Below are positions 1 through 64,000 of a DNA stretch of 64,000 nucleotides, piece by piece. Source of the DNA: Gammaproteobacteria bacterium (lineage in GTDB: Bacteria; Pseudomonadota; Gammaproteobacteria; Steroidobacterales; Steroidobacteraceae); assembly GCA_016874235.1 (NCBI GenBank), contig VGUJ01000009.1, positions 1-64,000 on the forward strand, in the 5' to 3' direction. How positions within the stretch are numbered: position 1 is the stretch's first letter; every line of letters starts with the position of its first letter. A program made the translations under genes and the position numbers. Under the pieces are notes generated by a model. The model was not told where the DNA came from, searched no databases, and was given only the letters and a program-made list of their open reading frames with translations.

Positions 1-866
1 ATGGCGGCCGCCCAAAGAATAGCCCCGAATATCCGTAAGCCCGCCTCACCGGCCGCAGCCTCAAAAGCTTGCGCCGCAGGATTGGCGCTACCACCCGACA
101 GATTGATCGCCGCGCCTCCATGAACCACGCCTAGCACTGCGAGAAACAATACGAAACGCATCACGCCCGTTACGGCGATGCCCGTTAGGGCGGCACGACT
201 GACCGCCGATAAGTGTTCGGGCCCGACCATTCCTTTGTCGAGCAACCGATGCGCGCCGGCGTACGTGATGTAGCCGCCGACGGTGCCCCCGACGATGGTG
301 GTGATCGTCGCGAAGTCGACTCGATCGGGGAATACCGTCTGACGCAGGGCCTCACCGATCGGTGGCGAAGAAATGACGGCAACATAGATCGTCAAGGCAA
401 TCATGACGACCCCCGCAATAATGATTACGCGATCAAAAGCGATTCCTGCGCGTCGAGAAAGAAAGATACCGATCGCGAGCAACGCGCTCACGGCCCCACC
501 CCATTTGGCGTCGAGCCCGACGAGCGCATTCAGACCAAGACCCGTACCGCCGATATTGCCGATGTTGAAAAACAATCCGCCGATCACGACGAGCGCCGTC
601 AGCAGGTAGCCCGCGCCGGGAATCGCGGCATTGGCGAGCTCCGATGCGCGCATCCGCGTCAACGTGACGATGCGCCAGATGTTCACCTGTACGACGAAGT
701 CGATGAGGATCGACACGACAATGGCGAAGGCGAAGGCCGCCCCCAGCGCACTCGTGAAGGTCGCCGTCTGGGTGATAAAGCCCGGACCGATCGCCGAAGT
801 CGCCATCAAAAAAATGGCTGCCGTCAGCGAGGCGCGACGCGATTTCACAAACTCCGCCCCTGTCAT
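1..866 (-). CDS. NRAMP-fold transporter, YcsG-like branch (partial, C-terminus beyond left edge)
   Basis: The minus strand is open from an ATG at 866 to the window edge, giving 288 codons of a very hydrophobic protein with many predicted membrane helices. Its first helix reads ATSAIGPGFITQTATFTSAL, the NRAMP/MntH fold signature region, but the metal-binding DPGN of true Mn/Fe transporters is replaced by TQTA. This matches the NRAMP-related branch that includes Bacillus YcsG, whose genes often sit beside 5-oxoprolinase (PxpABC) genes; the substrate is therefore unclear and may not be a metal. The start lies just downstream of the groEL terminator, so the gene probably has its own promoter. The C-terminus and any linked genes are outside the window. 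Confidence 0.8.
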   Translation of the reverse strand, partial: MTGAEFVKSRRASLTAAIFLMATSAIGPGFITQTATFTSALGAAFAFAIVVSILIDFVVQVNIWRIVTLTRMRASELANAAIPGAGYLLTALVVIGGLFFNIGNIGGTGLGLNALVGLDAKWGGAVSALLAIGIFLSRRAGIAFDRVIIIAGVVMIALTIYVAVISSPPIGEALRQTVFPDRVDFATITTIVGGTVGGYITYAGAHRLLDKGMVGPEHLSAVSRAALTGIAVTGVMRFVLFLAVLGVVHGGAAINLSGGSANPAAQAFEAAAGEAGLRIFGAILWAAA

Positions 867-910
867 ACCGCAGCACGATACCCGATGGCGCGCATTCGGC
901 CACGAGCCCG

Positions 911-946
911 TAAAGAAAAAGCCCCGCCGGTTTCCCGACGGGGCTT
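911..946 (-). terminator. Rho-independent terminator after groEL
   Basis: On the minus strand a GC-rich stem (arms AAGCCCCG and CGGGGCTT) closes a loop and is followed by a T-rich tail (TTTTTCTTT). It lies about 55 bases past the groEL stop and before the NRAMP-like gene, so it should end the groESL transcript. Confidence 0.85.
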
Positions 947-1000
947 CCCGTTCGACGAACGAACAGGCCGGTGACGCGCGCGCCGCCGGCCCGCCGGTCT

Positions 1001-2668
<1,668 letters not shown>

Positions 2669-2674
2669 TTAGGC

Positions 2675-2968
2675 TTACTTGCCTTCGATGATGGCCATGA
2701 TGTCTTCCTCGCGCATGACGAGGAGATCTTCGCCATCGACCTTCACTTCGGTACCGCTGTACTTGCCGAAGAGGATCTTGTCGCCGACCTTCACGTCGAG
2801 CGCACGGACCGAGCCGTCTTCGAGAATCTTGCCCTTACCGATGGCGATGACCTTGCCCTGCGAGGGCTTCTCGGCGGCCGAGTCGGGGATGACGATACCG
2901 CCTGGGGAGGTGCGTTCCTCCTCCAGGCGCTTCACGATCACGCGGTCATGAAGCGGACGAATTTTCAT
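2675..2968 (-). CDS. groES: Co-chaperonin GroES (10 kDa)
   Basis: The 97-residue protein is the GroEL lid. It starts [20 protein letters not shown], carries the mobile-loop segment [12 protein letters not shown] that docks on GroEL, and ends with the usual [14 protein letters not shown] strand. It is the first gene of the groES-groEL operon. The leader upstream of the start contains a CIRCE-like inverted repeat and a strong sigma70-type promoter, so HrcA repression and heat induction are expected. Length and sequence are ordinary for the family. Confidence 0.99.
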
Positions 2969-3015
2969 GTTTCGCTCCTAAATACGACGGTTGACTGAAA
3001 GGATACCGGGAGGTG

Positions 3016-3042
3016 TTAGCACTCCCCCCTTTAGGCTGCTAA
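3016..3042 (-). promoter_or_regulatory. CIRCE-like HrcA operator
   Basis: The plus strand reads TTAGCACTC, nine bases, then GGCTGCTAA. The CIRCE consensus is TTAGCACTC-N9-GAGTGCTAA, so the left arm is perfect and the right arm matches at seven of nine positions. It begins inside the -10 box of the groES promoter and covers the expected start of transcription, the usual position for HrcA repression. No hrcA gene lies in the window. Confidence 0.8.
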
Positions 3043-3069
3043 TGATAGCGACGGAAAGTTCCATTTCAA
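3042..3069 (-). promoter_or_regulatory. groESL promoter
   Basis: On the minus strand TTGAAA (3069-3064) and TATCAT (3047-3042) are separated by 16 bases, each one mismatch from the sigma70 consensus. The -35 lies inside CTTGAAA, which also matches the sigma32 -35 element, but no clear CCCCAT-type sigma32 -10 follows at the right distance. The CIRCE dyad overlaps the -10. Confidence 0.75.
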
Positions 3070-3139
3070 GGGCAGACCCGGCTATCCTGTTTTGCTTCGT
3101 GCAGACGGGCATTTGGACCCTCGAAACTCCGTTAAGCCA

Positions 3140-4993
3140 ATGAAATTTAAGAATTTATTACTGTCCGGGCTCGTTCTTTTTTCGAGTTTTTTCGCTGGAT
3201 CGACCATTGCCCAGCTCGGGGAATCCGAGTTTCTTCCTCCCGATCAGGCCTTTCGGGTCGAAGTGGTCGCCCAAGGCGCCGACATGGTCCGGGTCGATTT
3301 TCTGGTGACTCCCGGCTATTACCTTTATCGACATCGGTTCAACTTCAGTCTCGATTCGGCCGCAGGCACGCCCAGCGCTACGCTCGGCTCGCCGGACATT
3401 CCGCAAGGCGACTGGAAGGAAGACGAGTTCTTCGGGCGCCAGCAGGTGTTCCACGAAGGGGTCAGCGTCTCGATCCCCGTGTCGCGCGCACCGGGTGGCG
3501 CCGTGGAGCTGCCGATCGTTGTCGGCCTCCAGGGCTGTGCGGAGAAAGGCCTCTGCTACCCGCCCGAAAAACGTCGCTTCAAGGTGTCGCTCCCGGCGAC
3601 CGACTCCGCAGCAAATACCAACGCCCTCGATCGCTCGGTCGACCGCACCTCGTCTGCATCGGGGGGAGCGCAATCTCGCGGTACTCAGGGGTTTGTGTCG
3701 GAGCAGGACCGTCTCGCGGAGCTCATCCGCACGGGAAATCTCTCACTCGTGCTCGCAACGTTCTTCGGGCTCGGTCTGCTGCTCGCCTTCACGCCCTGCG
3801 TACTGCCGATGGTACCGATTCTCTCCGGCATCATCGCCGGACAAGGTAGTGGCGTCACCACGGGCCGCGCGTTCGCGCTGTCGCTCTCTTATGTGCTCGG
3901 CATGGCGGTGATGAACACCCTCGCCGGTGTCGCCGCAGCGGCTGCCGGACAGCAGATCCAGGCGCTTTTCCAGCAACCCTGGATCATTGTTCTCTTTTCT
4001 TTGATCTTCGTCGCCCTCGCCTTGTCGATGTTCGGACTCTTCACCATCCAGATGCCTGCATCACTCCAAACTCGATTAAGTGACGTCAGCAATCGACAAC
4101 GGGCCGGCACCTTCGGCGGAGTCGCCGTGATGGGCGCCTTGTCGGCGTTGATCGTTTCCGCGTGCGTCGCGCCGCCTCTTTTTGCTGCGCTCGCCGTGAT
4201 CGCGCAAACCGGCGATATGGTGCGCGGGGGCAGCGCTCTCTTCGTGATGTCACTCGGCATGGGCGTGCCGCTGCTCGTCATCGGTACGTCCGCCGGTCGT
4301 CTGCTGCCCAAAGCGGGCGGTTGGATGGATACCGTCAAAAAATTCTTCGGTGTGCTGATGCTTGCCGTAGCCGCCTGGATGTTGAGTCGCCTCGTCGAAG
4401 ATCGCTGGTCCTTGTTACTGTGGGCTGTGCCTGCAGCCATCGGCGCCGGGTTACTGTTCAGTGAGGTGAAGACGCGCTCGGTCACAGGCTGGATCATGCG
4501 CGGCCTTGGCGCAGTTCTCGGACTCTACGCGCTCGCCTTGATCGCCGGCGTTTTCTTAGGGGGTCGCGATCCGCTCGCACCGATCCCACAACTTGCCAAG
4601 CCGCAAAAAACCCTGGAGTTCACCGTGATCAAGACGGTGGACGATCTCGATCGCGCAATCGCCGCAGCGGCAGCCGGCGGTCGTCCGGCGATGCTCGATT
4701 TCTATGCAGACTGGTGCGTGTCCTGCAAAGAAATGGAACGCTACACCTTCACCGATGCCGCAGTACAAGCTTCGCTCGCGAACGCCGTATTGCTCAAAGC
4801 CGACGTCACCGCGAACGACGAAGCCGATCAAGCCTTGCTCCGTCGCTTCGAAATCTTTGGTCCGCCGACCATCGCGTTCTGGGGATCTGACGGCGTCGAG
4901 CGAAAAAACTATCGCGTCGTCGGCTTCATGAAGGCCGATGAGTTCGCACGCGTCGCGGCCGAAGCGACCAGCGGCACCGACACGATCAAGTAA
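3140..4993 (+). CDS. dsbD: Thiol:disulfide interchange protein DsbD
   Basis: The 617-residue inner-membrane reductase moves electrons from cytosolic thioredoxin to periplasmic DsbC/DsbG-type and cytochrome-maturation partners. Three redox modules are visible: a signal peptide (about 1-25) and periplasmic alpha domain with C133 and C139 (GCAEKGLCYPP); a multi-helix beta domain with the cysteines in FTPCVLPMVP and VSACVAPPLF; and a C-terminal thioredoxin domain with WCVSC (C526, C529). The start at 3140 gives a clean signal peptide; an in-frame upstream start at 3092 would add 16 charged residues and is rejected. A TlpA-like gene follows 20 bases downstream, a likely electron acceptor. Confidence 0.97.
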   Translation: MKFKNLLLSGLVLFSSFFAGSTIAQLGESEFLPPDQAFRVEVVAQGADMVRVDFLVTPGYYLYRHRFNFSLDSAAGTPSATLGSPDIPQGDWKEDEFFGRQQVFHEGVSVSIPVSRAPGGAVELPIVVGLQGCAEKGLCYPPEKRRFKVSLPATDSAANTNALDRSVDRTSSASGGAQSRGTQGFVSEQDRLAELIRTGNLSLVLATFFGLGLLLAFTPCVLPMVPILSGIIAGQGSGVTTGRAFALSLSYVLGMAVMNTLAGVAAAAAGQQIQALFQQPWIIVLFSLIFVALALSMFGLFTIQMPASLQTRLSDVSNRQRAGTFGGVAVMGALSALIVSACVAPPLFAALAVIAQTGDMVRGGSALFVMSLGMGVPLLVIGTSAGRLLPKAGGWMDTVKKFFGVLMLAVAAWMLSRLVEDRWSLLLWAVPAAIGAGLLFSEVKTRSVTGWIMRGLGAVLGLYALALIAGVFLGGRDPLAPIPQLAKPQKTLEFTVIKTVDDLDRAIAAAAAGGRPAMLDFYADWCVSCKEMERYTFTDAAVQASLANAVLLKADVTANDEADQALLRRFEIFGPPTIAFWGSDGVERKNYRVVGFMKADEFARVAAEATSGTDTIK

Positions 4994-5013
4994 TTCATCA
5001 GGCCCCTAGACTC

Positions 5014-5706
5014 ATGAAAAAATCAACGACTCTGGTCATTGTCGTCGCCGTTGTTGCCGGTGCCATCGCCTTCGTCGCGATACGTAGTTTTCTCGGTCCC
5101 AAGGCCCCCGCGCCAAACTCGACGGAAATCGCTCCCATGCCGGGCGCATCAACCGAGTCGACCGATGCGCCGGCCTCCGTCGCCCGCGCGATCCCCGAAG
5201 TGCTTCCCGACTTCTCGCTCGCCACACTGGAGGGACCGCCTCGCGCGCTGTCGAGTTTCCAGCAACCGTCTCTGATCGTGAATTTTTGGGCGACGTGGTG
5301 TGCGCCGTGTCGTCGAGAAATTCCCTTGCTGCGTCAGCTGCGCGCCGAGCGCGCGGATCGCGGCGTCGAAGTCGTCGGCGTCGCCGTCGATTTTCGCGAA
5401 GATGTCATCAAGTACGCCAAAGAAATCGGCCTCGATTATCCGTTGCTGATCGGCGAAGAAGACGGTGTGGCTGCGGCGGATCTCTTCGGCATCAGCACCG
5501 CGTTTCCCTTCACGATTTTCTCTGACGGCGAACGCCGTATCGTAGCCGTGAAGATCGGCGAGCTGCATGGCGATGAAGCGAATTTCATTCTTGATCAGGT
5601 GGAACGCATCAACGCCGGCAAGCTTCACGTCGAGCAGGCTCGAGTCATGATTCGGGACGAAATCAAGCGACTCGACGCCCTGAGGGCGGAGAAATCTCCA
5701 AGCTGA
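5014..5706 (+). CDS. TlpA/ResA-type membrane-anchored thioredoxin-like protein
   Basis: The 230-residue protein has an N-terminal anchor (about residues 5-27), a Pro/Ser-rich linker, and a periplasmic AhpC/TSA-thioredoxin domain with FWATWCAPCRREIP (C96, C99). The family reduces disulfides in the periplasm, typically of apocytochrome c or other enzymes, using electrons from DsbD/CcdA. Its position 20 bases after dsbD supports that pairing. The C-terminal 35 residues are rich in charged helix-formers and extend beyond the core fold. The exact client cannot be read from the sequence. Confidence 0.88.
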   Translation: MKKSTTLVIVVAVVAGAIAFVAIRSFLGPKAPAPNSTEIAPMPGASTESTDAPASVARAIPEVLPDFSLATLEGPPRALSSFQQPSLIVNFWATWCAPCRREIPLLRQLRAERADRGVEVVGVAVDFREDVIKYAKEIGLDYPLLIGEEDGVAAADLFGISTAFPFTIFSDGERRIVAVKIGELHGDEANFILDQVERINAGKLHVEQARVMIRDEIKRLDALRAEKSPS

Positions 5707-5745
5707 CGACAAACTAGGGTACATTTTCTGCCCCACGGAGGTCCC

Positions 5746-6207
5746 ATGGACATTCGCAAGGTCAAAAAACTCATCGAGCTGCTCGAAGAATCGGGCATCG
5801 CCGAAATCGAAATCAAGGAAGGCGAAGAGTCGGTGCGCATCAGTCGCATGTCGACCGGTGCAATCGTCGCTCAGCCTGCGATGTTCGCTCCGCCTCCGAT
5901 GCCTGCGCCCGTCGCGTCAGCGGTTGCCGCGGCGCCCGCAGTGGTGCCCTCGGCACCCGTAGCAAGCGCCGCTGATCATGTCGTGCAAGCGCCCATGGTC
6001 GGTACGTACTATTCGGCGCCGGCTCCCGGTGCGAAACCATTCGTGCAGATCGGTGATGAAGTCAAAGTGGGCCAGGTGCTCTGCATCATCGAGGCCATGA
6101 AGATGATGAATCAGATCGAGTCCGATCGCGCCGGCAAGATCACCTCCGTACTCGTTCAGAGCGGAGATCCGGTCGAATTCGGTCAGCCGCTGTTCTCGAT
6201 CCAGTAA
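5746..6207 (+). CDS. accB: Biotin carboxyl carrier protein of acetyl-CoA carboxylase
   Basis: The 153-residue carrier holds the biotin that accepts CO2 from AccC and hands it to the carboxyltransferase, the first committed step of fatty-acid synthesis. The N-terminus ([16 protein letters not shown]) is the usual AccB helix, followed by an Ala/Pro-rich linker (about residues 45-80) and the biotinyl domain with EAMKMMNQ, biotinylated at K119. A ribosome site (CGGAGG) precedes the ATG. accC follows after 14 bases. Confidence 0.98.
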
Positions 6208-6221
6208 TCGCTCGCTTCGCC

Positions 6222-7565
6222 GTGATCGACAAGATCGTCATCGCAAATCGAGGTGAAATCGCGCTGCGCATACTGCGGGCCTGTCGCGAACTCGGCATCA
6301 AGACAGTCGCCGTACACTCGACGGCCGATGCCAATCTGAAGCATGTGTTGCTCGCCGACGAGTCGGTGTGCATCGGCCCTCCGGCATCGGGCAAAAGTTA
6401 CCTCAACATGCCCTCGATCATCGCAGCGGCCGAACTCACGGATGCGGCAGCGATTCACCCGGGCTACGGGTTTCTCTCCGAGAACGCGGACTTTGCAGAG
6501 CGCGTGGAGCAAAGCGGCTTCACCTTCATCGGCCCCAAGGCCGAAACGATCCGCATGATGGGCGACAAAGTCTCGGCCATTAAAGTCATGAAACAGCATG
6601 GCGTGCCTTGCGTACCGGGCTCAGGCGAGCCGCTGGGGCTCGACAACGATGAGAACCTCAAGATCGCCAAAGATATTGGTTATCCGGTGATCATCAAGGC
6701 CTCGGGTGGTGGTGGCGGACGCGGTATGCGTGTGGTGCACAACCCCGCCGCTCTGATCCACTCCATCAACGTCACCCGATCCGAAGCGCTCGCCGCGTTC
6801 GGAAACGATCAGGTCTACATGGAGAAGTTCCTCGAGAAGCCACGGCACATCGAGTTTCAGATCTTGGCCGACCATCACGGCTACGTCATCCATCTCGGTG
6901 AACGCGACTGCTCGATGCAGCGCCGGCACCAGAAAGTCATCGAAGAAGCCCCTGCGCCGGGCATCACCGACGCGCAACGCCACAAGATGGGTGAGCGCGT
7001 GGTCGAGGCCTGTAAAGCTGTGGGGTATCGCAGTGCGGGTACGCTCGAATTCCTCTACCAGGATGGCGAGTTCTATTTCATCGAGATGAACACGCGTATC
7101 CAGGTCGAGCATCCGGTCACCGAACTCATCACCGGCATCGATCTCGTGAAGGCGCAGTTGCGTATTGCGTCGGGCGAAAAACTGCCTTGGAGGCAATCGG
7201 ACATCGTGCTACGCGGGCACGCTCTTGAGTGCCGCATCAATGCGGAGGATGCGAAAACGTTCATGCCCTCACCGGGGCCGGTAAGATTGTGGCATGCGCC
7301 CGGCGGCCCGGGCATGCGCGTCGACAGTCACATGTACTCGGGCTATGCCGTGCCGCCTCACTACGACTCGCTCATCGCCAAGTTGATCACCTATGGCGAA
7401 GATCGGGAGACCGCCATCGTTCGCATGCGCAATGCACTCGCCGAGATGGTGGTCGAGGGCATCAAGACCAATGCAGCCTTGCACCAAGAGATTTTGGCGC
7501 ACGCTGCCTTCCACCAAGGCGGTCTCGATATTCACTACCTCGAGCGTCGGCTCGGCTTGAAGTGA
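6222..7565 (+). CDS. accC: Biotin carboxylase of acetyl-CoA carboxylase
   Basis: The 447-residue ATP-grasp enzyme carboxylates the biotin on AccB with bicarbonate and ATP. It starts at GTG with the canonical [20 protein letters not shown], has the glycine-rich ATP loop [14 protein letters not shown] near residue 160, and the catalytic stretch [14 protein letters not shown] near residue 289. Length matches the family. The stop is followed closely by prmA, as in E. coli, where accBC also lies upstream of prmA-dusB-fis. Confidence 0.98.
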
Positions 7566-7576
7566 CCCGCGCCCTC

Positions 7577-8479
7577 ATGCGCGCGGTGACGCTCGATCTA
7601 GATGGACTCGACGCCGAGGCAGTCGAAGCGGCCTGCTTCGAGGCGGGCGCCTACGCCGTCGTGCTAACCGATCAGCGCGACGACGCCATCCTCGAGCCGA
7701 AACCCGGCGAGATCCGACTCTGGCCGGCCACGCGTCTGCAAGCGATCTTTCCCGACGACTTTGCCAGTGTCGAAAAACTCGACGTACTCGCTGAGCGTCT
7801 CGGTTGCGAGCGCTCGAGCCTCTCCGTCGAGGACGTCGAAGAGCGCGTTTGGGAGCGCGAGTGGCTCAAAGATTTCAAGCCCATGAGATTCGGTGATCGA
7901 CTCTGGATTTGCCCCTCCCATGCGGAGGTGAACGAGCCCGAAGCCATCGTGGTTCGACTTGATCCCGGTCTGGCATTCGGCACGGGCACGCATCCGACCA
8001 CTCGCCTCTGCCTCGAGTACCTCGATACACGAGCCGCGCGTCGCGCACGTGAAGCGGACCGTATCGTCGATTTCGGTTGCGGCTCGGGCGTGCTCGCCAT
8101 CGCCGCCCTGCGACTGCAGCCGGCCGCGCGGGCGTTCGTACATGACATCGACCCTCAGGCGCTCATCGCGACCGTCGATAACGCGCGAGCGAACGATGTC
8201 GATCAGCGCATCGAGTCATTCGTCGAGGCGGTCGATCTGTCGACACGCCTCAGGCAGCAGGGTGGAGCGGAACTCGTGCTCGCCAACATTCTCTCTGGCC
8301 CGCTCTGCGAGCTCGCACCGCAACTGACCGCCTTACTCGCGCCGGGTGGCGAAATCGTCCTGGCCGGCTTACTCGATGAGCAGGCGGAGGACGTCATCAC
8401 CGCCTATGCCCCCGCGATTTCATTGACGCGTTGGCGCAACCTCGAAGGCTGGAGCTGCCTCTCGGGGCGTCTGGCATGA
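7577..8479 (+). CDS. prmA: Ribosomal protein L11 methyltransferase
   Basis: The 300-residue SAM-dependent enzyme methylates ribosomal protein L11. An N-terminal substrate-recognition domain (MRAVTLDLDGLDAEAVEAAC) precedes a class I methyltransferase fold with VDFGCGSGVLAIAALRL near residue 165 and the NPPY-like ANILSGPL near residue 236. ATG at 7577 is chosen because it places the family N-terminus correctly; an in-frame GTG at 7562 overlapping the accC stop would add five residues. Its stop overlaps the dusB start (ATGA), so the two are probably translationally coupled. Confidence 0.95.
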   Translation: MRAVTLDLDGLDAEAVEAACFEAGAYAVVLTDQRDDAILEPKPGEIRLWPATRLQAIFPDDFASVEKLDVLAERLGCERSSLSVEDVEERVWEREWLKDFKPMRFGDRLWICPSHAEVNEPEAIVVRLDPGLAFGTGTHPTTRLCLEYLDTRAARRAREADRIVDFGCGSGVLAIAALRLQPAARAFVHDIDPQALIATVDNARANDVDQRIESFVEAVDLSTRLRQQGGAELVLANILSGPLCELAPQLTALLAPGGEIVLAGLLDEQAEDVITAYAPAISLTRWRNLEGWSCLSGRLA

Positions 8480-9477
8480 GCGAAGCGTTCCGCATCGGTC
8501 CTTGGCGTATCCCGGCACCCGCCGTGCTTGCGCCCATGGCGGGCGTCACCGATCGACCGTTCCGTATTCTTGCGAGGCAACTCGGCGCGGGGCTCGCCGC
8601 CTCGGAGATGATCACTTCCGATACTCGTCTCTGGAATTCGCGCAAATCGCGGCAACGCATGAATCACGAGGGCGAACCTGAACCTCGAGTGGTGCAGTTA
8701 GCCGGCGCGGATCCCGAGGCGCTCGCCGAAGCGGCGCGCCGCAACGTCGATCTCGGTGCGCAGATCATCGACATCAACATGGGTTGCCCAGCAAAGAAAG
8801 TCTGCAACCGTCTGTGTGGTTCAGCCCTGCTGCAGGACGAGCCGCTCGTCGGTCGCATCCTCGAGTCCGTTGTGTCGGCGGTCCACGCCACCGGTCGCGG
8901 TGTCCCGGTCACCCTGAAAACCCGCACTGGCTGGGACCGAGAACATCGCAACGGCGTCCGCGTCGCGCAGATTGCGGAGGCGAGCGGAATCGCCGCCCTC
9001 GCGATCCATGGTCGAACGCGTGCGGATTTTTATGAGGGCGACGCCGAATACGACACCATCCGTGCGATCCGGACCACAGTTCGCATCCCGGTGTTGGCCA
9101 ATGGCGACATCACGAGCCCCGACAAGGCGCGCGAGGTACTGCAGTACACCGGCACCGCGGGCGTGATGGTAGGTCGCGCCTCCCACGGAACACCTTGGAT
9201 CTTTCGCGATATCAACGGTCTGTTGACGCAAGGCGCTTTGCCCACGCCGCTCTCTCGTGCAGAGCGGCGTGATATAGTTTTGTCGCATTTACAGGCTATC
9301 TACGCCTTTCACGGCGAAGAGTCCGGCCTGCGAATCGCACGCAAACATCTCGGCTGGTACGCAAAACTGCTCGACTCGGCGCCCGATGCACGGACCCGTC
9401 TCATGGCAAAGGCCTCCACGTCGTCGCAGTTCGCGTGTGCGAACGAGTTGTTCGGCGCGTGGGCGCAAGAACATTGA
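8476..9477 (+). CDS. dusB: tRNA-dihydrouridine synthase B
   Basis: The 333-residue flavoenzyme reduces uridines to dihydrouridine in tRNA. It has the FMN-barrel start APMAGVTDRPFR, the signature INMGCPAKKVCNR with the catalytic cysteine, the KTRTGWD segment, and the GVMVGRASHGTPW phosphate-binding end typical of DusB. It starts within the prmA stop (ATGA) and is followed after 16 bases by fis, the conserved dusB-fis pair of Gammaproteobacteria. Confidence 0.96.
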   Translation: MSEAFRIGPWRIPAPAVLAPMAGVTDRPFRILARQLGAGLAASEMITSDTRLWNSRKSRQRMNHEGEPEPRVVQLAGADPEALAEAARRNVDLGAQIIDINMGCPAKKVCNRLCGSALLQDEPLVGRILESVVSAVHATGRGVPVTLKTRTGWDREHRNGVRVAQIAEASGIAALAIHGRTRADFYEGDAEYDTIRAIRTTVRIPVLANGDITSPDKAREVLQYTGTAGVMVGRASHGTPWIFRDINGLLTQGALPTPLSRAERRDIVLSHLQAIYAFHGEESGLRIARKHLGWYAKLLDSAPDARTRLMAKASTSSQFACANELFGAWAQEH

Positions 9478-9493
9478 TGGTGAGGGGCGAGCG

Positions 9494-9760
9494 ATGTCGG
9501 GTGATGGCAACGACGGAATCAAGCGCGAGCTTCCGCTGCGCGGGCACGCGGAGCGCGCACTCGAAGACTATCTCCGTCACTTGAACGGTCACGCTCCCGC
9601 CGACCTCTACAACTTCGTCATCCGCGAAGTCGAAGAACCTCTGCTTCGTGTCGTGCTGAAGCACGCCGACGGCAACCAGTCTCGTGCCGCCGAAATCCTC
9701 GGCATCAATCGCGCCACCTTGCGTCGCAAACTGCGCGAATTTGGCATCAACCCGGAGTGA
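9494..9760 (+). CDS. fis: DNA-binding protein Fis
   Basis: The 88-residue nucleoid protein bends DNA and, in the family, activates rRNA and other growth-linked promoters. The C-terminal helix-turn-helix [20 protein letters not shown] (about residues 65-84) is almost invariant in Fis, and [14 protein letters not shown] precedes it. It is about ten residues shorter than E. coli Fis at the variable N-terminus. The ATG at 9494 follows a GAGG-type ribosome site, and the gene lies just before purH, so purHD may be read in the same transcript. Confidence 0.96.
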
Positions 9761-9764
9761 ACCC

Positions 9765-11330
9765 ATGCCCGTCGTCCTGCGTCGCGCCCTGATCTCGGTT
9801 TCGGACAAAACCGGCGTCATCGAACTTGCCAAGGCGCTCGCCGCGCGCGACATCGAGATTCTCTCGACGGGCGGCACGGCACGACTACTCGCCGAACAAG
9901 GCATCACCGTCAAAGAAGTCTCGCAGCACACAGGTTTTCCCGAAATCATGGATGGTCGCGTCAAGACGCTGCACCCGCGCATCCACGGCGGTTTGCTCGG
10001 TCGACGAGGCGTCGACGAGAGCGTGATGTCGCTTCACAACATCGAGCGTATCGATCTGCTCGTCGTCAATCTTTACCCTTTTGCTGAAACGGTTGCTCGA
10101 CCGGCCTGCACCTATTCCGAAGCGATCGAAAACATCGACATCGGCGGACCGGCGATGGTGCGAGCGGCATCAAAGAATCACGATGCGGTCACGGTGCTGG
10201 TCGATCCGGCGGATTACGCGACCGTACTCTCGGAACTCGATGCTCACGATGGCGCGACGTCGCCGGCCTTGCGCGCCTGGCTCGCCGCCAAGGCTTTTGC
10301 GCACACCGCGCGCTACGACACCATGGTCGCCAACTACCTGCAATCGAGACACCCGGCGCCCGGCGCCGCGTTTCCTCAATCGTTACCGCTCGTCTACGAA
10401 AAAGCACAAGACCTGCGCTACGGCGAAAATCCGCATCAGCAGGCCGCGTTTTATCGCGACGTCACGCCGCGAGGGCCGTCGGTATCGAGCGCTCGCATGC
10501 TGCAAGGAAAGGAACTCTCCTTCAACAATATCGCCGATGCCGACACCGCCATCGAATGCGTCCGCCAGTTCACGACGCCGGCTTGCGTGATCGTCAAACA
10601 CGCGAACCCGTGCGGGGTTGCGACCGCCGCCGATGCGCTTGCCGCCTACGAGCTTGCCTATCGCACCGATCCGACATCGGCGTTCGGCGGCATCATCGCC
10701 TTCAATCGCCCTGTCGATGCGAAGATCGCCAAAGCGATCCTCGATCGACAATTTGTCGAGGCGCTCGCCGCGCCGCGCGTACTTCCTGAAGCGCAGACGG
10801 TGCTCGCCAGCAAACCCAACGTTCGCGTACTCGAACTTGGTGACCTGCCTTCCGACCACGGCGCCGAACTCGACTATCGCAGTGTCTCGGGCGGTCTACT
10901 TGTTCAAACTCGTGACCTCGGCATGGTGACGCGCGATCAGCTGCGCGTCGTCAGCCAGCGCAAGCCAAGCGATAAGGAACTCGACGATCTGCTCTTTGCT
11001 TGGCAGGTCTGCAAGTTCGTGAAATCCAATGCCATCGTCTATGCGCGTGATCGCTCGACGGTCGGTATCGGCGCTGGACAAATGAGTCGGGTGTACTCGA
11101 GCCGCGTCGCCGCAATGAAAGCGGCCGACGAAAAACTGGAAGTACGCGGATCCGTGATGGCCTCCGACGCCTTCTTTCCGTTCCGCGACGGACTCGATGT
11201 CGCAGCGACTTACGGAATCGCCGCCGTCATCCAGCCGGGCGGCAGCATGCGCGATGCCGAAGTCATCGTTGCAGCGGACGAGCATGGCATGGCGATGGTC
11301 TTTACGGGCATGCGCCATTTCCGGCACTGA
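9765..11330 (+). CDS. purH: Bifunctional AICAR formyltransferase / IMP cyclohydrolase
   Basis: The 521-residue enzyme performs the last two steps of IMP synthesis. The N-terminal IMP cyclohydrolase (MGS-like) domain begins [20 protein letters not shown] and contains [20 protein letters not shown]. The C-terminal formyltransferase has [15 protein letters not shown], the catalytic KHANPCG and the end TGMRHFRH. The ATG at 9765 lies four bases after the fis stop. purD follows after 12 bases, the usual purHD pair. Confidence 0.98.
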
Positions 11331-11342
11331 CCGCAAACACCC

Positions 11343-12632
11343 ATGATCAAAGTTCTCATCGTAGGCAGCGGCGGGCGTGAGCATGCGCTTGCCTGGAAAT
11401 GCGCGCAGTCGAGCCGAGTCGGCGAGGTGATTGTCGCGCCAGGCAACGCCGGCACGGCCTCCGAACCCAAGGTTCGCAATGTCGCGGTCAACGCCGAAGA
11501 CGTCGCCGGACTCGTCGCGCTCGCCCAGAGAGAAAAAATCGATCTCACCATCATCGGGCCCGAAGCGCCTCTCGTACTCGGTGTCGTTGATGCGTTCGAA
11601 GCGGCGGGTCTACGCTGTTTCGGTCCGCGTAAGGCGCCCTCGCAGCTCGAAGGGTCCAAAGCCTTCACCAAAGAATTTCTGCATCGTCACGGTATTCCGA
11701 CGGCAGCCTATGCCACCTTTACCCGTGACACCTTCGATCCCGAGTGGCTTCGCCGGCAACGCACGCCCGTCGTCGTCAAAGCGAGTGGACTCGCCGCAGG
11801 CAAGGGTGTCGTCATCGTCGATAGCGTCGAGGAGGCCATCGCGACAACTCGTGCGATGTTCGATGGCCAGTTCGGTGGCGCAGGCACCGAAGTCGTCATC
11901 GAAGAGTTCCTGCCGGGCGAAGAAGCAAGCTTCATCGTGATGGCCGATGGCGAACATGTCTTGCCGTTCGCAACCTCACAAGATCACAAGCGAGTGGGCG
12001 ATGGCGACACCGGCCCCAATACGGGCGGGATGGGCGCCTACTCACCCGCCCCTGTGGTGACGCCTGCGATGCACGAGCGCATCATGCGCGAGGTCATTCA
12101 TCCGACCCTCCGCGGGCTTGCCGCCGACGGCATGCCGTATACCGGTTTTCTGTACGCCGGCATCATGATTGCACCGGATGGCACGCCGAACGTGCTCGAG
12201 TTCAACTGCCGCTTTGGTGATCCCGAGACCCAGCCCATCATGGCGCGGCTACGATCCGATCTGACGCTGCTCTGCGACGCGGCGCTCGATGGTCGACTCG
12301 ATCAGGTCAGCATGGACTGGGATCCGCGGGCGGCGCTCGGTGTCGTACTCGCTGCCGGGGGATATCCCGAGGCCGTACGCAAAGGCGATGCGATTACCGG
12401 GCTCGAGGAAGCCGCCACGCTGCCGGGAAAAGTTTTCCATGCCGGTACGTCGATGCACGACGGACGAGTCGTCACGAGCGGCGGTCGTGTGCTCTGCGCC
12501 GTCGGTCTCGGCGACACGGTGAGCGACGCTCAACACGCCGCCTACGACCTCGCAGAAAAAATTCGCTTCGAAGGCATGCAGTACCGCCGCGACATCGGCC
12601 ATCGCGCCATCGAGCGCGAGGCTGGTCGCTGA
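11343..12632 (+). CDS. purD: Phosphoribosylamine-glycine ligase (GAR synthetase)
   Basis: The 429-residue ATP-grasp enzyme joins glycine to phosphoribosylamine in step 2 of purine synthesis. Recognisable parts are [17 protein letters not shown] at the start, the ATP-binding [38 protein letters not shown], and [15 protein letters not shown]. It pairs with purH upstream and meets rho tail to tail, with only seven bases between the stop codons and no visible hairpin terminator. Confidence 0.98.
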
Positions 12633-12639
12633 CGGAACC

Positions 12640-14118
12640 TCAGCGCTTCATCGCTTCGAAGAAGTCCGAGTTCGTCTTCGTATCCTTCATCTTGTCGAGC
12701 AGGAACTCGATCGCTGCAAGCTCGTCCATCGGATGCAGGAGCTTGCGCAGAATCCAGATCTTCGCGAGCTCTCCCGCATCGGTGATGAGGTCTTCTTTGC
12801 GGGTGCCCGATCGATTGATATTGATCGCCGGAAACACTCGCTTCTCGGCGATGCGACGATCGAGATGGATTTCGCTATTGCCCGTGCCTTTGAACTCTTC
12901 GTAGATGACATCATCCATTTTCGAACCCGTGTCGATGAGCGCCGTCGCCAAAATCGTGAGCGAACCGCCCTCTTCGATGTTACGGGCTGCACCAAAGAAT
13001 CGCTTCGGACGCTGTAGCGCATTGGCATCGACACCACCCGTGAGCACCTTGCCGGAGCTCGGCACCACGGTGTTGTAGGCACGTGCGAGACGGGTGATCG
13101 AGTCGAGCAGGATCACCACGTCTTTCTTGTGCTCGACGAGACGCTTCGCTTTCTCGATGACCATCTCGGCCACCTGAACGTGACGCGCAGCCGGCTCGTC
13201 GAAGGTTGAGGACACCACCTCGCCCTTCACCGTCCGCTGCATCTCGGTGACTTCCTCGGGGCGCTCGTCGATGAGCAGCACGATGAGATACACCTCAGGA
13301 TGATTGGCCGTGATCGCCGTCGCGATGTTCTGCAGCAGCATCGTCTTGCCGGCCTTCGGCGGCGACACGATGAGGCCACGCTGACCCTTGCCGATCGGCG
13401 CGCACAGATCGATGGCGCGAGCGGTGAGGTCTTCGGTCGAGCCGTTACCGCGCTCGAGCTTCAGACGTTTGGTCGGATGCAGCGGCGTCAGGTTCTCGAA
13501 GAGCACCTTGTTCCGAGCATTCTCGGGCGAGTCGAAGTTGATCTCGCCCACCTTGAGCAGCGCGAAGTAACGCTCGCCGTCCTTCGGAGGGCGAATCAGC
13601 CCCGAGATCGAGTCGCCGGTGCGGAGATTGAATCGACGGATCTGGGCGGGGCTGATGTAGATGTCATCAGGCCCGGCGAGATACGAACCGTCCGCCGAGC
13701 GCAGGAAGCCGAAGCCGTCCTGCAGAATCTCGAGCACGCCATCACCGTAGATATCCTCGCCTTTACGCGCGTGCGCCTTAAGCAAGCTGAAGATGATGTC
13801 CTGCTTGCGCGAACGGGCCATGCCCTCGACACCGAGCGCACTCGCCATTTCGACCAGCTTGGCGATGGGCATCGCCTTAAGCGTGGTCAGATTCATCGAA
13901 TTGCGCGAGGCAGCCAGCTCCGCGCGGCTGATGATTTCAGCGTCCTCACCCGACTCGATGAAGGGCGCGTGATCCATCGGCATATCGTCGTGGATCGGCC
14001 CGCCGACGTTACCGTTGCGCATGCCACCACCGCGATTAGGATCGCGATGACCACCGTGACGGGGTCCTTTCCCCTGACGTCGCGACCCGCCTTGGCCGCC
14101 TAGATATCCGCCCCTCAC
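12640..14118 (-). CDS. rho: Transcription termination factor Rho with Arg/Gly-rich N-terminal extension
   Basis: Hexameric RNA helicase that ends transcription at Rho sites. The core from [20 protein letters not shown] (about residue 73) to the end is typical: Rho N-domain, RNA-binding cold-shock fold (DGFGFLRS), Walker [14 protein letters not shown], and Walker [18 protein letters not shown]. Reading from GTG at 14118, whose bases overlap the trxA stop as GTGA, adds about 72 residues: first an Arg/Gly/His-rich disordered stretch, then an acidic patch. In-frame ATGs at residues 33 and 73 are alternative starts. The overlap with trxA favours the long form, but this is inferred. Confidence 0.95.
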
Positions 14119-14444
14119 AGGTGGCTATCCAGGAACGCAGCGAGTTGCGAGCGCGATACCGCGCCGACCTTCTGCGCCTCGACGGTTCCGTTCTTGAACA
14201 GAATCAGCGTCGGAATGCCGCGAATGCCGAACTTGGGAGGCGTCTGCGGATTCTCATCGATATTAAGTTTCGCGATGCGAACGCGATCGGCATACGCCGG
14301 AGCGAGCTCATCGAGGATGGGGGCGATCATCTTGCATGGGCCACACCACTCTGCCCAAAAATCGAGCAGGACGGGCTTGTCGGACTTGAGCACGTCATTG
14401 GCGAAAGTGGAGTCAGTGGTATTGATGATGTGAGGGCTGCTCAC
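14115..14444 (-). CDS. trxA: Thioredoxin 1
   Basis: The 109-residue redox protein carries the classical active site [20 protein letters not shown] (C34, C37) and the cis-proline segment [13 protein letters not shown]. It reduces cytosolic disulfides and feeds DsbD. The start is a GTG at 14444 with a good GGAGG ribosome site nine bases upstream; longer readings to 14549 add unrelated basic sequence. It lies directly upstream of rho with a four-base overlap, and divergent from rhlB, the same three-gene arrangement as in E. coli. The 288 bases between trxA and rhlB should hold both promoters, but I could not assign clean -35/-10 pairs there. Confidence 0.97.
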
Positions 14445-14732
14445 GCGGGTAAACCTCCGGTTGGAGTGGTTTTGATGGGATAGAAACGATAGGAATTGAA
14501 CGGGGAGTTTGCGGACCCGAGGCTGAACGCCATGTCGGGAAGCCTTCAAACGGTTACACTAGACCGTCTTTGCGATTTGGGTTTTGCCTCTGGATTGACC
14601 AGGTTTGCTTGTGGTTTGCGAGGGGGCGAAGCCGGATTCCGGGGGGCAGAACGCCCTACTGAGACCGATTTTTAGCCAATTCCCGGGACGTTTGCAAGCA
14701 CTGTCAATTTTTTTCGTTCACCACGGTTCGTA

Positions 14733-16076
14733 ATGTCTGATACCCACCTTTCCGACTTAACCTTCTCCGCTCTCAATCTGGCCGAGCCCCTCATGCGGGG
14801 CATCAACGAGGCAGGCTTCACGCGCTGCACGCCGATCCAGGCCCAGACCCTGCCCCACGCGCTCTCGGGACGCGACATCGCCGGACAAGCCCAGACGGGC
14901 ACCGGCAAGACGGCAGCCTTCCTGGTCGCGCTCTTCCAGAACCTGCTCACCCACCCCTCGCCACCCACGCGGGGCGCCACCTCGATTCGGGCGCTCGCCA
15001 TTGCACCGACCCGTGAGCTGGCCGTTCAGATCTACAACGATGCCATCGTGCTCGGCCGTCACACAGGCCTGCGCATCGCGGTGGTGTACGGCGGTGTCGA
15101 TTACGAGAAGCAACGACGCGATCTCGAAGGGGGCGTCGATGTACTCATCGGCACGCCGGGACGTCTGATCGACTATTTCAAGCAGCACGTCTTCGAACTT
15201 CGCGAGACGCAGGCCATCGTGCTCGATGAGGCCGATCGAATGTTCGACCTCGGCTTCATCGCCGACATCCGGTACATCATGCGTCGTCTGCCACCACCCG
15301 AGCAGCGACAGTCCATGCTCTTTTCGGCCACGCTCTCGCAGCGCGTGCTCGAACTCGCCTACGAGCACATGAACGATCCCGAGCTCGTGCGCATCGAGCC
15401 CGAAAAAATCACGGCCGATCGTGTTCGACAGGTCATGTACTACCCGGCGATGGAAGAGAAAATTCCGCTGCTCGTGGGCTTGCTTCGCAAGATGGACCCG
15501 TTCCGCAGCATGGTGTTCGTCAACACCAAGCGCATGGCCGAGCGTCTCGAAGACGTGCTTCGCGCGAACGACATCAACGCTCAGGCACTATCGGGTGACG
15601 TCCCTCAAAAGAAGCGACTGCGCTTCCTCGAAGATTTCCATGCCGGCAAGCTCGCTGTCCTCATCGCCACCGATGTAGCCTCGCGCGGGCTGCACATTCC
15701 GGACGTCAGCCACGTCTTCAACTTCGACCTGCCTCAAGACTCCGCGGACTACGTGCACCGGATCGGTCGTACGGCTCGAGCAGGCGCCGAGGGTGACGCC
15801 ATCAGTTTTGCGTGCGAGGAATACGCCGTCGGTCTTCCCGACATCGAAAAATTCATTGGACGGAAACTGCCCTATGAGCCGATCACGCCGGACATGCTCC
15901 CCGAGATCAAATGGCCGCCCCGGCGCAGCTTCGCAGAGCGCGGAGGTCGGCCCGGCGGCGGTAGACCGGGCGGCGGCGGTAGATCGGGCGGCGGCGGAAG
16001 ACCCGGCGGAGGTCGCCCCAGTGGCGGCCCGAGACCCGGCGGCGGACGTTCACGCGGGCGTCGCGGCCCGGGCTGA
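14733..16076 (+). CDS. rhlB: DEAD-box ATP-dependent RNA helicase RhlB
   Basis: The 447-residue helicase unwinds RNA, in the family as part of the RNase E degradosome. Motifs in order: Q motif [14 protein letters not shown], Walker [34 protein letters not shown] (FSATLS), [14 protein letters not shown], and [10 protein letters not shown]. The last 45 residues (bases about 15944-16073) are an Arg/Gly-rich low-complexity tail built from [10 protein letters not shown] units, expected to be disordered and RNA-binding. Its divergence from trxA-rho supports RhlB over other DEAD-box paralogs. Confidence 0.93.
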
Positions 16077-16085
16077 GCAACGATT

Positions 16086-16754
16086 TCAGATCAGATCGAC
16101 CACGCCGTCGATCGCCGCAAATTCTTCGTGGTTGTGCGGCTCGCGTGAGGTATCGGGCCGCTTCACGCCGTAGACCCAACGCACACCCGCCTCGATGGCG
16201 GCGTGCAATACGGCTTTGCTGTCATCGACGAACATCGTGCGGGCCGGATCGAAAGGCTCCGCACGGCGCGCCGCGATCCAAAATCTTTGATCTTCCTTGG
16301 GTGCACCGAAGCCGTGCGAGGTATACGCGGCATCGAGGTAACTGAGTACCCGGGTCCGCTCTTCCTTGATGCCTAGGATGACCGGGTGCGAGTTGGTCAT
16401 GAGCACGAGGCGCTTGCCGCACTCGCGAACCTGCTCCAGAAACCCCCGAGCGCCCGGCAACCAGGCGACTCGGTGCGACTCCTCACGGTGGACGCGCTCG
16501 ATATCGATGCCGAGTTGTGCGCTCCAGTAGTCGATCGAGTACCAATCGAGCGTACCCTGTACCCGTTTGAAGCGAGGTGCGAGTTCGGCATGGGTTTCGG
16601 CGAGCGACAAACCATTGTTCTCGGCATAGATCTCGGTGACCCGAGCGAGCCAGATGTAATTATCGAAGGCGAGGTCGAGCAACGTACCGTCGAGATCGAG
16701 CAGCACGGTATCGATCTCATCCCAACGGGGCGACTGTCCGGGGAGCAATGACAT
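16086..16754 (-). CDS. yrfG: GMP/IMP nucleotidase, YrfG-like HAD hydrolase
   Basis: The 222-residue HAD phosphatase starts its fold with DTVLLDLDGTLLDLAFDNYI, the signature shared with E. coli YrfG, which dephosphorylates GMP and IMP. The remaining HAD motifs are LVLMTNSH (Thr) and the MFVDDSKAVL acidic pair, with the cap helix SIDYWSAQLGIDI. The start lies only 18 bases from the divergent PHP gene, and a TATGAT hexamer ends six bases before the ATG, so the mRNA may be leaderless. It meets rhlB tail to tail. Confidence 0.9.
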   Translation of the reverse strand: MSLLPGQSPRWDEIDTVLLDLDGTLLDLAFDNYIWLARVTEIYAENNGLSLAETHAELAPRFKRVQGTLDWYSIDYWSAQLGIDIERVHREESHRVAWLPGARGFLEQVRECGKRLVLMTNSHPVILGIKEERTRVLSYLDAAYTSHGFGAPKEDQRFWIAARRAEPFDPARTMFVDDSKAVLHAAIEAGVRWVYGVKRPDTSREPHNHEEFAAIDGVVDLI

Positions 16755-16772
16755 GGGACTATCATACCGACG
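16755..16772. promoter_or_regulatory. Symmetric divergent -10 element between two start codons
   Basis: Only 18 bases separate two divergent ATG codons. The heptamer TATCATA (16760-16766) reads as TATCAT on the plus strand and TATGAT on the minus strand. Seven-base spacing predicts a start of transcription at 16772 (plus, one base before ATG) and 16754 (minus, the A of ATG itself). No good -35 is visible on either side, so promoter strength is uncertain. Confidence 0.5.
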
Positions 16773-17615
16773 ATGAGCCCTCCTCCTCTCGCCGATCTAC
16801 ACCTGCACAGCCATCATTCAGATGGCTTGCTCACGCCTGAGGCGCTCATCGAACTTTGCGCGTCCCGAGGCGTGACGCTGGCGGCGCTCACCGACCATGA
16901 CACCGTCGCCGGCTGCGAATCCGCTCGCCTCGCTTGCGACCGGCACGGCTTGCAGCACGTCACCGGTGTCGAGGTGTCCTGCGGCTGGAACGGTCAAACC
17001 CTGCACGTGATCGGACTCGATTTCGACCCTGCTCACGCGGAACTCACGGCCCATCTGTCTCATATTCGTGCGCGGCGCGCAGATCGACTCATCGAGATCG
17101 GTGAACGCCTCGAGCGCAAGGCCTCGATTGCCGTACGACCTTTGGTGACTCGCATTCTGGGCGAGACGGACGTGCCGACCCGTATGCATCTCGCCCGCTC
17201 GCTGATCGCCGCGGGTCATGCCCGAGACGTGTCTGAGGCCTTCGATCTTTGGTTGTCCCGTGGCACGCCGGGTCACGTCCCTGAGGAGTGGCCCGCACTC
17301 GCTGTCACGGTCGCCGCATTACGTGCGGCGGGCGCACGGGTGGTACTCGCCCACCCGCATCGATATCGTCTCTCGGGCGGCGCGTTGCGACGTCTACTCG
17401 GTGAGTTTCGCGAAGCCGGTGGGGAGGCGATTGAGGTCTCCGTCGCGGGGATCGGACCCTCCGATCTCGATCGGCTCGCGACCTTGGCCCGAAATCTCGG
17501 GTTCGCAGCCTCCACGGGCTCAGACTTCCACGATCCGGCCGTGCCGTGGAATCCTCCGGGACGCTTCGCTAAGCTACCGGCCGACCTCGAACCCTTGGCG
17601 GCGCGGCTCGGATGA
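16773..17615 (+). CDS. rnm: PHP-domain phosphatase / RNase AM (YciV/TrpH family)
   Basis: The 280-residue PHP-fold metal hydrolase has ADLHLHSHHSDGLLTPEAL, LAALTDHDTVAG, the HVIGLDFD segment and the later VVLAHPHRY and TGSDFHDP metal-binding histidines. The E. coli homolog removes 5' nucleotides from structured RNAs and hydrolyses nucleoside 3',5'-bisphosphates. All PHP metal ligands appear to be present. The stop overlaps the next gene (ATGA). An 18-base spacer to the divergent nucleotidase suggests shared control of two nucleotide-salvage enzymes. Confidence 0.88.
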   Translation: MSPPPLADLHLHSHHSDGLLTPEALIELCASRGVTLAALTDHDTVAGCESARLACDRHGLQHVTGVEVSCGWNGQTLHVIGLDFDPAHAELTAHLSHIRARRADRLIEIGERLERKASIAVRPLVTRILGETDVPTRMHLARSLIAAGHARDVSEAFDLWLSRGTPGHVPEEWPALAVTVAALRAAGARVVLAHPHRYRLSGGALRRLLGEFREAGGEAIEVSVAGIGPSDLDRLATLARNLGFAASTGSDFHDPAVPWNPPGRFAKLPADLEPLAARLG

Positions 17616-17842
17616 CCGAGAAGGACGACAACGATAAAGTCGACCGCGAACTGTTTCGCAATGTCGAAAAATTGCGTCAGTTGCGAATCGAACACCGAGA
17701 TCTCGACGAGATCATCTCGCGCCTCTCGATGGACATCCATATCGATGAAATCCAGCTCAAGCGATTGAAAAAACGAAAATTGATTATCAAAGACCAGATC
17801 GAACGCTATAGCAGCGAACTCATCCCTGATCTCAACGCCTGA
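17612..17842 (+). CDS. DUF465 (YdcH-like) small coiled-coil protein
   Basis: The 76-residue acidic/basic helical protein fits DUF465: a central His-Arg-Asp-Leu-Asp (EHRDLDEIISRLS), then DEIQLKRLKKRKLIIKDQIERY, the characteristic pairing of an amphipathic helix with an LKK(R)KL motif. It starts inside the PHP-gene stop (ATGA), so it is probably co-translated. Family function is unknown. The MscS gene follows 22 bases later. Confidence 0.8.
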   Translation: MTEKDDNDKVDRELFRNVEKLRQLRIEHRDLDEIISRLSMDIHIDEIQLKRLKKRKLIIKDQIERYSSELIPDLNA

Positions 17843-17864
17843 TTTCCCACGCGAGAGTGCTTCG

Positions 17865-19202
17865 ATGAACCCCACACCCAGCACCGTCGAGAACCTGCTG
17901 CGGGAGCTCCTGAGCAATGATGGCATCAATGAATTGATCGCGATCTTGCTTGCCGTCGTCGTTTCGCTGCTCGTCAACCGGTTGATGCGCGGCTCGCTCA
18001 AGCGCCTGCGCGAACGTCGTGGACGCAGCACGCTCGCTGAGGGCGCCATCATCCTCGCGCCGTTCTTGGTTGCGACGGTCCTCGTCGCACTGGCGATCGG
18101 TCTGATGCGTCAGGCGGGCGCGCCGGACGCCATCCTCGTCCTCGCCCTACAACTCGTCGTCGTACTCGGCGCCGTGCGTTTCAGCGTATTCCTGTTGCGA
18201 CTACTGCTCGGTGAGGAAAGTTGGGCGGCGCGCTGGGAAGTGAGACTGACGTTGATCGTCTGGGCGAGTCTCGGACTTCAACTGCTCGGCGGCTTCGACT
18301 GGCTCGAACAAACGCTCGATACGGTCGATCTGTTGCCCGGCAAGGCGGTGTTCAGTCTTTGGGCTTTGCTGCGCGGTATCGTGATCGTGGGTGGGTTTGT
18401 CGTCATCACCAGCCTCGCGGCCAAGGCCATCGAACGCCGTGTGATGTCGCTCGAGGACATTGCTCCCTCGACCCGCGTGGGCATCGTCAAAGGCAGCTAT
18501 TTCCTGCTCATCTCCATCGGCTTGCTGCTGGGCGTCAACTCTGCCGGCGTCGACCTCACGTCGCTCACCGTACTGACGGGCGCCGTGGTGTTCGCGCTCG
18601 GCTTCGGTATCCGCGACATCACCAGTAATTTCGTCAGCGGCTTCGTGCTGCTTATGGACAAATCCATCAAACCCGGTGACGTCATCAGCTTTCATCAGCA
18701 CACCGGCACGACTTCCGATAACTTTGGTTGGGTCCAAGAGCTGCGAGGCCGCTATGTCGTCGTCCGCGATCGAGACGGTGTCGAATCCCTGGTCCCCAAT
18801 CAAAATCTCATTACGGCCTCGGTGATCAACTGGAGTTATTCCGATCAACGCGTCCGCCTGCGGCTGCCCGTGATGATCAGCTACGACGACGACCCCGAAC
18901 TCGCGCTCGAACTACTCATAAAGGCCACGAGCGATCATCCACGCATCCTCGTCGATCCCGCCCCTGTCTCGCGCCTCCTGTCCTTCGAGGACTACGGCAT
19001 GAAGCTCGAAGCGCGCTTTTGGATCCGCGATCCGATGAACGGTGTCAACAATGTCCGCTCGGACGTGAACCGCCGGATCTGGAAGCTCTTCAAAGAACAC
19101 GGCATCAAGATTCCGGTGGCGCAGCAGGAAGTGCGCGTACTTGAGCCCGGTGCGGCGCCGACGCGCGCGCGGCTGCCCTACGATGCCGATCCTCGCGGGT
19201 AA
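17865..19202 (+). CDS. MscS-family mechanosensitive ion channel
   Basis: The 445-residue inner-membrane protein has about five N-terminal hydrophobic helices, then the pore helix and beta domain: TVLTGAVVFALGFGIRDITS (pore, about residues 238-257), GFVLLMDKSIKPGDVISF, and the cytosolic VPNQNLITASVINWSYSDQ. Such channels open on membrane tension to release solutes during osmotic downshift. It is longer than E. coli MscS (286 aa) because of the extra N-terminal helices. Its last 20 bases overlap the arfB start. Confidence 0.92.
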   Translation: MNPTPSTVENLLRELLSNDGINELIAILLAVVVSLLVNRLMRGSLKRLRERRGRSTLAEGAIILAPFLVATVLVALAIGLMRQAGAPDAILVLALQLVVVLGAVRFSVFLLRLLLGEESWAARWEVRLTLIVWASLGLQLLGGFDWLEQTLDTVDLLPGKAVFSLWALLRGIVIVGGFVVITSLAAKAIERRVMSLEDIAPSTRVGIVKGSYFLLISIGLLLGVNSAGVDLTSLTVLTGAVVFALGFGIRDITSNFVSGFVLLMDKSIKPGDVISFHQHTGTTSDNFGWVQELRGRYVVVRDRDGVESLVPNQNLITASVINWSYSDQRVRLRLPVMISYDDDPELALELLIKATSDHPRILVDPAPVSRLLSFEDYGMKLEARFWIRDPMNGVNNVRSDVNRRIWKLFKEHGIKIPVAQQEVRVLEPGAAPTRARLPYDADPRG

Positions 19203-19605
19203 GGTGCTGATCCCCGACTCCGATCTGTCGGTGTCGTTCATTCGTGCGGGCGGCCCGGGAGGTCAGAGCGTCAACAAGGTCGCAAGCGCCGTTCAGTTGC
19301 GCTTCGATCTAGCGGGTTCGGCCGCCCTCAGCGACGTCGTCAAGCATCGACTGCGGAGTCTCGCAGGACGTCGCCTCACCGACGAGGGTTCGGTGCTCAT
19401 CGTGGCGCGAGAGCATCGTAGCCAAGAACAAAACCGGCGCGAAGCCGAGCAAAGATTGGCTGAGCTCATCCGCTCGGCATTGATCGAGCCCAAAATCCGC
19501 CGCAAGACCAAGCCCACCCGAGCCTCGGGCTTGCGTCGTCTCGAAGGCAAGACGCGTCGTTCGTCCGTAAAGCGGCAACGCGGGCGCGTACGCGATCAGG
19601 AGTGA
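19183..19605 (+). CDS. arfB: Alternative ribosome-rescue factor ArfB (YaeJ)
   Basis: The 140-residue peptidyl-tRNA hydrolase rescues stalled ribosomes. It carries the catalytic GGQ within FIRAGGPGGQSVNKVAS and the basic C-terminal tail (KIRRKTKPTRASGLRRLEGK and more Arg/Lys) that enters the empty mRNA channel. The ATG at 19183 is chosen because it gives the family-length N-terminus; it lies inside the mscS gene in another frame. It overlaps plsB tail to tail by 10 bases. Confidence 0.93.
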   Translation: MPILAGKVLIPDSDLSVSFIRAGGPGGQSVNKVASAVQLRFDLAGSAALSDVVKHRLRSLAGRRLTDEGSVLIVAREHRSQEQNRREAEQRLAELIRSALIEPKIRRKTKPTRASGLRRLEGKTRRSSVKRQRGRVRDQE

Positions 19606-22067
19606 GCGGTCGAGTCGACCTGCGTCACCTGCAAGATACTGTGACGGATTTGTTCGGACAGCACGAACTCAGCATCCGCCGCCACCCGCAAGAACACCTC
19701 GTCAAAGACGATTCGTCCTGCCTCGTCGCTGCGAATGACGCGCCGACGTAGCAGTAACGAGATGAAGTTGTCGAACATCGACCGGTCCGAAAACTCCGGA
19801 GAATTAAAGCCGTAGATCATGTTGATGCGCTGAGCGGTGAGCTGACAGCGTTCGGCGAGCTCACGCGAGGTCAGCACCCCAGAACCAGCATGCATCAGCG
19901 TCGCAATGGCGAGGTAATACCGCTCGATGGTCTGGACGGAGGCCTGCGCCAGCAACGACAACTGCAACGACTGCGGTGAGCTCGGCGCAGGACGACGCCA
20001 GGCATCCTGCTCCTCGAGACGTTCGAGAATACCGAGCGTCGCGAGCGCATCGAGCAAGCGACGCATGACACCCGGCAGCTCCTGCTCCGTCCATTTGAGA
20101 AACAGCTCGGATGCCACATAGGGATAGATACGCCACGCGAGTCGCTGAATGTCTTCGGTGCGCACTACCGAGTTGGAAATGAACGCACAGGCGACGAGCG
20201 AAGGCAGCGTAAAGAGGTGCAATACATTGTTGCGGTAGTAAGTCATGAGCACAGCCATCTCGTCGCTAATTCGTACGAGATCGCCGAGCTTGTGAGACTG
20301 GCGCTGCAATACTTTCATCGACTCGCCATAGGCGATCACGGCGGCACCGTCGAGATCGGTAATGGTGACGCGAGCATCGTAAGGCGCCATCCGCAGCAGC
20401 TTTAGATAAAGATCGCACTGCTTCGCAAGATCGCTACCCGCCATCGCTTGGCGCGGCATGGCGAGCAAGGTCACGGCAAGCAGATTGATCGGCGTGACCG
20501 CAGCGGCCGAGTTGATGTTTCGCATGATGCGATGTGCGAGATCATCGACGACGGCTGAGACCCACGGCGCTCGGCCTTCCTCATCGAGCGCCGCACGGTC
20601 CGCGGCGCCCACCTGATGCTGTAGTACATCGTCAAGCAAAATTGGCTCGCCGACGTTCACATGTACTCGACCGAACTTCTCGCGCAATACGCGAATCGCC
20701 CGTACAAGATCGCCGATGCTTTCTTTGCGCTTGGCCTGCCCGGACAACTCGCCGACGTAGGTACCCGCCTCCACGATACGCTCATAACCAAAATACACCG
20801 GCACGAACACGACGGGTCTACGCGGATCACGTAAGTGGCTGCGAACCGTCATGGAAATCATGCCGGTTTTTGGCTGCAGCAATCGTCCAGTTCTCGATCG
20901 CCCACCCTCAACAAAGTATTCGATCGAATGCCCGCGGGCCATGATGGTCGCCAGATACTTCATGAATACCGCGGTGTAGAGCGAATTACCCGCGAAACTC
21001 CGGCGAATGAAAAACGCGCCGCCTTTCCGTAACAAGCGACCGACGATCGGGATATTGAGATTGATTCCTGCGGCGATATGAGGCACCGCGTAACCCTGCT
21101 TGTAAATCACGTAGGACAGCAGCAGATAGTCCATGTGACTGCGATGACAAGGTACGAAAACAACTTCGCGATCTCTGGCGATCTCGCGCAAGGTCTCGGC
21201 ATGATTGAACGTCACGCCGTCATACAGTCGGTTCCACAGCCTGCCGAGAAAACCCTCCATGAAGGTGATGAAGACGTGCGAGTAGTTTGCAGCGATTTCT
21301 TCGAGGTAGCCCTTGGCGACCATGAGGGCGCGACGTCTCGGTACGCGTTTGTCGCGCATTTCAGCGGCCATCGCGGCACGCACTGCCCGAGTCGACAGCA
21401 CACGATGCAAAATCGTGCGTCGATGCGAAAGATCAGGCCCAATACGAGCCGCACGCTGCCGACGAAAGCTCGCCCGCTGCGCCCGCGCGATACGCGCAGC
21501 CTGCGACGCGGGGCTTCCACCCTCGACGAGCAAGCTTCGCAAGCTCGTCGGCTCCCCCACTTCGATCATCGTGAAGCGCCCGTTGATCAGTACTTGCATC
21601 AGCTTCCGGAACCCGCTCGCAAGCGCCCAGTTTTCGGTGAACAGCAAGCGCCACCACGAACCCTCTTTCTGCGGCGCGCGACCCCAATACACGGCGATCG
21701 GTACGAGTCTCACATCGAGCGTCGAATCGCGCTCGAGCACCTCGATCATTCGCACCAGCTCGGCAGGCGGTCGTCGATCGATACGTGGATCAAAGACTCC
21801 TCGCGTTCTCAAAAGTGGTATCGCTGCACGAACAGCGCTTTTTTTACGACCCAGGATGCGCCCCGACGGTCGCGGCAGTCCTTCACGTCTACAAAGATTT
21901 TCGAGCGCAGCGAGATCGACGGCACTACGACGCTCAAGTACGTAGCACACGGGCGATGCTTGAACGGCACCGATCGCAGCGGTCGCCGATTCGGGCCGAA
22001 CTTCAGGTCGTACCCAAAGATCGAGGCCGCGTCGAAGCACGGCGCTCAGCGCTCGCACCTCAGGCAT
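19596..22067 (-). CDS. plsB: Glycerol-3-phosphate 1-O-acyltransferase PlsB
   Basis: The 823-residue membrane-associated enzyme starts phospholipid synthesis by acylating glycerol-3-phosphate. All four acyltransferase blocks are present: HRSHMDYLLLSY (HX4D catalytic motif), GAFFIRRSFAGN, YFVEGGRSRTGRLLQPKTGM and VVFVPVYFGYERI. Length is close to E. coli PlsB (807 aa). An AGGAGG site sits five bases before the ATG, inside the end of the upstream hydrolase gene, so translation is probably coupled. It is the last gene of a seven-gene minus-strand run. Confidence 0.97.
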   Translation of the reverse strand: MPEVRALSAVLRRGLDLWVRPEVRPESATAAIGAVQASPVCYVLERRSAVDLAALENLCRREGLPRPSGRILGRKKSAVRAAIPLLRTRGVFDPRIDRRPPAELVRMIEVLERDSTLDVRLVPIAVYWGRAPQKEGSWWRLLFTENWALASGFRKLMQVLINGRFTMIEVGEPTSLRSLLVEGGSPASQAARIARAQRASFRRQRAARIGPDLSHRRTILHRVLSTRAVRAAMAAEMRDKRVPRRRALMVAKGYLEEIAANYSHVFITFMEGFLGRLWNRLYDGVTFNHAETLREIARDREVVFVPCHRSHMDYLLLSYVIYKQGYAVPHIAAGINLNIPIVGRLLRKGGAFFIRRSFAGNSLYTAVFMKYLATIMARGHSIEYFVEGGRSRTGRLLQPKTGMISMTVRSHLRDPRRPVVFVPVYFGYERIVEAGTYVGELSGQAKRKESIGDLVRAIRVLREKFGRVHVNVGEPILLDDVLQHQVGAADRAALDEEGRAPWVSAVVDDLAHRIMRNINSAAAVTPINLLAVTLLAMPRQAMAGSDLAKQCDLYLKLLRMAPYDARVTITDLDGAAVIAYGESMKVLQRQSHKLGDLVRISDEMAVLMTYYRNNVLHLFTLPSLVACAFISNSVVRTEDIQRLAWRIYPYVASELFLKWTEQELPGVMRRLLDALATLGILERLEEQDAWRRPAPSSPQSLQLSLLAQASVQTIERYYLAIATLMHAGSGVLTSRELAERCQLTAQRINMIYGFNSPEFSDRSMFDNFISLLLRRRVIRSDEAGRIVFDEVFLRVAADAEFVLSEQIRHSILQVTQVDSTAHS

Positions 22068-22563
22068 CGAAGCCTCCTAGGAACTCTCGCAACCAGCCGA
22101 CCATGCGAGGTAATGAAGCGTGCAATCGATGGTCGTCATCGACGAGGTAGGTCAGCGCCCGCTGCGTCTCGGCAAACGCTAGCCCTTTGGCGACCGGAAC
22201 GACCTCGTCGCGCCATCCGTGAATGACGACCGTCGGACAGGGCTCCGCCACGGGTGTGGGCGGGAGTCCCGGCAGATCGAAGGCAGGGGCCATCAGGAAG
22301 AGGCCGGAGGCGCTGACAGGACGGGACGCCGCCGCAGCAAGGTAACCCCCGAGACTCGAACCCACCAACACGGGTCGTGGCGGCAGACCGCGACAAGCCT
22401 CGAGCAGTTTTTCGAGTCGCCCTTCGACGGTATCGATTCCCCGATAGTCCACAGACTCGACACGCCATCGCAGCGCTCGGGCGACCTCCGCCAGCGCGAC
22501 AATTTTCGTACCCCATGGCTCGGAATCCTTGCCATGCGAAAACACAATCGTTTTAGCCCCCAC
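22060..22563 (-). CDS. Small alpha/beta hydrolase
   Basis: The 167-residue protein has a compact alpha/beta-hydrolase fold: TIVFSHGKDSEPWG, nucleophile elbow VGSSLGGYLAA (serine near residue 70), then VVIHGWRDEVVP (acid) and DDDHRLH (histidine). It resembles the YqiA/UPF0227-type small esterases in size. The substrate is unknown. Its end overlaps plsB by eight bases, hinting at a role in lipid or acyl-ester turnover, but that is inference. Confidence 0.8.
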   Translation of the reverse strand: MGAKTIVFSHGKDSEPWGTKIVALAEVARALRWRVESVDYRGIDTVEGRLEKLLEACRGLPPRPVLVGSSLGGYLAAAASRPVSASGLFLMAPAFDLPGLPPTPVAEPCPTVVIHGWRDEVVPVAKGLAFAETQRALTYLVDDDHRLHASLPRMVGWLREFLGGFDA

Positions 22564-22617
22564 GGCGCCAAGTGTACCCCCAGCCGCCGGCGCGCGGTGA
22601 CGAGGACGGAGGGCTGC

Positions 22618-23745
22618 TTACGGCTCCTGATCGGGGGGGGCGGTGAGTCCATCCCAGGTGGCACCGATCGGCACGGCATTACGTACACGGGTCGCTTCAG
22701 CGACCAGACTGTCGTAGCTCGCATCGGCCCGCGAGATCGCCACGGGTAACCCGCGGGGCGTGTGGCTGAAGCGCGAGACAGCCTGCCAATCGATGCTGGC
22801 ACCTCGAGTCTTCAAATCCTTCTGAATCTTTGACGCCACACCTCGAGACAGTAGCTTCTGTTGGGCTTTCTTCCAGTCGCGAGGGTCGTCCTCAAGCACG
22901 TCAAAGGCCTGCATGTAGAGCTGATCTCCCCGCCAACCGAATACGAAGGGCTGGTTGACCACGGTGACCTTGGTGCCCGGCCGAACGAGGTCATACAAAA
23001 ACTCGACGTCCTCGGGAAAGAGCCGGATACAGCCGTGACTCGAGCGCAACCCCACGCCCGCGGGCTTGTTGGTGCCGTGGATGAGATAACTCGGCCAACC
23101 GAGATACAGCGCCCGTGTGCCGAGCGGGTTATCGGGGCCCGGCGGCACGACAGTCGGAAGAATCTCACCGTCCTTTGCATGCTCTGCACGTACCCCGGGA
23201 CCGGGCCGCCACGGCGGATTCCGCGCCATGCGTGTCACAGTGGTCGAACCGACGGGCGTCGCCCAACCGACGCGACCGATGCCGATGGGAAACGTGTAGA
23301 CCACTTGCGGCTCACCCCGCCCCACTCGCGGAAAATAATAGAGCCGCATCGCAGCAAGATTGATGACGATACCTTCACGAGGTGCATTGGGCAGCAGGTG
23401 CTGCGTGGGCAGAACGATCTCTCGACCTTCGCCCGGCAACCACGGATCGACGCCCGGATTGGCTCTCACGAGCTCCTCGTATCCGACGTTGAAGCGACGT
23501 GCGAGATCAGTGAAGGTATCTTCATCACTCGCTCGGGTGACTCGAAGTTCACCAACCAGGTCAGAGGTGGCGTCGGCGAGCTCGAACCGATGCGTACTCA
23601 AAGAATAAGGTTCGTCGATACCGGCGATGGGCGGCACGACAACGGGAGCGACGGATTGGCGCTGGGCCACGGACCCGCACGCGACCAGCAGACCTAAAGC
23701 ACCGAGCGTGGCGAGCCGACCGACAACGAGGCAGAGCGTCCTCAT
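22618..23745 (-). CDS. L,D-transpeptidase lipoprotein (YkuD family)
   Basis: The 375-residue predicted lipoprotein has a lipobox ending in LLVACGS, a LysM-like peptidoglycan-binding segment (residues about 65-115, including RFNVGYEELVRANPGVD), and a YkuD catalytic domain with GTNKPAGVG and the SSHGCIRLFPEDVE active site (His and catalytic Cys). The family forms 3-3 peptidoglycan crosslinks or anchors proteins to peptidoglycan, as E. coli YbiS/ErfK/YcfS do. About 110 residues after the catalytic domain are an extension of unknown role. It belongs to the M13-to-plsB envelope run. Confidence 0.92.
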   Translation of the reverse strand: MRTLCLVVGRLATLGALGLLVACGSVAQRQSVAPVVVPPIAGIDEPYSLSTHRFELADATSDLVGELRVTRASDEDTFTDLARRFNVGYEELVRANPGVDPWLPGEGREIVLPTQHLLPNAPREGIVINLAAMRLYYFPRVGRGEPQVVYTFPIGIGRVGWATPVGSTTVTRMARNPPWRPGPGVRAEHAKDGEILPTVVPPGPDNPLGTRALYLGWPSYLIHGTNKPAGVGLRSSHGCIRLFPEDVEFLYDLVRPGTKVTVVNQPFVFGWRGDQLYMQAFDVLEDDPRDWKKAQQKLLSRGVASKIQKDLKTRGASIDWQAVSRFSHTPRGLPVAISRADASYDSLVAEATRVRNAVPIGATWDGLTAPPDQEP

Positions 23746-23756
23746 GGGCGCAAAGA

Positions 23757-24257
23757 TTACAGCAGGACGGGTCGGTTCGGCTGCTCGTTGCGATCGCCGC
23801 CCTCGCTCGGGAAGTGCCGGGCGAGCAAGGCGCCAACGCTTTCGATACCGGCTACTGCACCTTCCGGGAATCGCCCCTCACGAAAATGCTGTTCCATGGT
23901 CCGACAGACCGTTTCCCACTCGTCGGACGACACGCGCGAGGCGATGCCGCGGTCGGCGACGATTTCCACGTCGTGCTCGGACATCAACAGGTAGATCAGA
24001 ACGCCGTTGTTTCGCTCGGTATCCCAGATGCCGAGTCGGCCGAACAAGGCCACCGCGCGTTGTCGCGGTGTCCGGTCCGCCCATAAATCACCGAGGTCGA
24101 GCGATGTCTCGATTACGAAGCGAATTTCCCCGGCGTGCTGGGCCTCGACGGTGGTGATGACCTTCTCGATAGTGCGCAAGGCATGGGCGGGGAAGCGTCG
24201 TCGCGTGACAAGCGGTGTCGCGAATAAATTTTTGGTCCAGCGCTTGAAGGTGCTCAT
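23757..24257 (-). CDS. TPM-domain protein without signal peptide
   Basis: The 166-residue protein has one TPM (YgcG/TPM_phosphatase) domain, seen in the HAGEIRFVIETSLDL strand and the VLIYLLMSEHDVEIVADRGI segment. Unlike its upstream neighbour it has no leader and no Gly-rich tail, so it is probably cytoplasmic. TPM proteins often occur next to LemA, as here; their chemistry is poorly known, though some members show acid-phosphatase activity. It starts 15 bases after the other TPM gene. Confidence 0.85.
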   Translation of the reverse strand: MSTFKRWTKNLFATPLVTRRRFPAHALRTIEKVITTVEAQHAGEIRFVIETSLDLGDLWADRTPRQRAVALFGRLGIWDTERNNGVLIYLLMSEHDVEIVADRGIASRVSSDEWETVCRTMEQHFREGRFPEGAVAGIESVGALLARHFPSEGGDRNEQPNRPVLL

Positions 24258-24272
24258 GATGCGAGAAGCCTC

Positions 24273-25157
24273 TTACCAACGACCCGAGGCGCCGCCGCCT
24301 CCGAAACCGCCTCCGAGTCCGCCAAAGCCACCGCCGCCAAAACCACCGCCGCCGAAACCGCCCCCACCGAAGCCACCGCCGTCCCAACGACCACGACGCC
24401 CATGGCTCGCGAAGCGCCCTGTCGGCACGCCGCCGGCGAGTGCGACGACGAAGCCGACCACACCCGCGAGCATCGCGAGCCCGAAAGCGCCCGTCACCAT
24501 GAGGCCGAGTGCGCCCAGCACGCCGCCCGTCGTCACCGCGCCAAGAATGCGCCCTAAAATCTTTCGCAGGATGGCCGAGAGCACGATGGCCAACACGAAC
24601 ACCAGCCCGATGATGTCTTCGAAACCGCCCCCCTCACGGGCCTGCCATGACTGCTCAGGCTCGGGCAAGGGCTCGCCGTCGACGACCGAGATCATGCGAT
24701 CGACGCCCGCATCGATGCCGGCCGCATAATCGCCACCTCGAAAAAGTGGCGTGATCGTTTCATCGATGATGCGATTTGAAGTGAGGTCGGTGAGCACACC
24801 CTCGAGACCGCGCCCGACTTCGATGCGCAGTGCTCGATCTTCAACCGCAATGATGAGCAACGCACCGTCATCGACACCCTTTCGACCGAGCTTCCAAGCG
24901 TCGACCACGCGAATGGAGTACTGCTCGATCTCTTCGGGCGCCGTACTCGCCACGGTGAGTACAGCGATCTGAGCGCCCTTTCGGGCCTCGAACGCCGCCA
25001 GCTTTTCTTCGAGCGCCGCTTCCCGATCTGCCGCGAGAATGTCAGCCGTATCCGTCACTCGACGCTCGAGCGACGGGATGGGCTGCAAACCCTGCGCCGA
25101 GGCGATCCAGGGGATCGCCGCGACAAGTAGCAGCAGAGATGCAAACGCGCGACGCAC
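24273..25157 (-). CDS. Exported TPM-domain protein with Gly-rich tail (YgcG-like)
   Basis: The 294-residue protein has a signal peptide (to about SAQG, residue 22), a TPM domain (RVTDTADILAADREAALEEK to the GDYAAGIDAGVDRMI region), a hydrophobic membrane region (about residues 184-245), and a tail of repeated GGFGGGGFG units. The tail is encoded by a short DNA repeat near 24290-24390. This architecture is the classical LemA partner. It may act at the inner membrane on a periplasmic substrate; no function is established. Confidence 0.88.
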   Translation of the reverse strand: MRRAFASLLLLVAAIPWIASAQGLQPIPSLERRVTDTADILAADREAALEEKLAAFEARKGAQIAVLTVASTAPEEIEQYSIRVVDAWKLGRKGVDDGALLIIAVEDRALRIEVGRGLEGVLTDLTSNRIIDETITPLFRGGDYAAGIDAGVDRMISVVDGEPLPEPEQSWQAREGGGFEDIIGLVFVLAIVLSAILRKILGRILGAVTTGGVLGALGLMVTGAFGLAMLAGVVGFVVALAGGVPTGRFASHGRRGRWDGGGFGGGGFGGGGFGGGGFGGLGGGFGGGGASGRW

Positions 25158-25174
25158 GTCGATGGACGTCAGAG

Positions 25175-25774
25175 TCAGGGTGTCGGATTACCGAAATCGA
25201 CGGTCGGTGCCGCCGAAATGGCCGCTTCGTTCTCGACGGTGAAATTCGGCTTCACTTCATAGCCGAACACCATCGCGGTCAGATTGGACGGGAACTTGCG
25301 GATCGTGCCGTTGTAGTCCTGTACGGCTGCGATGTAGCGGTTGCGAGCGACGGCGATGCGGTTCTCGGTGCCTTCGAGCTGCGCCTGCAGATCGCGGAAG
25401 TTTTGATCCGACTTCAGTTGCGGATAGTTCTCGGTGACCATCAGCAAACTCTTGAGCGCCTGCGTCAGCTCGCCTTGTGCCGCCTGATACTTTTGCAACG
25501 CCGCCGGATCGTTCACGAGCTCTGGCGTCACTTGGATCGACGTCGCCCGAGCACGCGCTTCGGTGACACCCACGAGCACCTTTTCTTCCTGTGCCGCGAA
25601 TCCCTTCACGGTATTGACGAGGTTCGGGATGAGATCCGCACGACGCTGATACTGGTTGACCACCTCAGACCAAGACGCCTTGATGGCTTCGTCCTGAGTC
25701 TGAATGGTGTTGTAGCCGCAGCCCGACAGGCCGAGCGTTGTCATCAGCATGAGTATGGCCACGATCTTTTTCAT
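25175..25774 (-). CDS. lemA: LemA family lipoprotein
   Basis: The 199-residue protein begins MKKIVAILMLMTTLGLSGCG, a lipoprotein signal with the Cys at residue 19, followed by the LemA four-helix core: QRRADLIPNLVNTVKGFAAQ, then ARARATSIQV and AVQDYNGTIRKFPSN. The ATG at 25774 has a GGGAG site eight bases upstream; an in-frame start at 25822 would place 16 residues before the lipobox and is rejected. It is followed by two TPM genes, the common LemA-TPM operon. The function is unknown; links to stress and membrane remodelling are proposed for the family. Confidence 0.92.
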   Translation of the reverse strand: MKKIVAILMLMTTLGLSGCGYNTIQTQDEAIKASWSEVVNQYQRRADLIPNLVNTVKGFAAQEEKVLVGVTEARARATSIQVTPELVNDPAALQKYQAAQGELTQALKSLLMVTENYPQLKSDQNFRDLQAQLEGTENRIAVARNRYIAAVQDYNGTIRKFPSNLTAMVFGYEVKPNFTVENEAAISAAPTVDFGNPTP

Positions 25775-25815
25775 GAGTTCATCTCCCATCAGAGCGCCGA
25801 CTCGGCGCGCGTTGA

Positions 25816-27891
25816 TCACCAAATTTTGACGCGTTCTTTCGGCTCACGGTACAGCCGGTCGCCGGGTTTGACATCGAAGGCGTCATAAAATTCCGTCATG
25901 TTGGCGACTACACCATTGCAGCGATACTCGCTGGGGCTGTGAGTGTCGGTCACCAGACGCACACGCAGCTCATCGTCGCGGTATTTTCGGCGCCAGATCT
26001 GCGCCCAACCCAAGAAGAAACGCTGAGGACCCGTGAATCCATCGATCACCGGCGCGGGTTGGCCATTCAGAGAGAGCGTATATGCTCGATACGCCACCGC
26101 GAGCCCGGAAAGGTCGCCGATGTTTTCACCCAAGGTGAGATCGCCGTTAACCGAGCGATCGTCGATCGGCTTGAACGCGCTGTACTGCGCCGAGAGCCGC
26201 CCCGCGCGCTCACGGAATCGAACGTTGTCGTCGAAGGTCCACCAGTCGCGCAGATTCCCTTCACCGTCGTAGCGACGCCCCGAGTCGTCGAACCCGTGAC
26301 TGATCTCGTGCCCGATCACCCCACCGATACCACCGTAGTTCACGGCGTCATCGACCTTCGGATCAAAGAACGGCGGGCGCAGGATCGCCGCCGGGAAGAC
26401 GATCTCGTTCATCGGCGGGCTGTAGTACGCGTTGACCGTCTGCGGCGTCATCCCCCACTCACTGCGATCGACAGGTTTGCCGAGACGATCCATCTGCCGC
26501 AAGAACTCGAATTCATTGACTCGACGAAGGTTGCCAAGCAGATCGTCTGGTCGTACTTCAAGTCGACTGTAGTCGCGCCACTTGTCCGGGTAGCCAACCT
26601 TCACCGAGAACGCCGCAAGCTTTCGTTTGGCCTCTTCCTTGGTCTGAGGGCCCATCCACTCAAGCGAGTCGATCGACTGCTCGAAGGCCACTCGCAGGTT
26701 CGCGACGAGCTCACGGATACGAGTGCGAGCCTCGGGCGGGAACGTGCGCTCCACGTAGAGTCGGCCGGCGATCTCGCCGATCGAGCGGTCGATGAGTGTC
26801 AAAGATCGACGCCAGCGCGGCTGCTGAGCCTGCACGCCGCGCAGCGCACGCTCGCGGAAGTCGAAGCGCGCCGTATCGTAGGCGGTAGGCAGGAACGAGG
26901 CATTGGCATCGAGCAGACGGAATCGAAAATACTCCCGCCACGTCGTCACCGGAGTGGCGCGTACGAGCTCGCCGAGCTGCTTCACGTAACTCGGCTGTCG
27001 GATATCGAACTCCGTGATCGCCGCGGCCTCGGGGCCCATTCCATCAATGAAAGGCCGCCAGCCGAAGGCCGACATGGCGACGATCGCATCGACGATCGAC
27101 GTACGGTTGTAGGTCTTCACCGGATCACGATTCTCGACTCGCGTCCAATGCAGGCGGGCGATCGACGTTTCGAGCGCTACGATCCGCGCGGCTGCGGCCC
27201 CTGCCTCGGAACTACCCGACAGCGACAACAGCTTCTCCGCATAAGTGGCGAGATCGGCCCGAGCTTTCGCATTCCGCGCATCATCGGAGAGGTAGTACTC
27301 GCGATCGGGCATCGTCAGTCCGCTTTGCGACAAACCCGGGATGTAGCGAGTCGACTGTCGACGATCCTGACCGACGTACGCGCCGATCGGCGCACCGATG
27401 CCGAGACGCTGCGCTCGCCCGAAGAACGCGAACACGTCGTCATAGGAGGCAAGCGAAGCAATTCGTGAGAGCTCCGACTCGAGCGGCGCGATGCCTCGTG
27501 TCTCGATGGCCTTCGTGTCCATGAAAGCGCTGTAAAAATCTCCGAGCTTTTGAGCATCAGAATCGCGTGCGCGCTTCGGATCGGCCGCTGCGGATTCGAC
27601 CAGCTCTCGCAGCGTCCCGAGCGCATCGTCCTCGAGCTTGCTGAACGTTCCGTAGTTGGAGCGGTCTGCCGGAATCTCGGTGCGGGCAAGCCAGGCGCCG
27701 CCCGCGAAACGATACAAGTCGTCCTGCGGACGTACGCTGCGATCAAAGCCCTCGAGGTCGAGCCCCGAACGCAGCGAAGAGGCGCCCGCTGGGAGCGGCA
27801 CGGCGGCGGCCGAGTCGGCCGCAAACCCATCGGACGCAAGGCTGAGGCCCGCCGCGGCGACCATCGAAAAAACACACAGACGAAGGTTCAT
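25816..27891 (-). CDS. Secreted M13-family zinc metallopeptidase (neprilysin/PepO-like)
   Basis: The 691-residue exported endopeptidase starts with a signal peptide (MNLRLCVFSMVAAAGLSLAS). The zinc site is GHEISHGFDDSGRRYDGEGN (HEXXH near residue 526), the third ligand ENIGDLSGLAVAY lies near residue 587, and NAYYSPPMNEIVFPAAILRP precedes them, all as in M13 enzymes. The ATG at 27891 has an AGGA site; longer readings to 27972 are rejected. It cleaves peptides up to oligopeptide size, probably in the periplasm. It heads the minus-strand run down to plsB. Confidence 0.95.
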   Translation of the reverse strand: MNLRLCVFSMVAAAGLSLASDGFAADSAAAVPLPAGASSLRSGLDLEGFDRSVRPQDDLYRFAGGAWLARTEIPADRSNYGTFSKLEDDALGTLRELVESAAADPKRARDSDAQKLGDFYSAFMDTKAIETRGIAPLESELSRIASLASYDDVFAFFGRAQRLGIGAPIGAYVGQDRRQSTRYIPGLSQSGLTMPDREYYLSDDARNAKARADLATYAEKLLSLSGSSEAGAAAARIVALETSIARLHWTRVENRDPVKTYNRTSIVDAIVAMSAFGWRPFIDGMGPEAAAITEFDIRQPSYVKQLGELVRATPVTTWREYFRFRLLDANASFLPTAYDTARFDFRERALRGVQAQQPRWRRSLTLIDRSIGEIAGRLYVERTFPPEARTRIRELVANLRVAFEQSIDSLEWMGPQTKEEAKRKLAAFSVKVGYPDKWRDYSRLEVRPDDLLGNLRRVNEFEFLRQMDRLGKPVDRSEWGMTPQTVNAYYSPPMNEIVFPAAILRPPFFDPKVDDAVNYGGIGGVIGHEISHGFDDSGRRYDGEGNLRDWWTFDDNVRFRERAGRLSAQYSAFKPIDDRSVNGDLTLGENIGDLSGLAVAYRAYTLSLNGQPAPVIDGFTGPQRFFLGWAQIWRRKYRDDELRVRLVTDTHSPSEYRCNGVVANMTEFYDAFDVKPGDRLYREPKERVKIW

Positions 27892-27989
27892 GCTCGATTT
27901 CCTGAACTGAGGTGATCCAAACTGGAGCGCAAGATTACCGCGTCCCGCCTCGCCGCGGACACCGCGCACCATTATCCTTATATCGAATC

Positions 27990-28487
27990 ATGTCCCGATA
28001 CCGACCTCCAACGACTCCGGGCTCCAAATTCATCACCCAGGAGGGTCACGCTCGCCTCACCACCGAACTCGATCAGCTGTGGCGAATCGAGCGGCCTCAG
28101 GTCACGCAAGCCGTCAGCGAAGCGGCTGCTCAGGGCGATCGCTCCGAAAATGCCGACTACACCTATGGCAAGCGTCGCCTGAGAGAGATCGATCGACGGG
28201 TACGATTTTTGAGGGAACGCCTCGACGGGATGGTGGTCGTCGAGCGTCCGCCCGATGACCTTCGACGTATTTTCTTTGGTGCGTGGGTCACGCTCGAGGA
28301 CGACTCCGGAGAGCTCGCGCATCATCGCATCGTCGGACCCGACGAATTCGATCTCGCCCCCGGGTACATCAGCATGGATGCCCCCCTTGCAAGAGCTTTA
28401 CTCGGAAAGCGACTTGACGACGAAGTCAGAGTCTCGACCCCGGCAGGCGAGCGGACTTGGCTGATCACCGAGATCCGCTACACCTGA
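27990..28487 (+). CDS. greB: Transcription elongation factor GreB
   Basis: The 165-residue factor rescues backtracked RNA polymerase by stimulating cleavage of the nascent RNA. The N-terminal coiled coil has FITQEGHARLTTELDQLW and the tip acidic pair in QGDRSENADYTYGKRRLRE; the C-terminal FKBP-like domain has MDAPLARALLGKRLDDEV. The longer coiled coil and basic stretch fit GreB rather than GreA. A TATATC hexamer lies five bases before the ATG and no ribosome site is obvious. Confidence 0.95.
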   Translation: MSRYRPPTTPGSKFITQEGHARLTTELDQLWRIERPQVTQAVSEAAAQGDRSENADYTYGKRRLREIDRRVRFLRERLDGMVVVERPPDDLRRIFFGAWVTLEDDSGELAHHRIVGPDEFDLAPGYISMDAPLARALLGKRLDDEVRVSTPAGERTWLITEIRYT

Positions 28488-28506
28488 CTGCCGAGGCCTC
28501 GCTGCC

Positions 28507-29925
28507 TCAGACCCTGACGTTCTTGAACTGCCAGGGGTCGTCGCGATCGATGTCTTCCGGAAAGAGACTCTCGCGACCGGTCAGCGGATTCCAGCCCGTG
28601 TACTCGCCCACGACCGGGCCGAGATAGGGTCTGCAGATTTCGAGATTGCGACGGAAATCCATTTCGTCGGGCTCGATGACGCCGCGATTGGGATTTTCCA
28701 TGGCCCAGATGACGCCCGAGAGCACGGCTACCGTCACCTGCAAACTCGTCGCGTTATTGTACGGGCACAATTTGCGCGCCTCATCGACGGACAATTGCGA
28801 ACCGTACCAATAGGCGTTGCGCGAGTGGCCGGCGAGCAGCACACCGAGTTCGTCGATCCCGCCTGAAGCAATCTCGTTCATCAAGATTCGCTGCTGCGAC
28901 TGCATGACGAAGTTTCGACCGGCGAGTTCGTGTACGGATAGCACCGCATCGTCACAGGGGTGATAGGCGTAATGGACGGTCGGTCGATAGACGACTTTGT
29001 CTCCCTCCTTCACGGAGAGGTAATCGGCTATCGAAATTGACTCACCGTGCGTGATGGCGAAGCCATGAAAGTGGCCTGCCTTCGGAGTCCAGGTTCGTAC
29101 ACGCGTCGCGGCGCCCGGCTGCGTCAAAAAAATCGCCGAGCCGTGCCCGAAGTCGTGGCGTTCTCCGTCTTTGGGGAAATGTTTTTCATGAGCGCCCCAA
29201 CCAAGCTCGCAGGGTTGGCACCCCTCGCTCACGAAACCGTCGCACGACCAGGTGTTGACGAACTCGCCCGGTCGCTTGCGCACGGGGCTGACTTGCGTGT
29301 CGCGCTCGGCGATATGAATGACCTTGATGCCGAGCACGTGCGCGAGCTTCGCCCACTGGTCACGAGTCTGCGGATCACCCGCTGCGACACCCGTGTCCGC
29401 AGCGATATTGAGCATGGCCTGCTTCACGAAGTGCGAGACCATACCGGGGTTGGCCCCGTGGGTGATCACTGCAGTCGGCCCGTTCTCTCGACCCTTACGC
29501 AGCGCGAGTGCCTGCTCGCGAAGCGCATAGTTGGTGCGATGACTCGCCGGCGTGTTTTTATCGGTGTAACCGCCCGCCCAAGGCTCGATACAGGTGTCGA
29601 GATAAAGAGCGCCGCGAGCATGGCAAAACTCGATGAGCGCTACCGATGACACATCGACGGATACGTTGATCAAAAAATCGCCTTTGCTGACGAGTGGAGC
29701 GAGCGTGCTCTCAAGATTCCCGGGCAAGATCGGGTTGACGATGAACTTCACACCGTAATGTACGGCGACTTCCGCGCCGCGCTCATCGGCCGACACGATG
29801 GTGATCCGATCGGCGCTCGTACCGATATGGCGCAAGATGAGCGGCAAAACGCCCTGCCCGATGCTGCCAAAACCGACAAACACGATACGCCCCGGGAAAT
29901 TCATGTGAACCTTATGCTCGCTCAT
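28507..29925 (-). CDS. hss: Homospermidine synthase
   Basis: The 472-residue NAD-dependent enzyme makes sym-homospermidine from putrescine units. It begins with a Rossmann motif (RIVFVGFGSIGQGVLPLIL) and has the family segments YLDTCIEPWAGGYTD, ITHGANPGMVSHFVKQAM and HDFGHGSAIFLTQPGA. Bacterial homologs are about 475 residues. The ATG at 29925 is used; an internal ATG at 29904 has a better ribosome site (AAGG, five bases) and would remove seven residues. It follows a GST gene by 27 bases and lies near speA, forming a polyamine neighbourhood. Confidence 0.93.
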   Translation of the reverse strand: MSEHKVHMNFPGRIVFVGFGSIGQGVLPLILRHIGTSADRITIVSADERGAEVAVHYGVKFIVNPILPGNLESTLAPLVSKGDFLINVSVDVSSVALIEFCHARGALYLDTCIEPWAGGYTDKNTPASHRTNYALREQALALRKGRENGPTAVITHGANPGMVSHFVKQAMLNIAADTGVAAGDPQTRDQWAKLAHVLGIKVIHIAERDTQVSPVRKRPGEFVNTWSCDGFVSEGCQPCELGWGAHEKHFPKDGERHDFGHGSAIFLTQPGAATRVRTWTPKAGHFHGFAITHGESISIADYLSVKEGDKVVYRPTVHYAYHPCDDAVLSVHELAGRNFVMQSQQRILMNEIASGGIDELGVLLAGHSRNAYWYGSQLSVDEARKLCPYNNATSLQVTVAVLSGVIWAMENPNRGVIEPDEMDFRRNLEICRPYLGPVVGEYTGWNPLTGRESLFPEDIDRDDPWQFKNVRV

Positions 29926-29952
29926 GATGTTTTCTATGTTGACTCCGTGGTG

Positions 29953-30636
29953 TTAAGCCGCACGCCAGTGCGGAGGAAAGGTGCGATCGTACCCCGGTAG
30001 CGCCTCGATGCGCGCCAACCAGCGACCGAGCGCCGGATAATTCACTTCGATCGGCAGGAAGCGCCGCGAAAGATCTTCGGCGCCGGGGCGCGCGAGTGCG
30101 CGACGCAACAATTGGATCGACGGAAAAATCACCATGTCGATGGCGCTGTAATCATCGCCGACGATCCAATCGAAGCGCGAGACGCGCATTTCGATCGTAC
30201 GCGCCTCGCGAGCGACGACATGCATCGCATCGGTCAACGCATCCTCGCTGAGCGGCGGCTCGTCGACTGGGTTCGATCCTCCGCCGAGCAGCGTCCGACA
30301 GATCCCCATGATGTGAGGCTCGGTGTACGCCTGGAATTCTTCGATCACTCGCACGATGACCGCGGCCTCCTCCGGCGTCCGCCCAAAAATAGGTGGCTCC
30401 GGATACTTGCGGTCGAGGTAATACAAAATCGCGACCGACTCAAAGACCACATAATCGTCATGCTTCAATACCGGAAGTCGGCCACGCGGGTTCATCGCCA
30501 ACATCTGGGGCGATTTGTGTTCCTGAAACGCCAACTGGAGAAGATGGCTGTTGTAGGTGAGGCGCTTGTGCTCCAGCGCCAGCAATACCCGCCAGGAGTA
30601 GGCGCTGCCGCTGGCCCACCAGAGGTCGATGGACAT
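29953..30636 (-). CDS. Glutathione S-transferase family protein
   Basis: The 227-residue protein has the thioredoxin-like N-terminal GST domain (MSIDLWWASGSAYSWRVLLA, NPRGRLPVLKHDDYVVFES with the cis-Pro and the Glu-Ser glutathione contact) and an all-helical C-terminal domain ending VNYPALGRWLARIEALPGYD. The substrate cannot be told. TACAAT lies eight bases before the ATG on the minus strand, so the message may have almost no leader. It is upstream of homospermidine synthase, probably in one transcript. Confidence 0.9.
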   Translation of the reverse strand: MSIDLWWASGSAYSWRVLLALEHKRLTYNSHLLQLAFQEHKSPQMLAMNPRGRLPVLKHDDYVVFESVAILYYLDRKYPEPPIFGRTPEEAAVIVRVIEEFQAYTEPHIMGICRTLLGGGSNPVDEPPLSEDALTDAMHVVAREARTIEMRVSRFDWIVGDDYSAIDMVIFPSIQLLRRALARPGAEDLSRRFLPIEVNYPALGRWLARIEALPGYDRTFPPHWRAA

Positions 30637-30724
30637 AGGGCGGGATTGTAACGGTAACGTCCCCGCCGGAGAATTCGCCCTTGGACCACGCCCGAATCGG
30701 CCCATCTTGCGACAGGATCTGCTC

Positions 30725-31588
30725 ATGCGCGTCACCACCCTCATCGATGTCGACTCGCTCGCCGCGCATCTGCGCACGCCCGGCTGGGTAGTCCTCGACT
30801 GCCGCTTCGAGCTCGGCAAACCGGAAGCCGGCGAAGACGCGTATTCCAGCGGACACATCCCGAGCGCTCGGTACGCTCACCTCGACCGTGACCTCGCCGC
30901 GCCTGTCGGTCCGACCACGGGGCGCCATCCCCTACCCGACCCAGGGATCTTTGCAGCGAAGGCGAGCGCTTGGGGGATCGGCCCCGAGTCGCAGATCATC
31001 GTGTACGACCAGGGCAACAGTTTCTTTGCCGCTCGCGCGTGGTGGGTGTTCCGCTGGTTAGGCCACGAGGCCGTTGCGGTGCTCGACGGCGGGCTCTCGG
31101 CGTGGCGGCAGGCCAACCAGCCGCTCGAGCAAGGCGCTCCCGATGTGACACCCCAGCGCTTCATCGCGCGACCGAACAATGAATTCGTCGTGCAGCTCGA
31201 TGACGTCATGCGATCGGTCTCTGCGGGAGACTACGCATCGGGCGCGAGACGTCTCATCGATGCGCGCGGCGCCGACCGCTATGCCGGCGAAAACGAAACC
31301 ATCGATCCGGTCGGCGGACACGTGCCCGACGCCATCAATCATCACTACGCCCGAAACTATCGCGCGGACGGGCGTTTTCACGAGGTCGCCGCGCTCGAGG
31401 CGATGTGGCAGAGCACACTCTCCGGTGCGGACCCATGTAACATCTCGATGATGTGCGGCTCGGGGGTTAGCGCTTGTGTCAATCTGCTGGCGCTCGAGCA
31501 CGCCGGACTCAAAGGCGCACGACTTTTTCCAGGTTCATGGAGCGAGTGGGTGCGCGATGCTGCACGGCCTGTGGCCAGAGGACTTTGA
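30725..31588 (+). CDS. sseA: 3-mercaptopyruvate/thiosulfate sulfurtransferase
   Basis: The 287-residue protein has two rhodanese domains: an inactive N-terminal one (WVVLDCRFELGKPEAGEDAY, GHIPSARYAHLDRDL) and a C-terminal one with the active site MMCGSGVSACVN (C244). The loop CGSGVSA is the mercaptopyruvate-type rather than the thiosulfate-type loop, so SseA activity is more likely. The ATG at 30725 has an AGGA site seven bases upstream. speA follows after six bases. Confidence 0.92.
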   Translation: MRVTTLIDVDSLAAHLRTPGWVVLDCRFELGKPEAGEDAYSSGHIPSARYAHLDRDLAAPVGPTTGRHPLPDPGIFAAKASAWGIGPESQIIVYDQGNSFFAARAWWVFRWLGHEAVAVLDGGLSAWRQANQPLEQGAPDVTPQRFIARPNNEFVVQLDDVMRSVSAGDYASGARRLIDARGADRYAGENETIDPVGGHVPDAINHHYARNYRADGRFHEVAALEAMWQSTLSGADPCNISMMCGSGVSACVNLLALEHAGLKGARLFPGSWSEWVRDAARPVARGL

Positions 31589-31594
31589 TCGACG

Positions 31595-33580
31595 ATGAAC
31601 GCAACGCCTAATTCTTTGACAACCCGCGAGCCTCATGCTCGAGCGACCTCGCCCGCGATGCGTCGCAGCTCGTCTTGGGGTGTCTCGGACTCTCTTGAGC
31701 TCTACCACGTGCAGGCTTGGGGTCAAGGTTACTTTGGTGTCAACCAGGCCGGGCATGTCGTGGTTCGACCCGAGCAAATGCCGGACCGCGAGATCGATCT
31801 CTTCGAGGTCGTTCAAGGACTCAAGGAGCGCGAACTCACAACGCCCGTCGTCGTACGTTTCTCGGGCATCCTCGCTCATCGCTTGCGTCAACTGAACGAC
31901 GCTTTCGCACGCGCGATCGCCGAAAACGAGTACCGCAATAAATACGCGGCCGTGTTTCCCATCAAGGTCAACCAGCAGCGATTGGTCGTCGAAGAGGTCT
32001 ATCGATACGGGGCCGAGTTCGGTTTTGGTCTCGAAGCAGGCAGTAAACCGGAACTTCTAGCCGTGATGGCGATGAGCGAAAATTCGCCGGATCGTCTCAT
32101 CATCTGTAACGGCTTCAAGGACGACAGCTACATCGAGACTGCGATGCTCGCGACCAAACTCGGTCGTAGCATCGTACCGGTAGTCGAAAATTTCTCGGAA
32201 CTCGGTCTCATCATCAAACATGCCAAGCGCCTCGGCGTACGTCCGCAGATTGGCGTACGCGTGAAGCTTGCAAGCGAGGGGTCGGGGCGATGGAGTGACT
32301 CCGCGGGTGAGAAGTCCAAGTTCGGGCTCTTCATCACCGAAATCCTGGAAGCGGTTTCGGTTCTGCGCCAACACGACATGCTCGACTGCCTCAAGCTCGT
32401 GCACTGCCATCCGGGTAGCCAGTTGCAAGACATCCGACGCGTCAAGGACGCCATCAACGAGCTCGCCCACGTTTACGCCGAGCTCAAGCTGCTCGGTGCT
32501 GGACTCGAATACATCGATGTCGGCGGAGGTCTGGGCGTCGATTACGACGGCTCAGGGACCAACGATTCATCTTCCATGAACTACAACATCGAGGAGTATG
32601 CGAACGACGTCGTCTACCGGATCGCGAGCGTGTGTAATGCTCGCGGTATTCCCCACCCGATGATCGTGAGCGAATCCGGACGCGCCATCGCCGCCCACCA
32701 TAGCGTACTCATCTTCAATACGCTTGGTTCCTCGGCTCTCGACAAATTCAATGTCACTGGCCGTGAAGATGAGGAGTACGCCGGACGCTCGCTCCCTCAA
32801 CCGGTTCAAGATCTGCTCGGCGCTTATCGCGAGGTAAGCGATCGTCGGCTGGTCGAGTGCTGGCATGATGCGCTCACGGCACGCGAGCAATGTCTGCAGA
32901 TGTTCAACCTCGGTCTGCTCTCATTGGAGTTTCGTGCTCTGGCCGAAAGACTCTATTGGGCCACCTGTTCCAAGATCCGTGACTTCGCGCGCAAGCTCGA
33001 AGAAGTTCCCGAAGAGCTCGAAGATCTCGAGACCATCCTCTCCGATATCTACTTCTGCAACATGTCGGTGTTTCAATCTTTGCCCGATAGCTGGGCCATC
33101 GATCACCTGTTCCCGATCATGCCGATCCACAGGCTCGATGAACGTCCGACTCGCCGCGCGGTTTTGGCCGATATCACCTGCGACTCTGACGGCAAGATCG
33201 ACCACTTCGTGAGTCATCGAGAGGTCAAAAAAACACTCGAGCTTCACGATATTGCGGAGGGTGACGAGTACTATCTCGCGGCGTTCCTGGTGGGCGCTTA
33301 TCAAGAAACGCTCGGCGACCTTCACAATCTCTTCGGAGACACGCATGTCGTACACATCCGACTCGAGGACGACGGCAAGTGGTGGATCGACGAAGTCGTC
33401 AAAGGCGACACGGCCAATCGTGTTCTTGAATACATGGAATACGACGTCGCTGAGCTTTATCCAGCGCTCGCCCGCGATTGCGAACGCGCCATTCGCGAGG
33501 GCCGCATGACGGTCGCCGAGAGCCAGGCGCTCAAACGCTTCTACGAAGGCGAGCTCAACGGCTACGCTTACCTCGAATGA
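31595..33580 (+). CDS. speA: Biosynthetic arginine decarboxylase
   Basis: The 661-residue PLP enzyme converts arginine to agmatine, the entry to putrescine synthesis. Family marks are AAVFPIKVNQQRLVVEEV with the PLP lysine, LVHCHPGSQ, YIDVGGGLGVDYDGSGT, IVSESGRAIAAHHSVL and the C-terminal ECWHD region. Length equals E. coli SpeA (658 aa). Agmatine and putrescine from this route would supply the homospermidine synthase encoded 1.7 kb away. No speB or aguAB lies in the window. Confidence 0.97.
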   Translation: MNATPNSLTTREPHARATSPAMRRSSSWGVSDSLELYHVQAWGQGYFGVNQAGHVVVRPEQMPDREIDLFEVVQGLKERELTTPVVVRFSGILAHRLRQLNDAFARAIAENEYRNKYAAVFPIKVNQQRLVVEEVYRYGAEFGFGLEAGSKPELLAVMAMSENSPDRLIICNGFKDDSYIETAMLATKLGRSIVPVVENFSELGLIIKHAKRLGVRPQIGVRVKLASEGSGRWSDSAGEKSKFGLFITEILEAVSVLRQHDMLDCLKLVHCHPGSQLQDIRRVKDAINELAHVYAELKLLGAGLEYIDVGGGLGVDYDGSGTNDSSSMNYNIEEYANDVVYRIASVCNARGIPHPMIVSESGRAIAAHHSVLIFNTLGSSALDKFNVTGREDEEYAGRSLPQPVQDLLGAYREVSDRRLVECWHDALTAREQCLQMFNLGLLSLEFRALAERLYWATCSKIRDFARKLEEVPEELEDLETILSDIYFCNMSVFQSLPDSWAIDHLFPIMPIHRLDERPTRRAVLADITCDSDGKIDHFVSHREVKKTLELHDIAEGDEYYLAAFLVGAYQETLGDLHNLFGDTHVVHIRLEDDGKWWIDEVVKGDTANRVLEYMEYDVAELYPALARDCERAIREGRMTVAESQALKRFYEGELNGYAYLE

Positions 33581-33600
33581 TTTTTAATAGGAGAACACTG

Positions 33601-34509
33601 ATGTCGAAACCTCTGATCGCCCTGACGATCGCCGCCCTCGCGGCATCTTGTATCACGCTGAGCTCGGCCCAAGCGGCCACCCAGAGCAAGCGCATCGATC
33701 TCAATACGGCCGAAGGCGCTACGCTGGCTCAACGTCGCATCCAATGTGGATCAGTCGACAACACGCCGACCGTCTACTCGTTTCACGGCGAGGCCTTCGC
33801 CAGAGTCCCGGGCGAGCGCGATCGGAAGCTTTTCGACGTCGAGGGATACAACATTCGTCAATGCGTGACCGTCACCGATCCCGTACGCGGCACGGGCTGG
33901 CGATTGGTCTCGCGCGAATTGCTGCTGTACGTCGACCCTGCGACCGGCGAGCTGCTCAAAGAATGGAAGAATCCGTGGTCCGGTCAGACCGTCAAGGTGC
34001 TGCAGACGGCAAACGATCCGGTGAACCAGCGTCCGGTGTTCCCGATCGGCGCCGATGGCAAGCCGAACGCTTGGCCAGCGACCATCAGCGGAGACACCTG
34101 GTGGTACACGATCACGGTGCCGCTCTTTTACGTCAATCCGCTCGGTGGCGGCTATCAGAAGAACGTGGGCGGTTATTACCACGCCACCGAGATGTTCAAT
34201 TTCTTCGGTAAGGTCAGCTCCATCGCCGACCCGAAAATCCCCAACCCGCCGATCGAGGTGGGCTGGGTGCGCATGGCCGACTGGCTGCCGTGGATGGAAA
34301 TGAGCGGACGCGCGGGTCTCATTTACATGCACGCCGCGGGACGCAAGCTCGAGAACTACGACCAGTTGCCAGAGCTTATGAAAAAGACCATCGCGTCCGA
34401 CTACCCCGAATACCGAACGCCGCCCGTAGGGTCCGATACCCGGGAAAACGAGACCAGCTGGACCTACTTCAAGAAAAAGGTGGAACCGACGACACCCGTC
34501 AAAAAGTAG
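33601..34509 (+). CDS. Secreted DUF1838 protein
   Basis: The 302-residue protein has a clear signal peptide (MSKPLIALTIAALAASCITLSSAQA) and a DUF1838-type body: an early GEAFARVPGERDRKLFDVEG, SRELLLYVDPATGELL, a Trp-rich ISGDTWWYTITVPLFY, EMFNFFGKVSSI, GWVRMADWLPWMEMSGRAG and EYRTPPVGSDTRENETSW. The ATG at 33601 has an AGGAGA site. The function is unknown; it lies just after speA but an operon link is only positional. Confidence 0.82.
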   Translation: MSKPLIALTIAALAASCITLSSAQAATQSKRIDLNTAEGATLAQRRIQCGSVDNTPTVYSFHGEAFARVPGERDRKLFDVEGYNIRQCVTVTDPVRGTGWRLVSRELLLYVDPATGELLKEWKNPWSGQTVKVLQTANDPVNQRPVFPIGADGKPNAWPATISGDTWWYTITVPLFYVNPLGGGYQKNVGGYYHATEMFNFFGKVSSIADPKIPNPPIEVGWVRMADWLPWMEMSGRAGLIYMHAAGRKLENYDQLPELMKKTIASDYPEYRTPPVGSDTRENETSWTYFKKKVEPTTPVKK

Positions 34510-34594
34510 ACACTTTGGCCCCGTTGTCTTGCCGCCGAGTCCGGTAGTAGCATCGCCCCATTGGTCAACCGATCAAAGATAGAGAGACGGTCGA

Positions 34595-34870
34595 ATGACA
34601 ACGATCTACGTGGGTAATTTACCCTTCTCGGCGAACGAGGCCGACCTGCGTGTGCTCTTCGAGCGCTACGGCAAAGTCGACTCGGTGAAACTCATCAACG
34701 ATCGTGAGACGGGTCGTCCACGCGGCTTCGGCTTCGTGGATATGCCGGCCTCCGAGGCGCAAGCGGCGATCGCTGCGCTCAACGGATACGAGATGAACGG
34801 CCGCGCCCTGCGCATCAATGAAGCGCAGGAGCGCGCGCCGCGTCCGGGTGGTGGCGGATTCCGCCGCTGA
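34595..34870 (+). CDS. Small RRM-type RNA-binding protein
   Basis: The 91-residue protein is a single RNA-recognition motif with RNP2 (TIYVGNLPFS) and RNP1 (RGFGFVDM) and a short Gly/Arg tail (PRPGGGGFRR). Such proteins occur in many Gammaproteobacteria and cyanobacteria, often as cold- or stress-linked RNA-binding proteins. A GAGAGA site precedes the ATG at moderate distance. Confidence 0.95.
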   Translation: MTTIYVGNLPFSANEADLRVLFERYGKVDSVKLINDRETGRPRGFGFVDMPASEAQAAIAALNGYEMNGRALRINEAQERAPRPGGGGFRR

Positions 34871-34907
34871 TCCACCGCCAGGGGGCGTTCGACGTCCGGA
34901 GCAACTG

Positions 34908-35501
34908 ATGGCCCGACGTTATCGCGCCCAACCTCGTAAAAAAATAGCGCTGCGGTTGCCGATCCCGCCGCGCAGTAAACTGCCGGCTGATCTTCGCAAA
35001 TACTTTTCGATTTGCGACGAGAAAATCGGCTTCCTGCCGAACGTACTCGAGGTCTACAGCTTCAATGAAACGAAGCTGCGCGCGTTCATCGCGATGTACA
35101 ACGACCTAATGCTCGGCGACTCCAAGCTAAGCATGCTCGAGCGCGAGATGATCGCCGTGGTCGTCTCGTCGGCGAATCGCTGTTACTACTGCCTCACCGC
35201 GCACGGACAAGCGCTGCGCGAGATGTCGGGCGATCCTTCACTCGGCGAAGCGCTCGTCATGAACTATCGCATCGCCAAGATCACCAAAAAACAACGCGCC
35301 ATGCTCGACTTCGCGCACCAACTCACAGTGTCACCCGCCGAGACGGGCGCCGCCGAGCGCGCAGCGCTGCGGCGTGTCGGGTTCAAGGACCGCGAAATCT
35401 GGGACATCATCGCCGTGACCGGTTTTTTTAATATGACCAATCGCGTCGCGGCCGCTACCGACATGATGCCGAACGAAGAATATCTCGCGCGCTCGCGCTG
35501 A
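34908..35501 (+). CDS. AhpD-like peroxidase-related protein (CMD family)
   Basis: The 197-residue all-helical protein belongs to the carboxymuconolactone decarboxylase/AhpD superfamily, peroxidase-related subfamily. The redox motif is SSANRCYYCLTAHG (CXXC plus His), preceded by LSMLEREMIAVVV. The ATG at 34908 has a CGGAG site; upstream in-frame starts overlap the RRM gene in a basic stretch and are rejected. It probably reduces hydroperoxides or handles thiol stress; the physiological partner is unknown. Confidence 0.9.
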   Translation: MARRYRAQPRKKIALRLPIPPRSKLPADLRKYFSICDEKIGFLPNVLEVYSFNETKLRAFIAMYNDLMLGDSKLSMLEREMIAVVVSSANRCYYCLTAHGQALREMSGDPSLGEALVMNYRIAKITKKQRAMLDFAHQLTVSPAETGAAERAALRRVGFKDREIWDIIAVTGFFNMTNRVAAATDMMPNEEYLARSR

Positions 35502-35528
35502 AGCCGAACTCGGCCAAAGGAATCGTAC

Positions 35529-36062
35529 ATGCTGCTCTCTTCTCGCGAGGTGTTCCGCGGACGGATCGCCCGACTCACCGTGGATACCGTCACCCTGCCG
35601 AATGGACATACGGCAGACCTCGAAATCCTCCACCATCCCGGAGGCGCTGCCGCGGTCGCGATCGATCGCGAAGGTCGTGTCTGCCTGCTGCACCAGTTCC
35701 GGCACGCAGCCGGAGGTTCCGTGTGGGAGTTACCCGCAGGGCGCCTCGAGCCAGGCGAACTGCCGATCGACACCATTCGACGCGAACTCATCGAAGAAGC
35801 GGGCATTCGCGCCGCGCAGGTCGTACCGCTCGGCGAGTCTCTAAGCTCTCCGGGTATCTTCACCGAGCGAATTCATCTTTTTCTGGCCACCGATCTCACA
35901 CCCGCCCCCGATGCCCGCGAGGCCGCCGAGGTCTTCGACGTACACTGGGTGCCACTCGAAGAGGCCGTACGACGCGCCCTCGAAGGTGAAATCGACGACT
36001 CCAAAACCGTCGTCGGTCTGCTGCGGGCGCGACACTCTCTTTTCCGAGGCGTCACGCGCTGA
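35529..36062 (+). CDS. Nudix hydrolase (ADP-ribose pyrophosphatase-like)
   Basis: The 177-residue protein has a complete Nudix box, GRLEPGELPIDTIRRELIEE followed by AGI, fitting GX5EX7REUXEEXGU, plus the NudF-like lead GGAAAVAIDREGRVCLLHQF and GSVWELPAG. ADP-ribose or ADP-sugars are the likely substrates from this resemblance, though a GDP-mannose or similar preference is possible. An AAGGA site precedes the ATG. Confidence 0.9.
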   Translation: MLLSSREVFRGRIARLTVDTVTLPNGHTADLEILHHPGGAAAVAIDREGRVCLLHQFRHAAGGSVWELPAGRLEPGELPIDTIRRELIEEAGIRAAQVVPLGESLSSPGIFTERIHLFLATDLTPAPDAREAAEVFDVHWVPLEEAVRRALEGEIDDSKTVVGLLRARHSLFRGVTR

Positions 36063-36104
36063 ACATAGCCACCTTTCGGTGACGCTAAAAATTACGTTTT
36101 TCCC

Positions 36105-36132
36105 TTGACGGTGTAACCTTAAAGGTTACACT
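36105..36132 (+). promoter_or_regulatory. higBA promoter with perfect operator palindrome
   Basis: TTGACG (36105-36110) and TACACT (36127-36132) are 16 bases apart, a plausible sigma70 pair. The spacer is filled by a perfect inverted repeat at 36111-36131 with ten-base arms, GTGTAACCTT and AAGGTTACAC, around one central A. This is the expected HigA operator. Binding would block the -10, so HigA should repress its own transcript. Confidence 0.8.
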
Positions 36133-36357
36133 TTGCACGGGATCGTCAGCTTCCGCCATCGGGGGTTGCGGTCGTTTTTCACGACGGGCTCGAAAGTCGG
36201 CATTCAACCCGATCACGCGGATCGGTTGAGGCTCATCCTGGGAAGACTCGATGCGTCGGTTACTCCCCTAGACATGGACCTCCCGGGACTTCGACTACAT
36301 TCGCTTAGGGGCGGAAACGCAGCCTTGGTCGATTACGAGGACTACCACTCGCCATGA
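36133..36357 (+). pseudogene. higB: HigB-type toxin with internal in-frame deletion
   Basis: The 74 codons match HigB (RelE/ParE-fold mRNA interferase) at both ends: GIVSFRHRGLRSFFTTGSKV at the N-terminus, [14 protein letters not shown] in the middle, and ALVDYEDYH at the end. Full HigB proteins are about 92 residues; here roughly 22 residues between LHSLRG and the final strand are missing, without a frameshift, at about 36310-36318. The missing part holds the central strands (W-x-I-x-V...N-W-R-x-x-F in relatives). There is also no ATG: the first usable codon is a TTG at 36133, at the edge of the -10 box. The stop overlaps the higA ATG (ATGA). The toxin is very probably inactive. Confidence 0.75.
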
Positions 36358-36650
36358 ACGCAGAAATCAAAATGCATAATCCCCCGCACCCGGGTGAGAC
36401 CTTGCGTGCGCTGTGCATCGAACCCCTAAATATCACAGTGTCCGAAGCCGCCGAGGCGCTTAACGTCAGCCGAAAAACTTTGTCAGCCATCCTCAACGGT
36501 CGCGCTAACATCACTCCAGAAATGGCTGTTCGACTCTCGATAGCTTTCGACACGACCCCCGAAAGCTGGCTCAACCAGCAAATGCAATACGACCTGTGGC
36601 GAGCCGAAAAACGCCGAAAATCTTTGAAAGTATCCCGACTTGTAGCTTGA
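36354..36650 (+). CDS. higA: HigA-family antitoxin, XRE-type regulator
   Basis: The 98-residue protein has the HigA signature [20 protein letters not shown] followed by a helix-turn-helix with [20 protein letters not shown], and the usual end [20 protein letters not shown]. It is full length and intact. It should bind the palindrome at 36111-36131 and repress the locus. With the neighbouring toxin damaged, it may survive as a stand-alone regulator. It starts inside the higB stop (ATGA). Confidence 0.95.
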
Positions 36651-36663
36651 GACGTCACCATAA

Positions 36664-37656
36664 ATGAAAGCCTTACTCAGTGAACTCCCCGGCGGCCCCG
36701 ACACGCTCGTTCTGCGCGAGGTGCCCGAGCCTTCGCCCGGCCGCGGTCAGGTGCGCATCATCGTCCGCTTCTGCGGCATCAACTACCCCGATGCCCTCGT
36801 CATCGAAGACAAATACCAAATTCGTCCGCCCCGCCCCTTCGCGCCCGGCTTCGAGATTTCGGGTGTCGTCGACACCATCGGCGAGGGTGTGACTCATCTC
36901 AAGCCCGGAGAGGCCGTGATCGCTGCCGCCCTCGGCGGTGGCCTTGCTGAAAAGGCGGTCACCGATGCGCGCGCCTGCATTCCGATTCCGACAGGTATGC
37001 CCTTCGACGTCGCGGCGGGCCTGATCTTCACCTACGGTACGTCCTATCACGCACTCAAAGATCGGGGCGAGCTGCGCCCTGGCGAGACGCTACTCGTGCT
37101 CGGCGCCGCCGGGGGCGTTGGCCTCGCCGCCGTAGAGCTCGGCAAGGCGATGGGCGCACGCGTCGTTGCAGCCGTCTCGAGCGAGACCAAAGCGGCCGTC
37201 GCTCGCGAACATGGCGCCGATCAGGTGGTGATCTATCCGCGCGATGGCATCGACCCCAAGCCACTTGTCGCACAGTTCAAAGAAGCTTGCGGCCCGAAAG
37301 GCGCCGATGTCATCTACGACCCGGTGGGCGGCGACTATGCCGAGCCCGCCCTGCGCACGGCGGCCTGGAAAGGCCGCTACCTCGTCATCGGGTTTCCAGC
37401 CGGTATCCCCAAGATTCCGCTCAACTTGCCGCTGCTCAAAGGATGCGATATCCGCGGTGTCTTCTGGGGTGCGTTCCGTGAACAAGAGCCGGCGCGCGAT
37501 GCCGACAATGTCCGTGAGCTGATTTCGCTCTATCTCGCCGGTCGTTTGCGACCAAAGATATCTGATCGCTTCGCGCTGCCACAGGGTGGAGAGGCCATCA
37601 AAAAATTGTTGCGGCGTGAGGCCGTGGGCAAGATCGTGGTGGCATGTACAGCCTGA
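36664..37656 (+). CDS. NADPH:quinone oxidoreductase family protein (zinc-free MDR)
   Basis: The 330-residue medium-chain reductase has the quinone-reductase features: CGINYPDALVIEDKYQ, the GFEISGVVDTIGEGV segment, the NADPH site VLGAAGGVGLAAVELGKAMG (about residues 144-163) and DVIYDPVGGDY. No structural or catalytic zinc cysteines are seen. The family reduces quinones or enoyl-CoA-like substrates. The last bases overlap the start of the next gene. Confidence 0.9.
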   Translation: MKALLSELPGGPDTLVLREVPEPSPGRGQVRIIVRFCGINYPDALVIEDKYQIRPPRPFAPGFEISGVVDTIGEGVTHLKPGEAVIAAALGGGLAEKAVTDARACIPIPTGMPFDVAAGLIFTYGTSYHALKDRGELRPGETLLVLGAAGGVGLAAVELGKAMGARVVAAVSSETKAAVAREHGADQVVIYPRDGIDPKPLVAQFKEACGPKGADVIYDPVGGDYAEPALRTAAWKGRYLVIGFPAGIPKIPLNLPLLKGCDIRGVFWGAFREQEPARDADNVRELISLYLAGRLRPKISDRFALPQGGEAIKKLLRREAVGKIVVACTA

Positions 37657-38393
37657 TGTTTCTGTTTTTCGCGATCGCGCAGACGGCGCTGTTCGTCTGG
37701 GCGGTCCGACTGTGGCGCGAGACCTGCGCCAAACCCCTTGCTGTCATCCTGGTTCCGCAGTTCTTCCTGATCTGGGACAACCTTCGCGTCGCCTCCGGCA
37801 TCGTCATTGGCTTCGGTGAACCCCTCTACTGGCTCACCTGGCCGGCTTTCTGGGCGCACTGGCTGTCAGGCTGCTGGCTCATCATCGCGAGCGGCTCCAT
37901 TTTGAGACTCGCAGGCTTCGAGTTCGCACAAACGCGCATCGCCATGGGCGCCTTCTGCGTGGTCACGGCGGCGCTCATGCTGCACGACCTGCCGCTCTTC
38001 TGGACCAAAGAAATTTATCCGGTCTGCGAGTACGACCTCATCCGTTACAGCGGGTCGGTCACAGAGGCTAACCGGTGCTCACCCGATCAAGTGCTTGTCC
38101 AAGGCGAATTTCCGCTCGCACCGGTCATCACCTGCTTCGTCGTCATCGGTACTGGGATCGCTCTGTGGATTCGCAAAGGATTTCCGTGGATGGCTGTCGG
38201 CGGCATCGTGATGTTGCTCACCGCCGCTGTTCCAGCGCTCAACCGTCACCGACTCGACAACCTCGGCGAAGTGTTCATCAAAGGTGGCGCAATCCTCGCC
38301 GTGTGGTTCCTCATCCGCAAAGCCGGTGCGCAAGCGCCTCGAGATCGGGCACCTCAAGATCAGGCGGCGCGCCAAACTCCGGCAACCAACTGA
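37644..38393 (+). CDS. Unknown multi-pass membrane protein
   Basis: I do not recognise this 249-residue protein. It shows about seven hydrophobic segments (first MYSLMFLFFAIAQTALFVWA, last GGAILAVWFLIRK), an external loop with two cysteines (YPVCEYDLIRYSG and EANRCSP) that could form a disulfide, and a hydrophilic tail of about 23 residues. The ATG overlaps the end of the oxidoreductase gene by 13 bases, so the two are probably co-translated. The tail is encoded opposite the end of the HAD gene, an overlap of 83 bases. Confidence 0.75.
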   Translation: MYSLMFLFFAIAQTALFVWAVRLWRETCAKPLAVILVPQFFLIWDNLRVASGIVIGFGEPLYWLTWPAFWAHWLSGCWLIIASGSILRLAGFEFAQTRIAMGAFCVVTAALMLHDLPLFWTKEIYPVCEYDLIRYSGSVTEANRCSPDQVLVQGEFPLAPVITCFVVIGTGIALWIRKGFPWMAVGGIVMLLTAAVPALNRHRLDNLGEVFIKGGAILAVWFLIRKAGAQAPRDRAPQDQAARQTPATN

Positions 38394-39003
38394 GCCCGCG
38401 CCGATTCACCCACCCCGTGCGGCAACCCACTGCCGCCGCGCCCGTGATGTCGTTTTCCGGATGATCGCCGACATGCAGCATCTGCGAAGGCTGTACGCCG
38501 AGGCGCTGGGCGAGCGTCTCGAACACGACGGGATTCGGTTTGGCATAGCCGACGGACTCGGCGTTGAGACTCAACTCGAAGTGATCGCCGATCCCGATGC
38601 GGTGAACGCAGGCGTTCCCATTCGAAAACGTCGCGAGCCGAAACCGACCGCCGAGGCGCGCGAGCGCAGACCGTACGTCTGAAAACAGCTCGACCTCGTG
38701 TCGCGCCTCAATGAACACTTCGAATGCGCGGTTGCCGATCGCTGCATCATGTCCATGCCGTACCGCCAGACGACGAAGCGCTTCGGTGCGCAGCCAAGTC
38801 ATGTCATGCGCGCGATCGGGCTGATCGACCGCCAAGGCGCGACGCGCCTCGAGTAAGTCGTCGGGACCGAGACAGGCGGCGAGCGCCGGATGCTCATCCT
38901 CAAGAAATGCCCGCATACGCGCTTCTGCCCGTTGCAGCACCGGCTGCACGGCCCAGAACGTGTCGTCGAGATCAAAGCAGATGGCGCGAGGTAGATCGGA
39001 CAT
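38311..39003 (-). CDS. HAD-family phosphatase (YigB-like)
   Basis: The 230-residue HAD hydrolase has motif I AICFDLDDTFWAVQPVL, motif II RLATFSNGNA, lysine in GYAKPNPVVFETLAQRLG and motif IV MLHVGDHPENDITGAAAVG. It resembles E. coli YigB, an FMN phosphatase, but substrate choice in this class is not predictable from motifs. It is divergent from the S9 peptidase gene; TACAATA in the 71-base spacer reads as a -10-like hexamer on both strands. Confidence 0.88.
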   Translation of the reverse strand: MSDLPRAICFDLDDTFWAVQPVLQRAEARMRAFLEDEHPALAACLGPDDLLEARRALAVDQPDRAHDMTWLRTEALRRLAVRHGHDAAIGNRAFEVFIEARHEVELFSDVRSALARLGGRFRLATFSNGNACVHRIGIGDHFELSLNAESVGYAKPNPVVFETLAQRLGVQPSQMLHVGDHPENDITGAAAVGCRTGWVNRRGLSWLPEFGAPPDLEVPDLEALAHRLCG

Positions 39004-39074
39004 TCGGAGTCGGCGTAGCCGCTCGTCTACAATAGGGCATCGCTTTTTACAGGCCCCTGATGCGGAGCACAACC

Positions 39075-41135
39075 ATGACGTCCCCGAAACTTGTCTCGAT
39101 CGTCGCCCTCACGATGGCACTCGCCCTCGGCGCAGACCGCAGCCTCGCCGCACCGTTCACGGCGAAGGACCTCAACACGCTCGCCCGCGTCTCCGACCCT
39201 CAGGTGTCGCCCAATGGTCGTCACGTGGCCTACACGCTGCGAGAGACCGACCTCGATGCCAACCGCGGTCGCACCGATGTGTGGCTCGCCGAACTCTCGG
39301 GTACGGCTCTCGCGCAGACACGTCGCCTCACGCAACACCCTGCCTCGGACAGCAGCCCACGCTGGGCCCCGGATGGCTCGGGTCTTTTTTTCCTCTCGAG
39401 CCGCAGTGGCTCGTCTCAGGTCTGGCATATCAGTCTCGCTGGCGGCGAAGCACAGCAAGTGACGACCCTGCCGCTCGACGTCGGCTCCTTCGAAGTCTCG
39501 TCCAAGGGTGATCGCCTCGCAGTCTCGATGGAGGTTTATCCCGACTGCGCCGATCTCAAATGCACGACGGATCGCCAGGCTGCTCAGTCAAAGAAAAAAG
39601 CCAGTGCCCGAATTTATGACCAGTTGTTCGTGCGTCACTGGGACACCTGGAAGGACGGCACGCGATCGACCCTCTTCACGTTGACCCTCGGCCCTGACCT
39701 GAAGGCAAGTGCACCGATCAACGTATCGGGCAAAGTGCCAGGCGACGTGCCGTCGAAACCCTTCGGCGGCGACGAAGACTACGCCTTCAGCCCCGACGGC
39801 TCGCGCATCGTCTTCAGCGCGAGACTCGCCGATCGAACCGAATCTTGGTCGACCAACTTCGATCTCTATGACGTACCGGCCGACGGCTCTGCCAAGCCCC
39901 GCAATCTGACGGCGGACAATCCGGCCTGGGACGCGCATCCGGTGTTCCTCGCCAACGGCGATCTGGCTTGGCTTGCGATGGCGCGCCCCGGGTTCGAGGC
40001 CGATCGTTTCGTCATCAAACTCCGCAGCGCCCAAGACGGACGTGTCCGCGCCCTGACGCAAGACTGGGATCGATCGGTCGGCACTTTGATCGCCAACCAC
40101 GACCGAACCACTCTGCTCGCCGTCGCCGACAACATCGGTCAGGCGGCGCTCTTCGAAGTGAATCCGGCGAATGGTCGCCGCACCGCGCTTGTCGACAAAG
40201 GCCAGGTTCAGGGCGTCTCTGCCGGCCCGAAGGGTCCGATCGTCGCATGGGCCGCGCTCGATTCGCCGCCTGATCTGCATTGGGTACGCCAGCGCGGGAC
40301 TCTGCAGCGTGTGACGGCGGTCAATGCCACGGCGCTCGCCGACAAAGAATTCTCGGCCTTCGAACAATTCTCGTTCGCCGGCGCGAACGATCAGAACGTC
40401 TACGGCTACGTCATGAAGCCGCAGGGCTGGCAACCGGGGCAAAAATATCCGATCGCCTTCATCGTGCACGGAGGACCTCAGGTGAGCTTCGCCAACCAGT
40501 GGTCTTGGCGCTGGAACGCGCAGGTGTATGCCGGCGCGGGCTACGGCGTCGTGTTCATCGACTTCCACGGTTCGCCCGGGTACGGCCAGGCCTTCACCGA
40601 CTCAATCAGCCAAGACTGGGGTGGCAAGCCTCTCGTCGATCTGCAAAAGGGTCTTGATGCCGCCCTCGCCCGTTACGACTGGCTCGACGGTTCGCGCGCC
40701 TGCTCGCTTGGCGCGTCGTACGGCGGATTCATGCAGAACTGGATCGCCGGCAATTGGTCGGATCGGTTCAAGTGCATCGTCAACCACGCCGGAATCTTTG
40801 ACCAGCGGACCATGTACTACACCACCGAGGAGCTCTGGTTCACCGAGTGGGAAAATGGCGGTCCGTACTACGTGACGCCGAAGATCCACGAGAAGTTCAA
40901 CCCGGCCGATTACGTCACGAAATGGAAAACACCGATGCTTGTGACCCACGGCGCGCTCGACTATCGCGTGCCTTACTCACAAGGTCTCGCGACCTTCACA
41001 GCCCTGCAGCGTCAAGGCATCGAGAGCCGTCTCGTGTTCTTCCCCGACGAAAACCATTGGATCTTGAAGCCTGCCAACAACATCCAGTGGCACGACGAAG
41101 TACTCGGCTGGCTCGATCGTCATCTCAAGAAGTAA
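39075..41135 (+). CDS. Secreted S9-family peptidase (dipeptidyl/acylaminoacyl peptidase-like)
   Basis: The 686-residue enzyme has a signal peptide (MTSPKLVSIVALTMALALGA), a beta-propeller with WD40-like PD40 repeats (VSPNGRHVAYTL, WAPDGSGLFFLS, FSPDGSRIVFSA), and a C-terminal alpha/beta-hydrolase: nucleophile SLGASYGGFMQNW (Ser near 545), Asp in THGALDYRVPYSQG (near 629) and His in DENHWI (near 660). The ATG at 39075 is preferred to 39060 because GGAG lies seven bases before it. It cleaves short peptides, probably in the periplasm. Confidence 0.94.
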   Translation: MTSPKLVSIVALTMALALGADRSLAAPFTAKDLNTLARVSDPQVSPNGRHVAYTLRETDLDANRGRTDVWLAELSGTALAQTRRLTQHPASDSSPRWAPDGSGLFFLSSRSGSSQVWHISLAGGEAQQVTTLPLDVGSFEVSSKGDRLAVSMEVYPDCADLKCTTDRQAAQSKKKASARIYDQLFVRHWDTWKDGTRSTLFTLTLGPDLKASAPINVSGKVPGDVPSKPFGGDEDYAFSPDGSRIVFSARLADRTESWSTNFDLYDVPADGSAKPRNLTADNPAWDAHPVFLANGDLAWLAMARPGFEADRFVIKLRSAQDGRVRALTQDWDRSVGTLIANHDRTTLLAVADNIGQAALFEVNPANGRRTALVDKGQVQGVSAGPKGPIVAWAALDSPPDLHWVRQRGTLQRVTAVNATALADKEFSAFEQFSFAGANDQNVYGYVMKPQGWQPGQKYPIAFIVHGGPQVSFANQWSWRWNAQVYAGAGYGVVFIDFHGSPGYGQAFTDSISQDWGGKPLVDLQKGLDAALARYDWLDGSRACSLGASYGGFMQNWIAGNWSDRFKCIVNHAGIFDQRTMYYTTEELWFTEWENGGPYYVTPKIHEKFNPADYVTKWKTPMLVTHGALDYRVPYSQGLATFTALQRQGIESRLVFFPDENHWILKPANNIQWHDEVLGWLDRHLKK

Positions 41136-41140
41136 CGATC

Positions 41141-42175
41141 TCAACCGTACCCCGCCCGCCACTCTGCCTTGTAGGCGATGCCGAGCATGATGAGACGGTT
41201 GAGTAGATCTTGATAGCCGATCCCGGCGGTGAGCGCTGACTGAGCAAAGTCCTCAGCTTCGCCGATGTTGGGGTTGGCGTTCGCTTCGAGCACGAACACT
41301 TCGCCGTTGTCTCGGACACGAAAGTCCATGCGCGCATAACCTGAGAGCCCGAGTGCACGATAGATACGTCTGGATAGGCGATCGAGCGACGCCTCGACGG
41401 CCGGCGGAAGGTCGGTGGCCGAACGCCAATCGATACCGTATTTCTCTTGGTATTTTCGATCCCACTTTATCTTTCGCGTCGCGATGGTCGCCTGATTTCC
41501 TGGCAAAGATCCAAAGTGCAGCTCACGCACCGGCAGCCGCGTGAGTCGTTCGTTACCGAGCACCCCTACGTAGACTTCGCGCCCGGCGACGTATTCCTCG
41601 ACGAGTGCATCGGTACCGACTTGGTCATGGATGAACGCGACACGCTCCTTGAGATGCACGGCATCTTCCACGACCGACGCCTGTGCAATGCCGAGCGAAG
41701 CGTCTTCAGTCGCCGATTTGACGAAGAGCGGATAGCGCATCTTGTTCGGCGGACGAAACTTGATGCCTTTACGCAGCAACGCAAACTGCGGCGTCGGAAT
41801 TCGGTGATAGGACAACAACTGCTTCGTGAGCGGTTTGTCTCGCGAGAGCAGTAAGCCGCGGGGATTACACCCCGTATAAGGCTGCTGCATCAACTCGAGG
41901 AAGGCGACGACATGCTGGTCGTAGGTGACGATCCCGTTGAATTCTTCGAGCAGGTTGAAAACGATATTGGGCTTCCAATCGGCAATCGCCGCACGGAGCT
42001 CGGTGAGACTGTCGAGCACACCCAATACCCGTACCTCGTGCCCCGCTTGACGGAGCGTACGAATCACGTCGTACTCCGTACGCCACTCCGACATCTGATC
42101 TTCGGTCAAGCCCGACACGTCTTCGGGCGGCACCAGCGTCTCGTGAACGACCACCAGAACTTTGAGCTGCTTCAT
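41141..42175 (-). CDS. ATP-grasp ligase, D-Ala-D-Ala ligase-like
   Basis: The 344-residue protein has the Ddl fold order: N-terminal alpha/beta domain (QLKVLVVVHETLVPPEDVSG), a substrate-linked NLLEEFNGIVTYDQHVVAFL and YTGCNPRGLLLSRDKPL, ATP-grasp core (PLFVKSATEDASLGIAQ, VEEYVAGREVYVGVLGN), and metal-binding VFVLEANANPNIGEAEDFAQ. True Ddl enzymes have a SPG/LPG-type motif after the last metal ligand and an HG in the first domain; both are missing here, so the ligated substrates are probably not two D-alanines. Its start overlaps the stop of the HEAGH metallopeptidase (ATGA), which argues for a coupled ligase-peptidase function. Confidence 0.85.
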   Translation of the reverse strand: MKQLKVLVVVHETLVPPEDVSGLTEDQMSEWRTEYDVIRTLRQAGHEVRVLGVLDSLTELRAAIADWKPNIVFNLLEEFNGIVTYDQHVVAFLELMQQPYTGCNPRGLLLSRDKPLTKQLLSYHRIPTPQFALLRKGIKFRPPNKMRYPLFVKSATEDASLGIAQASVVEDAVHLKERVAFIHDQVGTDALVEEYVAGREVYVGVLGNERLTRLPVRELHFGSLPGNQATIATRKIKWDRKYQEKYGIDWRSATDLPPAVEASLDRLSRRIYRALGLSGYARMDFRVRDNGEVFVLEANANPNIGEAEDFAQSALTAGIGYQDLLNRLIMLGIAYKAEWRAGYG

Positions 42176-43206
42176 AACGTGAACCGCATCGTCTCCCCGC
42201 TCAGGGCGGCTTTCGCCAACCTGCGAATCGTCCGCTCGGCGGCAACGCGACGCTCTCGTACAGAACCTCGCAGCCACAACCGACGCTCGCGCGCGCGCTC
42301 GACGGCGAACTGCACGAGTTGCTCCGCACCATAACGGTCGATCGTGCTGTGCGCCATCACATGCCGGATCAGATCAGACCGAAGGGCGCGAAGGCAACTA
42401 TCGGCACGGCGATGATGATGATTCGGACCACGCGGCCTGACTTTGGACAACCCACGGTCGAGCGTCCGATCAATCATTGAAAAATCACAGTCGACCCGGC
42501 GCTGTAAATGGCGTCGGTAGTAATCGCGTAACGATAAATCGTTGGAGGCGACCGGATCGATCCGGCTGGCCGTACGAATCGCTGGCCGACGGCCGCGAAT
42601 ACTCCGCATCAAGTCATCCATCGCCTTGAGCTTGGATAACGCAGGCGTACCGGCGTAGCGGTGCCGCCAATTGGAGCGTGGCGCCAGCCAAACCGCAAAG
42701 GTCTCGGCGAAATCTTCTGCCGGATGCGCTTGGGCATACCAGCCATCGAGGTGAGTGACGAATTCGCGGCTCGACGGGTCAGCCACATAACGCGTCGGGT
42801 ACGGCAGCGCAGCCGACCCAAACGTATCACGCCAAAGTTTTCGTCTCCGGAGTCGAAAGGCTGTATCGACAACATGGCCGGCCTCGTGTCGCAAAATACG
42901 CATCAAGCCCGCCGCATTACCGCCCTCCACCGAGCTCGACATACGACGCTCGAGACGTTCGAGGCGCGGATGCGCAAGATAAAACGGAATCGCGATCCCT
43001 GGCACACCATCGGGTGAAAACCACTCGTCCGAAAACCAAAAGTGCGGCTCCAACAAAATGTCGCGCGCCGCGAGTTCATCACGCAGACGACGGATGGCGC
43101 GTTGCAACACGGCACGCCTCGGCAGACCGAGATGCAGATCGCGAAATCTCAGGCGCAGGAGTTGCGCGTCGGAGTAACGGGCCCAATGAGGGGACTTCCG
43201 TCTCAC
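42172..43206 (-). CDS. Putative zinc-binding metallopeptidase (HEAGH)
   Basis: The 344-residue protein has a zinc-binding motif RILRHEAGHVVDTAFRLRRR (HEXXH near residue 108) and a later THLDGWYAQAHPAEDFAETF, where the Glu of DFAETF is the likely third ligand, as in gluzincin-like peptidases. The N-terminus (RYSDAQLLRLRFRDLHL) is shared with a family annotated only as putative zinc-binding metallopeptidase. No signal peptide is visible, so it is cytosolic. The C-terminal third is very Arg/His-rich (RPRGPNHHHRRADSC). It lies three bases after the ADP-ribosylglycohydrolase gene and overlaps the ATP-grasp gene by four. Confidence 0.82.
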   Translation of the reverse strand: MRRKSPHWARYSDAQLLRLRFRDLHLGLPRRAVLQRAIRRLRDELAARDILLEPHFWFSDEWFSPDGVPGIAIPFYLAHPRLERLERRMSSSVEGGNAAGLMRILRHEAGHVVDTAFRLRRRKLWRDTFGSAALPYPTRYVADPSSREFVTHLDGWYAQAHPAEDFAETFAVWLAPRSNWRHRYAGTPALSKLKAMDDLMRSIRGRRPAIRTASRIDPVASNDLSLRDYYRRHLQRRVDCDFSMIDRTLDRGLSKVRPRGPNHHHRRADSCLRALRSDLIRHVMAHSTIDRYGAEQLVQFAVERARERRLWLRGSVRERRVAAERTIRRLAKAALSGETMRFTL

Positions 43207-43209
43207 GGC

Positions 43210-44106
43210 TCAGGTTTCGTTATCTAGCCGAACAAGCACTTCCGCGAGCAACGCATCGGCGAGCTCTTCGATCATGGGTCGACCGGCAAGCATCGCGAGC
43301 CATCCGGCTGGAATCGACTCCACGCCAAACACCGCGCCGGCAAGCTGTCCGGTCGTCGCACCGTACACATCGGCATCGCCACCCTGATTGACCGCACGCA
43401 AGACGGCATCCTTCCAATTCTTTGCACCGTGCATGGACTCCTTGACGATCGCGAGCGCACGGGCGGATTGCGAGTCGATACGAGCACCGATCGGGCCCGC
43501 TGATCCCGAGTTCGAGAAATCATCGAGCGGCTTACCGCGTAGCGCACCATGCATCATCGATGCAAACTCGTGCAGCGCATCGAGCGTCGCAGCCTCTCGA
43601 GAGGTCACGCGCATCATCGGCTCAAGATCTGCCAACAAGGCCCGCTCGTCGGCGTAATGCCACAGCGCAAGCGGAGCGACGCGAACCAGCGCATCAGCGC
43701 CATCTCGTATCTCGACCGACGCGCTCCCCTCGACGAGGGCGCGACTGACGCTCGCGGTGATCCCGAGGCATTCTCCAGAGATCGATCCCTCACCCTCGCG
43801 TTGCCAACGTCGGAATCGAGTCAACTGATCGGACGGATCGCATCCTCGACACTCGAGAAGACTGCGACCGAGCAACAACGCCATCGCCGTGTCGTCAGTC
43901 CAAGACCCCGGGGCGAGATCGAAGGGTCCGCCGCCGATGAGATCGCGAATGGGCGAGAAACTCCCCGGTCTCGCCCACTGCGCGGGTGCAGCAAGCGACT
44001 CCCCAACGGCAAGACCCAGCAACGCACCTCGAAAACGACTGCGCAAGCGAGCGACCGTAGCGAGAGCCTCCCCGTCGAATTCAGGAATGCCCGCGTCGGG
44101 AGTCAC
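43210..44106 (-). CDS. ADP-ribosylglycohydrolase (DraG/ARH) family protein
   Basis: The 298-residue helical protein has the ARH layout: [20 protein letters not shown], then [13 protein letters not shown] (first metal ligands), and late [19 protein letters not shown] (second metal ligands). Two positions differ from typical members: the first motif has GES instead of GDA, and the final Thr after the second Asp (GGDTDT or GGDADT in relatives) is Val. The dimetal site may therefore be altered. The family removes ADP-ribose from proteins or related molecules. It starts inside the ttcA stop (ATGA). Confidence 0.85.
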
Positions 44107-44918
44107 TCGTCGCTCGCTTCGCTCATGACCCGAAGGCCTGAAAAATCGAACAGCGTGGGATCGGCCAAATGCCCGGCCTCGACGCTACGGATGGCAGAAA
44201 AAATAGATTCTGTACGACCAGGATGTACGCGCTCCCACTCTTGCAACATTTGTTTGATCGTGCGGCGCTGCGCGTTGTCCTGAGAGCCACAGAGTTTGCA
44301 GGGAATGATCGGAAACTGCCGCGCGCGAGCGTACCGCTCGATATCTCGCTCGGGCACGTAGGCGAGCGGACGGATGACGATGTGCCGCCCGTCTTCGGAG
44401 CGCAGCTTGGGCGGCATCGCCTTCAGGCGACCGCCGAAGAACATATTGAGGAAGAGCGTCTCGACGATATCGTCACGATGATGACCCAGCGCCACCTTGG
44501 TCACCCCGTTTTCCGACGCCCACCGATAGAGCGCGCCTCGCCGCAGTCGGGAACAGAGCCCGCACATCGTCTTGCCCTCGGGGATGACACGCTTGACGAC
44601 CGAGTACGTGTCTTGCTCGATCACATGGAAAGGCACGCCGAGTGCGGTGAGGTACTCGGGAAGCACATGCTCCGGAAAGTCAGGCTGCTTTTGATCGAGG
44701 TTGACCGCGACCAACTCGAATTTCACCGGCGCGCTTCGTTGCAACGACATCAAGATATCGAGCAGCGTGTAGGAATCTTTGCCGCCAGAGAGGCAGACCA
44801 TGACCTTGTCGCCCTCCTCGATCATCGAATAATCCTCGATCGCCTTGCCGACGAGGCCCCTGATATGAGCCTGCAGCTTCCGCGAGGTGTTCGATGATTG
44901 GCGTACGGGCATGTCCAT
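44103..44918 (-). CDS. ttcA: tRNA 2-thiocytidine(32) synthetase TtcA
   Basis: The 271-residue enzyme thiolates cytidine 32 in tRNA. It has the PP-loop [18 protein letters not shown], the Fe-S/catalytic cysteines [26 protein letters not shown] and the later [16 protein letters not shown]. The start at 44918 shares one base with the stop of the upstream M32 gene (TGATG). Longer readings to 45056 add unrelated sequence. Confidence 0.96.
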
Positions 44919-46420
44919 CAGGCTGCAGTCTCCAAATATTTTCGTTCGAGGTATCTCAAGGCCGAAGTCGATCCCAAAGGTTTTCCCGTGGCACTTTCCA
45001 TCAGCTGAGCCATCGGGAGCCGCGCTCCTTGCGAGTGAACCGCCTCTCTTAACCACGCGCGAAGCCCTGAGAAGTCGCCGGCTGTGATCTGCTCGTCGAG
45101 CTGCGGAAGATCACGCCGCATCTGCTCGGAGAGTTGCGCCGCGATGGCACCCCCCACGACATACAACGGAAAGTATCCAAACGAGCCACTCGCCCAGTGT
45201 GCATCTTGCAGTACGCCGTCGGCATCACTTGCCGGCACGAGATCGAGACGCTGTCTCATTCCCTCGTTCCAAGCCTCGCGTAAATCACGGACTGCCAAGG
45301 TGCCTGCAAGCATGCGGCGCTCGAGATCAAACCTCAGCATGACGTGCAACGGATAGGTCAGCTCATCGGCATCGACGCGTATGGCACTGCGCCTGACTCG
45401 AGTCAGCTGTCGATAAAGATTGTCCTCGGACCACTCAGGCCCCGTCACGCCAAAATGCTTCTCGAGCAGCGGACGAAGATATCGAACGAACGCGCGGGAG
45501 CGCCCGAGAATCATTTCCAGTAGCAAGGACTGACTTTCCTCAAGCGCCATCCCGCGAGCCTGGCCCACCGGCTGATCGAGCCAATCCTTGGGTAGGCCGA
45601 GGTCGTAGAGCGCATGTCCCGCCTCATGCAACGCGCCGAGCAGCGCAATGAAAGGATCCTGTCGCGACACGCAGTAAGTGATGCGGATATCGCCTGGAAT
45701 TCCCTCGGTGAACGCATGAGAGGCCTCATCGATACGGCCGCGATCAAAGGGAAAACCGATCGCGCGCAAGACCTCGCTGATGAGTGCGCGTTGCTGGCGC
45801 GCCTTGAACGTACCCACCAAAGGCATGACGGGCGCCGCATGCTGATGCTCGATCACTTGACGGACGAGTCCCGGCAAACGGCGAGCGTACGCCTTGAACA
45901 AGGCATCGATGATCTCCGAGCTGACTCCGGCACTGAACTCCTCGACTAACGCATCGTAGGGTTCAAGCGATCGTGCCTGCCCGAGCAGCGCCGCTTTGTC
46001 GCGAACGAGCCGAACGACCTCCTCAAGGTAGGGCGCAAAGAGTTCAAACTTGTTCTGTTGCCGCGCCTCGCTCCACGCCGCTTCCGCTGCGGCCGTGGCC
46101 CGAACGAGCGAGTTGAGCAAAGAGACCGGCATCGCGATCGCGTGATCACGTTGGCGACGCATTTCACGAAGGTTCGCGATCTCCCATTCTTCGAGCGAAC
46201 CCTGACCGGCCACTGCGCGCTCGATGAGCCGGCTGACCTTGGGAGAGGTCAGCACGGCGTGACACTCCGTTTCGAGCGCCGCGAGCTGCTCACCCCGACC
46301 CGAGGCGCTCGCCCGCGGCATCATGACCGCGGCGTCCCAGCGCAACAAAGAAACGGCTCCGCGAAGGGCGTGCAACCGTTTCCATTCGAGCTCGAGTTGT
46401 TTGTAGGGTGATAACGCCAT
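44918..46420 (-). CDS. M32-family carboxypeptidase (Taq-type)
   Basis: The 500-residue cytosolic metallocarboxypeptidase has the M32 zinc site [19 protein letters not shown] (HEXXH near residue 265), the third ligand in [17 protein letters not shown], and the family segment [20 protein letters not shown]. Most relatives read HESQS at the third-ligand motif; here the His is Glu (EESQS) while the ligand Glu remains. It starts [20 protein letters not shown]; readings further upstream to 46699 are rejected. TGATG couplings join it to MAPEG upstream and ttcA downstream. Confidence 0.93.
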
Positions 46421-46812
46421 CACACCACGCGTTGAGCACCCATCACGATGAGGCACACGCAGCTGCCGAAGCCGATGAGCCAGGTCAGTGATCGCAAGGT
46501 CGACAGATCGGCGACGTAACACGCCACGTAGGCAATACGGGATACCAAGAAAATCGACGCAATCAGTCCGACGGAAGCCGGATCGACGCCCCCGATGAAC
46601 GCGGCGGCTAACCCTGCGAGATACGTCGCAAGTGCTTCCCAGGAGTTGGCCTGAGCGGCATTCGCGCGCGCCTGATATCCGGTACGGCGTGCGAGCCACT
46701 CACGCGGATTGGCATTGTCATACCGATCGTTTCCGCCACTGAACTTCGCGATTCCCCCGCAAATGATGGGCATGAGCATTGCAGCCAGCAGAATCCAGAG
46801 TGCCGTTGCCAT
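46420..46812 (-). CDS. MAPEG-family membrane protein
   Basis: The 130-residue protein has four predicted membrane helices (MATALWILLAAMLMPIICGG at the start, GFGSCVCLIVMGAQ at the end) and the MAPEG-like segment RRTGYQARANAAQANSWEAL with conserved Arg, Ala-Asn and Glu. MAPEG members conjugate or isomerise with glutathione at membranes; bacterial functions are mostly unknown. GGAGG lies eight bases before the ATG. The stop shares one base with the M32 start. Confidence 0.88.
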   Translation of the reverse strand: MATALWILLAAMLMPIICGGIAKFSGGNDRYDNANPREWLARRTGYQARANAAQANSWEALATYLAGLAAAFIGGVDPASVGLIASIFLVSRIAYVACYVADLSTLRSLTWLIGFGSCVCLIVMGAQRVV

Positions 46813-46883
46813 GATGAAATCCTCCGTTTGTTGTTGACGTTATCTTCGGACCACAAAATCTTTGCCGCGCGGACGCGCAGAAG

Positions 46884-46982
46884 TCAGCGCGAAGGCCAGG
46901 TCGCGGCGTACCATCCAATCGCAATCGACACCACGATGAGCATCGTCACGACGATCACCAGCACGATTCGCCCGAACGTCAT
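46884..46982 (-). CDS. 32-residue single-helix membrane protein
   Basis: This small reading frame begins MTFGRIVLVIVVTMLIVVSI and ends GWYAATWPSR, a short cytosolic start, one hydrophobic helix of about 20 residues and a Trp/Tyr/Arg end. The ATG at 46982 has a textbook ribosome site, AAGGAG with eight bases spacing, located in the 12 bases after the LEA14-like gene. It is thus likely translated from the same message. The function is unknown; one-helix proteins of this kind often bind membrane partners. Confidence 0.65.
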   Translation of the reverse strand: MTFGRIVLVIVVTMLIVVSIAIGWYAATWPSR

Positions 46983-46994
46983 CCGGCGAACTCC

Positions 46995-47459
46995 TTATCG
47001 CAACGACAACTGACCCTTCTCGTTGAAGGGCACGGTTCTGATGAGTCCGCTGTCGAGCTTCACTTCACCGCGTAGCTGGTACGTGATCTCGTTCGGCGCC
47101 CCACCCGTCTGGCGGGCCCGCTCGAGCAACTTGAGCAACGTTCCTGCGAGATTCGCCGTCACGAGCATGTCGAACTCGGCTTCGCCCCGCGCCGGCACCA
47201 CGAAACTGCTTCCAGAGAGTCCTCGACCTAACTCTTCACCACCCAACTCGATCGTGTAGGTGATGCCCCGAACCCGAAGCTCGCGATCGTTGGGATTTTG
47301 GACGCGCATGCGTGCGCGCAGCCGCTGCTCAAAAAGATCGCCCTTCACGAGCTCGACGTTCGCCACGGCGAGCTTGGGCGCTTCGAGCCGTGGCCCCAAC
47401 GCACCGCAAGCCGGCAGCAGCGCAGTCAGTACAAGAAGGACAAGTCGCTTGCGAATCAC
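46995..47459 (-). CDS. LEA14/WHy-domain lipoprotein
   Basis: The 154-residue protein begins with a lipoprotein signal ending LTALLPACG (Cys near residue 18) and has the LEA_2 (Water stress/Hypersensitive) beta-sandwich: LAVANVELVKGDLFEQRLRA, MRVQNPNDRELRVRGITYTI, GEELGRGLSG. The GTG at 47459 gives a proper lipobox position; a longer GTG reading from 47540 would put 27 residues before it. LEA14-type proteins protect against desiccation or act in envelope stability. It leads the minus-strand run that ends with the ATP-grasp gene. Confidence 0.8.
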   Translation of the reverse strand: MIRKRLVLLVLTALLPACGALGPRLEAPKLAVANVELVKGDLFEQRLRARMRVQNPNDRELRVRGITYTIELGGEELGRGLSGSSFVVPARGEAEFDMLVTANLAGTLLKLLERARQTGGAPNEITYQLRGEVKLDSGLIRTVPFNEKGQLSLR

Positions 47460-47563
47460 GAACAGGATTCCCGCAACGTGGACCAAGAACACCACAAGTC
47501 TACTCGCTACCTCGGGGCGGAAGTAGGCTCGAGATGACACATCCCAATCCTTTGGAGTCCCCC

Positions 47564-47941
47564 ATGTTTGGTCACGTACAACACGCCCTGCTGCGCATTG
47601 CGATCTGCCTGATTGTCACGCTCGGTGGCACAACGCTCGCGGCGCAGCAGGCCCCCATCAACACGGGCGAAACCGGCGGTCATTGTCGCTTCAATCTTCA
47701 GAACCAATGGGCGGGACCGTATAAGGCCTGCATCGACCCGTCGACGGCCGTTCAATGTGACGAGACTGGCAAGCGCGATCAGAACAGCGGCGCCACCTTT
47801 GCGCCGGGAGCTTGCCCGGCGCCGGGCCGAGTGGGGACCTGTGCGAAATCCGACGCCTCGGTGCATTACTACGACGGTGAGGCGAGCAGCATCGAGGTGG
47901 GCTGCGGGTTTCAGGGGGGCACTTGGAAAGCAGGAAGCTGA
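47564..47941 (+). CDS. Small secreted six-cysteine protein
   Basis: I do not recognise this 125-residue protein. It has a signal peptide (MFGHVQHALLRIAICLIVTL to about LAAQQ) and a mature part of about 95 residues with six cysteines (GGHCRF, KACID, VQCDE, GACPAP, GTCAKS, VGCGFQ), enough for three disulfides. The ATG at 47564 has GGAG six bases upstream; an in-frame ATG at 47534 would add ten residues and is less likely. It is divergent from the LEA lipoprotein and is followed at once by an AT-rich stretch. Confidence 0.7.
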   Translation: MFGHVQHALLRIAICLIVTLGGTTLAAQQAPINTGETGGHCRFNLQNQWAGPYKACIDPSTAVQCDETGKRDQNSGATFAPGACPAPGRVGTCAKSDASVHYYDGEASSIEVGCGFQGGTWKAGS

Positions 47942-48000
47942 CTAACACTTGATAGTTAATATTAATTAGTTAACAATATCAATTATTGAATACTAATCAC
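47941..48000. other. AT-rich island with dyads, probable PadR promoter/operator
   Basis: By direct count only 12 of these 60 bases are G or C, in an otherwise GC-rich region. It contains the palindrome TTAATATTAA and the dyad CAAT-N7-ATTG, where the right arm includes the TTG start proposed for the PadR gene. This could be the promoter and autoregulatory site of that gene. No clear -35/-10 pair could be fixed. Confidence 0.5.
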
Positions 48001-48366
48001 GGTCATCGATTTCAAAAGGATCTCAACGCCGGCACCCTGGCGCTCGTGCTGCTCGCCACCCTGGCGAGCAGCGACGAGGACCTCTACGGCTATGACCTCT
48101 CCCGTCGGCTGAGAAGCGTGGCACCCGAGGGTGAAAATCCGTTCGCCGACGGAAGTCTGTATCCCGTCCTCCGAAGCCTCTCTGCCGCGGGGTTGCTCTC
48201 GAGCCGAATCGTCCCGTCTTACTCTGGCCCACCGCGCCGCTATTACCGGATCACCGAACTTGGACGGCAGACCCTGGCGGAGTGGTCGGGCCGTTGGAAA
48301 GCGACGAGCGAATTGGTCGACAACTGCCTCGGCGGTCGCTTCCCGCGTATGCTCGAAACAGAATGA
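47986..48366 (+). CDS. PadR-family transcriptional regulator
   Basis: The 126-residue protein has the PadR winged helix: LNAGTLALVLLATLASSDED, LYGYDLSRRLRSV, the signature GSLYPVLRSLSAAGLLSSR, and GPPRRYYRITELGRQTLAEW. The only in-frame start before the domain is a TTG at 47986 inside the AT-rich island, with no ribosome site, so the start is uncertain and may be leaderless. The stop overlaps the DUF192 start (ATGA). Its target is unknown; many PadR proteins control a neighbouring membrane or secreted protein. Confidence 0.85.
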   Translation: MNTNHGHRFQKDLNAGTLALVLLATLASSDEDLYGYDLSRRLRSVAPEGENPFADGSLYPVLRSLSAAGLLSSRIVPSYSGPPRRYYRITELGRQTLAEWSGRWKATSELVDNCLGGRFPRMLETE

Positions 48367-48842
48367 AAAAAACGTTCGTCATCTGGGCTGTCTTTCTTTT
48401 CAGCGCGCTTCTGGGCGCCGAGCCCGCGCTGCAAGATCTGTCGACCTTCCCGAAAGGCCAGGTCACCGTTCGAAGCGCGAACGGGCCGCAGTACTTCGAT
48501 GTCTGGATCGCGGATTCTCCGGACCGTCATCGCCAAGGCCTGATGTTCGTGCGCGACCTGCCGGCTTCGCAGGGTATGTTGTTCGTCAACGAGGCTCCGC
48601 GAGTCGTCTCGTTTTGGATGAAGAACACTTTCATTCCGCTCGACATCCTGTTCTTTGACGTGCGAGGGCGCCTGGTCGCCGTATTCGAAAATACGACGCC
48701 GCAATCTTTGGACCCCATCGGTCCCGACGAACCGGTCAAATGGATACTCGAATTGCGGGGCGGCGAAAGCGCGAAACGCGGTTTCAAGCGAGGCGATGTC
48801 ATGCAGTACTCTGCACGCACCCCGCCTCAGCGCACCGACTGA
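48363..48842 (+). CDS. DUF192 secreted protein
   Basis: The 159-residue protein has a signal peptide (MKKTFVIWAVFLFSALLGAE) and a DUF192 beta-barrel: DVWIADSPDRHRQGLMFVRD, MLFVNEAPRVVSFWMKNTFI and PLDILFFDVRGRLVAVFENT. The MF..WMKNT core is diagnostic. The function is unknown. It is coupled to the PadR gene by an ATGA overlap. Confidence 0.9.
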   Translation: MKKTFVIWAVFLFSALLGAEPALQDLSTFPKGQVTVRSANGPQYFDVWIADSPDRHRQGLMFVRDLPASQGMLFVNEAPRVVSFWMKNTFIPLDILFFDVRGRLVAVFENTTPQSLDPIGPDEPVKWILELRGGESAKRGFKRGDVMQYSARTPPQRTD

Positions 48843-48859
48843 TCGGCGCTTAAAAGAAA

Positions 48860-49171
48860 TTACTCGAGTGCGCGCAATACGCGCTCGAGGTACTCCGCTT
48901 GTAGACGGCTGCGCGCCGTGGCGTCGGCGGACTCGGGTACGAACGCATCCACATCGCCCTGACCGACGAGCTCGCGACGGGTCAGTACACGCTCGAGGGC
49001 ATCGAGACGCGAACGGGTGACGGCGAGTTCGGTCACCAGCGCGAGCGTTACACCGTAGAGCCGATCGAGCATCGGGTCATCGGTGAACTGAGGAGCTTCC
49101 GGACGGCGCCCCGCTTCTGCGGGGGTCGCATGCGGGATGGGGTCAGCGATCTGCGGGAGGGAGTGATCCAT
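48860..49171 (-). CDS. Hypothetical protein, predicted helical
   Basis: I do not recognise this 103-residue protein. After a Pro-rich start (MDHSLPQIADPIPHATPAEA) come two long amphipathic helices, LYGVTLALVTELAVTRSRLD and RSRLQAEYLERVLRAL, suggestive of a coiled coil. It follows the methyltransferase gene by seven bases on the same strand, so the two are probably co-transcribed. The ATG at 49171 is chosen because upstream residues are basic and belong to the neighbour in another frame. Confidence 0.65.
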   Translation of the reverse strand: MDHSLPQIADPIPHATPAEAGRRPEAPQFTDDPMLDRLYGVTLALVTELAVTRSRLDALERVLTRRELVGQGDVDAFVPESADATARSRLQAEYLERVLRALE

Positions 49172-49178
49172 GTCCGTG

Positions 49179-50369
49179 CTATCCAAGTGCGGCGATTCCT
49201 TTCGCCGCTTGCCACGCACCCACCACATACCACGAGGGCGCTCGTCCGAAATCTTCGTTTTTGAGGGTCGTCTGCGACGGCGGTAAAGCCGCGCATCGCG
49301 ACTCGAATACATTCCCCGCGCCGAAGCCTGCCTTCACGAGCAGGGCCGGCAAGTCCGACTCATGCAACGCACTCCAGAACGGCTCGTTGTTGAACCGACC
49401 ATCCCAATCGCGCATGAATTGCTCGAATGGATCGAGGCCGCGATAGGGCGGCTGCTCGAGATGTACCGTCAGACCGCCCGCGCGCAACAGGCGATGAGCC
49501 TCGGAAAAAATTCGCGGTAACGCCTGGCGAGAGGTCTCGTGCAAGACCATCGTCGTGAAGACGAGATCGCAGGAGCTGTCTTCGATCGGTGAGTCGGTCG
49601 CATCGGCTTGCAGGAACGTTACATCGGATACGCCGAGCGATCGGGCGCGCGCATGGCCGTAGCGCAGCATGGGTGCTGCCACATCGATCGCGATGATCTC
49701 GGCCTCCGGAAAAGCCGCGCGCAACGGCAAGGTGTTGTGTCCGAGTCCGCAGCCGAGATCGACGATACGACGCGGTTTGAACTGCGGATGCTCGCGCCTC
49801 AACCAATCGACCAGCGCTCTGCCTGCGGCATCGTTCCAAGGTCCGGCCGCTCCACCCGTCGTGGCATACATGCCGGCGTCGTAGTTCGCCGGATTCGTCA
49901 CGTCATCGGTCATGCGCTCGGCGGTATAACCGCCCCGCATCAGGTGAGTATCGACCGCCGATACATAACGAGGTGGCTCGAGCGTTGGGTCGAGTTTCAG
50001 AGTGTCGGCGCCCTCGTTGGCCGACTTCGCACGATCACGTAGCGACTCCGCCTCTCGCGCGACGAGTTGTCGACCGGCGTGCTGGCGAATCTCCATGGTG
50101 TTGCGACGCACGAGGCTGAAGACTCGATACGCAGGCTCCTGTCGCATTGCCTCAGCCACTTCGTGCCGATCCACCGGATCTCGGCCGTGCCTTAGGCGGA
50201 AGGACTGCCGCGCTCGGGACTCGTACGCCGTCTTCACCTTCGGCGACAGGGATTGAGCGATCTGGGCATTGAGATGAGCCACGATGTCGAAACGCACCAT
50301 CTCGTCGTGCGTCGCCGCTGGCAGCAGCCCGTGCCGTCCGATCGTGTGCCAAGGCGAGGGAAAACTCAT
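49179..50369 (-). CDS. Class I SAM-dependent methyltransferase
   Basis: The 396-residue protein has a long N-terminal helical part (about residues 1-185) and a C-terminal methyltransferase domain with RRIVDLGCGLGHNTLPLR, IIAIDVAAPMLRYG, ATDSPIEDSSCDLVFTTMVL and the LRAGGLTVHLEQPP strand. The substrate is unknown. It is divergent from an NhaR-like regulator across 88 bases carrying two dyads, so that regulator is a likely controller. A small hypothetical gene follows closely. Confidence 0.85.
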   Translation of the reverse strand: MSFPSPWHTIGRHGLLPAATHDEMVRFDIVAHLNAQIAQSLSPKVKTAYESRARQSFRLRHGRDPVDRHEVAEAMRQEPAYRVFSLVRRNTMEIRQHAGRQLVAREAESLRDRAKSANEGADTLKLDPTLEPPRYVSAVDTHLMRGGYTAERMTDDVTNPANYDAGMYATTGGAAGPWNDAAGRALVDWLRREHPQFKPRRIVDLGCGLGHNTLPLRAAFPEAEIIAIDVAAPMLRYGHARARSLGVSDVTFLQADATDSPIEDSSCDLVFTTMVLHETSRQALPRIFSEAHRLLRAGGLTVHLEQPPYRGLDPFEQFMRDWDGRFNNEPFWSALHESDLPALLVKAGFGAGNVFESRCAALPPSQTTLKNEDFGRAPSWYVVGAWQAAKGIAALG

Positions 50370-50398
50370 GGGCGGAGGCTAAACCCACCCCCTCATTA

Positions 50399-50440
50399 CG
50401 GAAAAATCGATTATTCTTCATTAATACTTCGTTTTTTCCG
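50399..50440. promoter_or_regulatory. Probable LysR-type operator in divergent promoter region
   Basis: An inverted repeat with eight-base arms CGGAAAAA (50399-50406) and TTTTTCCG (50433-50440) encloses a second dyad, TATT-N7-AATA (50412-50426), which has the T-N11-A form of LysR-family sites. The region is AT-rich and lies between the methyltransferase and regulator start codons. Confidence 0.6.
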
Positions 50441-50457
50441 AATATATCCCTCAACCC

Positions 50458-51489
50458 ATGCGCCACCTCAACTACACCCACCTGCTCTACTTTTGGACCG
50501 TCGTTCGCGAGGGCGGCGTGGCGTCCGCCGCGGCGGCCCTCCACATCACGCCCCAAACGGTCAGCGGTCAGATCAAACTCCTTGAAGACCAGCTCCAAGG
50601 CGCCTTGCTGGAGCGTCAGGGGCGGCGCCTCGTCCCGACGGAACTCGGTCGGATCACCTACGCCTACGCCGAAGAAATCTTTCCCAAGGGCCTCGAACTC
50701 GCCAGCGTGCTGCGAGGGGCTCGGACTCGCGGTAGTCGCGCGGTCTCGATCGGCGTCGCCGATGCCGTGCCCAAGCTCGTCACGTTTCGAGTACTCGAAC
50801 CCTTACTGGCAGGTGACGGTCGATTTCACGTGACCTGTCACGAAGCGCCGTTGCCCGCCCTGATGGCCGACCTCGCAGCCCACCGTCTCGATCTCGTACT
50901 CGCCACCAGTGCTGCACCGACCGATACACCGATCAAGGCCTTCAGTCATTTACTGGGCGAGTCGGAAATTGGGTTCTTCGCCGCCAAGACGCTCGCCGCC
51001 AAGCTGCAACCCGACTTTCCACGAAGCCTGAATGACGCGCCCATGCTCTTGCCGACCGACCGCAGCGCCAATCGACGAGTCCTTGAGGCCTGGTTCGAGC
51101 GAGAGGGCGTCACGCCACGCATCGTCGGCGAGCTCGACGACAGCGCACTCGTCAAAACCTTTGCTCAACATGGCGTCGGTGCGTTCGCCGCACCCTTGGC
51201 AATCGAGGGGGAAATTCTTAGGCAGTACGGAGTGGTGAGCTTCGGTCGGATAGACGAACCGAAGGCGCGTTTCTACGCCATCTCGACAGAGCGACGAATC
51301 AAGCATCCGGCCGTCGCCATCATCACCGAGGCGGCGCGAACTGAACTCTTCTCATCCGGGGATACAGCGAGGGACGAGGAAACGACAGGACGTGACCGAA
51401 GCGTCGCGTATTCCTCGGCAGCGCCGCCCGTGGCGCCGATCAATCGACCCGGCTCGTCGAAACCTGCTCGAGCTCGCCGCGCTCGCTGA
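50458..51489 (+). CDS. NhaR-like LysR-family transcriptional regulator
   Basis: The 343-residue protein has an N-terminal winged helix, LNYTHLLYFWTVVREGGVAS, then AALHITPQTVSGQIKLLEDQ, very close to NhaR, the sodium/proton-antiporter regulator of E. coli, and a periplasmic-binding-like effector domain (ADAVPKLVTFRVLEPLLAG). No nhaA is nearby; the divergent methyltransferase is the more likely local target. The last 35 residues or so are a Pro/Arg-rich tail, partly encoded opposite the CPXCG gene. Confidence 0.9.
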   Translation: MRHLNYTHLLYFWTVVREGGVASAAAALHITPQTVSGQIKLLEDQLQGALLERQGRRLVPTELGRITYAYAEEIFPKGLELASVLRGARTRGSRAVSIGVADAVPKLVTFRVLEPLLAGDGRFHVTCHEAPLPALMADLAAHRLDLVLATSAAPTDTPIKAFSHLLGESEIGFFAAKTLAAKLQPDFPRSLNDAPMLLPTDRSANRRVLEAWFEREGVTPRIVGELDDSALVKTFAQHGVGAFAAPLAIEGEILRQYGVVSFGRIDEPKARFYAISTERRIKHPAVAIITEAARTELFSSGDTARDEETTGRDRSVAYSSAAPPVAPINRPGSSKPARARRAR

Positions 51490-51739
51490 CCTCGAGTCTC
51501 ACCTCGATGGGCCTGCAACACACCTGACAATCTTCGATGTAGCTACGGGACGCATCGGTGAGATCGAGCATCGAACCGTACGGCTCGCCACACCACGGGC
51601 ATTGCAGCTCGACGAAAACCCCGAGCTCGGAGGTCGCAGCCGAATTATCCCCGGGCTCGAATACAGGTTCGAGACCATAGAGCTCATCGATCGTCGCCGG
51701 ATCGAGTGACATCACTTGGGATATCAAAGGCTTTCGCAT
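51440..51739 (-). CDS. CPXCG-motif cysteine-rich protein
   Basis: The 99-residue protein carries LQCPWCGEPYGSMLDLTDAS and YIEDCQVCCRPIEVRLEV, the two cysteine knuckles of the CPXCG family, probably a structural zinc site. An N-terminal part of about 45 residues (SLDPATIDELYGLEPVFEPG) is longer than in many relatives. TATCAT lies exactly six bases before the ATG on the minus strand, so the mRNA may be leaderless. The end overlaps the LysR gene tail to tail by 50 bases. Confidence 0.85.
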   Translation of the reverse strand: MRKPLISQVMSLDPATIDELYGLEPVFEPGDNSAATSELGVFVELQCPWCGEPYGSMLDLTDASRSYIEDCQVCCRPIEVRLEVSERGELEQVSTSRVD

Positions 51740-51789
51740 GACCCGATGATAAACTCGTACCGAAGTCGTAGGTATCAGGGGAGACTCTC

Positions 51790-52497
51790 ATGACAGGCGT
51801 GATCCGCTCAGCATACTTAGCCCCGATCGTCGCCCTCGCGCTCGTCGCGTCAGTGGCCGGGGGTAATCTTTGGGCCTCCTCAACGCCGACAGGAGAGTCG
51901 CTCACCACGAGTCACCGCGACTTCTGCACCCTCGTGCAACGCAAGCTGGTCGATACCTCCTTGCCGCTCATCAATAAAATCCAACCCTCCAAAGATGCAT
52001 TCACCGAGTCGAAGGCCGGTGCGAAGCCCGCCGAGACTCAACAATTTTCGGAGCGCGCCCCCGACGGTCGTTTACTCGGCATCTCATGCAAGACCAAGAG
52101 TGCCGATCACCTGAGGGCCGAGCACGGCGCCTCCGCCTCGAGGGACCCCGCGTTGCCACCCCGAAGCTGTCGAGATATCCATCGGGAGATGGTGGTTCAG
52201 CTTTGGGCCACCTTCGACAATGACGCGCGCGCGTCCTCCGCGTTCGCGCCTCACCGGGTCATGCTCGACGCCGATACCACGAGTTATACCGGCTCAGGCT
52301 GGATTGGCTCACCGGCCGAAGCCTACCTGGGCAACGACGGCACACTGCATCTTCGCGCGTCGGCACTCTTCGCCGAGTGGGAAGACTGGCGATGGAAGAT
52401 CATGCCGAAGAGCTTTCGTGGTAATCACTATTGCCATCTTGTTGCACCCGAGCGCATCCGCGCCCTGATGCGCGGCGAGGAACGACTCAGCCGTTGA
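51790..52497 (+). CDS. Secreted hypothetical protein
   Basis: I do not recognise this 235-residue protein. It has a signal peptide (MTGVIRSAYLAPIVALALVA to about LWASS) and four cysteines in the mature part (FCTLVQ, GISCKT, RSCRDI, NHYCHL). A GGGGAG site lies six bases before the ATG. It is divergent from the CPXCG gene and overlaps the OsmC gene tail to tail by 11 bases. No domain could be assigned. Confidence 0.7.
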   Translation: MTGVIRSAYLAPIVALALVASVAGGNLWASSTPTGESLTTSHRDFCTLVQRKLVDTSLPLINKIQPSKDAFTESKAGAKPAETQQFSERAPDGRLLGISCKTKSADHLRAEHGASASRDPALPPRSCRDIHREMVVQLWATFDNDARASSAFAPHRVMLDADTTSYTGSGWIGSPAEAYLGNDGTLHLRASALFAEWEDWRWKIMPKSFRGNHYCHLVAPERIRALMRGEERLSR

Positions 52498-52921
52498 TCA
52501 CGGTGATCTCGAGGTGCTTGCTCGCCTTGAGCGAACTCGAGATCAGGCACACCTGCTCGGCTTTCGCGAGCAGCGTGCGTGCGCGGTCATGATCCGCTCC
52601 TGCTGGAACCCTGAGCGTCGCGTGCACCGTGAACTCAGTGAATTGACTCACTCTCTCCACACGATCGAGCTTGCCCTCCACTTTGCACTCGAGATGCAGC
52701 CACTCAAAGCGTGACGCCGCCGCCACGGCTCGGAAGCTGAGCACCAAACAATCGACGAGCGCGGCGGTCAGCAAGGTCTCCGGAGACCATTTATCCCCTG
52801 GGCCGCCGAACTCCACGGGTGGTTCGCTCGGCAGAGTCGAGAGACCCGGCGAGTCGAGACTGACGGCACCTGAGACGCCAGCCGAGGCATTGACCGTATA
52901 GACGTGCGGGAAAGGGTGCAT
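52487..52921 (-). CDS. OsmC/Ohr-family peroxiredoxin-like protein
   Basis: The 144-residue protein has the OsmC fold: KWSPETLLTAALVDCLVLSF with one catalytic-type cysteine and VCLISSSLKASKHLEITV with the second. Members reduce organic hydroperoxides with thiol cofactors. GGAGG lies four bases before the ATG at 52921. It is divergent from the HMG-CoA reductase gene. Confidence 0.92.
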   Translation of the reverse strand: MHPFPHVYTVNASAGVSGAVSLDSPGLSTLPSEPPVEFGGPGDKWSPETLLTAALVDCLVLSFRAVAAASRFEWLHLECKVEGKLDRVERVSQFTEFTVHATLRVPAGADHDRARTLLAKAEQVCLISSSLKASKHLEITVING

Positions 52922-53034
52922 GAAACCTCCAAAAACGATGCGCGAACATGACGCGGCGTCATTATCCCGCAGGATGGGTCGGGGCGCAGACGATCCTGCT
53001 TGCTGCCACGTGCACTGGCGCTCAAAATGGCACG

Positions 53035-54240
53035 ATGACCGAGGAGACCCGCAGCGGCCCACGCCGACTTCCCGCCACGACGGACGCCTCTCGCGAGGCG
53101 CGAGATGAACGGCGCGTGCGTCTTCGCGAGCAAGGTATCGACATCGATGCTCTCAGCGGCCTCGCTCCTGAACTCGAACCCGAAAAACTCGCCGGAAGCA
53201 TCGAGGGTTTTGTCGGCTACGCGCAGATCCCGCTGGGCGTCGCCGGCCCGATACACATCAAAGGTCTGCATGCCTCGGGCGATTTCATGGTGCCGCTCGC
53301 CACCACCGAGGGCACGCTCGTCGCCTCGTTCCAGCACGCCTTCAACGTCATCAACCGGTGTGGTGGCGCGAACGCAGCCTGCAGCCGACAGCTCGTCGGT
53401 CGTGCGCCCTGCTTCGAATTCGTTGATCTGCCCACTGCCATGCGTGTCGCCGATTGGCTGCCTGCGCAGTTCGCATCCATGCAGCAGGCCGCAGCCTCGA
53501 CCTCGCGGTTCTGCAGACTGCAAGGTCAAAAAATATCGGTCCTCGGCAATACCGTTTACTTGATGCTCGAATACTCGACCGGTGATGCCGCCGGTCAAAA
53601 TATGGTGACGCTCGCCACTCAGGCGGTCTGTCAGCAATTGCTGCCGAGCATGCCCGCACAACCGGTGAGCTGGCTGCTCGAATCGGCGCTGTCGGGCGAT
53701 AAACGCTCGTCGGCTCAAGCCTTCCTCGGCGCTCGCGGGCGCAATGCCTCGGCTGAAATCATCATCCCGGCACGTACCGTCAGCCGGTACTGGCGTGCCG
53801 ACCCCGCTGCGATGGCGCGGTGTTGGGATCAGGCGGTTGCCGGCGCGGCCCAAACTGGCGCGGTGGGCTTGCAGGGCAATGTCGCTAACGGTCTCGCCGC
53901 ACTCTTCATCGCCTGCGGACAAGATGTCGCTTGCGTGTCCGAAGCGACCACCTCCATCACGCGTTTCGAAGTCACCGCGACCGGTGACCTCTATGCCTCC
54001 GTCACTTTGCCGAACCTCATCGTCGGTACCGTCGGCGGCGGAACCTTCCTGCCCACGGCTCGCGAATGTCTCGCCATGCTCGGGTGCACTGGAACCGGTA
54101 CGGCGGCGAAGTTCGCAGAGATTTGCGCGGTGCTCGCTCTCGCTGGCGAACTCTCGCTCATCGGTGCCATGGCGAGCGGTGCCTTCGCCAATGCCCATGC
54201 TTCGGGCGGCCGTAAAGGTCGCGGAACCGGCGACACCTGA
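53035..54240 (+). CDS. Hydroxymethylglutaryl-CoA reductase
   Basis: The 401-residue enzyme is related to class I HMG-CoA reductases, which use NADPH to make mevalonate. Marks are GFVGYAQIPLGVAGPIHIKG, LATTEGTLVASFQHAFN (catalytic Glu near 91), STGDAAGQNMVTLATQA, the DKRSS Lys near 223, ACGQDVACVSEA (Asp near 297), VGTVGGGTFLPTARECLAML and AGELSLIGAMASGAFANAHA (His near 388). The four catalytic residues have counterparts, but the usual N-A-H-A-A-N block is rewritten as LQGNVANGLAA. The ATG at 53035 has no clear ribosome site. An acyltransferase gene overlaps the end. No other mevalonate gene is in the window. Confidence 0.9.
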   Translation: MTEETRSGPRRLPATTDASREARDERRVRLREQGIDIDALSGLAPELEPEKLAGSIEGFVGYAQIPLGVAGPIHIKGLHASGDFMVPLATTEGTLVASFQHAFNVINRCGGANAACSRQLVGRAPCFEFVDLPTAMRVADWLPAQFASMQQAAASTSRFCRLQGQKISVLGNTVYLMLEYSTGDAAGQNMVTLATQAVCQQLLPSMPAQPVSWLLESALSGDKRSSAQAFLGARGRNASAEIIIPARTVSRYWRADPAAMARCWDQAVAGAAQTGAVGLQGNVANGLAALFIACGQDVACVSEATTSITRFEVTATGDLYASVTLPNLIVGTVGGGTFLPTARECLAMLGCTGTGTAAKFAEICAVLALAGELSLIGAMASGAFANAHASGGRKGRGTGDT

Positions 54241-55012
54241 AGAACCCTTGACCGAGTCGACACCCAAATCTTTGAGCACGGCGAATGCGCCCGCGCGGTC
54301 CCGAAAACCGCTGCGCCGTTTCTTTCTGCACAAAGTATTGCCCCCCTTCGGCTGGCGGATGTATCGCGCGCTCGGTCGATCCTGGGCCTACGACGAAGAG
54401 GATGTGTCGATCCTCCATGATCTCGTCGCAGCACGACAGCCCGTAGTGGGCGCGTTCTATCACTCGCGCACGTTCGCGCTGCTGCATTACTTCAGTCTGC
54501 CCGCACAAGGTCGCTGGATCCTCATGTGCTCACAGAGTCGTGACGGTGAGGCCATGGCTCGCATCGAAGAAGGGCTCGGGTTTCGCGTCGCACGCGGCTC
54601 CTCGGGCAAGGGCGGTGCGCGGGCCCTGGTCGAAATGATCAAAGCGCAACGCGACGATCGCGGACTCAACTCCTGCCTCGCCATCGACGGATCTCGCGGT
54701 CCACGCGGCATCGCTCAACTCGGCACGATCACCCTTGCGCAGAAAACCGGGAGCCTCTTGCTGCCCGTCGCCGCCTCGGCCTCGCCGTGCTGGCGCTGGA
54801 ACGCTGCGTGGGACCGCACCCTGATACCCAAGCCCGGCGCCACCGTCAGAATGCGTATCGGTCAGCCAATCGATGTTCCAGCTAAGCTCGATGAAGACGG
54901 GTACGAGTCCATTCGTCGATTGCTCGAAGAACGAATGTTTTCTTTGCACTCCACTCTGGATCAGCAAACCGGTTATCACGATCCGGAACCGCTACGCGTT
55001 CCGGCAGTCTGA
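54191..55012 (+). CDS. DUF374-type lysophospholipid acyltransferase
   Basis: The 273-residue protein has the DUF374 layout: VVGAFYHSRTFALLHYF in place of the HX4D region, MCSQSRDGEAMARIEEGLGF, ARGSSGKGGARALVEMIKA, CLAIDGSRGPRGIAQLGT and WNAAWDRTLIPKPGA. It probably acylates a lipid or lipid-linked alcohol at the membrane. The start is uncertain: ATG at 54191 or 54197 lies inside the HMG-CoA reductase gene, and a TTG at 54248 lies just after its stop; none has a strong ribosome site. The overlap suggests joint expression with the reductase. Confidence 0.82.
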   Translation: MPMLRAAVKVAEPATPEEPLTESTPKSLSTANAPARSRKPLRRFFLHKVLPPFGWRMYRALGRSWAYDEEDVSILHDLVAARQPVVGAFYHSRTFALLHYFSLPAQGRWILMCSQSRDGEAMARIEEGLGFRVARGSSGKGGARALVEMIKAQRDDRGLNSCLAIDGSRGPRGIAQLGTITLAQKTGSLLLPVAASASPCWRWNAAWDRTLIPKPGATVRMRIGQPIDVPAKLDEDGYESIRRLLEERMFSLHSTLDQQTGYHDPEPLRVPAV

Positions 55013-55043
55013 GTTTTCAGTCCACTATGATCAGGTCCTACCC

Positions 55044-57179
55044 ATGCGCACACTGCTTCCCCTCGTTATGAGTACCGTCCTTGTCTCGGCTGCAGCCGCC
55101 GCTCCCAATGCCCTGCTCGCGCCGTGGTCTGGCCCTTACGGGGGCGTGCCCCCCTTCGATCAGGCCTCGCCTGCGCTGCTCGCGCCTGCGCTCGAAGCCG
55201 GAATGGCTGAGCACCTCGTCGAGCTCGAGCGCATTGCCAACAATCCCGCACCGGCGACCTTCGCCAACACCATCGCGGCCATGGAACGCTCGGGTCGCGC
55301 ACTCGATCGTGCGGCGACGGTCTATTACATCTTCGGCTCGACGCTGAGTGACGACGCCGTCCAGCAAGTCGAACGCGATATCGAACCCAAGATGGCCGCC
55401 TTCCGCGACTCCATCACGCAGAACGAAAAACTCTTTCGTCGTATTGCAGCAGTCTATGACGCACGAACGACCTCCGGCCTCACGGCCGAAGAGCAGCGAC
55501 TGACTTGGCTCACATACACCAACTTCGTTCGAGCCGGTGCCAAGCTCGACGCGGCCTCAAAGAAACGACTCGGCGAAATCAATCAGTCGCTCGCCGGACT
55601 CTTCACGCAATTCAGTCAGAACCTGTTGGCCGACGAAAGCGAGCGCTACACGGTTCTTGAGAGCGAGGCAGACCTCGCGGGGCTGCCGACCTCGTTACGT
55701 GCCGGCTTCGCCGCTGATGCAAACCGGCGTGGCCAGAGCGGCAAATGGGTCGTCGCCAATACGCGCTCCTCGGTAGAACCGTTCCTCACGTATTCGACCC
55801 GGCGAGATTTGCGCGAAAAAGTCTGGCAAGTCTTCGTCAATCGAGGCGACAACGGCGACGTACGCGACAACAACGCGATCATCGGCCAGATCCTGCAGTT
55901 ACGCGCCGAACGTGCTCGACTGCTCGGCTTCGAGACCCATGCGCATTGGCGCCTCGAGAACTCCATGGCCCGGACACCCGAGCGCGCTATGCAACTCATG
56001 GAAGCGGTCTGGACGCCCGCGGTCGCACGGGTTCGCGAGGAAGTCGCGGACATGCAGAAAATCGCCGACGCAGAGGGCGCTCGAATCAAGATCGAACCGT
56101 GGGACTACCGTCACTACGCCGAAAAAGTTCGCAAGGCGAAGTACGATCTCGACACCAACGAACTCAAGCCTTACCTGCAGCTCGACAAGCTACGCGAGGG
56201 TATGTTTTACGTCGCCGGCGAGCTCTTCGGTATGACCTTCACCGCCCTCCCAGAGGGCAGCGTACCGGTCTACCACCCGGACGTTCGCGTTTGGCGCGTC
56301 GATGACAAGGCCGGAAAGTTCATCGGGCTGTGGTACTTCGACCCCTATGCGCGAGTTGGCAAACAGTCGGGCGCATGGATGAACGCCTACCGTAACCAAG
56401 AGCGATTCGATGGCGAGGTCAAAACCATCGTCTCCAACAACTCGAACTTCGTGAAGGGAGCGCCCGGCGAACCGGTACTCATCAGCTGGGACGATGCAGT
56501 CACCCTCTTCCATGAATTCGGTCACGCATTGCACGGTCTATCGAGCAATGTGAATTATCCGAGTGTGTCGGGTACCAACGTGACGCGTGACTATGTCGAG
56601 TTCCCGTCGCAGCTCCTCGAGCACTGGCTGCCTGTCAAAGAAGTCCTCGATCGATTCGCAGTCCATTATCAAACTGGCAAACCGATACCGGCCGAGCTGG
56701 TCGCGAAAGTCGAACGTGCAAAAACCTTCAATCAAGGCTTTGCCACGATCGAGTATCTCGCCGCTGCGCTCGTCGATATGAAGCTGCACCTTGCGGCAAA
56801 ACCCGACTCGCGTATCGACCCCGATGCCTTCGAGCGAGAGACCCTCGCCAAGCTGGGGATGCCCAATGAGATCGTGATGCGGCATCGAACACCGCAGTTT
56901 GGTCACATATTCTCCGGAGATGGCTATTCGGCTGGGTACTACAGCTACCTCTGGTCCGATACGCTCACCGCCGACGCCTGGGAGGCCTTCACGGAGGGCA
57001 AAGGCGCCTGGGATCGCGATATCGCCAAGCGCCTTCATGACCACATTTTCTCTGTGGGCAATACGATCGACCCCGCCGATGGCTACCGTTCGTTCCGGGG
57101 GCGCGATCCGCAAATCGAAGCACTGATGCGCAAGCGGGGTTTTGTATCCGCATCCGCCTCGGGGTCATCGGCTCAATGA
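55044..57179 (+). CDS. Exported M3-family metallopeptidase (Dcp/oligopeptidase A-like)
   Basis: The 711-residue protein has a signal peptide (MRTLLPLVMSTVLVSAAAAA), the M3 helical body, and the zinc site LFHEFGHALHGLSSN (HEXXH near residue 489), with YVEFPSQLLEHWLP following as the third-ligand region and FGHIFSGDGYSAGYYSYLWS near the end. The family cleaves dipeptides or short oligopeptides. The leader makes it periplasmic, unlike cytosolic PrlC. An upstream in-frame reading to 54873 lies within the acyltransferase gene and is rejected. Confidence 0.94.
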   Translation: MRTLLPLVMSTVLVSAAAAAPNALLAPWSGPYGGVPPFDQASPALLAPALEAGMAEHLVELERIANNPAPATFANTIAAMERSGRALDRAATVYYIFGSTLSDDAVQQVERDIEPKMAAFRDSITQNEKLFRRIAAVYDARTTSGLTAEEQRLTWLTYTNFVRAGAKLDAASKKRLGEINQSLAGLFTQFSQNLLADESERYTVLESEADLAGLPTSLRAGFAADANRRGQSGKWVVANTRSSVEPFLTYSTRRDLREKVWQVFVNRGDNGDVRDNNAIIGQILQLRAERARLLGFETHAHWRLENSMARTPERAMQLMEAVWTPAVARVREEVADMQKIADAEGARIKIEPWDYRHYAEKVRKAKYDLDTNELKPYLQLDKLREGMFYVAGELFGMTFTALPEGSVPVYHPDVRVWRVDDKAGKFIGLWYFDPYARVGKQSGAWMNAYRNQERFDGEVKTIVSNNSNFVKGAPGEPVLISWDDAVTLFHEFGHALHGLSSNVNYPSVSGTNVTRDYVEFPSQLLEHWLPVKEVLDRFAVHYQTGKPIPAELVAKVERAKTFNQGFATIEYLAAALVDMKLHLAAKPDSRIDPDAFERETLAKLGMPNEIVMRHRTPQFGHIFSGDGYSAGYYSYLWSDTLTADAWEAFTEGKGAWDRDIAKRLHDHIFSVGNTIDPADGYRSFRGRDPQIEALMRKRGFVSASASGSSAQ

Positions 57180-57291
57180 AATCTTCGTAATGCGCCCTCT
57201 TTTGGGGCGGCATCGCACGGAAATTCTGTAGGCAGACGACACGCTTGGTCGTAGAATGCGCGCCTTCTTTGATCACTCGTAGATTATTTTT

Positions 57292-57534
57292 ATGGCCAAA
57301 AAAACCGCTCGTCCCGTCAAAAAGAAAGCCCGTCGCAACGTCGCCCCCTGGACCGCTGCAGACGAAGCGAAGCTGCGTAAGTTCGCCGGCAAGATGCCGA
57401 CCTCGAAGCTGGCCAAGCTTTTGAGTCGCTCCGTCGCCGCGATCACCTTCAAGGCTTTCGCAATGAGACTGTCGCTGCGCCTGCCGAGCAGCAACCGCGG
57501 TCGCCGTCTCAAAGTTTCCAAGCGCCGCGGCTAA
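57292..57534 (+). CDS. Small basic SANT/Myb-like HTH protein
   Basis: The 80-residue protein is very Lys/Arg-rich at both ends (MAKKTARPVKKKARRNVAPW and RGRRLKVSKRRG). The middle reads WTAADEAKLRKFAGKMPTSK, LAKLLSRSVAAITFKAF, the spacing of a SANT/Myb-like helix-turn-helix (W...L...IA..L.RS..AI..KA). It may be a small nucleoid or DNA-binding protein; the function is unknown. TAGATT lies six bases before the ATG and there is no ribosome site, so it may be leaderless. A strong terminator follows. Confidence 0.8.
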   Translation: MAKKTARPVKKKARRNVAPWTAADEAKLRKFAGKMPTSKLAKLLSRSVAAITFKAFAMRLSLRLPSSNRGRRLKVSKRRG

Positions 57535-57564
57535 TCGCCCGTCGCAAGACTCTTGAACATCAAG

Positions 57565-57598
57565 AGGGCCCTCACGATGAGTGAAGGGCCCTTTTGAT
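57565..57598 (+). terminator. Rho-independent terminator after the basic HTH gene
   Basis: Stem arms AGGGCCCTCAC and GTGAAGGGCCCT, with a five-base loop GATGA and one bulged base, are followed by TTTTGATTT. It lies about 30 bases past the stop at 57534 and should end that transcript. Confidence 0.88.
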
Positions 57599-57617
57599 TT
57601 CTGAAGCGTACGATTTC

Positions 57618-57992
57618 TCAGTCGTGAGTCGAACTGCGTCGCTGAGCGATCGCATCACGGTCGCGTCGTAACTCGTCGATCGTTCGAGAAAACAATCGCG
57701 GTTCTTTCGTGAGCGTTCGCCACACCATGAAGGCCGAGATGGCAGAGACTGTCAAAAAGCCGCCCATCACCCAAAGGCTCACGAGAAGCCGGTCGTGCTC
57801 CCACAACGCGATGACGAGCGTGAGCGCCGCCATCAACAACCCGAGTGCCGCAAAGAGCAATGCGAGGAGCGCCCACAATACGCCGCGCAAGACTCGCCGA
57901 ATCTCGGCTGATACCTCAGCCGATATCAACTCGAGCCGAATCTGGATCAGCGTGAGTAATTGTTCGAGAAGACGTCGAAGCGAGTTGAACAT
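57618..57992 (-). CDS. yqjE: YqjE/phage-holin-like membrane protein
   Basis: The 124-residue protein has an amphipathic N-terminus (MFNSLRRLLEQLLTLIQIRL), two membrane helices (VLWALLALLFAALGLLMAAL and LLVSLWVMGGFLTVSAISAF) and a charged C-terminus. This is the putative-holin family III (YqjE) pattern found next to ElaB/YqjD-type genes, as here. It is the last gene of the minus-strand run that starts with a methyltransferase. The family associates with the inner membrane; its function is unsettled. Confidence 0.85.
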   Translation of the reverse strand: MFNSLRRLLEQLLTLIQIRLELISAEVSAEIRRVLRGVLWALLALLFAALGLLMAALTLVIALWEHDRLLVSLWVMGGFLTVSAISAFMVWRTLTKEPRLFSRTIDELRRDRDAIAQRRSSTHD

Positions 57993-58018
57993 ATCCCTGC
58001 CTCCTCGAAACGAACACC

Positions 58019-58222
58019 TCAGCGTCGATTGATTAACACTCCAACGATCAGACCAATCCCGGCCGCGAGGCCAACAGATTGCCACGGATGTTTCCGGACA
58101 AAATATTCTGTCGTTCGAGCGGCATCGTGAGCCTTGTCTCGAACTTGTTCCTCAAGATCATCAAGCCTTTGTCGTGCTGCGCGAACAGCCTCAGCGATAT
58201 ATTCGGCACCTGCATCGATCAT
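58019..58222 (-). CDS. DUF883 (ElaB/YqjD-like) membrane-anchored protein
   Basis: The 67-residue protein has a charged helix (AARQRLDDLEEQVRDKAHDA), the family block EYFVRKHPWQSVGLAAGIGL, and a C-terminal membrane anchor ending GVLINRR. E. coli ElaB and YqjD bind ribosomes at the inner membrane in stationary phase. It begins one base after the NamZ stop. It is shorter than the E. coli proteins (about 100 aa) at the N-terminus. Confidence 0.9.
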   Translation of the reverse strand: MIDAGAEYIAEAVRAARQRLDDLEEQVRDKAHDAARTTEYFVRKHPWQSVGLAAGIGLIVGVLINRR

Positions 58223-58223
58223 G

Positions 58224-59429
58224 TCAGCCTCCAACGAGTGTTTCCTGCACTGCTCGCCACGCTCGCTCGTCAGCACTCGCCAACGCCTCGAGATCTGCGG
58301 GTTGCGCTCGGGGATCATCGACCCACTCACGTAACTGCGGACCACCGTTGATGACATCGATTGCCAAACGCTCATACTCGTACTCGTATGGGAAATCGCG
58401 CCACAGCGGATACTCGGGCCAAAGCGTGCGAATCGCTTTGAATGCGAGGGCCTGCAGGCGCCAAGGACGAAATGCGTGATGGTCATACGCGGGATCGTCG
58501 ACATGGACCTGCAGTCCAGCGCATAACTTGCCCGCATGTTTATGGAATGTCGGTTCGAACCAGCACGGTCGTAGCCGACAACCCGTCAGCCACTGCGGCG
58601 CGATTCGATGCATCGCCTCGAGCAGCGTGTCTGCCCGAATATCGGGCGCGCCGAATACCTCGAGGGGGCGAGTCGTACCCCGCCCTTCGGACAAGGTGGT
58701 GCCTTCGACCATCACCGTACCGGCGTACGCCCTCGCCATCGATAAACTGGGCGCATTAGGACTCGGATTGACCCAACTGCGCTCGCCGATCGGCCATCCA
58801 TACCCGGGCGCCTGTTCCGGCCGCCAGCCCTGCATGCCGATGACCTGAAGTTCGAGCTCGAGATCACCGCGCTGGACGAACCAATGCGCGAGCTCACCGA
58901 GCGTCAGCCCGTGACGCATCGGCATTTCACCTGCGCCGACGAAACTCTCCCAACCCGCTCGCAATGAGAGACCTTCGATGGGCCGGCCTGCAGGGTTGGG
59001 GCGATCGAGCACCCACACGGCCTTACCGAGCCGGGCGGCGGCCTCGAGTACATAGCGCAGCGTCGTGATGAAGGTATAGATCCGACAGCCAAGATCCTGC
59101 AAATCGATCAACACCACATCGCAGTGTTCGAGCATCGCGTCAGTGGGTTTGCGCACCGCCCCATAGAGACTGAACACCGGGATGCCGAGGGTCGGATCCA
59201 TGAAATCCGCTGACTCGATCATGTTGTCTTGTTTATCACCGCGTAGGCCATGTTGCGGTCCGAAGGCAGCGGTCATGTTCATCCTCGGTAGCGACGCCAG
59301 CGCATCGAGGCTATGGCAAAAATCGGCTGTCATGGACGCCGGGTGCGCGAGCACGCCGATGCGTCGCCCCTCCAGGGGTGCGCGCAGCGCAGGCTCGTCG
59401 ATGAGTCGATCGATTCCGAAGCGGATCAT
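58224..59429 (-). CDS. namZ: NamZ-like exo-beta-N-acetylmuramidase (DUF1343)
   Basis: The 401-residue protein starts FGIDRLIDEPALRAPLEGRR and has the DUF1343 segments RIGVLAHPAS, AFGPQHGLRGDKQDNM, IPVFSLYGAVRKPT, VVLIDLQDLGCRIYTFITTL, VLDRPNPAGRPIEG and VMVEGTTLSEGRGTTRPLEV. Characterised members (GH171) remove MurNAc from the non-reducing ends of peptidoglycan fragments. No signal peptide is seen, so it would act on imported or cytosolic fragments. Its start overlaps the DOMON-like gene (ATGA). Confidence 0.9.
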   Translation of the reverse strand: MIRFGIDRLIDEPALRAPLEGRRIGVLAHPASMTADFCHSLDALASLPRMNMTAAFGPQHGLRGDKQDNMIESADFMDPTLGIPVFSLYGAVRKPTDAMLEHCDVVLIDLQDLGCRIYTFITTLRYVLEAAARLGKAVWVLDRPNPAGRPIEGLSLRAGWESFVGAGEMPMRHGLTLGELAHWFVQRGDLELELQVIGMQGWRPEQAPGYGWPIGERSWVNPSPNAPSLSMARAYAGTVMVEGTTLSEGRGTTRPLEVFGAPDIRADTLLEAMHRIAPQWLTGCRLRPCWFEPTFHKHAGKLCAGLQVHVDDPAYDHHAFRPWRLQALAFKAIRTLWPEYPLWRDFPYEYEYERLAIDVINGGPQLREWVDDPRAQPADLEALASADERAWRAVQETLVGG

Positions 59430-59992
59430 GGGATCTCTAGCGCCCTCAAAAAGTTATCGGGATGATGAAAATGCGGGCGGTCGATCGGATGCCAGATGGC
59501 CCACAAAGAAACGCCAGCCATGGTCTCGAGAACCACAGTGGGATACCACTGCGTACACGCCGCGATCGCCACTCGCGGAATCGACACCTCGACCACCAGA
59601 CGATGTCGAGACGAATCACTCGCCATCTGCGAAATTTTTGGCGCCTGAACGGCACCCGGCCAACGATGGGAGCGCATGCCTCGAAGAGTGTGATCGAAGG
59701 CATATGAGGCCCAATCGCCCGCCGGGGAGAAGTTGAACTCCAAGTAGGGGCCAGGGTGCAGGGGGTCTCGAATGAACAGTTCGCAGCAGGTCCGAAACCA
59801 AAGCTCGTTGAATCGACCAGTCTGCTCGCCACACAAACCAGGGCTTTTGATCGGCACACCAGATCTGAGGTCGTAAATGAAATTCACCGCTTGGGTCGTG
59901 GCCGTCACTTGAACTGACACGGCACCCGCCGCCTCCAAATCGCCACAGGTCGGGTGCGCGACAAGATCGACGCTCGTGCGTTTCGTGCTCAT
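59426..59992 (-). CDS. DOMON-like domain protein
   Basis: The 188-residue beta-rich protein has VSVQVTATTQAVNFIYDLRS, ELWFRTCCELFIRDPLHPGP and YLEFNFSPAGDWASYAFDHT, the hallmark of the DOMON-like family, whose fold resembles carbohydrate-binding modules. No leader is visible. It overlaps both neighbours by four bases: the methyltransferase upstream and NamZ downstream. A role in binding a sugar or muropeptide for NamZ is a reasonable but untested inference. Confidence 0.8.
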   Translation of the reverse strand: MSTKRTSVDLVAHPTCGDLEAAGAVSVQVTATTQAVNFIYDLRSGVPIKSPGLCGEQTGRFNELWFRTCCELFIRDPLHPGPYLEFNFSPAGDWASYAFDHTLRGMRSHRWPGAVQAPKISQMASDSSRHRLVVEVSIPRVAIAACTQWYPTVVLETMAGVSLWAIWHPIDRPHFHHPDNFLRALEIP

Positions 59993-60819
59993 GCGCGTCG
60001 CCCCGCCACGACAGGCACCTGCCATACGCCGTAGCCGTCCGGGTCTTGGAGAGTCGCAATAATCGCATCGAACATCGCACGTACTTCAACCAAAGAAATA
60101 CCCGAGTGCGCGGCGAGTGGCTCGGCATATCCGTCGCGCCACGCAATGAGAATGCCTGCGAACTCCTCACGTGGAACGCGCTCGGTATCGAGGGTCAAAT
60201 ATTGAACGCCGAGATGAGTGAAGCCCAATGAACGCATCATGGGCAAAGTACGCCGCCCGACTCGTGCGTCCGTGCCGGTTGCTCGGGTGAACGGGACCAC
60301 CGCCCGATGCCATAGACGATCCGGATCCACCCCGTCGCGCTCGGGAAAGTGCAGCATCCCGTAATCTTCGCTGAGCACGTGGGCCCAAGCGCCACGACGC
60401 AGCACGCGATGGATCTCCGACACCATGCGTTCGGGCGCCGGCACCATCTGCGTGACGTGTCGACAGACGACCAGATCGAAGTGCTCATCCGGAAAGCGCA
60501 GGGCGAAGCCGTCTCCCTGCTCGAACGTCACCGCCCCTGCGCCCTCGGCCACCCGCTGGCGCGCGACCGAGAGCAACTCGGGCATCAAGTCGACCCCGAT
60601 CACCGACTCGGCACCGGGAAACATTGCAGCCAGACGCAAAGTTGCCTCGCCCGCTCCGCAGCCCAGATCGAGGATGCGAGCGCCCCGAGGTAGTGCATAG
60701 CGGGAAAAAAGCTTCGACTCCTGCGGCCATAAGGCTTCGATCTGATGCCTGAGCGTTCGCAGCATCGACTCGTCAGCCATTTGGGCCGCTTGGGGATTTC
60801 GTTGGGCGGAGTTCGTCAT
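59989..60819 (-). CDS. Class I SAM-dependent methyltransferase
   Basis: The 276-residue protein has the SAM motifs [59 protein letters not shown] and the post-motif [18 protein letters not shown]. The substrate is unknown. It heads the run methyltransferase, DOMON-like, NamZ, ElaB-like, YqjE. TATCAT lies upstream of its start, and GAAGG gives a ribosome site four bases before the ATG. Confidence 0.88.
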
Positions 60820-60887
60820 ATAACCTTCAAATGATAGGCCAACAATGGGACAATAAGGACCCCGACAAGGATGGTCGGAACATCACC

Positions 60888-63800
60888 ATGAACGCCGTCG
60901 TCGCCGAACTGCCTTTGTTCGCTCATCCCGAGCGCGCCTCTCCGCGCATCCGCGAGATCCCCTACAACTACACGTCGTTCTCCGATCGCGAGATCGTTAT
61001 CCGTTTGCTCGGGGCCGAGAGCTGGGACCTGCTCGACGAACTGCGCGGCGAACGTCGCACGGGTCGCTCGGCACGCATGTTGTACGAGGTGCTCGGCGAC
61101 ATTTGGGCCGTGCAGCGCAACCCCTACCTCGAAGACGACCTGCTCGATAATCCGCGTCGTCGGCGAATGCTCATCGATGCGCTCGAGCATCGACTCGGTG
61201 AAATCGACAAACGCCGTGACTCGGGCGGTACCACGCTCGATCGCGAGCGCGATCGCAAGGTCGGTCTGCTACTCGAAGCCGCCGAACGCGCCGTCGACGC
61301 CTTCGCCGAGTCGTTCAAGGTCACCGGCAAGCTTCGCGCTCGAGCTCGACGATTGCTCGGCAAACACACTCGGGCAGACGCTATTCGTTTCGATGCCTTC
61401 GCGCGCGTCTCCCACGTCACCGACGCGACCGATTGGCGCGTCGAGTATCCCTTCGTGGTCATTTGCCCGGACGCCGAAGATGAAATCCCGGGTCTTGTGA
61501 AAGCCTGTATCGAACTCGGTCTGAGTGTGATCCCGCGCGGCGGCGGAACGGGCTACACCGGCGGCGTCGTGCCGCTCACGCCCCTCTCGGCCGTCATCAA
61601 CACCGAAAAACTCGAGCGCGTGTCCGAAGTCGAACACGTGGCATTACCTGGCCTCGGCGAGCCCGGCGAAGAGCGACGTTATCCCACCGTATTTTCAGAA
61701 GCAGGCGTCGTGACGAAGCGGGTCGCCGATGCGGCCGAACGCGCAGGCTTTGTGTTCGCCGTCGACCCCACCTCCATCGACGCCTCGTGCATCGGCGGCA
61801 ACATCGCCATGAATGCTGGCGGCAAAAAAGCCGTGCTGTGGGGTACGGCGGTCGACAACCTTGCTTGGTGGCGAATGGTCGACCCTGAGGGCAATTGGCT
61901 CGAGGTCGAACGTATCGGCCATAACCTCGGAAAGATCCACGAGGCGCCGGAGGTCGAGTGGCGTCTCACCTGGAAAGACGGTCGCGATCCCGTCGAGGCA
62001 GCCAAGATTTTACGCGCCGAAACGTTGCGCATGCCGGGGTCGCTGTTCCGAAAAGCCGGTCTCGGTAAGGACGTCACCGACAAATTCTTGGGCGGTCTCC
62101 CGGGCGTTCAAAAAGAAGGCTGCGACGGACTGATTACGGCAGCACGGTGGATCGTCCACCGTATGCCGCGTCACAGCCGCACCGTCTGCCTCGAATATTT
62201 TGGTCAGGCGCGTGAGGCCATCCCCTCGATCGTCGAGATCATCGATCATCTTGCCGCGGCGGACCGTACCCACGGCGTCAAGCTCGCCGGTCTCGAACAT
62301 CTCGATGAGCGTTACCTCAAGGCCGTGGGTTACGTCACCAAGAGCAAGCGCGCCCAACTTCCGAAGATGGTGCTGATCGGCGATCTCGTCGGCGAAGACG
62401 AAGCTGCCGTCGCGCGTACCACCTCGGAAGTCGTTCGCATCGCCAACGGACGCAATGGCGAGGGCTTCATCGCCGTTGGCGCCGATGCCCGCAAGAAATT
62501 CTGGCTCGATCGAGCGCGTACCGCCGCAATCGCCCGGCATACCAACGCCTTCAAGATCAACGAAGACGTGGTCATTCCGTTGCCGCGACTTGGCGATTAC
62601 ACCGATGCCATCGAGCGAATCAACATCGAACTCTCCATCGCTAACAAGCTGCGTCTCGCTGATGCGCTCGAAGAATATCTACGCACCGAACTGCGCCCAG
62701 GCAAGACGGGCGATACGGAATTCGATGCGCTCTCGCGCGCCGAGATCCTCACCGATCGTCCATCGCGCGCCCGTGATCTCGTTGTCGAGGTGCGTCATCA
62801 CTGGAAGCAACTGCTGAACGATCTCGACGCGCCGCTCGACGGAAGAACCGTCTTCGCCGCACTTCAAGACCGCAGTCTGCGCGTGTCGTGGAAGCGCGAA
62901 CTGCGCGACCCGCTCGCCGAAATCTTTGCCGGAGATGCCTTCGCACCGATTCGCTCTGAGTTGCAGGCAATCCATCAGCGCGTACTGAAAGGCCGCGTAT
63001 GGGTCGCTCTTCATATGCACGCGGGCGATGGCAACGTGCACACCAACATCCCGGTGAACTCCGACGACTATCAGATGCTGCAGGAGGCGAATGCCGCCGT
63101 CGCACGCATCATGAAAATCGCGCGCGACCTCGGCGGCGTGATCTCCGGCGAACACGGCATCGGCATCACCAAGCTCGAGTTCCTCACCCAAGAAGAGACG
63201 GCGGGCCTGCGCGACTACAAGCGTCGTATCGACCCGGAAGGTCGATTCAACAAGGGAAAATTGCTTCCGGGTGGCGATCTCAGCCGCGCCTATACGCCGA
63301 GCTTCAATCTGCTCGGCCACGAATCGCTCATCATGCAGCAATCCGACATCGGTACGATTTCGACTGCCGTCAAAGATTGCCTGCGTTGCGGAAAGTGCAA
63401 GCCCGTGTGTGCGACCCACGTACCGCGTGCCAATCTGCTCTACAGCCCGCGTAACAAGATCCTCGCGACGTCTTTGCTCATCGAGGCGTTCCTCTACGAA
63501 GAGCAAACACGTCGAGGCGTCTCGATTCGCCATTGGGACGAGTTCGGGGATGTCGCGGACCATTGCACCGTGTGCCACAAGTGCGAAGCGCCCTGCCCGG
63601 TCGACATCGACTTCGGTGACGTCTCGATGGCCATGCGCGATCTGCTGCGGCGCATGGGTAAGAAGCGTTTTAATGCGGGTACGGCAGCCTCGATGTTGTT
63701 CCTCAATGCGACCAACCCCGAGACCATCAAGCTCGTCCGCAAGGGTATGATCGAGTGGGGCTTTAAGGCGCAGCGCGTTGGACATCAAGTGCTTAAAGCG

Positions 63801-64000
63801 TTCGCCAAACCGCAGGTGCAGGCGCCGCCCGCCACCACCGGTAAGGCGCCGATACGCGAACAGGTCGTGCACTTCGTCAATCGACGCATGCCCGCGGGAG
63901 TCCCAAAGAAAACGGCGCGCGCCCTACTCGATATCGAAGATCGCAACTACGTTCCGGTCATCCGTAACCCCAAAACCACCTCGAGCGATGCTGAGGCCGT
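60888..64000 (+). CDS. Giant FAD-linked oxidoreductase with 4Fe-4S domains (partial, C-terminus beyond right edge)
   Basis: About 1,037 residues are visible and the frame is open at the edge. An N-terminal part of about 190 residues (DUF3683-type: [20 protein letters not shown]) precedes an FAD-binding PCMH domain ([40 protein letters not shown]), a glycolate/lactate-oxidase C-terminal domain ([36 protein letters not shown]) and two 4Fe-4S clusters ([14 protein letters not shown] and [14 protein letters not shown]). This is a D-lactate or 2-hydroxyacid dehydrogenase-like enzyme, probably with a further CCG/heterodisulfide-reductase-like end outside the window. It is divergent from the methyltransferase gene. 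Confidence 0.92.

Follow-up and report, generated by a model that had tools for sequence, protein, structure and literature searches.

A Ddl-fold ligase and a linked zinc peptidase that look like a make-and-remove pair

What does a ligase of the D-Ala-D-Ala type do when its gene overlaps that of a zinc peptidase, and does a neighbouring ADP-ribosylglycohydrolase-like gene take part? The question is raised by the minus strand of a 64,000-nucleotide stretch of a Steroidobacteraceae genome (contig VGUJ01000009.1; hereafter the window), in which a ligase (LIG), a peptidase (PEP) and an ADP-ribosylglycohydrolase-like (DraG-like) gene were originally described as tightly packed and predicted to share a pathway. 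The features concerned are given below, where the named loci are 80 contigs retrieved with the peptidase alone as the query.

41141..42175, minus strand: LIG, Ddl-fold ATP-grasp amide ligase, 344 aa, ATG start
41249..41254, minus strand: Glu308-Asp309 of LIG, aligned with Ser281-Leu282 of E. coli DdlB (from the alignment)
42172..42175, minus strand: 4-base overlap of the LIG start and the PEP stop (read from the sequence)
42172..43206, minus strand: PEP, HEAGH zinc peptidase with a basic C-terminal domain, predicted to be cytosolic, 344 aa, GTG start
42703..42726, minus strand: HPAEDFAE motif, PEP residues 161-168 (HPxED[FY]AE in 80/80 named loci)
42874..42888, minus strand: HEAGH, predicted zinc-site motif, PEP residues 107-111 (HExxH in 80/80 named loci)
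43210..44106, minus strand: DraG-like gene, 298 aa, GTG start
44103..44912, minus strand: ttcA, tRNA 2-thiocytidine synthetase, operon neighbour (459 bits against a cut-off of 272)
44918..~46420, minus strand: M32 metallocarboxypeptidase, operon neighbour (PF02074, E 1.9e-146; start at 46420 picked by eye)

The coordinates agree with the packing that had been described, in which the LIG/PEP overlap is followed by a 3-base gap between PEP and the DraG-like gene and by a 4-base overlap of the latter with ttcA. The run comprises five genes, as the M32 gene precedes ttcA and ends 5 bases before it, and all five lie on the minus strand; the window neighbours scanned with Pfam were the DraG-like gene, ttcA, the M32 gene, an S9 peptidase and MAPEG. 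The description of LIG and PEP as fused in translation holds for the overlap of their genes and fails for the proteins, which are not fused. The motifs claimed, including HEAGH in PEP, are present, and Pfam families match all three proteins.

The linkage of LIG and PEP is far beyond chance. The ligase lies directly downstream of the peptidase in 75 of the 80 named contigs, the remaining five stopping 79-382 bases past the peptidase; wherever the two adjoin in these loci the peptidase comes first, and 61 of the 75 loci holding the ligase have the 4-base overlap (starts assigned by script). Across six surveys the ligase adjoins 84 of 89 close peptidase loci, a total in which the window is counted twice: 12/13 in Gammaproteobacteria (275 genomes), 23/23 close homologs in Planctomycetota (119 genomes), 17/17 in Nitrospirota (79 genomes), 11/11 in the phylum of locus L102 (112 genomes), 6/6 in Pseudomonadota (299 genomes) and 15/19 close loci in Acidobacteriota (119 genomes). 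The named loci partly overlap the survey genomes (L049 lies in G332), so that the two sets of counts are not additive. In keeping with the original prediction, homologs of the two enzymes are mostly adjacent and not mostly unlinked. At two of the four unpaired Acidobacteriota loci the ligase lies elsewhere on the contig, at distances of 4 and 18 kb, three planctomycete genomes (G406, G352 and G420) hold a ligase without an adjacent close peptidase, and a second, more distant peptidase clade is often solitary, no ligase being detected in the stretch read at 15 of its 23 loci. The pair occurs in at least five phyla (Pseudomonadota, including Steroidobacteraceae; Planctomycetota; Nitrospirota; Acidobacteriota; Myxococcota), with close homologs mostly present as one copy per genome. 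The LIG and PEP gene trees have 27 of 48 splits in common and show 0 conflicts in 380 pairs of strong splits. The pair is dispensable, since among the 23 further genomes from the genus of the window 7 gave no match to the peptidase, including one with a completeness rating of 100%. These data support the ligase and peptidase as one functional unit; of the three-gene pathway that had been envisaged, this part is upheld by linkage and the surveys, while membership of the ADP-ribosylglycohydrolase is not supported.

The reaction of LIG is best approached through its differences from Ddl. Its Pfam match is Dala_Dala_lig_C (E 4e-29) and its PDB and fold matches are Ddl; its scores fall below the NCBIfam Ddl cut-offs (TIGR01205, 120.2 bits vs 245.65; NF002378, 127.6 vs 243), and a distinct Ddl gene is present on another contig of the same genome. 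The substrate site was read by aligning 51 LIG rows to the sequence of E. coli DdlB, not from coordinates. DdlB residues K97, K144, E180, E187, R255, D257, E270 and N272 are conserved in 51/51 rows, and K97, K144, E187, D257, E270 and N272 are those that we take to be the ATP/Mg residues. By contrast, of E15, S150 and Y216, presumably the Ddl triad, E15 falls in a mixed column (E in 10/51 rows), S150 is replaced by A or G in 51/51, and Y216 is Y in 20/51, a different tyrosine, Tyr242, being found in 48/51. Ser281-Leu282, which we take to be the second D-Ala site, is Glu-Asp in LIG (E in 49/51 rows, D in 46/51). Judged by this alignment, LIG keeps the Ddl residues for ATP and magnesium and has lost the D-Ala pocket, so that the absence of Ddl substrate motifs noted at the outset is confirmed. 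A Pfam match alone is misleading here, and such ligases should not be read as D-Ala-D-Ala ligases.

PEP matches a single Pfam family, the zinc peptidase family Peptidase_Mx (PF15887), with E 3e-7 and 30.4 bits against a gathering cut-off of 27, over residues 104-174 only. It carries the gluzincin signature, HExxH with a conserved downstream Glu, in 80/80 named loci, and the HPAEDFAE motif likely holds the third zinc ligand. Foldseek returned no match at E 0.001 and a search by sequence for related solved structures gave weak matches only (best E 0.25). VIA fold comparison reached Z 9.7 over 140 residues, likening the catalytic half (residues 28-206) to lethal factor (Z 9.7), PPEP-3 (Z 7.6) and 3dl1 (Z 4.9), presumably MtfA; this comparison bears on the catalytic half, the C-terminal domain being barely sampled. 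No dipeptidase family is among the fold-comparison matches listed, which excludes nothing. The C-terminal domain has a positive net charge in 51/51, and hydropathy revealed no membrane-like segment in PEP. At the peptidase end a matching base pattern is found in 52 of 61 loci, a count that covers that end and not the ligase start and was given no weight.

Taken together, these observations allow a tentative model, given somewhat less than an even chance, in which LIG and PEP form a cytosolic two-enzyme unit that adds and removes a group in the manner of RimK and RimB, built from unrelated enzymes. Its basis is observed: linkage, co-inheritance, retention of the residues for catalysis, a lost D-Ala pocket and absence of a membrane-like segment. 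LIG would use ATP and Mg2+ to convert a carboxylate to an acyl phosphate, which would then be joined to an amine, and this amine is probably cationic or devoid of a D-Ala-type free carboxylate, because the second site appears to be rebuilt with acidic Glu-Asp; given Glu308-Asp309, lysine-like and other cationic amines are the leading candidates. PEP, as a gluzincin-type zinc peptidase, may then cut the bond made by LIG or trim the same substrate. By analogy with RimK/RimB, which act on a ribosomal protein, the most likely target would be a protein or longer peptide, altered at its end or on a side chain, although a small peptide product fits the data nearly as well. Within 1 kb, 75 loci show no small ORF with conservation across phyla, and no third gene is constant, as the biggest cluster of same-strand neighbours comprises 3 of 95 loci once the Steroidobacteraceae-type operon is set aside; both results fit a substrate encoded elsewhere. 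Further associations of the locus were dropped, a defence link of the trio because PADLOC defence models gave 0 matches to the three proteins at E 0.01, and a phage or plasmid link because the PEP of Rhodopirellula baltica matched no phage or plasmid record at E 1e-5.

An alternate scenario, rather unlikely but the first to be weighed, is a small-molecule cycle in which a dipeptide or amide metabolite, serving as compatible solute or as store, is built by LIG and degraded by PEP. Ddl-fold enzymes mostly join small molecules, and in the NAGGN osmolyte cluster a ligase and an M42 peptidase are thought to make and break a metabolite. In addition, the closest relatives of LIG are tandem Ddl-like genes, accompanied by a GNAT gene at both loci scanned (n=2) and by a lysine-2,3-aminomutase-like gene at one of them, a setting that looks like small-molecule chemistry. 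However, the catalytic half of PEP is likened to protein-cutting gluzincins, PEP bears the additional basic domain, and beyond one lineage the pair has no further constant neighbour. Alternatively, PEP may first cut a protein or peptide whose new end LIG then caps, as the constant peptidase-then-ligase order and frequent overlap could suggest; this is improbable, as the order of the genes does not fix that of the reactions and no substrate gene is linked in the 75 loci.

A slightly less probable scenario assigns the DraG-like protein to the pathway, stripping ADP-ribose from the same target. The protein matches ADP_ribosyl_GH (PF03747; E 1e-39, 137 bits), and its gene adjoins the pair in 24 of the 80 named loci, all of them in Pseudomonadota (Steroidobacteraceae or family unplaced). 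It is also immediately upstream of the peptidase homolog at L139 and L146, two of the 10 PEP2 loci from planctomycetes, and the copies there have complete metal residues; TDD and DxDT together are what we take to be the complete metal ligands. The gene was not found in the available flanks of paired loci from Planctomycetota, Nitrospirota, Acidobacteriota and Myxococcota; a widened profile had been built because the first (A3) missed the L139 copy. R2K ATP-grasps also flank an ADP-ribosylglycohydrolase gene in certain firmicutes, according to the part of that account available (PMC4431377). However, the gene was not found beside most pairs, and no aligned copy of the Steroidobacteraceae-type operon has the full metal set: the window protein keeps TDD and has Val for the last Thr, and several copies have lost TDD. 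Its relatives are fused to a phosphatase, and the motif that is intact in the fusion is that of the phosphatase, a half that the window copy does not have. The DraG-like gene was thus rejected as a general core member, and the removal activity once ascribed to it in the shared pathway is not borne out; it looks like a lineage add-on of one Pseudomonadota operon type, with a damaged active site, and the window protein is expected to be inactive on ADP-ribosyl substrates.

Maturation of a graspetide-like ribosomal peptide, with LIG tying a precursor and PEP removing its leader, is very unlikely: ATP-grasp ligases and proteases do co-occur in such clusters (PMC8939145 and PMC13039773, in the excerpts available), but the small ORF expected nearby is not conserved across phyla and the ligase is Ddl-type, the RimK model PF08443 scoring below cut-off (E 0.13; 12.3 bits vs 21). 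That LIG is an ordinary spare Ddl beside an unrelated peptidase is scarcely credible, as the Pfam, PDB and fold matches to Ddl are countered by a score half of the Ddl cut-off (120 vs 246 bits), lost substrate residues, a separate Ddl in the genome and constant linkage.

The preferred reading, an add-and-remove unit, is of interest since ligase-peptidase pairs of the RimK/RimB type tune proteins through addition and removal of amino acids. LIG-PEP is a compact pair of small enzymes, kept together from Steroidobacteraceae to Myxococcota, from which a new protein modification or metabolite could emerge. It looks like a make-and-remove pair without prior study, as a literature search, whose coverage did not extend to the main amidoligase survey, returned nothing on it.

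Among known systems, RimK-RimB likewise has an ATP-grasp ligase of the cytosol that shares its operon with a peptidase, and there the peptidase undoes the ligase, RimB taking off the glutamates put on by RimK (PMC12239564, as far as the available text extends). For rloC and rloA, loss of the ligase suppresses the defect of the peptidase mutant (PMC12239564). That system pairs a RimK-type ligase with a retropepsin-like aspartic peptidase, whereas here a Ddl-type ligase meets a zinc peptidase. Tubulin tyrosine ligase is also an ATP-grasp enzyme. With MATCAP/TMCP, an HExxxH metallopeptidase, it acts on one protein end (PMC10499314, in the portion available); however, the tubulin pair is eukaryotic and MATCAP aligns with PEP at a Z of only 2.8, so that the likeness is one of analogy. 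The Anbu operon similarly combines an ATP-grasp with a peptidase-like protein, for which tagging has been proposed (excerpts of PMC6376114), but no Anbu, alpha-E or transglutaminase gene is among the window neighbours scanned, at this one locus. R2K ATP-grasps resemble LIG in their adjoining ADP-ribosylglycohydrolase gene, and a protein target has been proposed for them; they differ in that the R2K_2 model gives E 0.14 on LIG and that their description in section 7 of PMC4431377 includes no zinc peptidase. LIG shares fold and ATP/Mg residues with Ddl and departs from it at E15, S150, Y216, S281 and L282, while PEP shares HExxH and the downstream Glu with Peptidase_Mx and with M34, PPEP and MtfA-like gluzincins, whose fold its catalytic half may resemble, and differs from them in having no membrane-like segment and an extra basic domain. 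It is conceivable, if doubtful, that a remodelled Ddl and a gluzincin constitute a third independently evolved switch that puts amino acids on and off proteins, after RimK/RimB and the tubulin ligase/carboxypeptidase, in the form of a phylum-hopping two-gene unit with parallel versions, PEP1-LIG1 and PEP2-LIG2.

The unit is the pair formed by the HEAGH zinc peptidase (PEP) and the Ddl-fold ATP-grasp amide ligase (LIG). In the window, the tight packing of both with an ADP-ribosylglycohydrolase-like gene and ttcA, as claimed in the original prediction, is borne out by their minus-strand coordinates (41141-44912):

41141-42175, minus strand, LIG
42172-43206, minus strand, PEP
43210-44106, minus strand, ADP-ribosylglycohydrolase-like gene
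44103-44912, minus strand, ttcA

The operon is headed by an M32 carboxypeptidase gene (44918-46420), 5 bases ahead of ttcA; a convergent S9 peptidase gene lies on the far side of LIG, and Ddl is present elsewhere in the genome (match 4e-53).

When relatives were sought with the PEP alignment alone and the best 80 of 463 were retained (31 Pseudomonadota, 31 Planctomycetota, 8 Nitrospirota, 6 Acidobacteriota, 3 Myxococcota and 1 unplaced, phyla as given by record titles), LIG was the next same-strand gene after PEP in 75 of these 80 named loci, with a 4-base overlap in 61 of the 75, as judged from starts picked by script. The remaining five contigs stop 79-382 bases past PEP; in L048, which runs 382 bases, a LIG start could have shown and did not. 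Six whole-genome surveys, with a score limit applied in each, together place LIG beside PEP in 84 of 89 loci, the window being counted twice. PEP occurs in 13 of 275 gammaproteobacterial genomes, where all 12 LIG scoring at least 387.9 bits (one per genome) adjoin PEP, LIG-like scores below these drop to 148 bits, and the thirteenth PEP sits at a contig edge. Adjacency is likewise complete in Planctomycetota (PEP in 31/119 genomes; 23/23 PEP above 360 bits), Nitrospirota (14/79 genomes; 17/17 loci), the phylum to which L102 belongs, titled Myxococcota (11/112 genomes; 11/11 loci, one LIG being truncated by a contig end), and Pseudomonadota (6/299 genomes; 6/6, the window included again). In Acidobacteriota (27/119 genomes), LIG is adjacent in 15 of 19 loci above 370 bits; among the four unlinked loci, LIG lies 4 and 18 kb off within the contig in two, one is a second PEP copy in a genome holding a linked pair, and one belongs to a genome with only a 278-bit LIG elsewhere. 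Among the 299 sampled Pseudomonadota, the only carriers of the pair are the window's genome and five members of a single genus (f209/g320, genomes of 7-9 Mb; L214-L218).

Seen from the ligase side, 23 of 26 planctomycete LIG above 340 bits are linked to PEP; no PEP was found in one of the other genomes (G406), and two (G352, G420) hold only a distant PEP, located elsewhere. A second, more distant peptidase clade (PEP2, scores of at most 320 bits) is frequently without a nearby ligase: in the stretches read, none was seen in 15 of 23 loci, while a ligase of 259-273 bits (LIG2) lies directly downstream in four (L227, L228, L233, L239), a tail-to-tail LIG of 175-193 bits accompanies three (L137, L229, L231), and a 236-bit LIG lies 3 kb distant in one (L139). 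Within the window's genus, 7 of the 23 other genomes gave no PEP match, and an eighth has a PEP fragment only. Given these PEP-less genomes, the pair is accessory.

Quick trees of PEP and LIG from 51 loci, with support by SH-aLRT only, have 27 of 48 splits in common (mean 0.2 and maximum 4 over 500 label shuffles), share 16 strong splits, and show no conflict in 380 pairs of strong splits. Steroidobacteraceae form a single clade in both (support 100). The LIG tree puts Planctomycetota next to this clade (support 81), the PEP tree Acidobacteriota together with Planctomycetota (support 80); as these neighbours differ, the donor is not settled. A wider LIG tree places Alphaproteobacteria elsewhere. 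The pair may thus be read as having moved between phyla as one unit.

The ADP-ribosylglycohydrolase gene adjoins the pair in 24 of the 80 named loci, 20 of them having ttcA and 17 M32 as well on the stretch read. A dual-specificity phosphatase (PTP-SAK) is fused to the ADP-ribosyl domain in five of five relatives scanned with Pfam, each upstream of the pair:

L029, 3330-4814, fusion gene
L035, 6096-7652, fusion gene
L061, 2755-4326, fusion gene
L042, 2036-3820, fusion gene
L034, 5570-7054, fusion gene

The phosphatase motif HCRxGxGR is found in 23 of 25 ORFs of at least 450 aa, a number of loci counting in both sets, named and unnamed. In the Steroidobacteraceae-type operon the ADP-ribosyl metal site is degenerate, with DxDT changed to DxDV or worse and TDD lost in several. 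The window gene is without the phosphatase half and looks like a fading remnant. This operon type is also borne by L028 (CAMAQZ010000004.1), titled a Klebsiella pneumoniae MAG, probably wrongly. In 2 of 10 planctomycete PEP2 loci, a separate ADP-ribosylglycohydrolase whose metal residues are all present lies directly upstream of PEP2:

L139, 7771-10515, PEP2-type genes with upstream ADP-ribosylglycohydrolase
L146, 7855-9692, PEP2-type genes with upstream ADP-ribosylglycohydrolase

These two loci, a small and post hoc count, keep the link with this enzyme alive.

The AlphaFold2 model of LIG (mean pLDDT 91) has Ddl as its closest solved structures (TM about 0.75). Across 51 aligned rows, eight ATP/Mg and acyl-site residues of E. 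coli DdlB are kept in all, and the D-Ala pocket is not preserved: E15 is not kept, Ala or Gly replaces S150, the conserved Tyr is not Y216 but one close by, G276 has mostly given way to Asn, and Glu-Asp occupies the S281-L282 position. From ATP/Mg residues kept and a D-Ala pocket lost it follows that LIG would be an active ligase with an amine partner other than D-Ala, which may be cationic. Two acids at S281-L282 are the rule in the main ligase clade (LIG1), and LIG2 retains the second, whereas tandem Ddl-like relatives mostly have neither, although in several the second position is Asp and one carries Glu-Asp; the acidic pair thus appears to accompany the peptidase partner mostly, not strictly. 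LIG1, with 43 rows, clusters with LIG2 and L139 in the wider tree (support 95), and the tandem ligases and true Ddl fall outside. The tandem genes, two adjoining Ddl-like ATP-grasp genes that are the nearest relatives of LIG, occur in 14 of 119 Planctomycetota genomes (L240-L249, L159; e.g., L244:5640-8150), with a GNAT acetyltransferase next in the two scanned (L244, L248) and a lysine-2,3-aminomutase-like radical SAM gene in front in L248, to which a gene in L242 and L249 is similar (BLAST cluster).

HExxH and HPxED[FY]AE occur in PEP of all 80 named loci. No solved structure was present among its sequence relatives, and Foldseek alone gave no match at E 0.001; structure comparison brings the catalytic half (28-206) of the predicted structure (mean pLDDT 89.5) near the gluzincins (lethal factor, Z 9.7; PPEP, 7.6; 3dl1-type, 4.9), a resemblance that speaks for the probable fold type rather than for function. 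The C-terminal part carries a net positive charge in all 51 rows (mean +12), and hydropathy of 51 rows each gave no membrane-like segment in PEP or LIG.

The literature search found no paper on the pair; the amidoligase survey published by Iyer and colleagues in 2009, outside the search, may mention it. PEP would act on the product made by LIG. RimK/RimB offers the closest working model: what the ATP-grasp ligase adds, the peptidase takes off (PMC12239564). A second model pairs tubulin tyrosine ligase and its carboxypeptidases (PMC10499314). LIG and PEP seem to be another pair of this kind, formed from unrelated enzymes.
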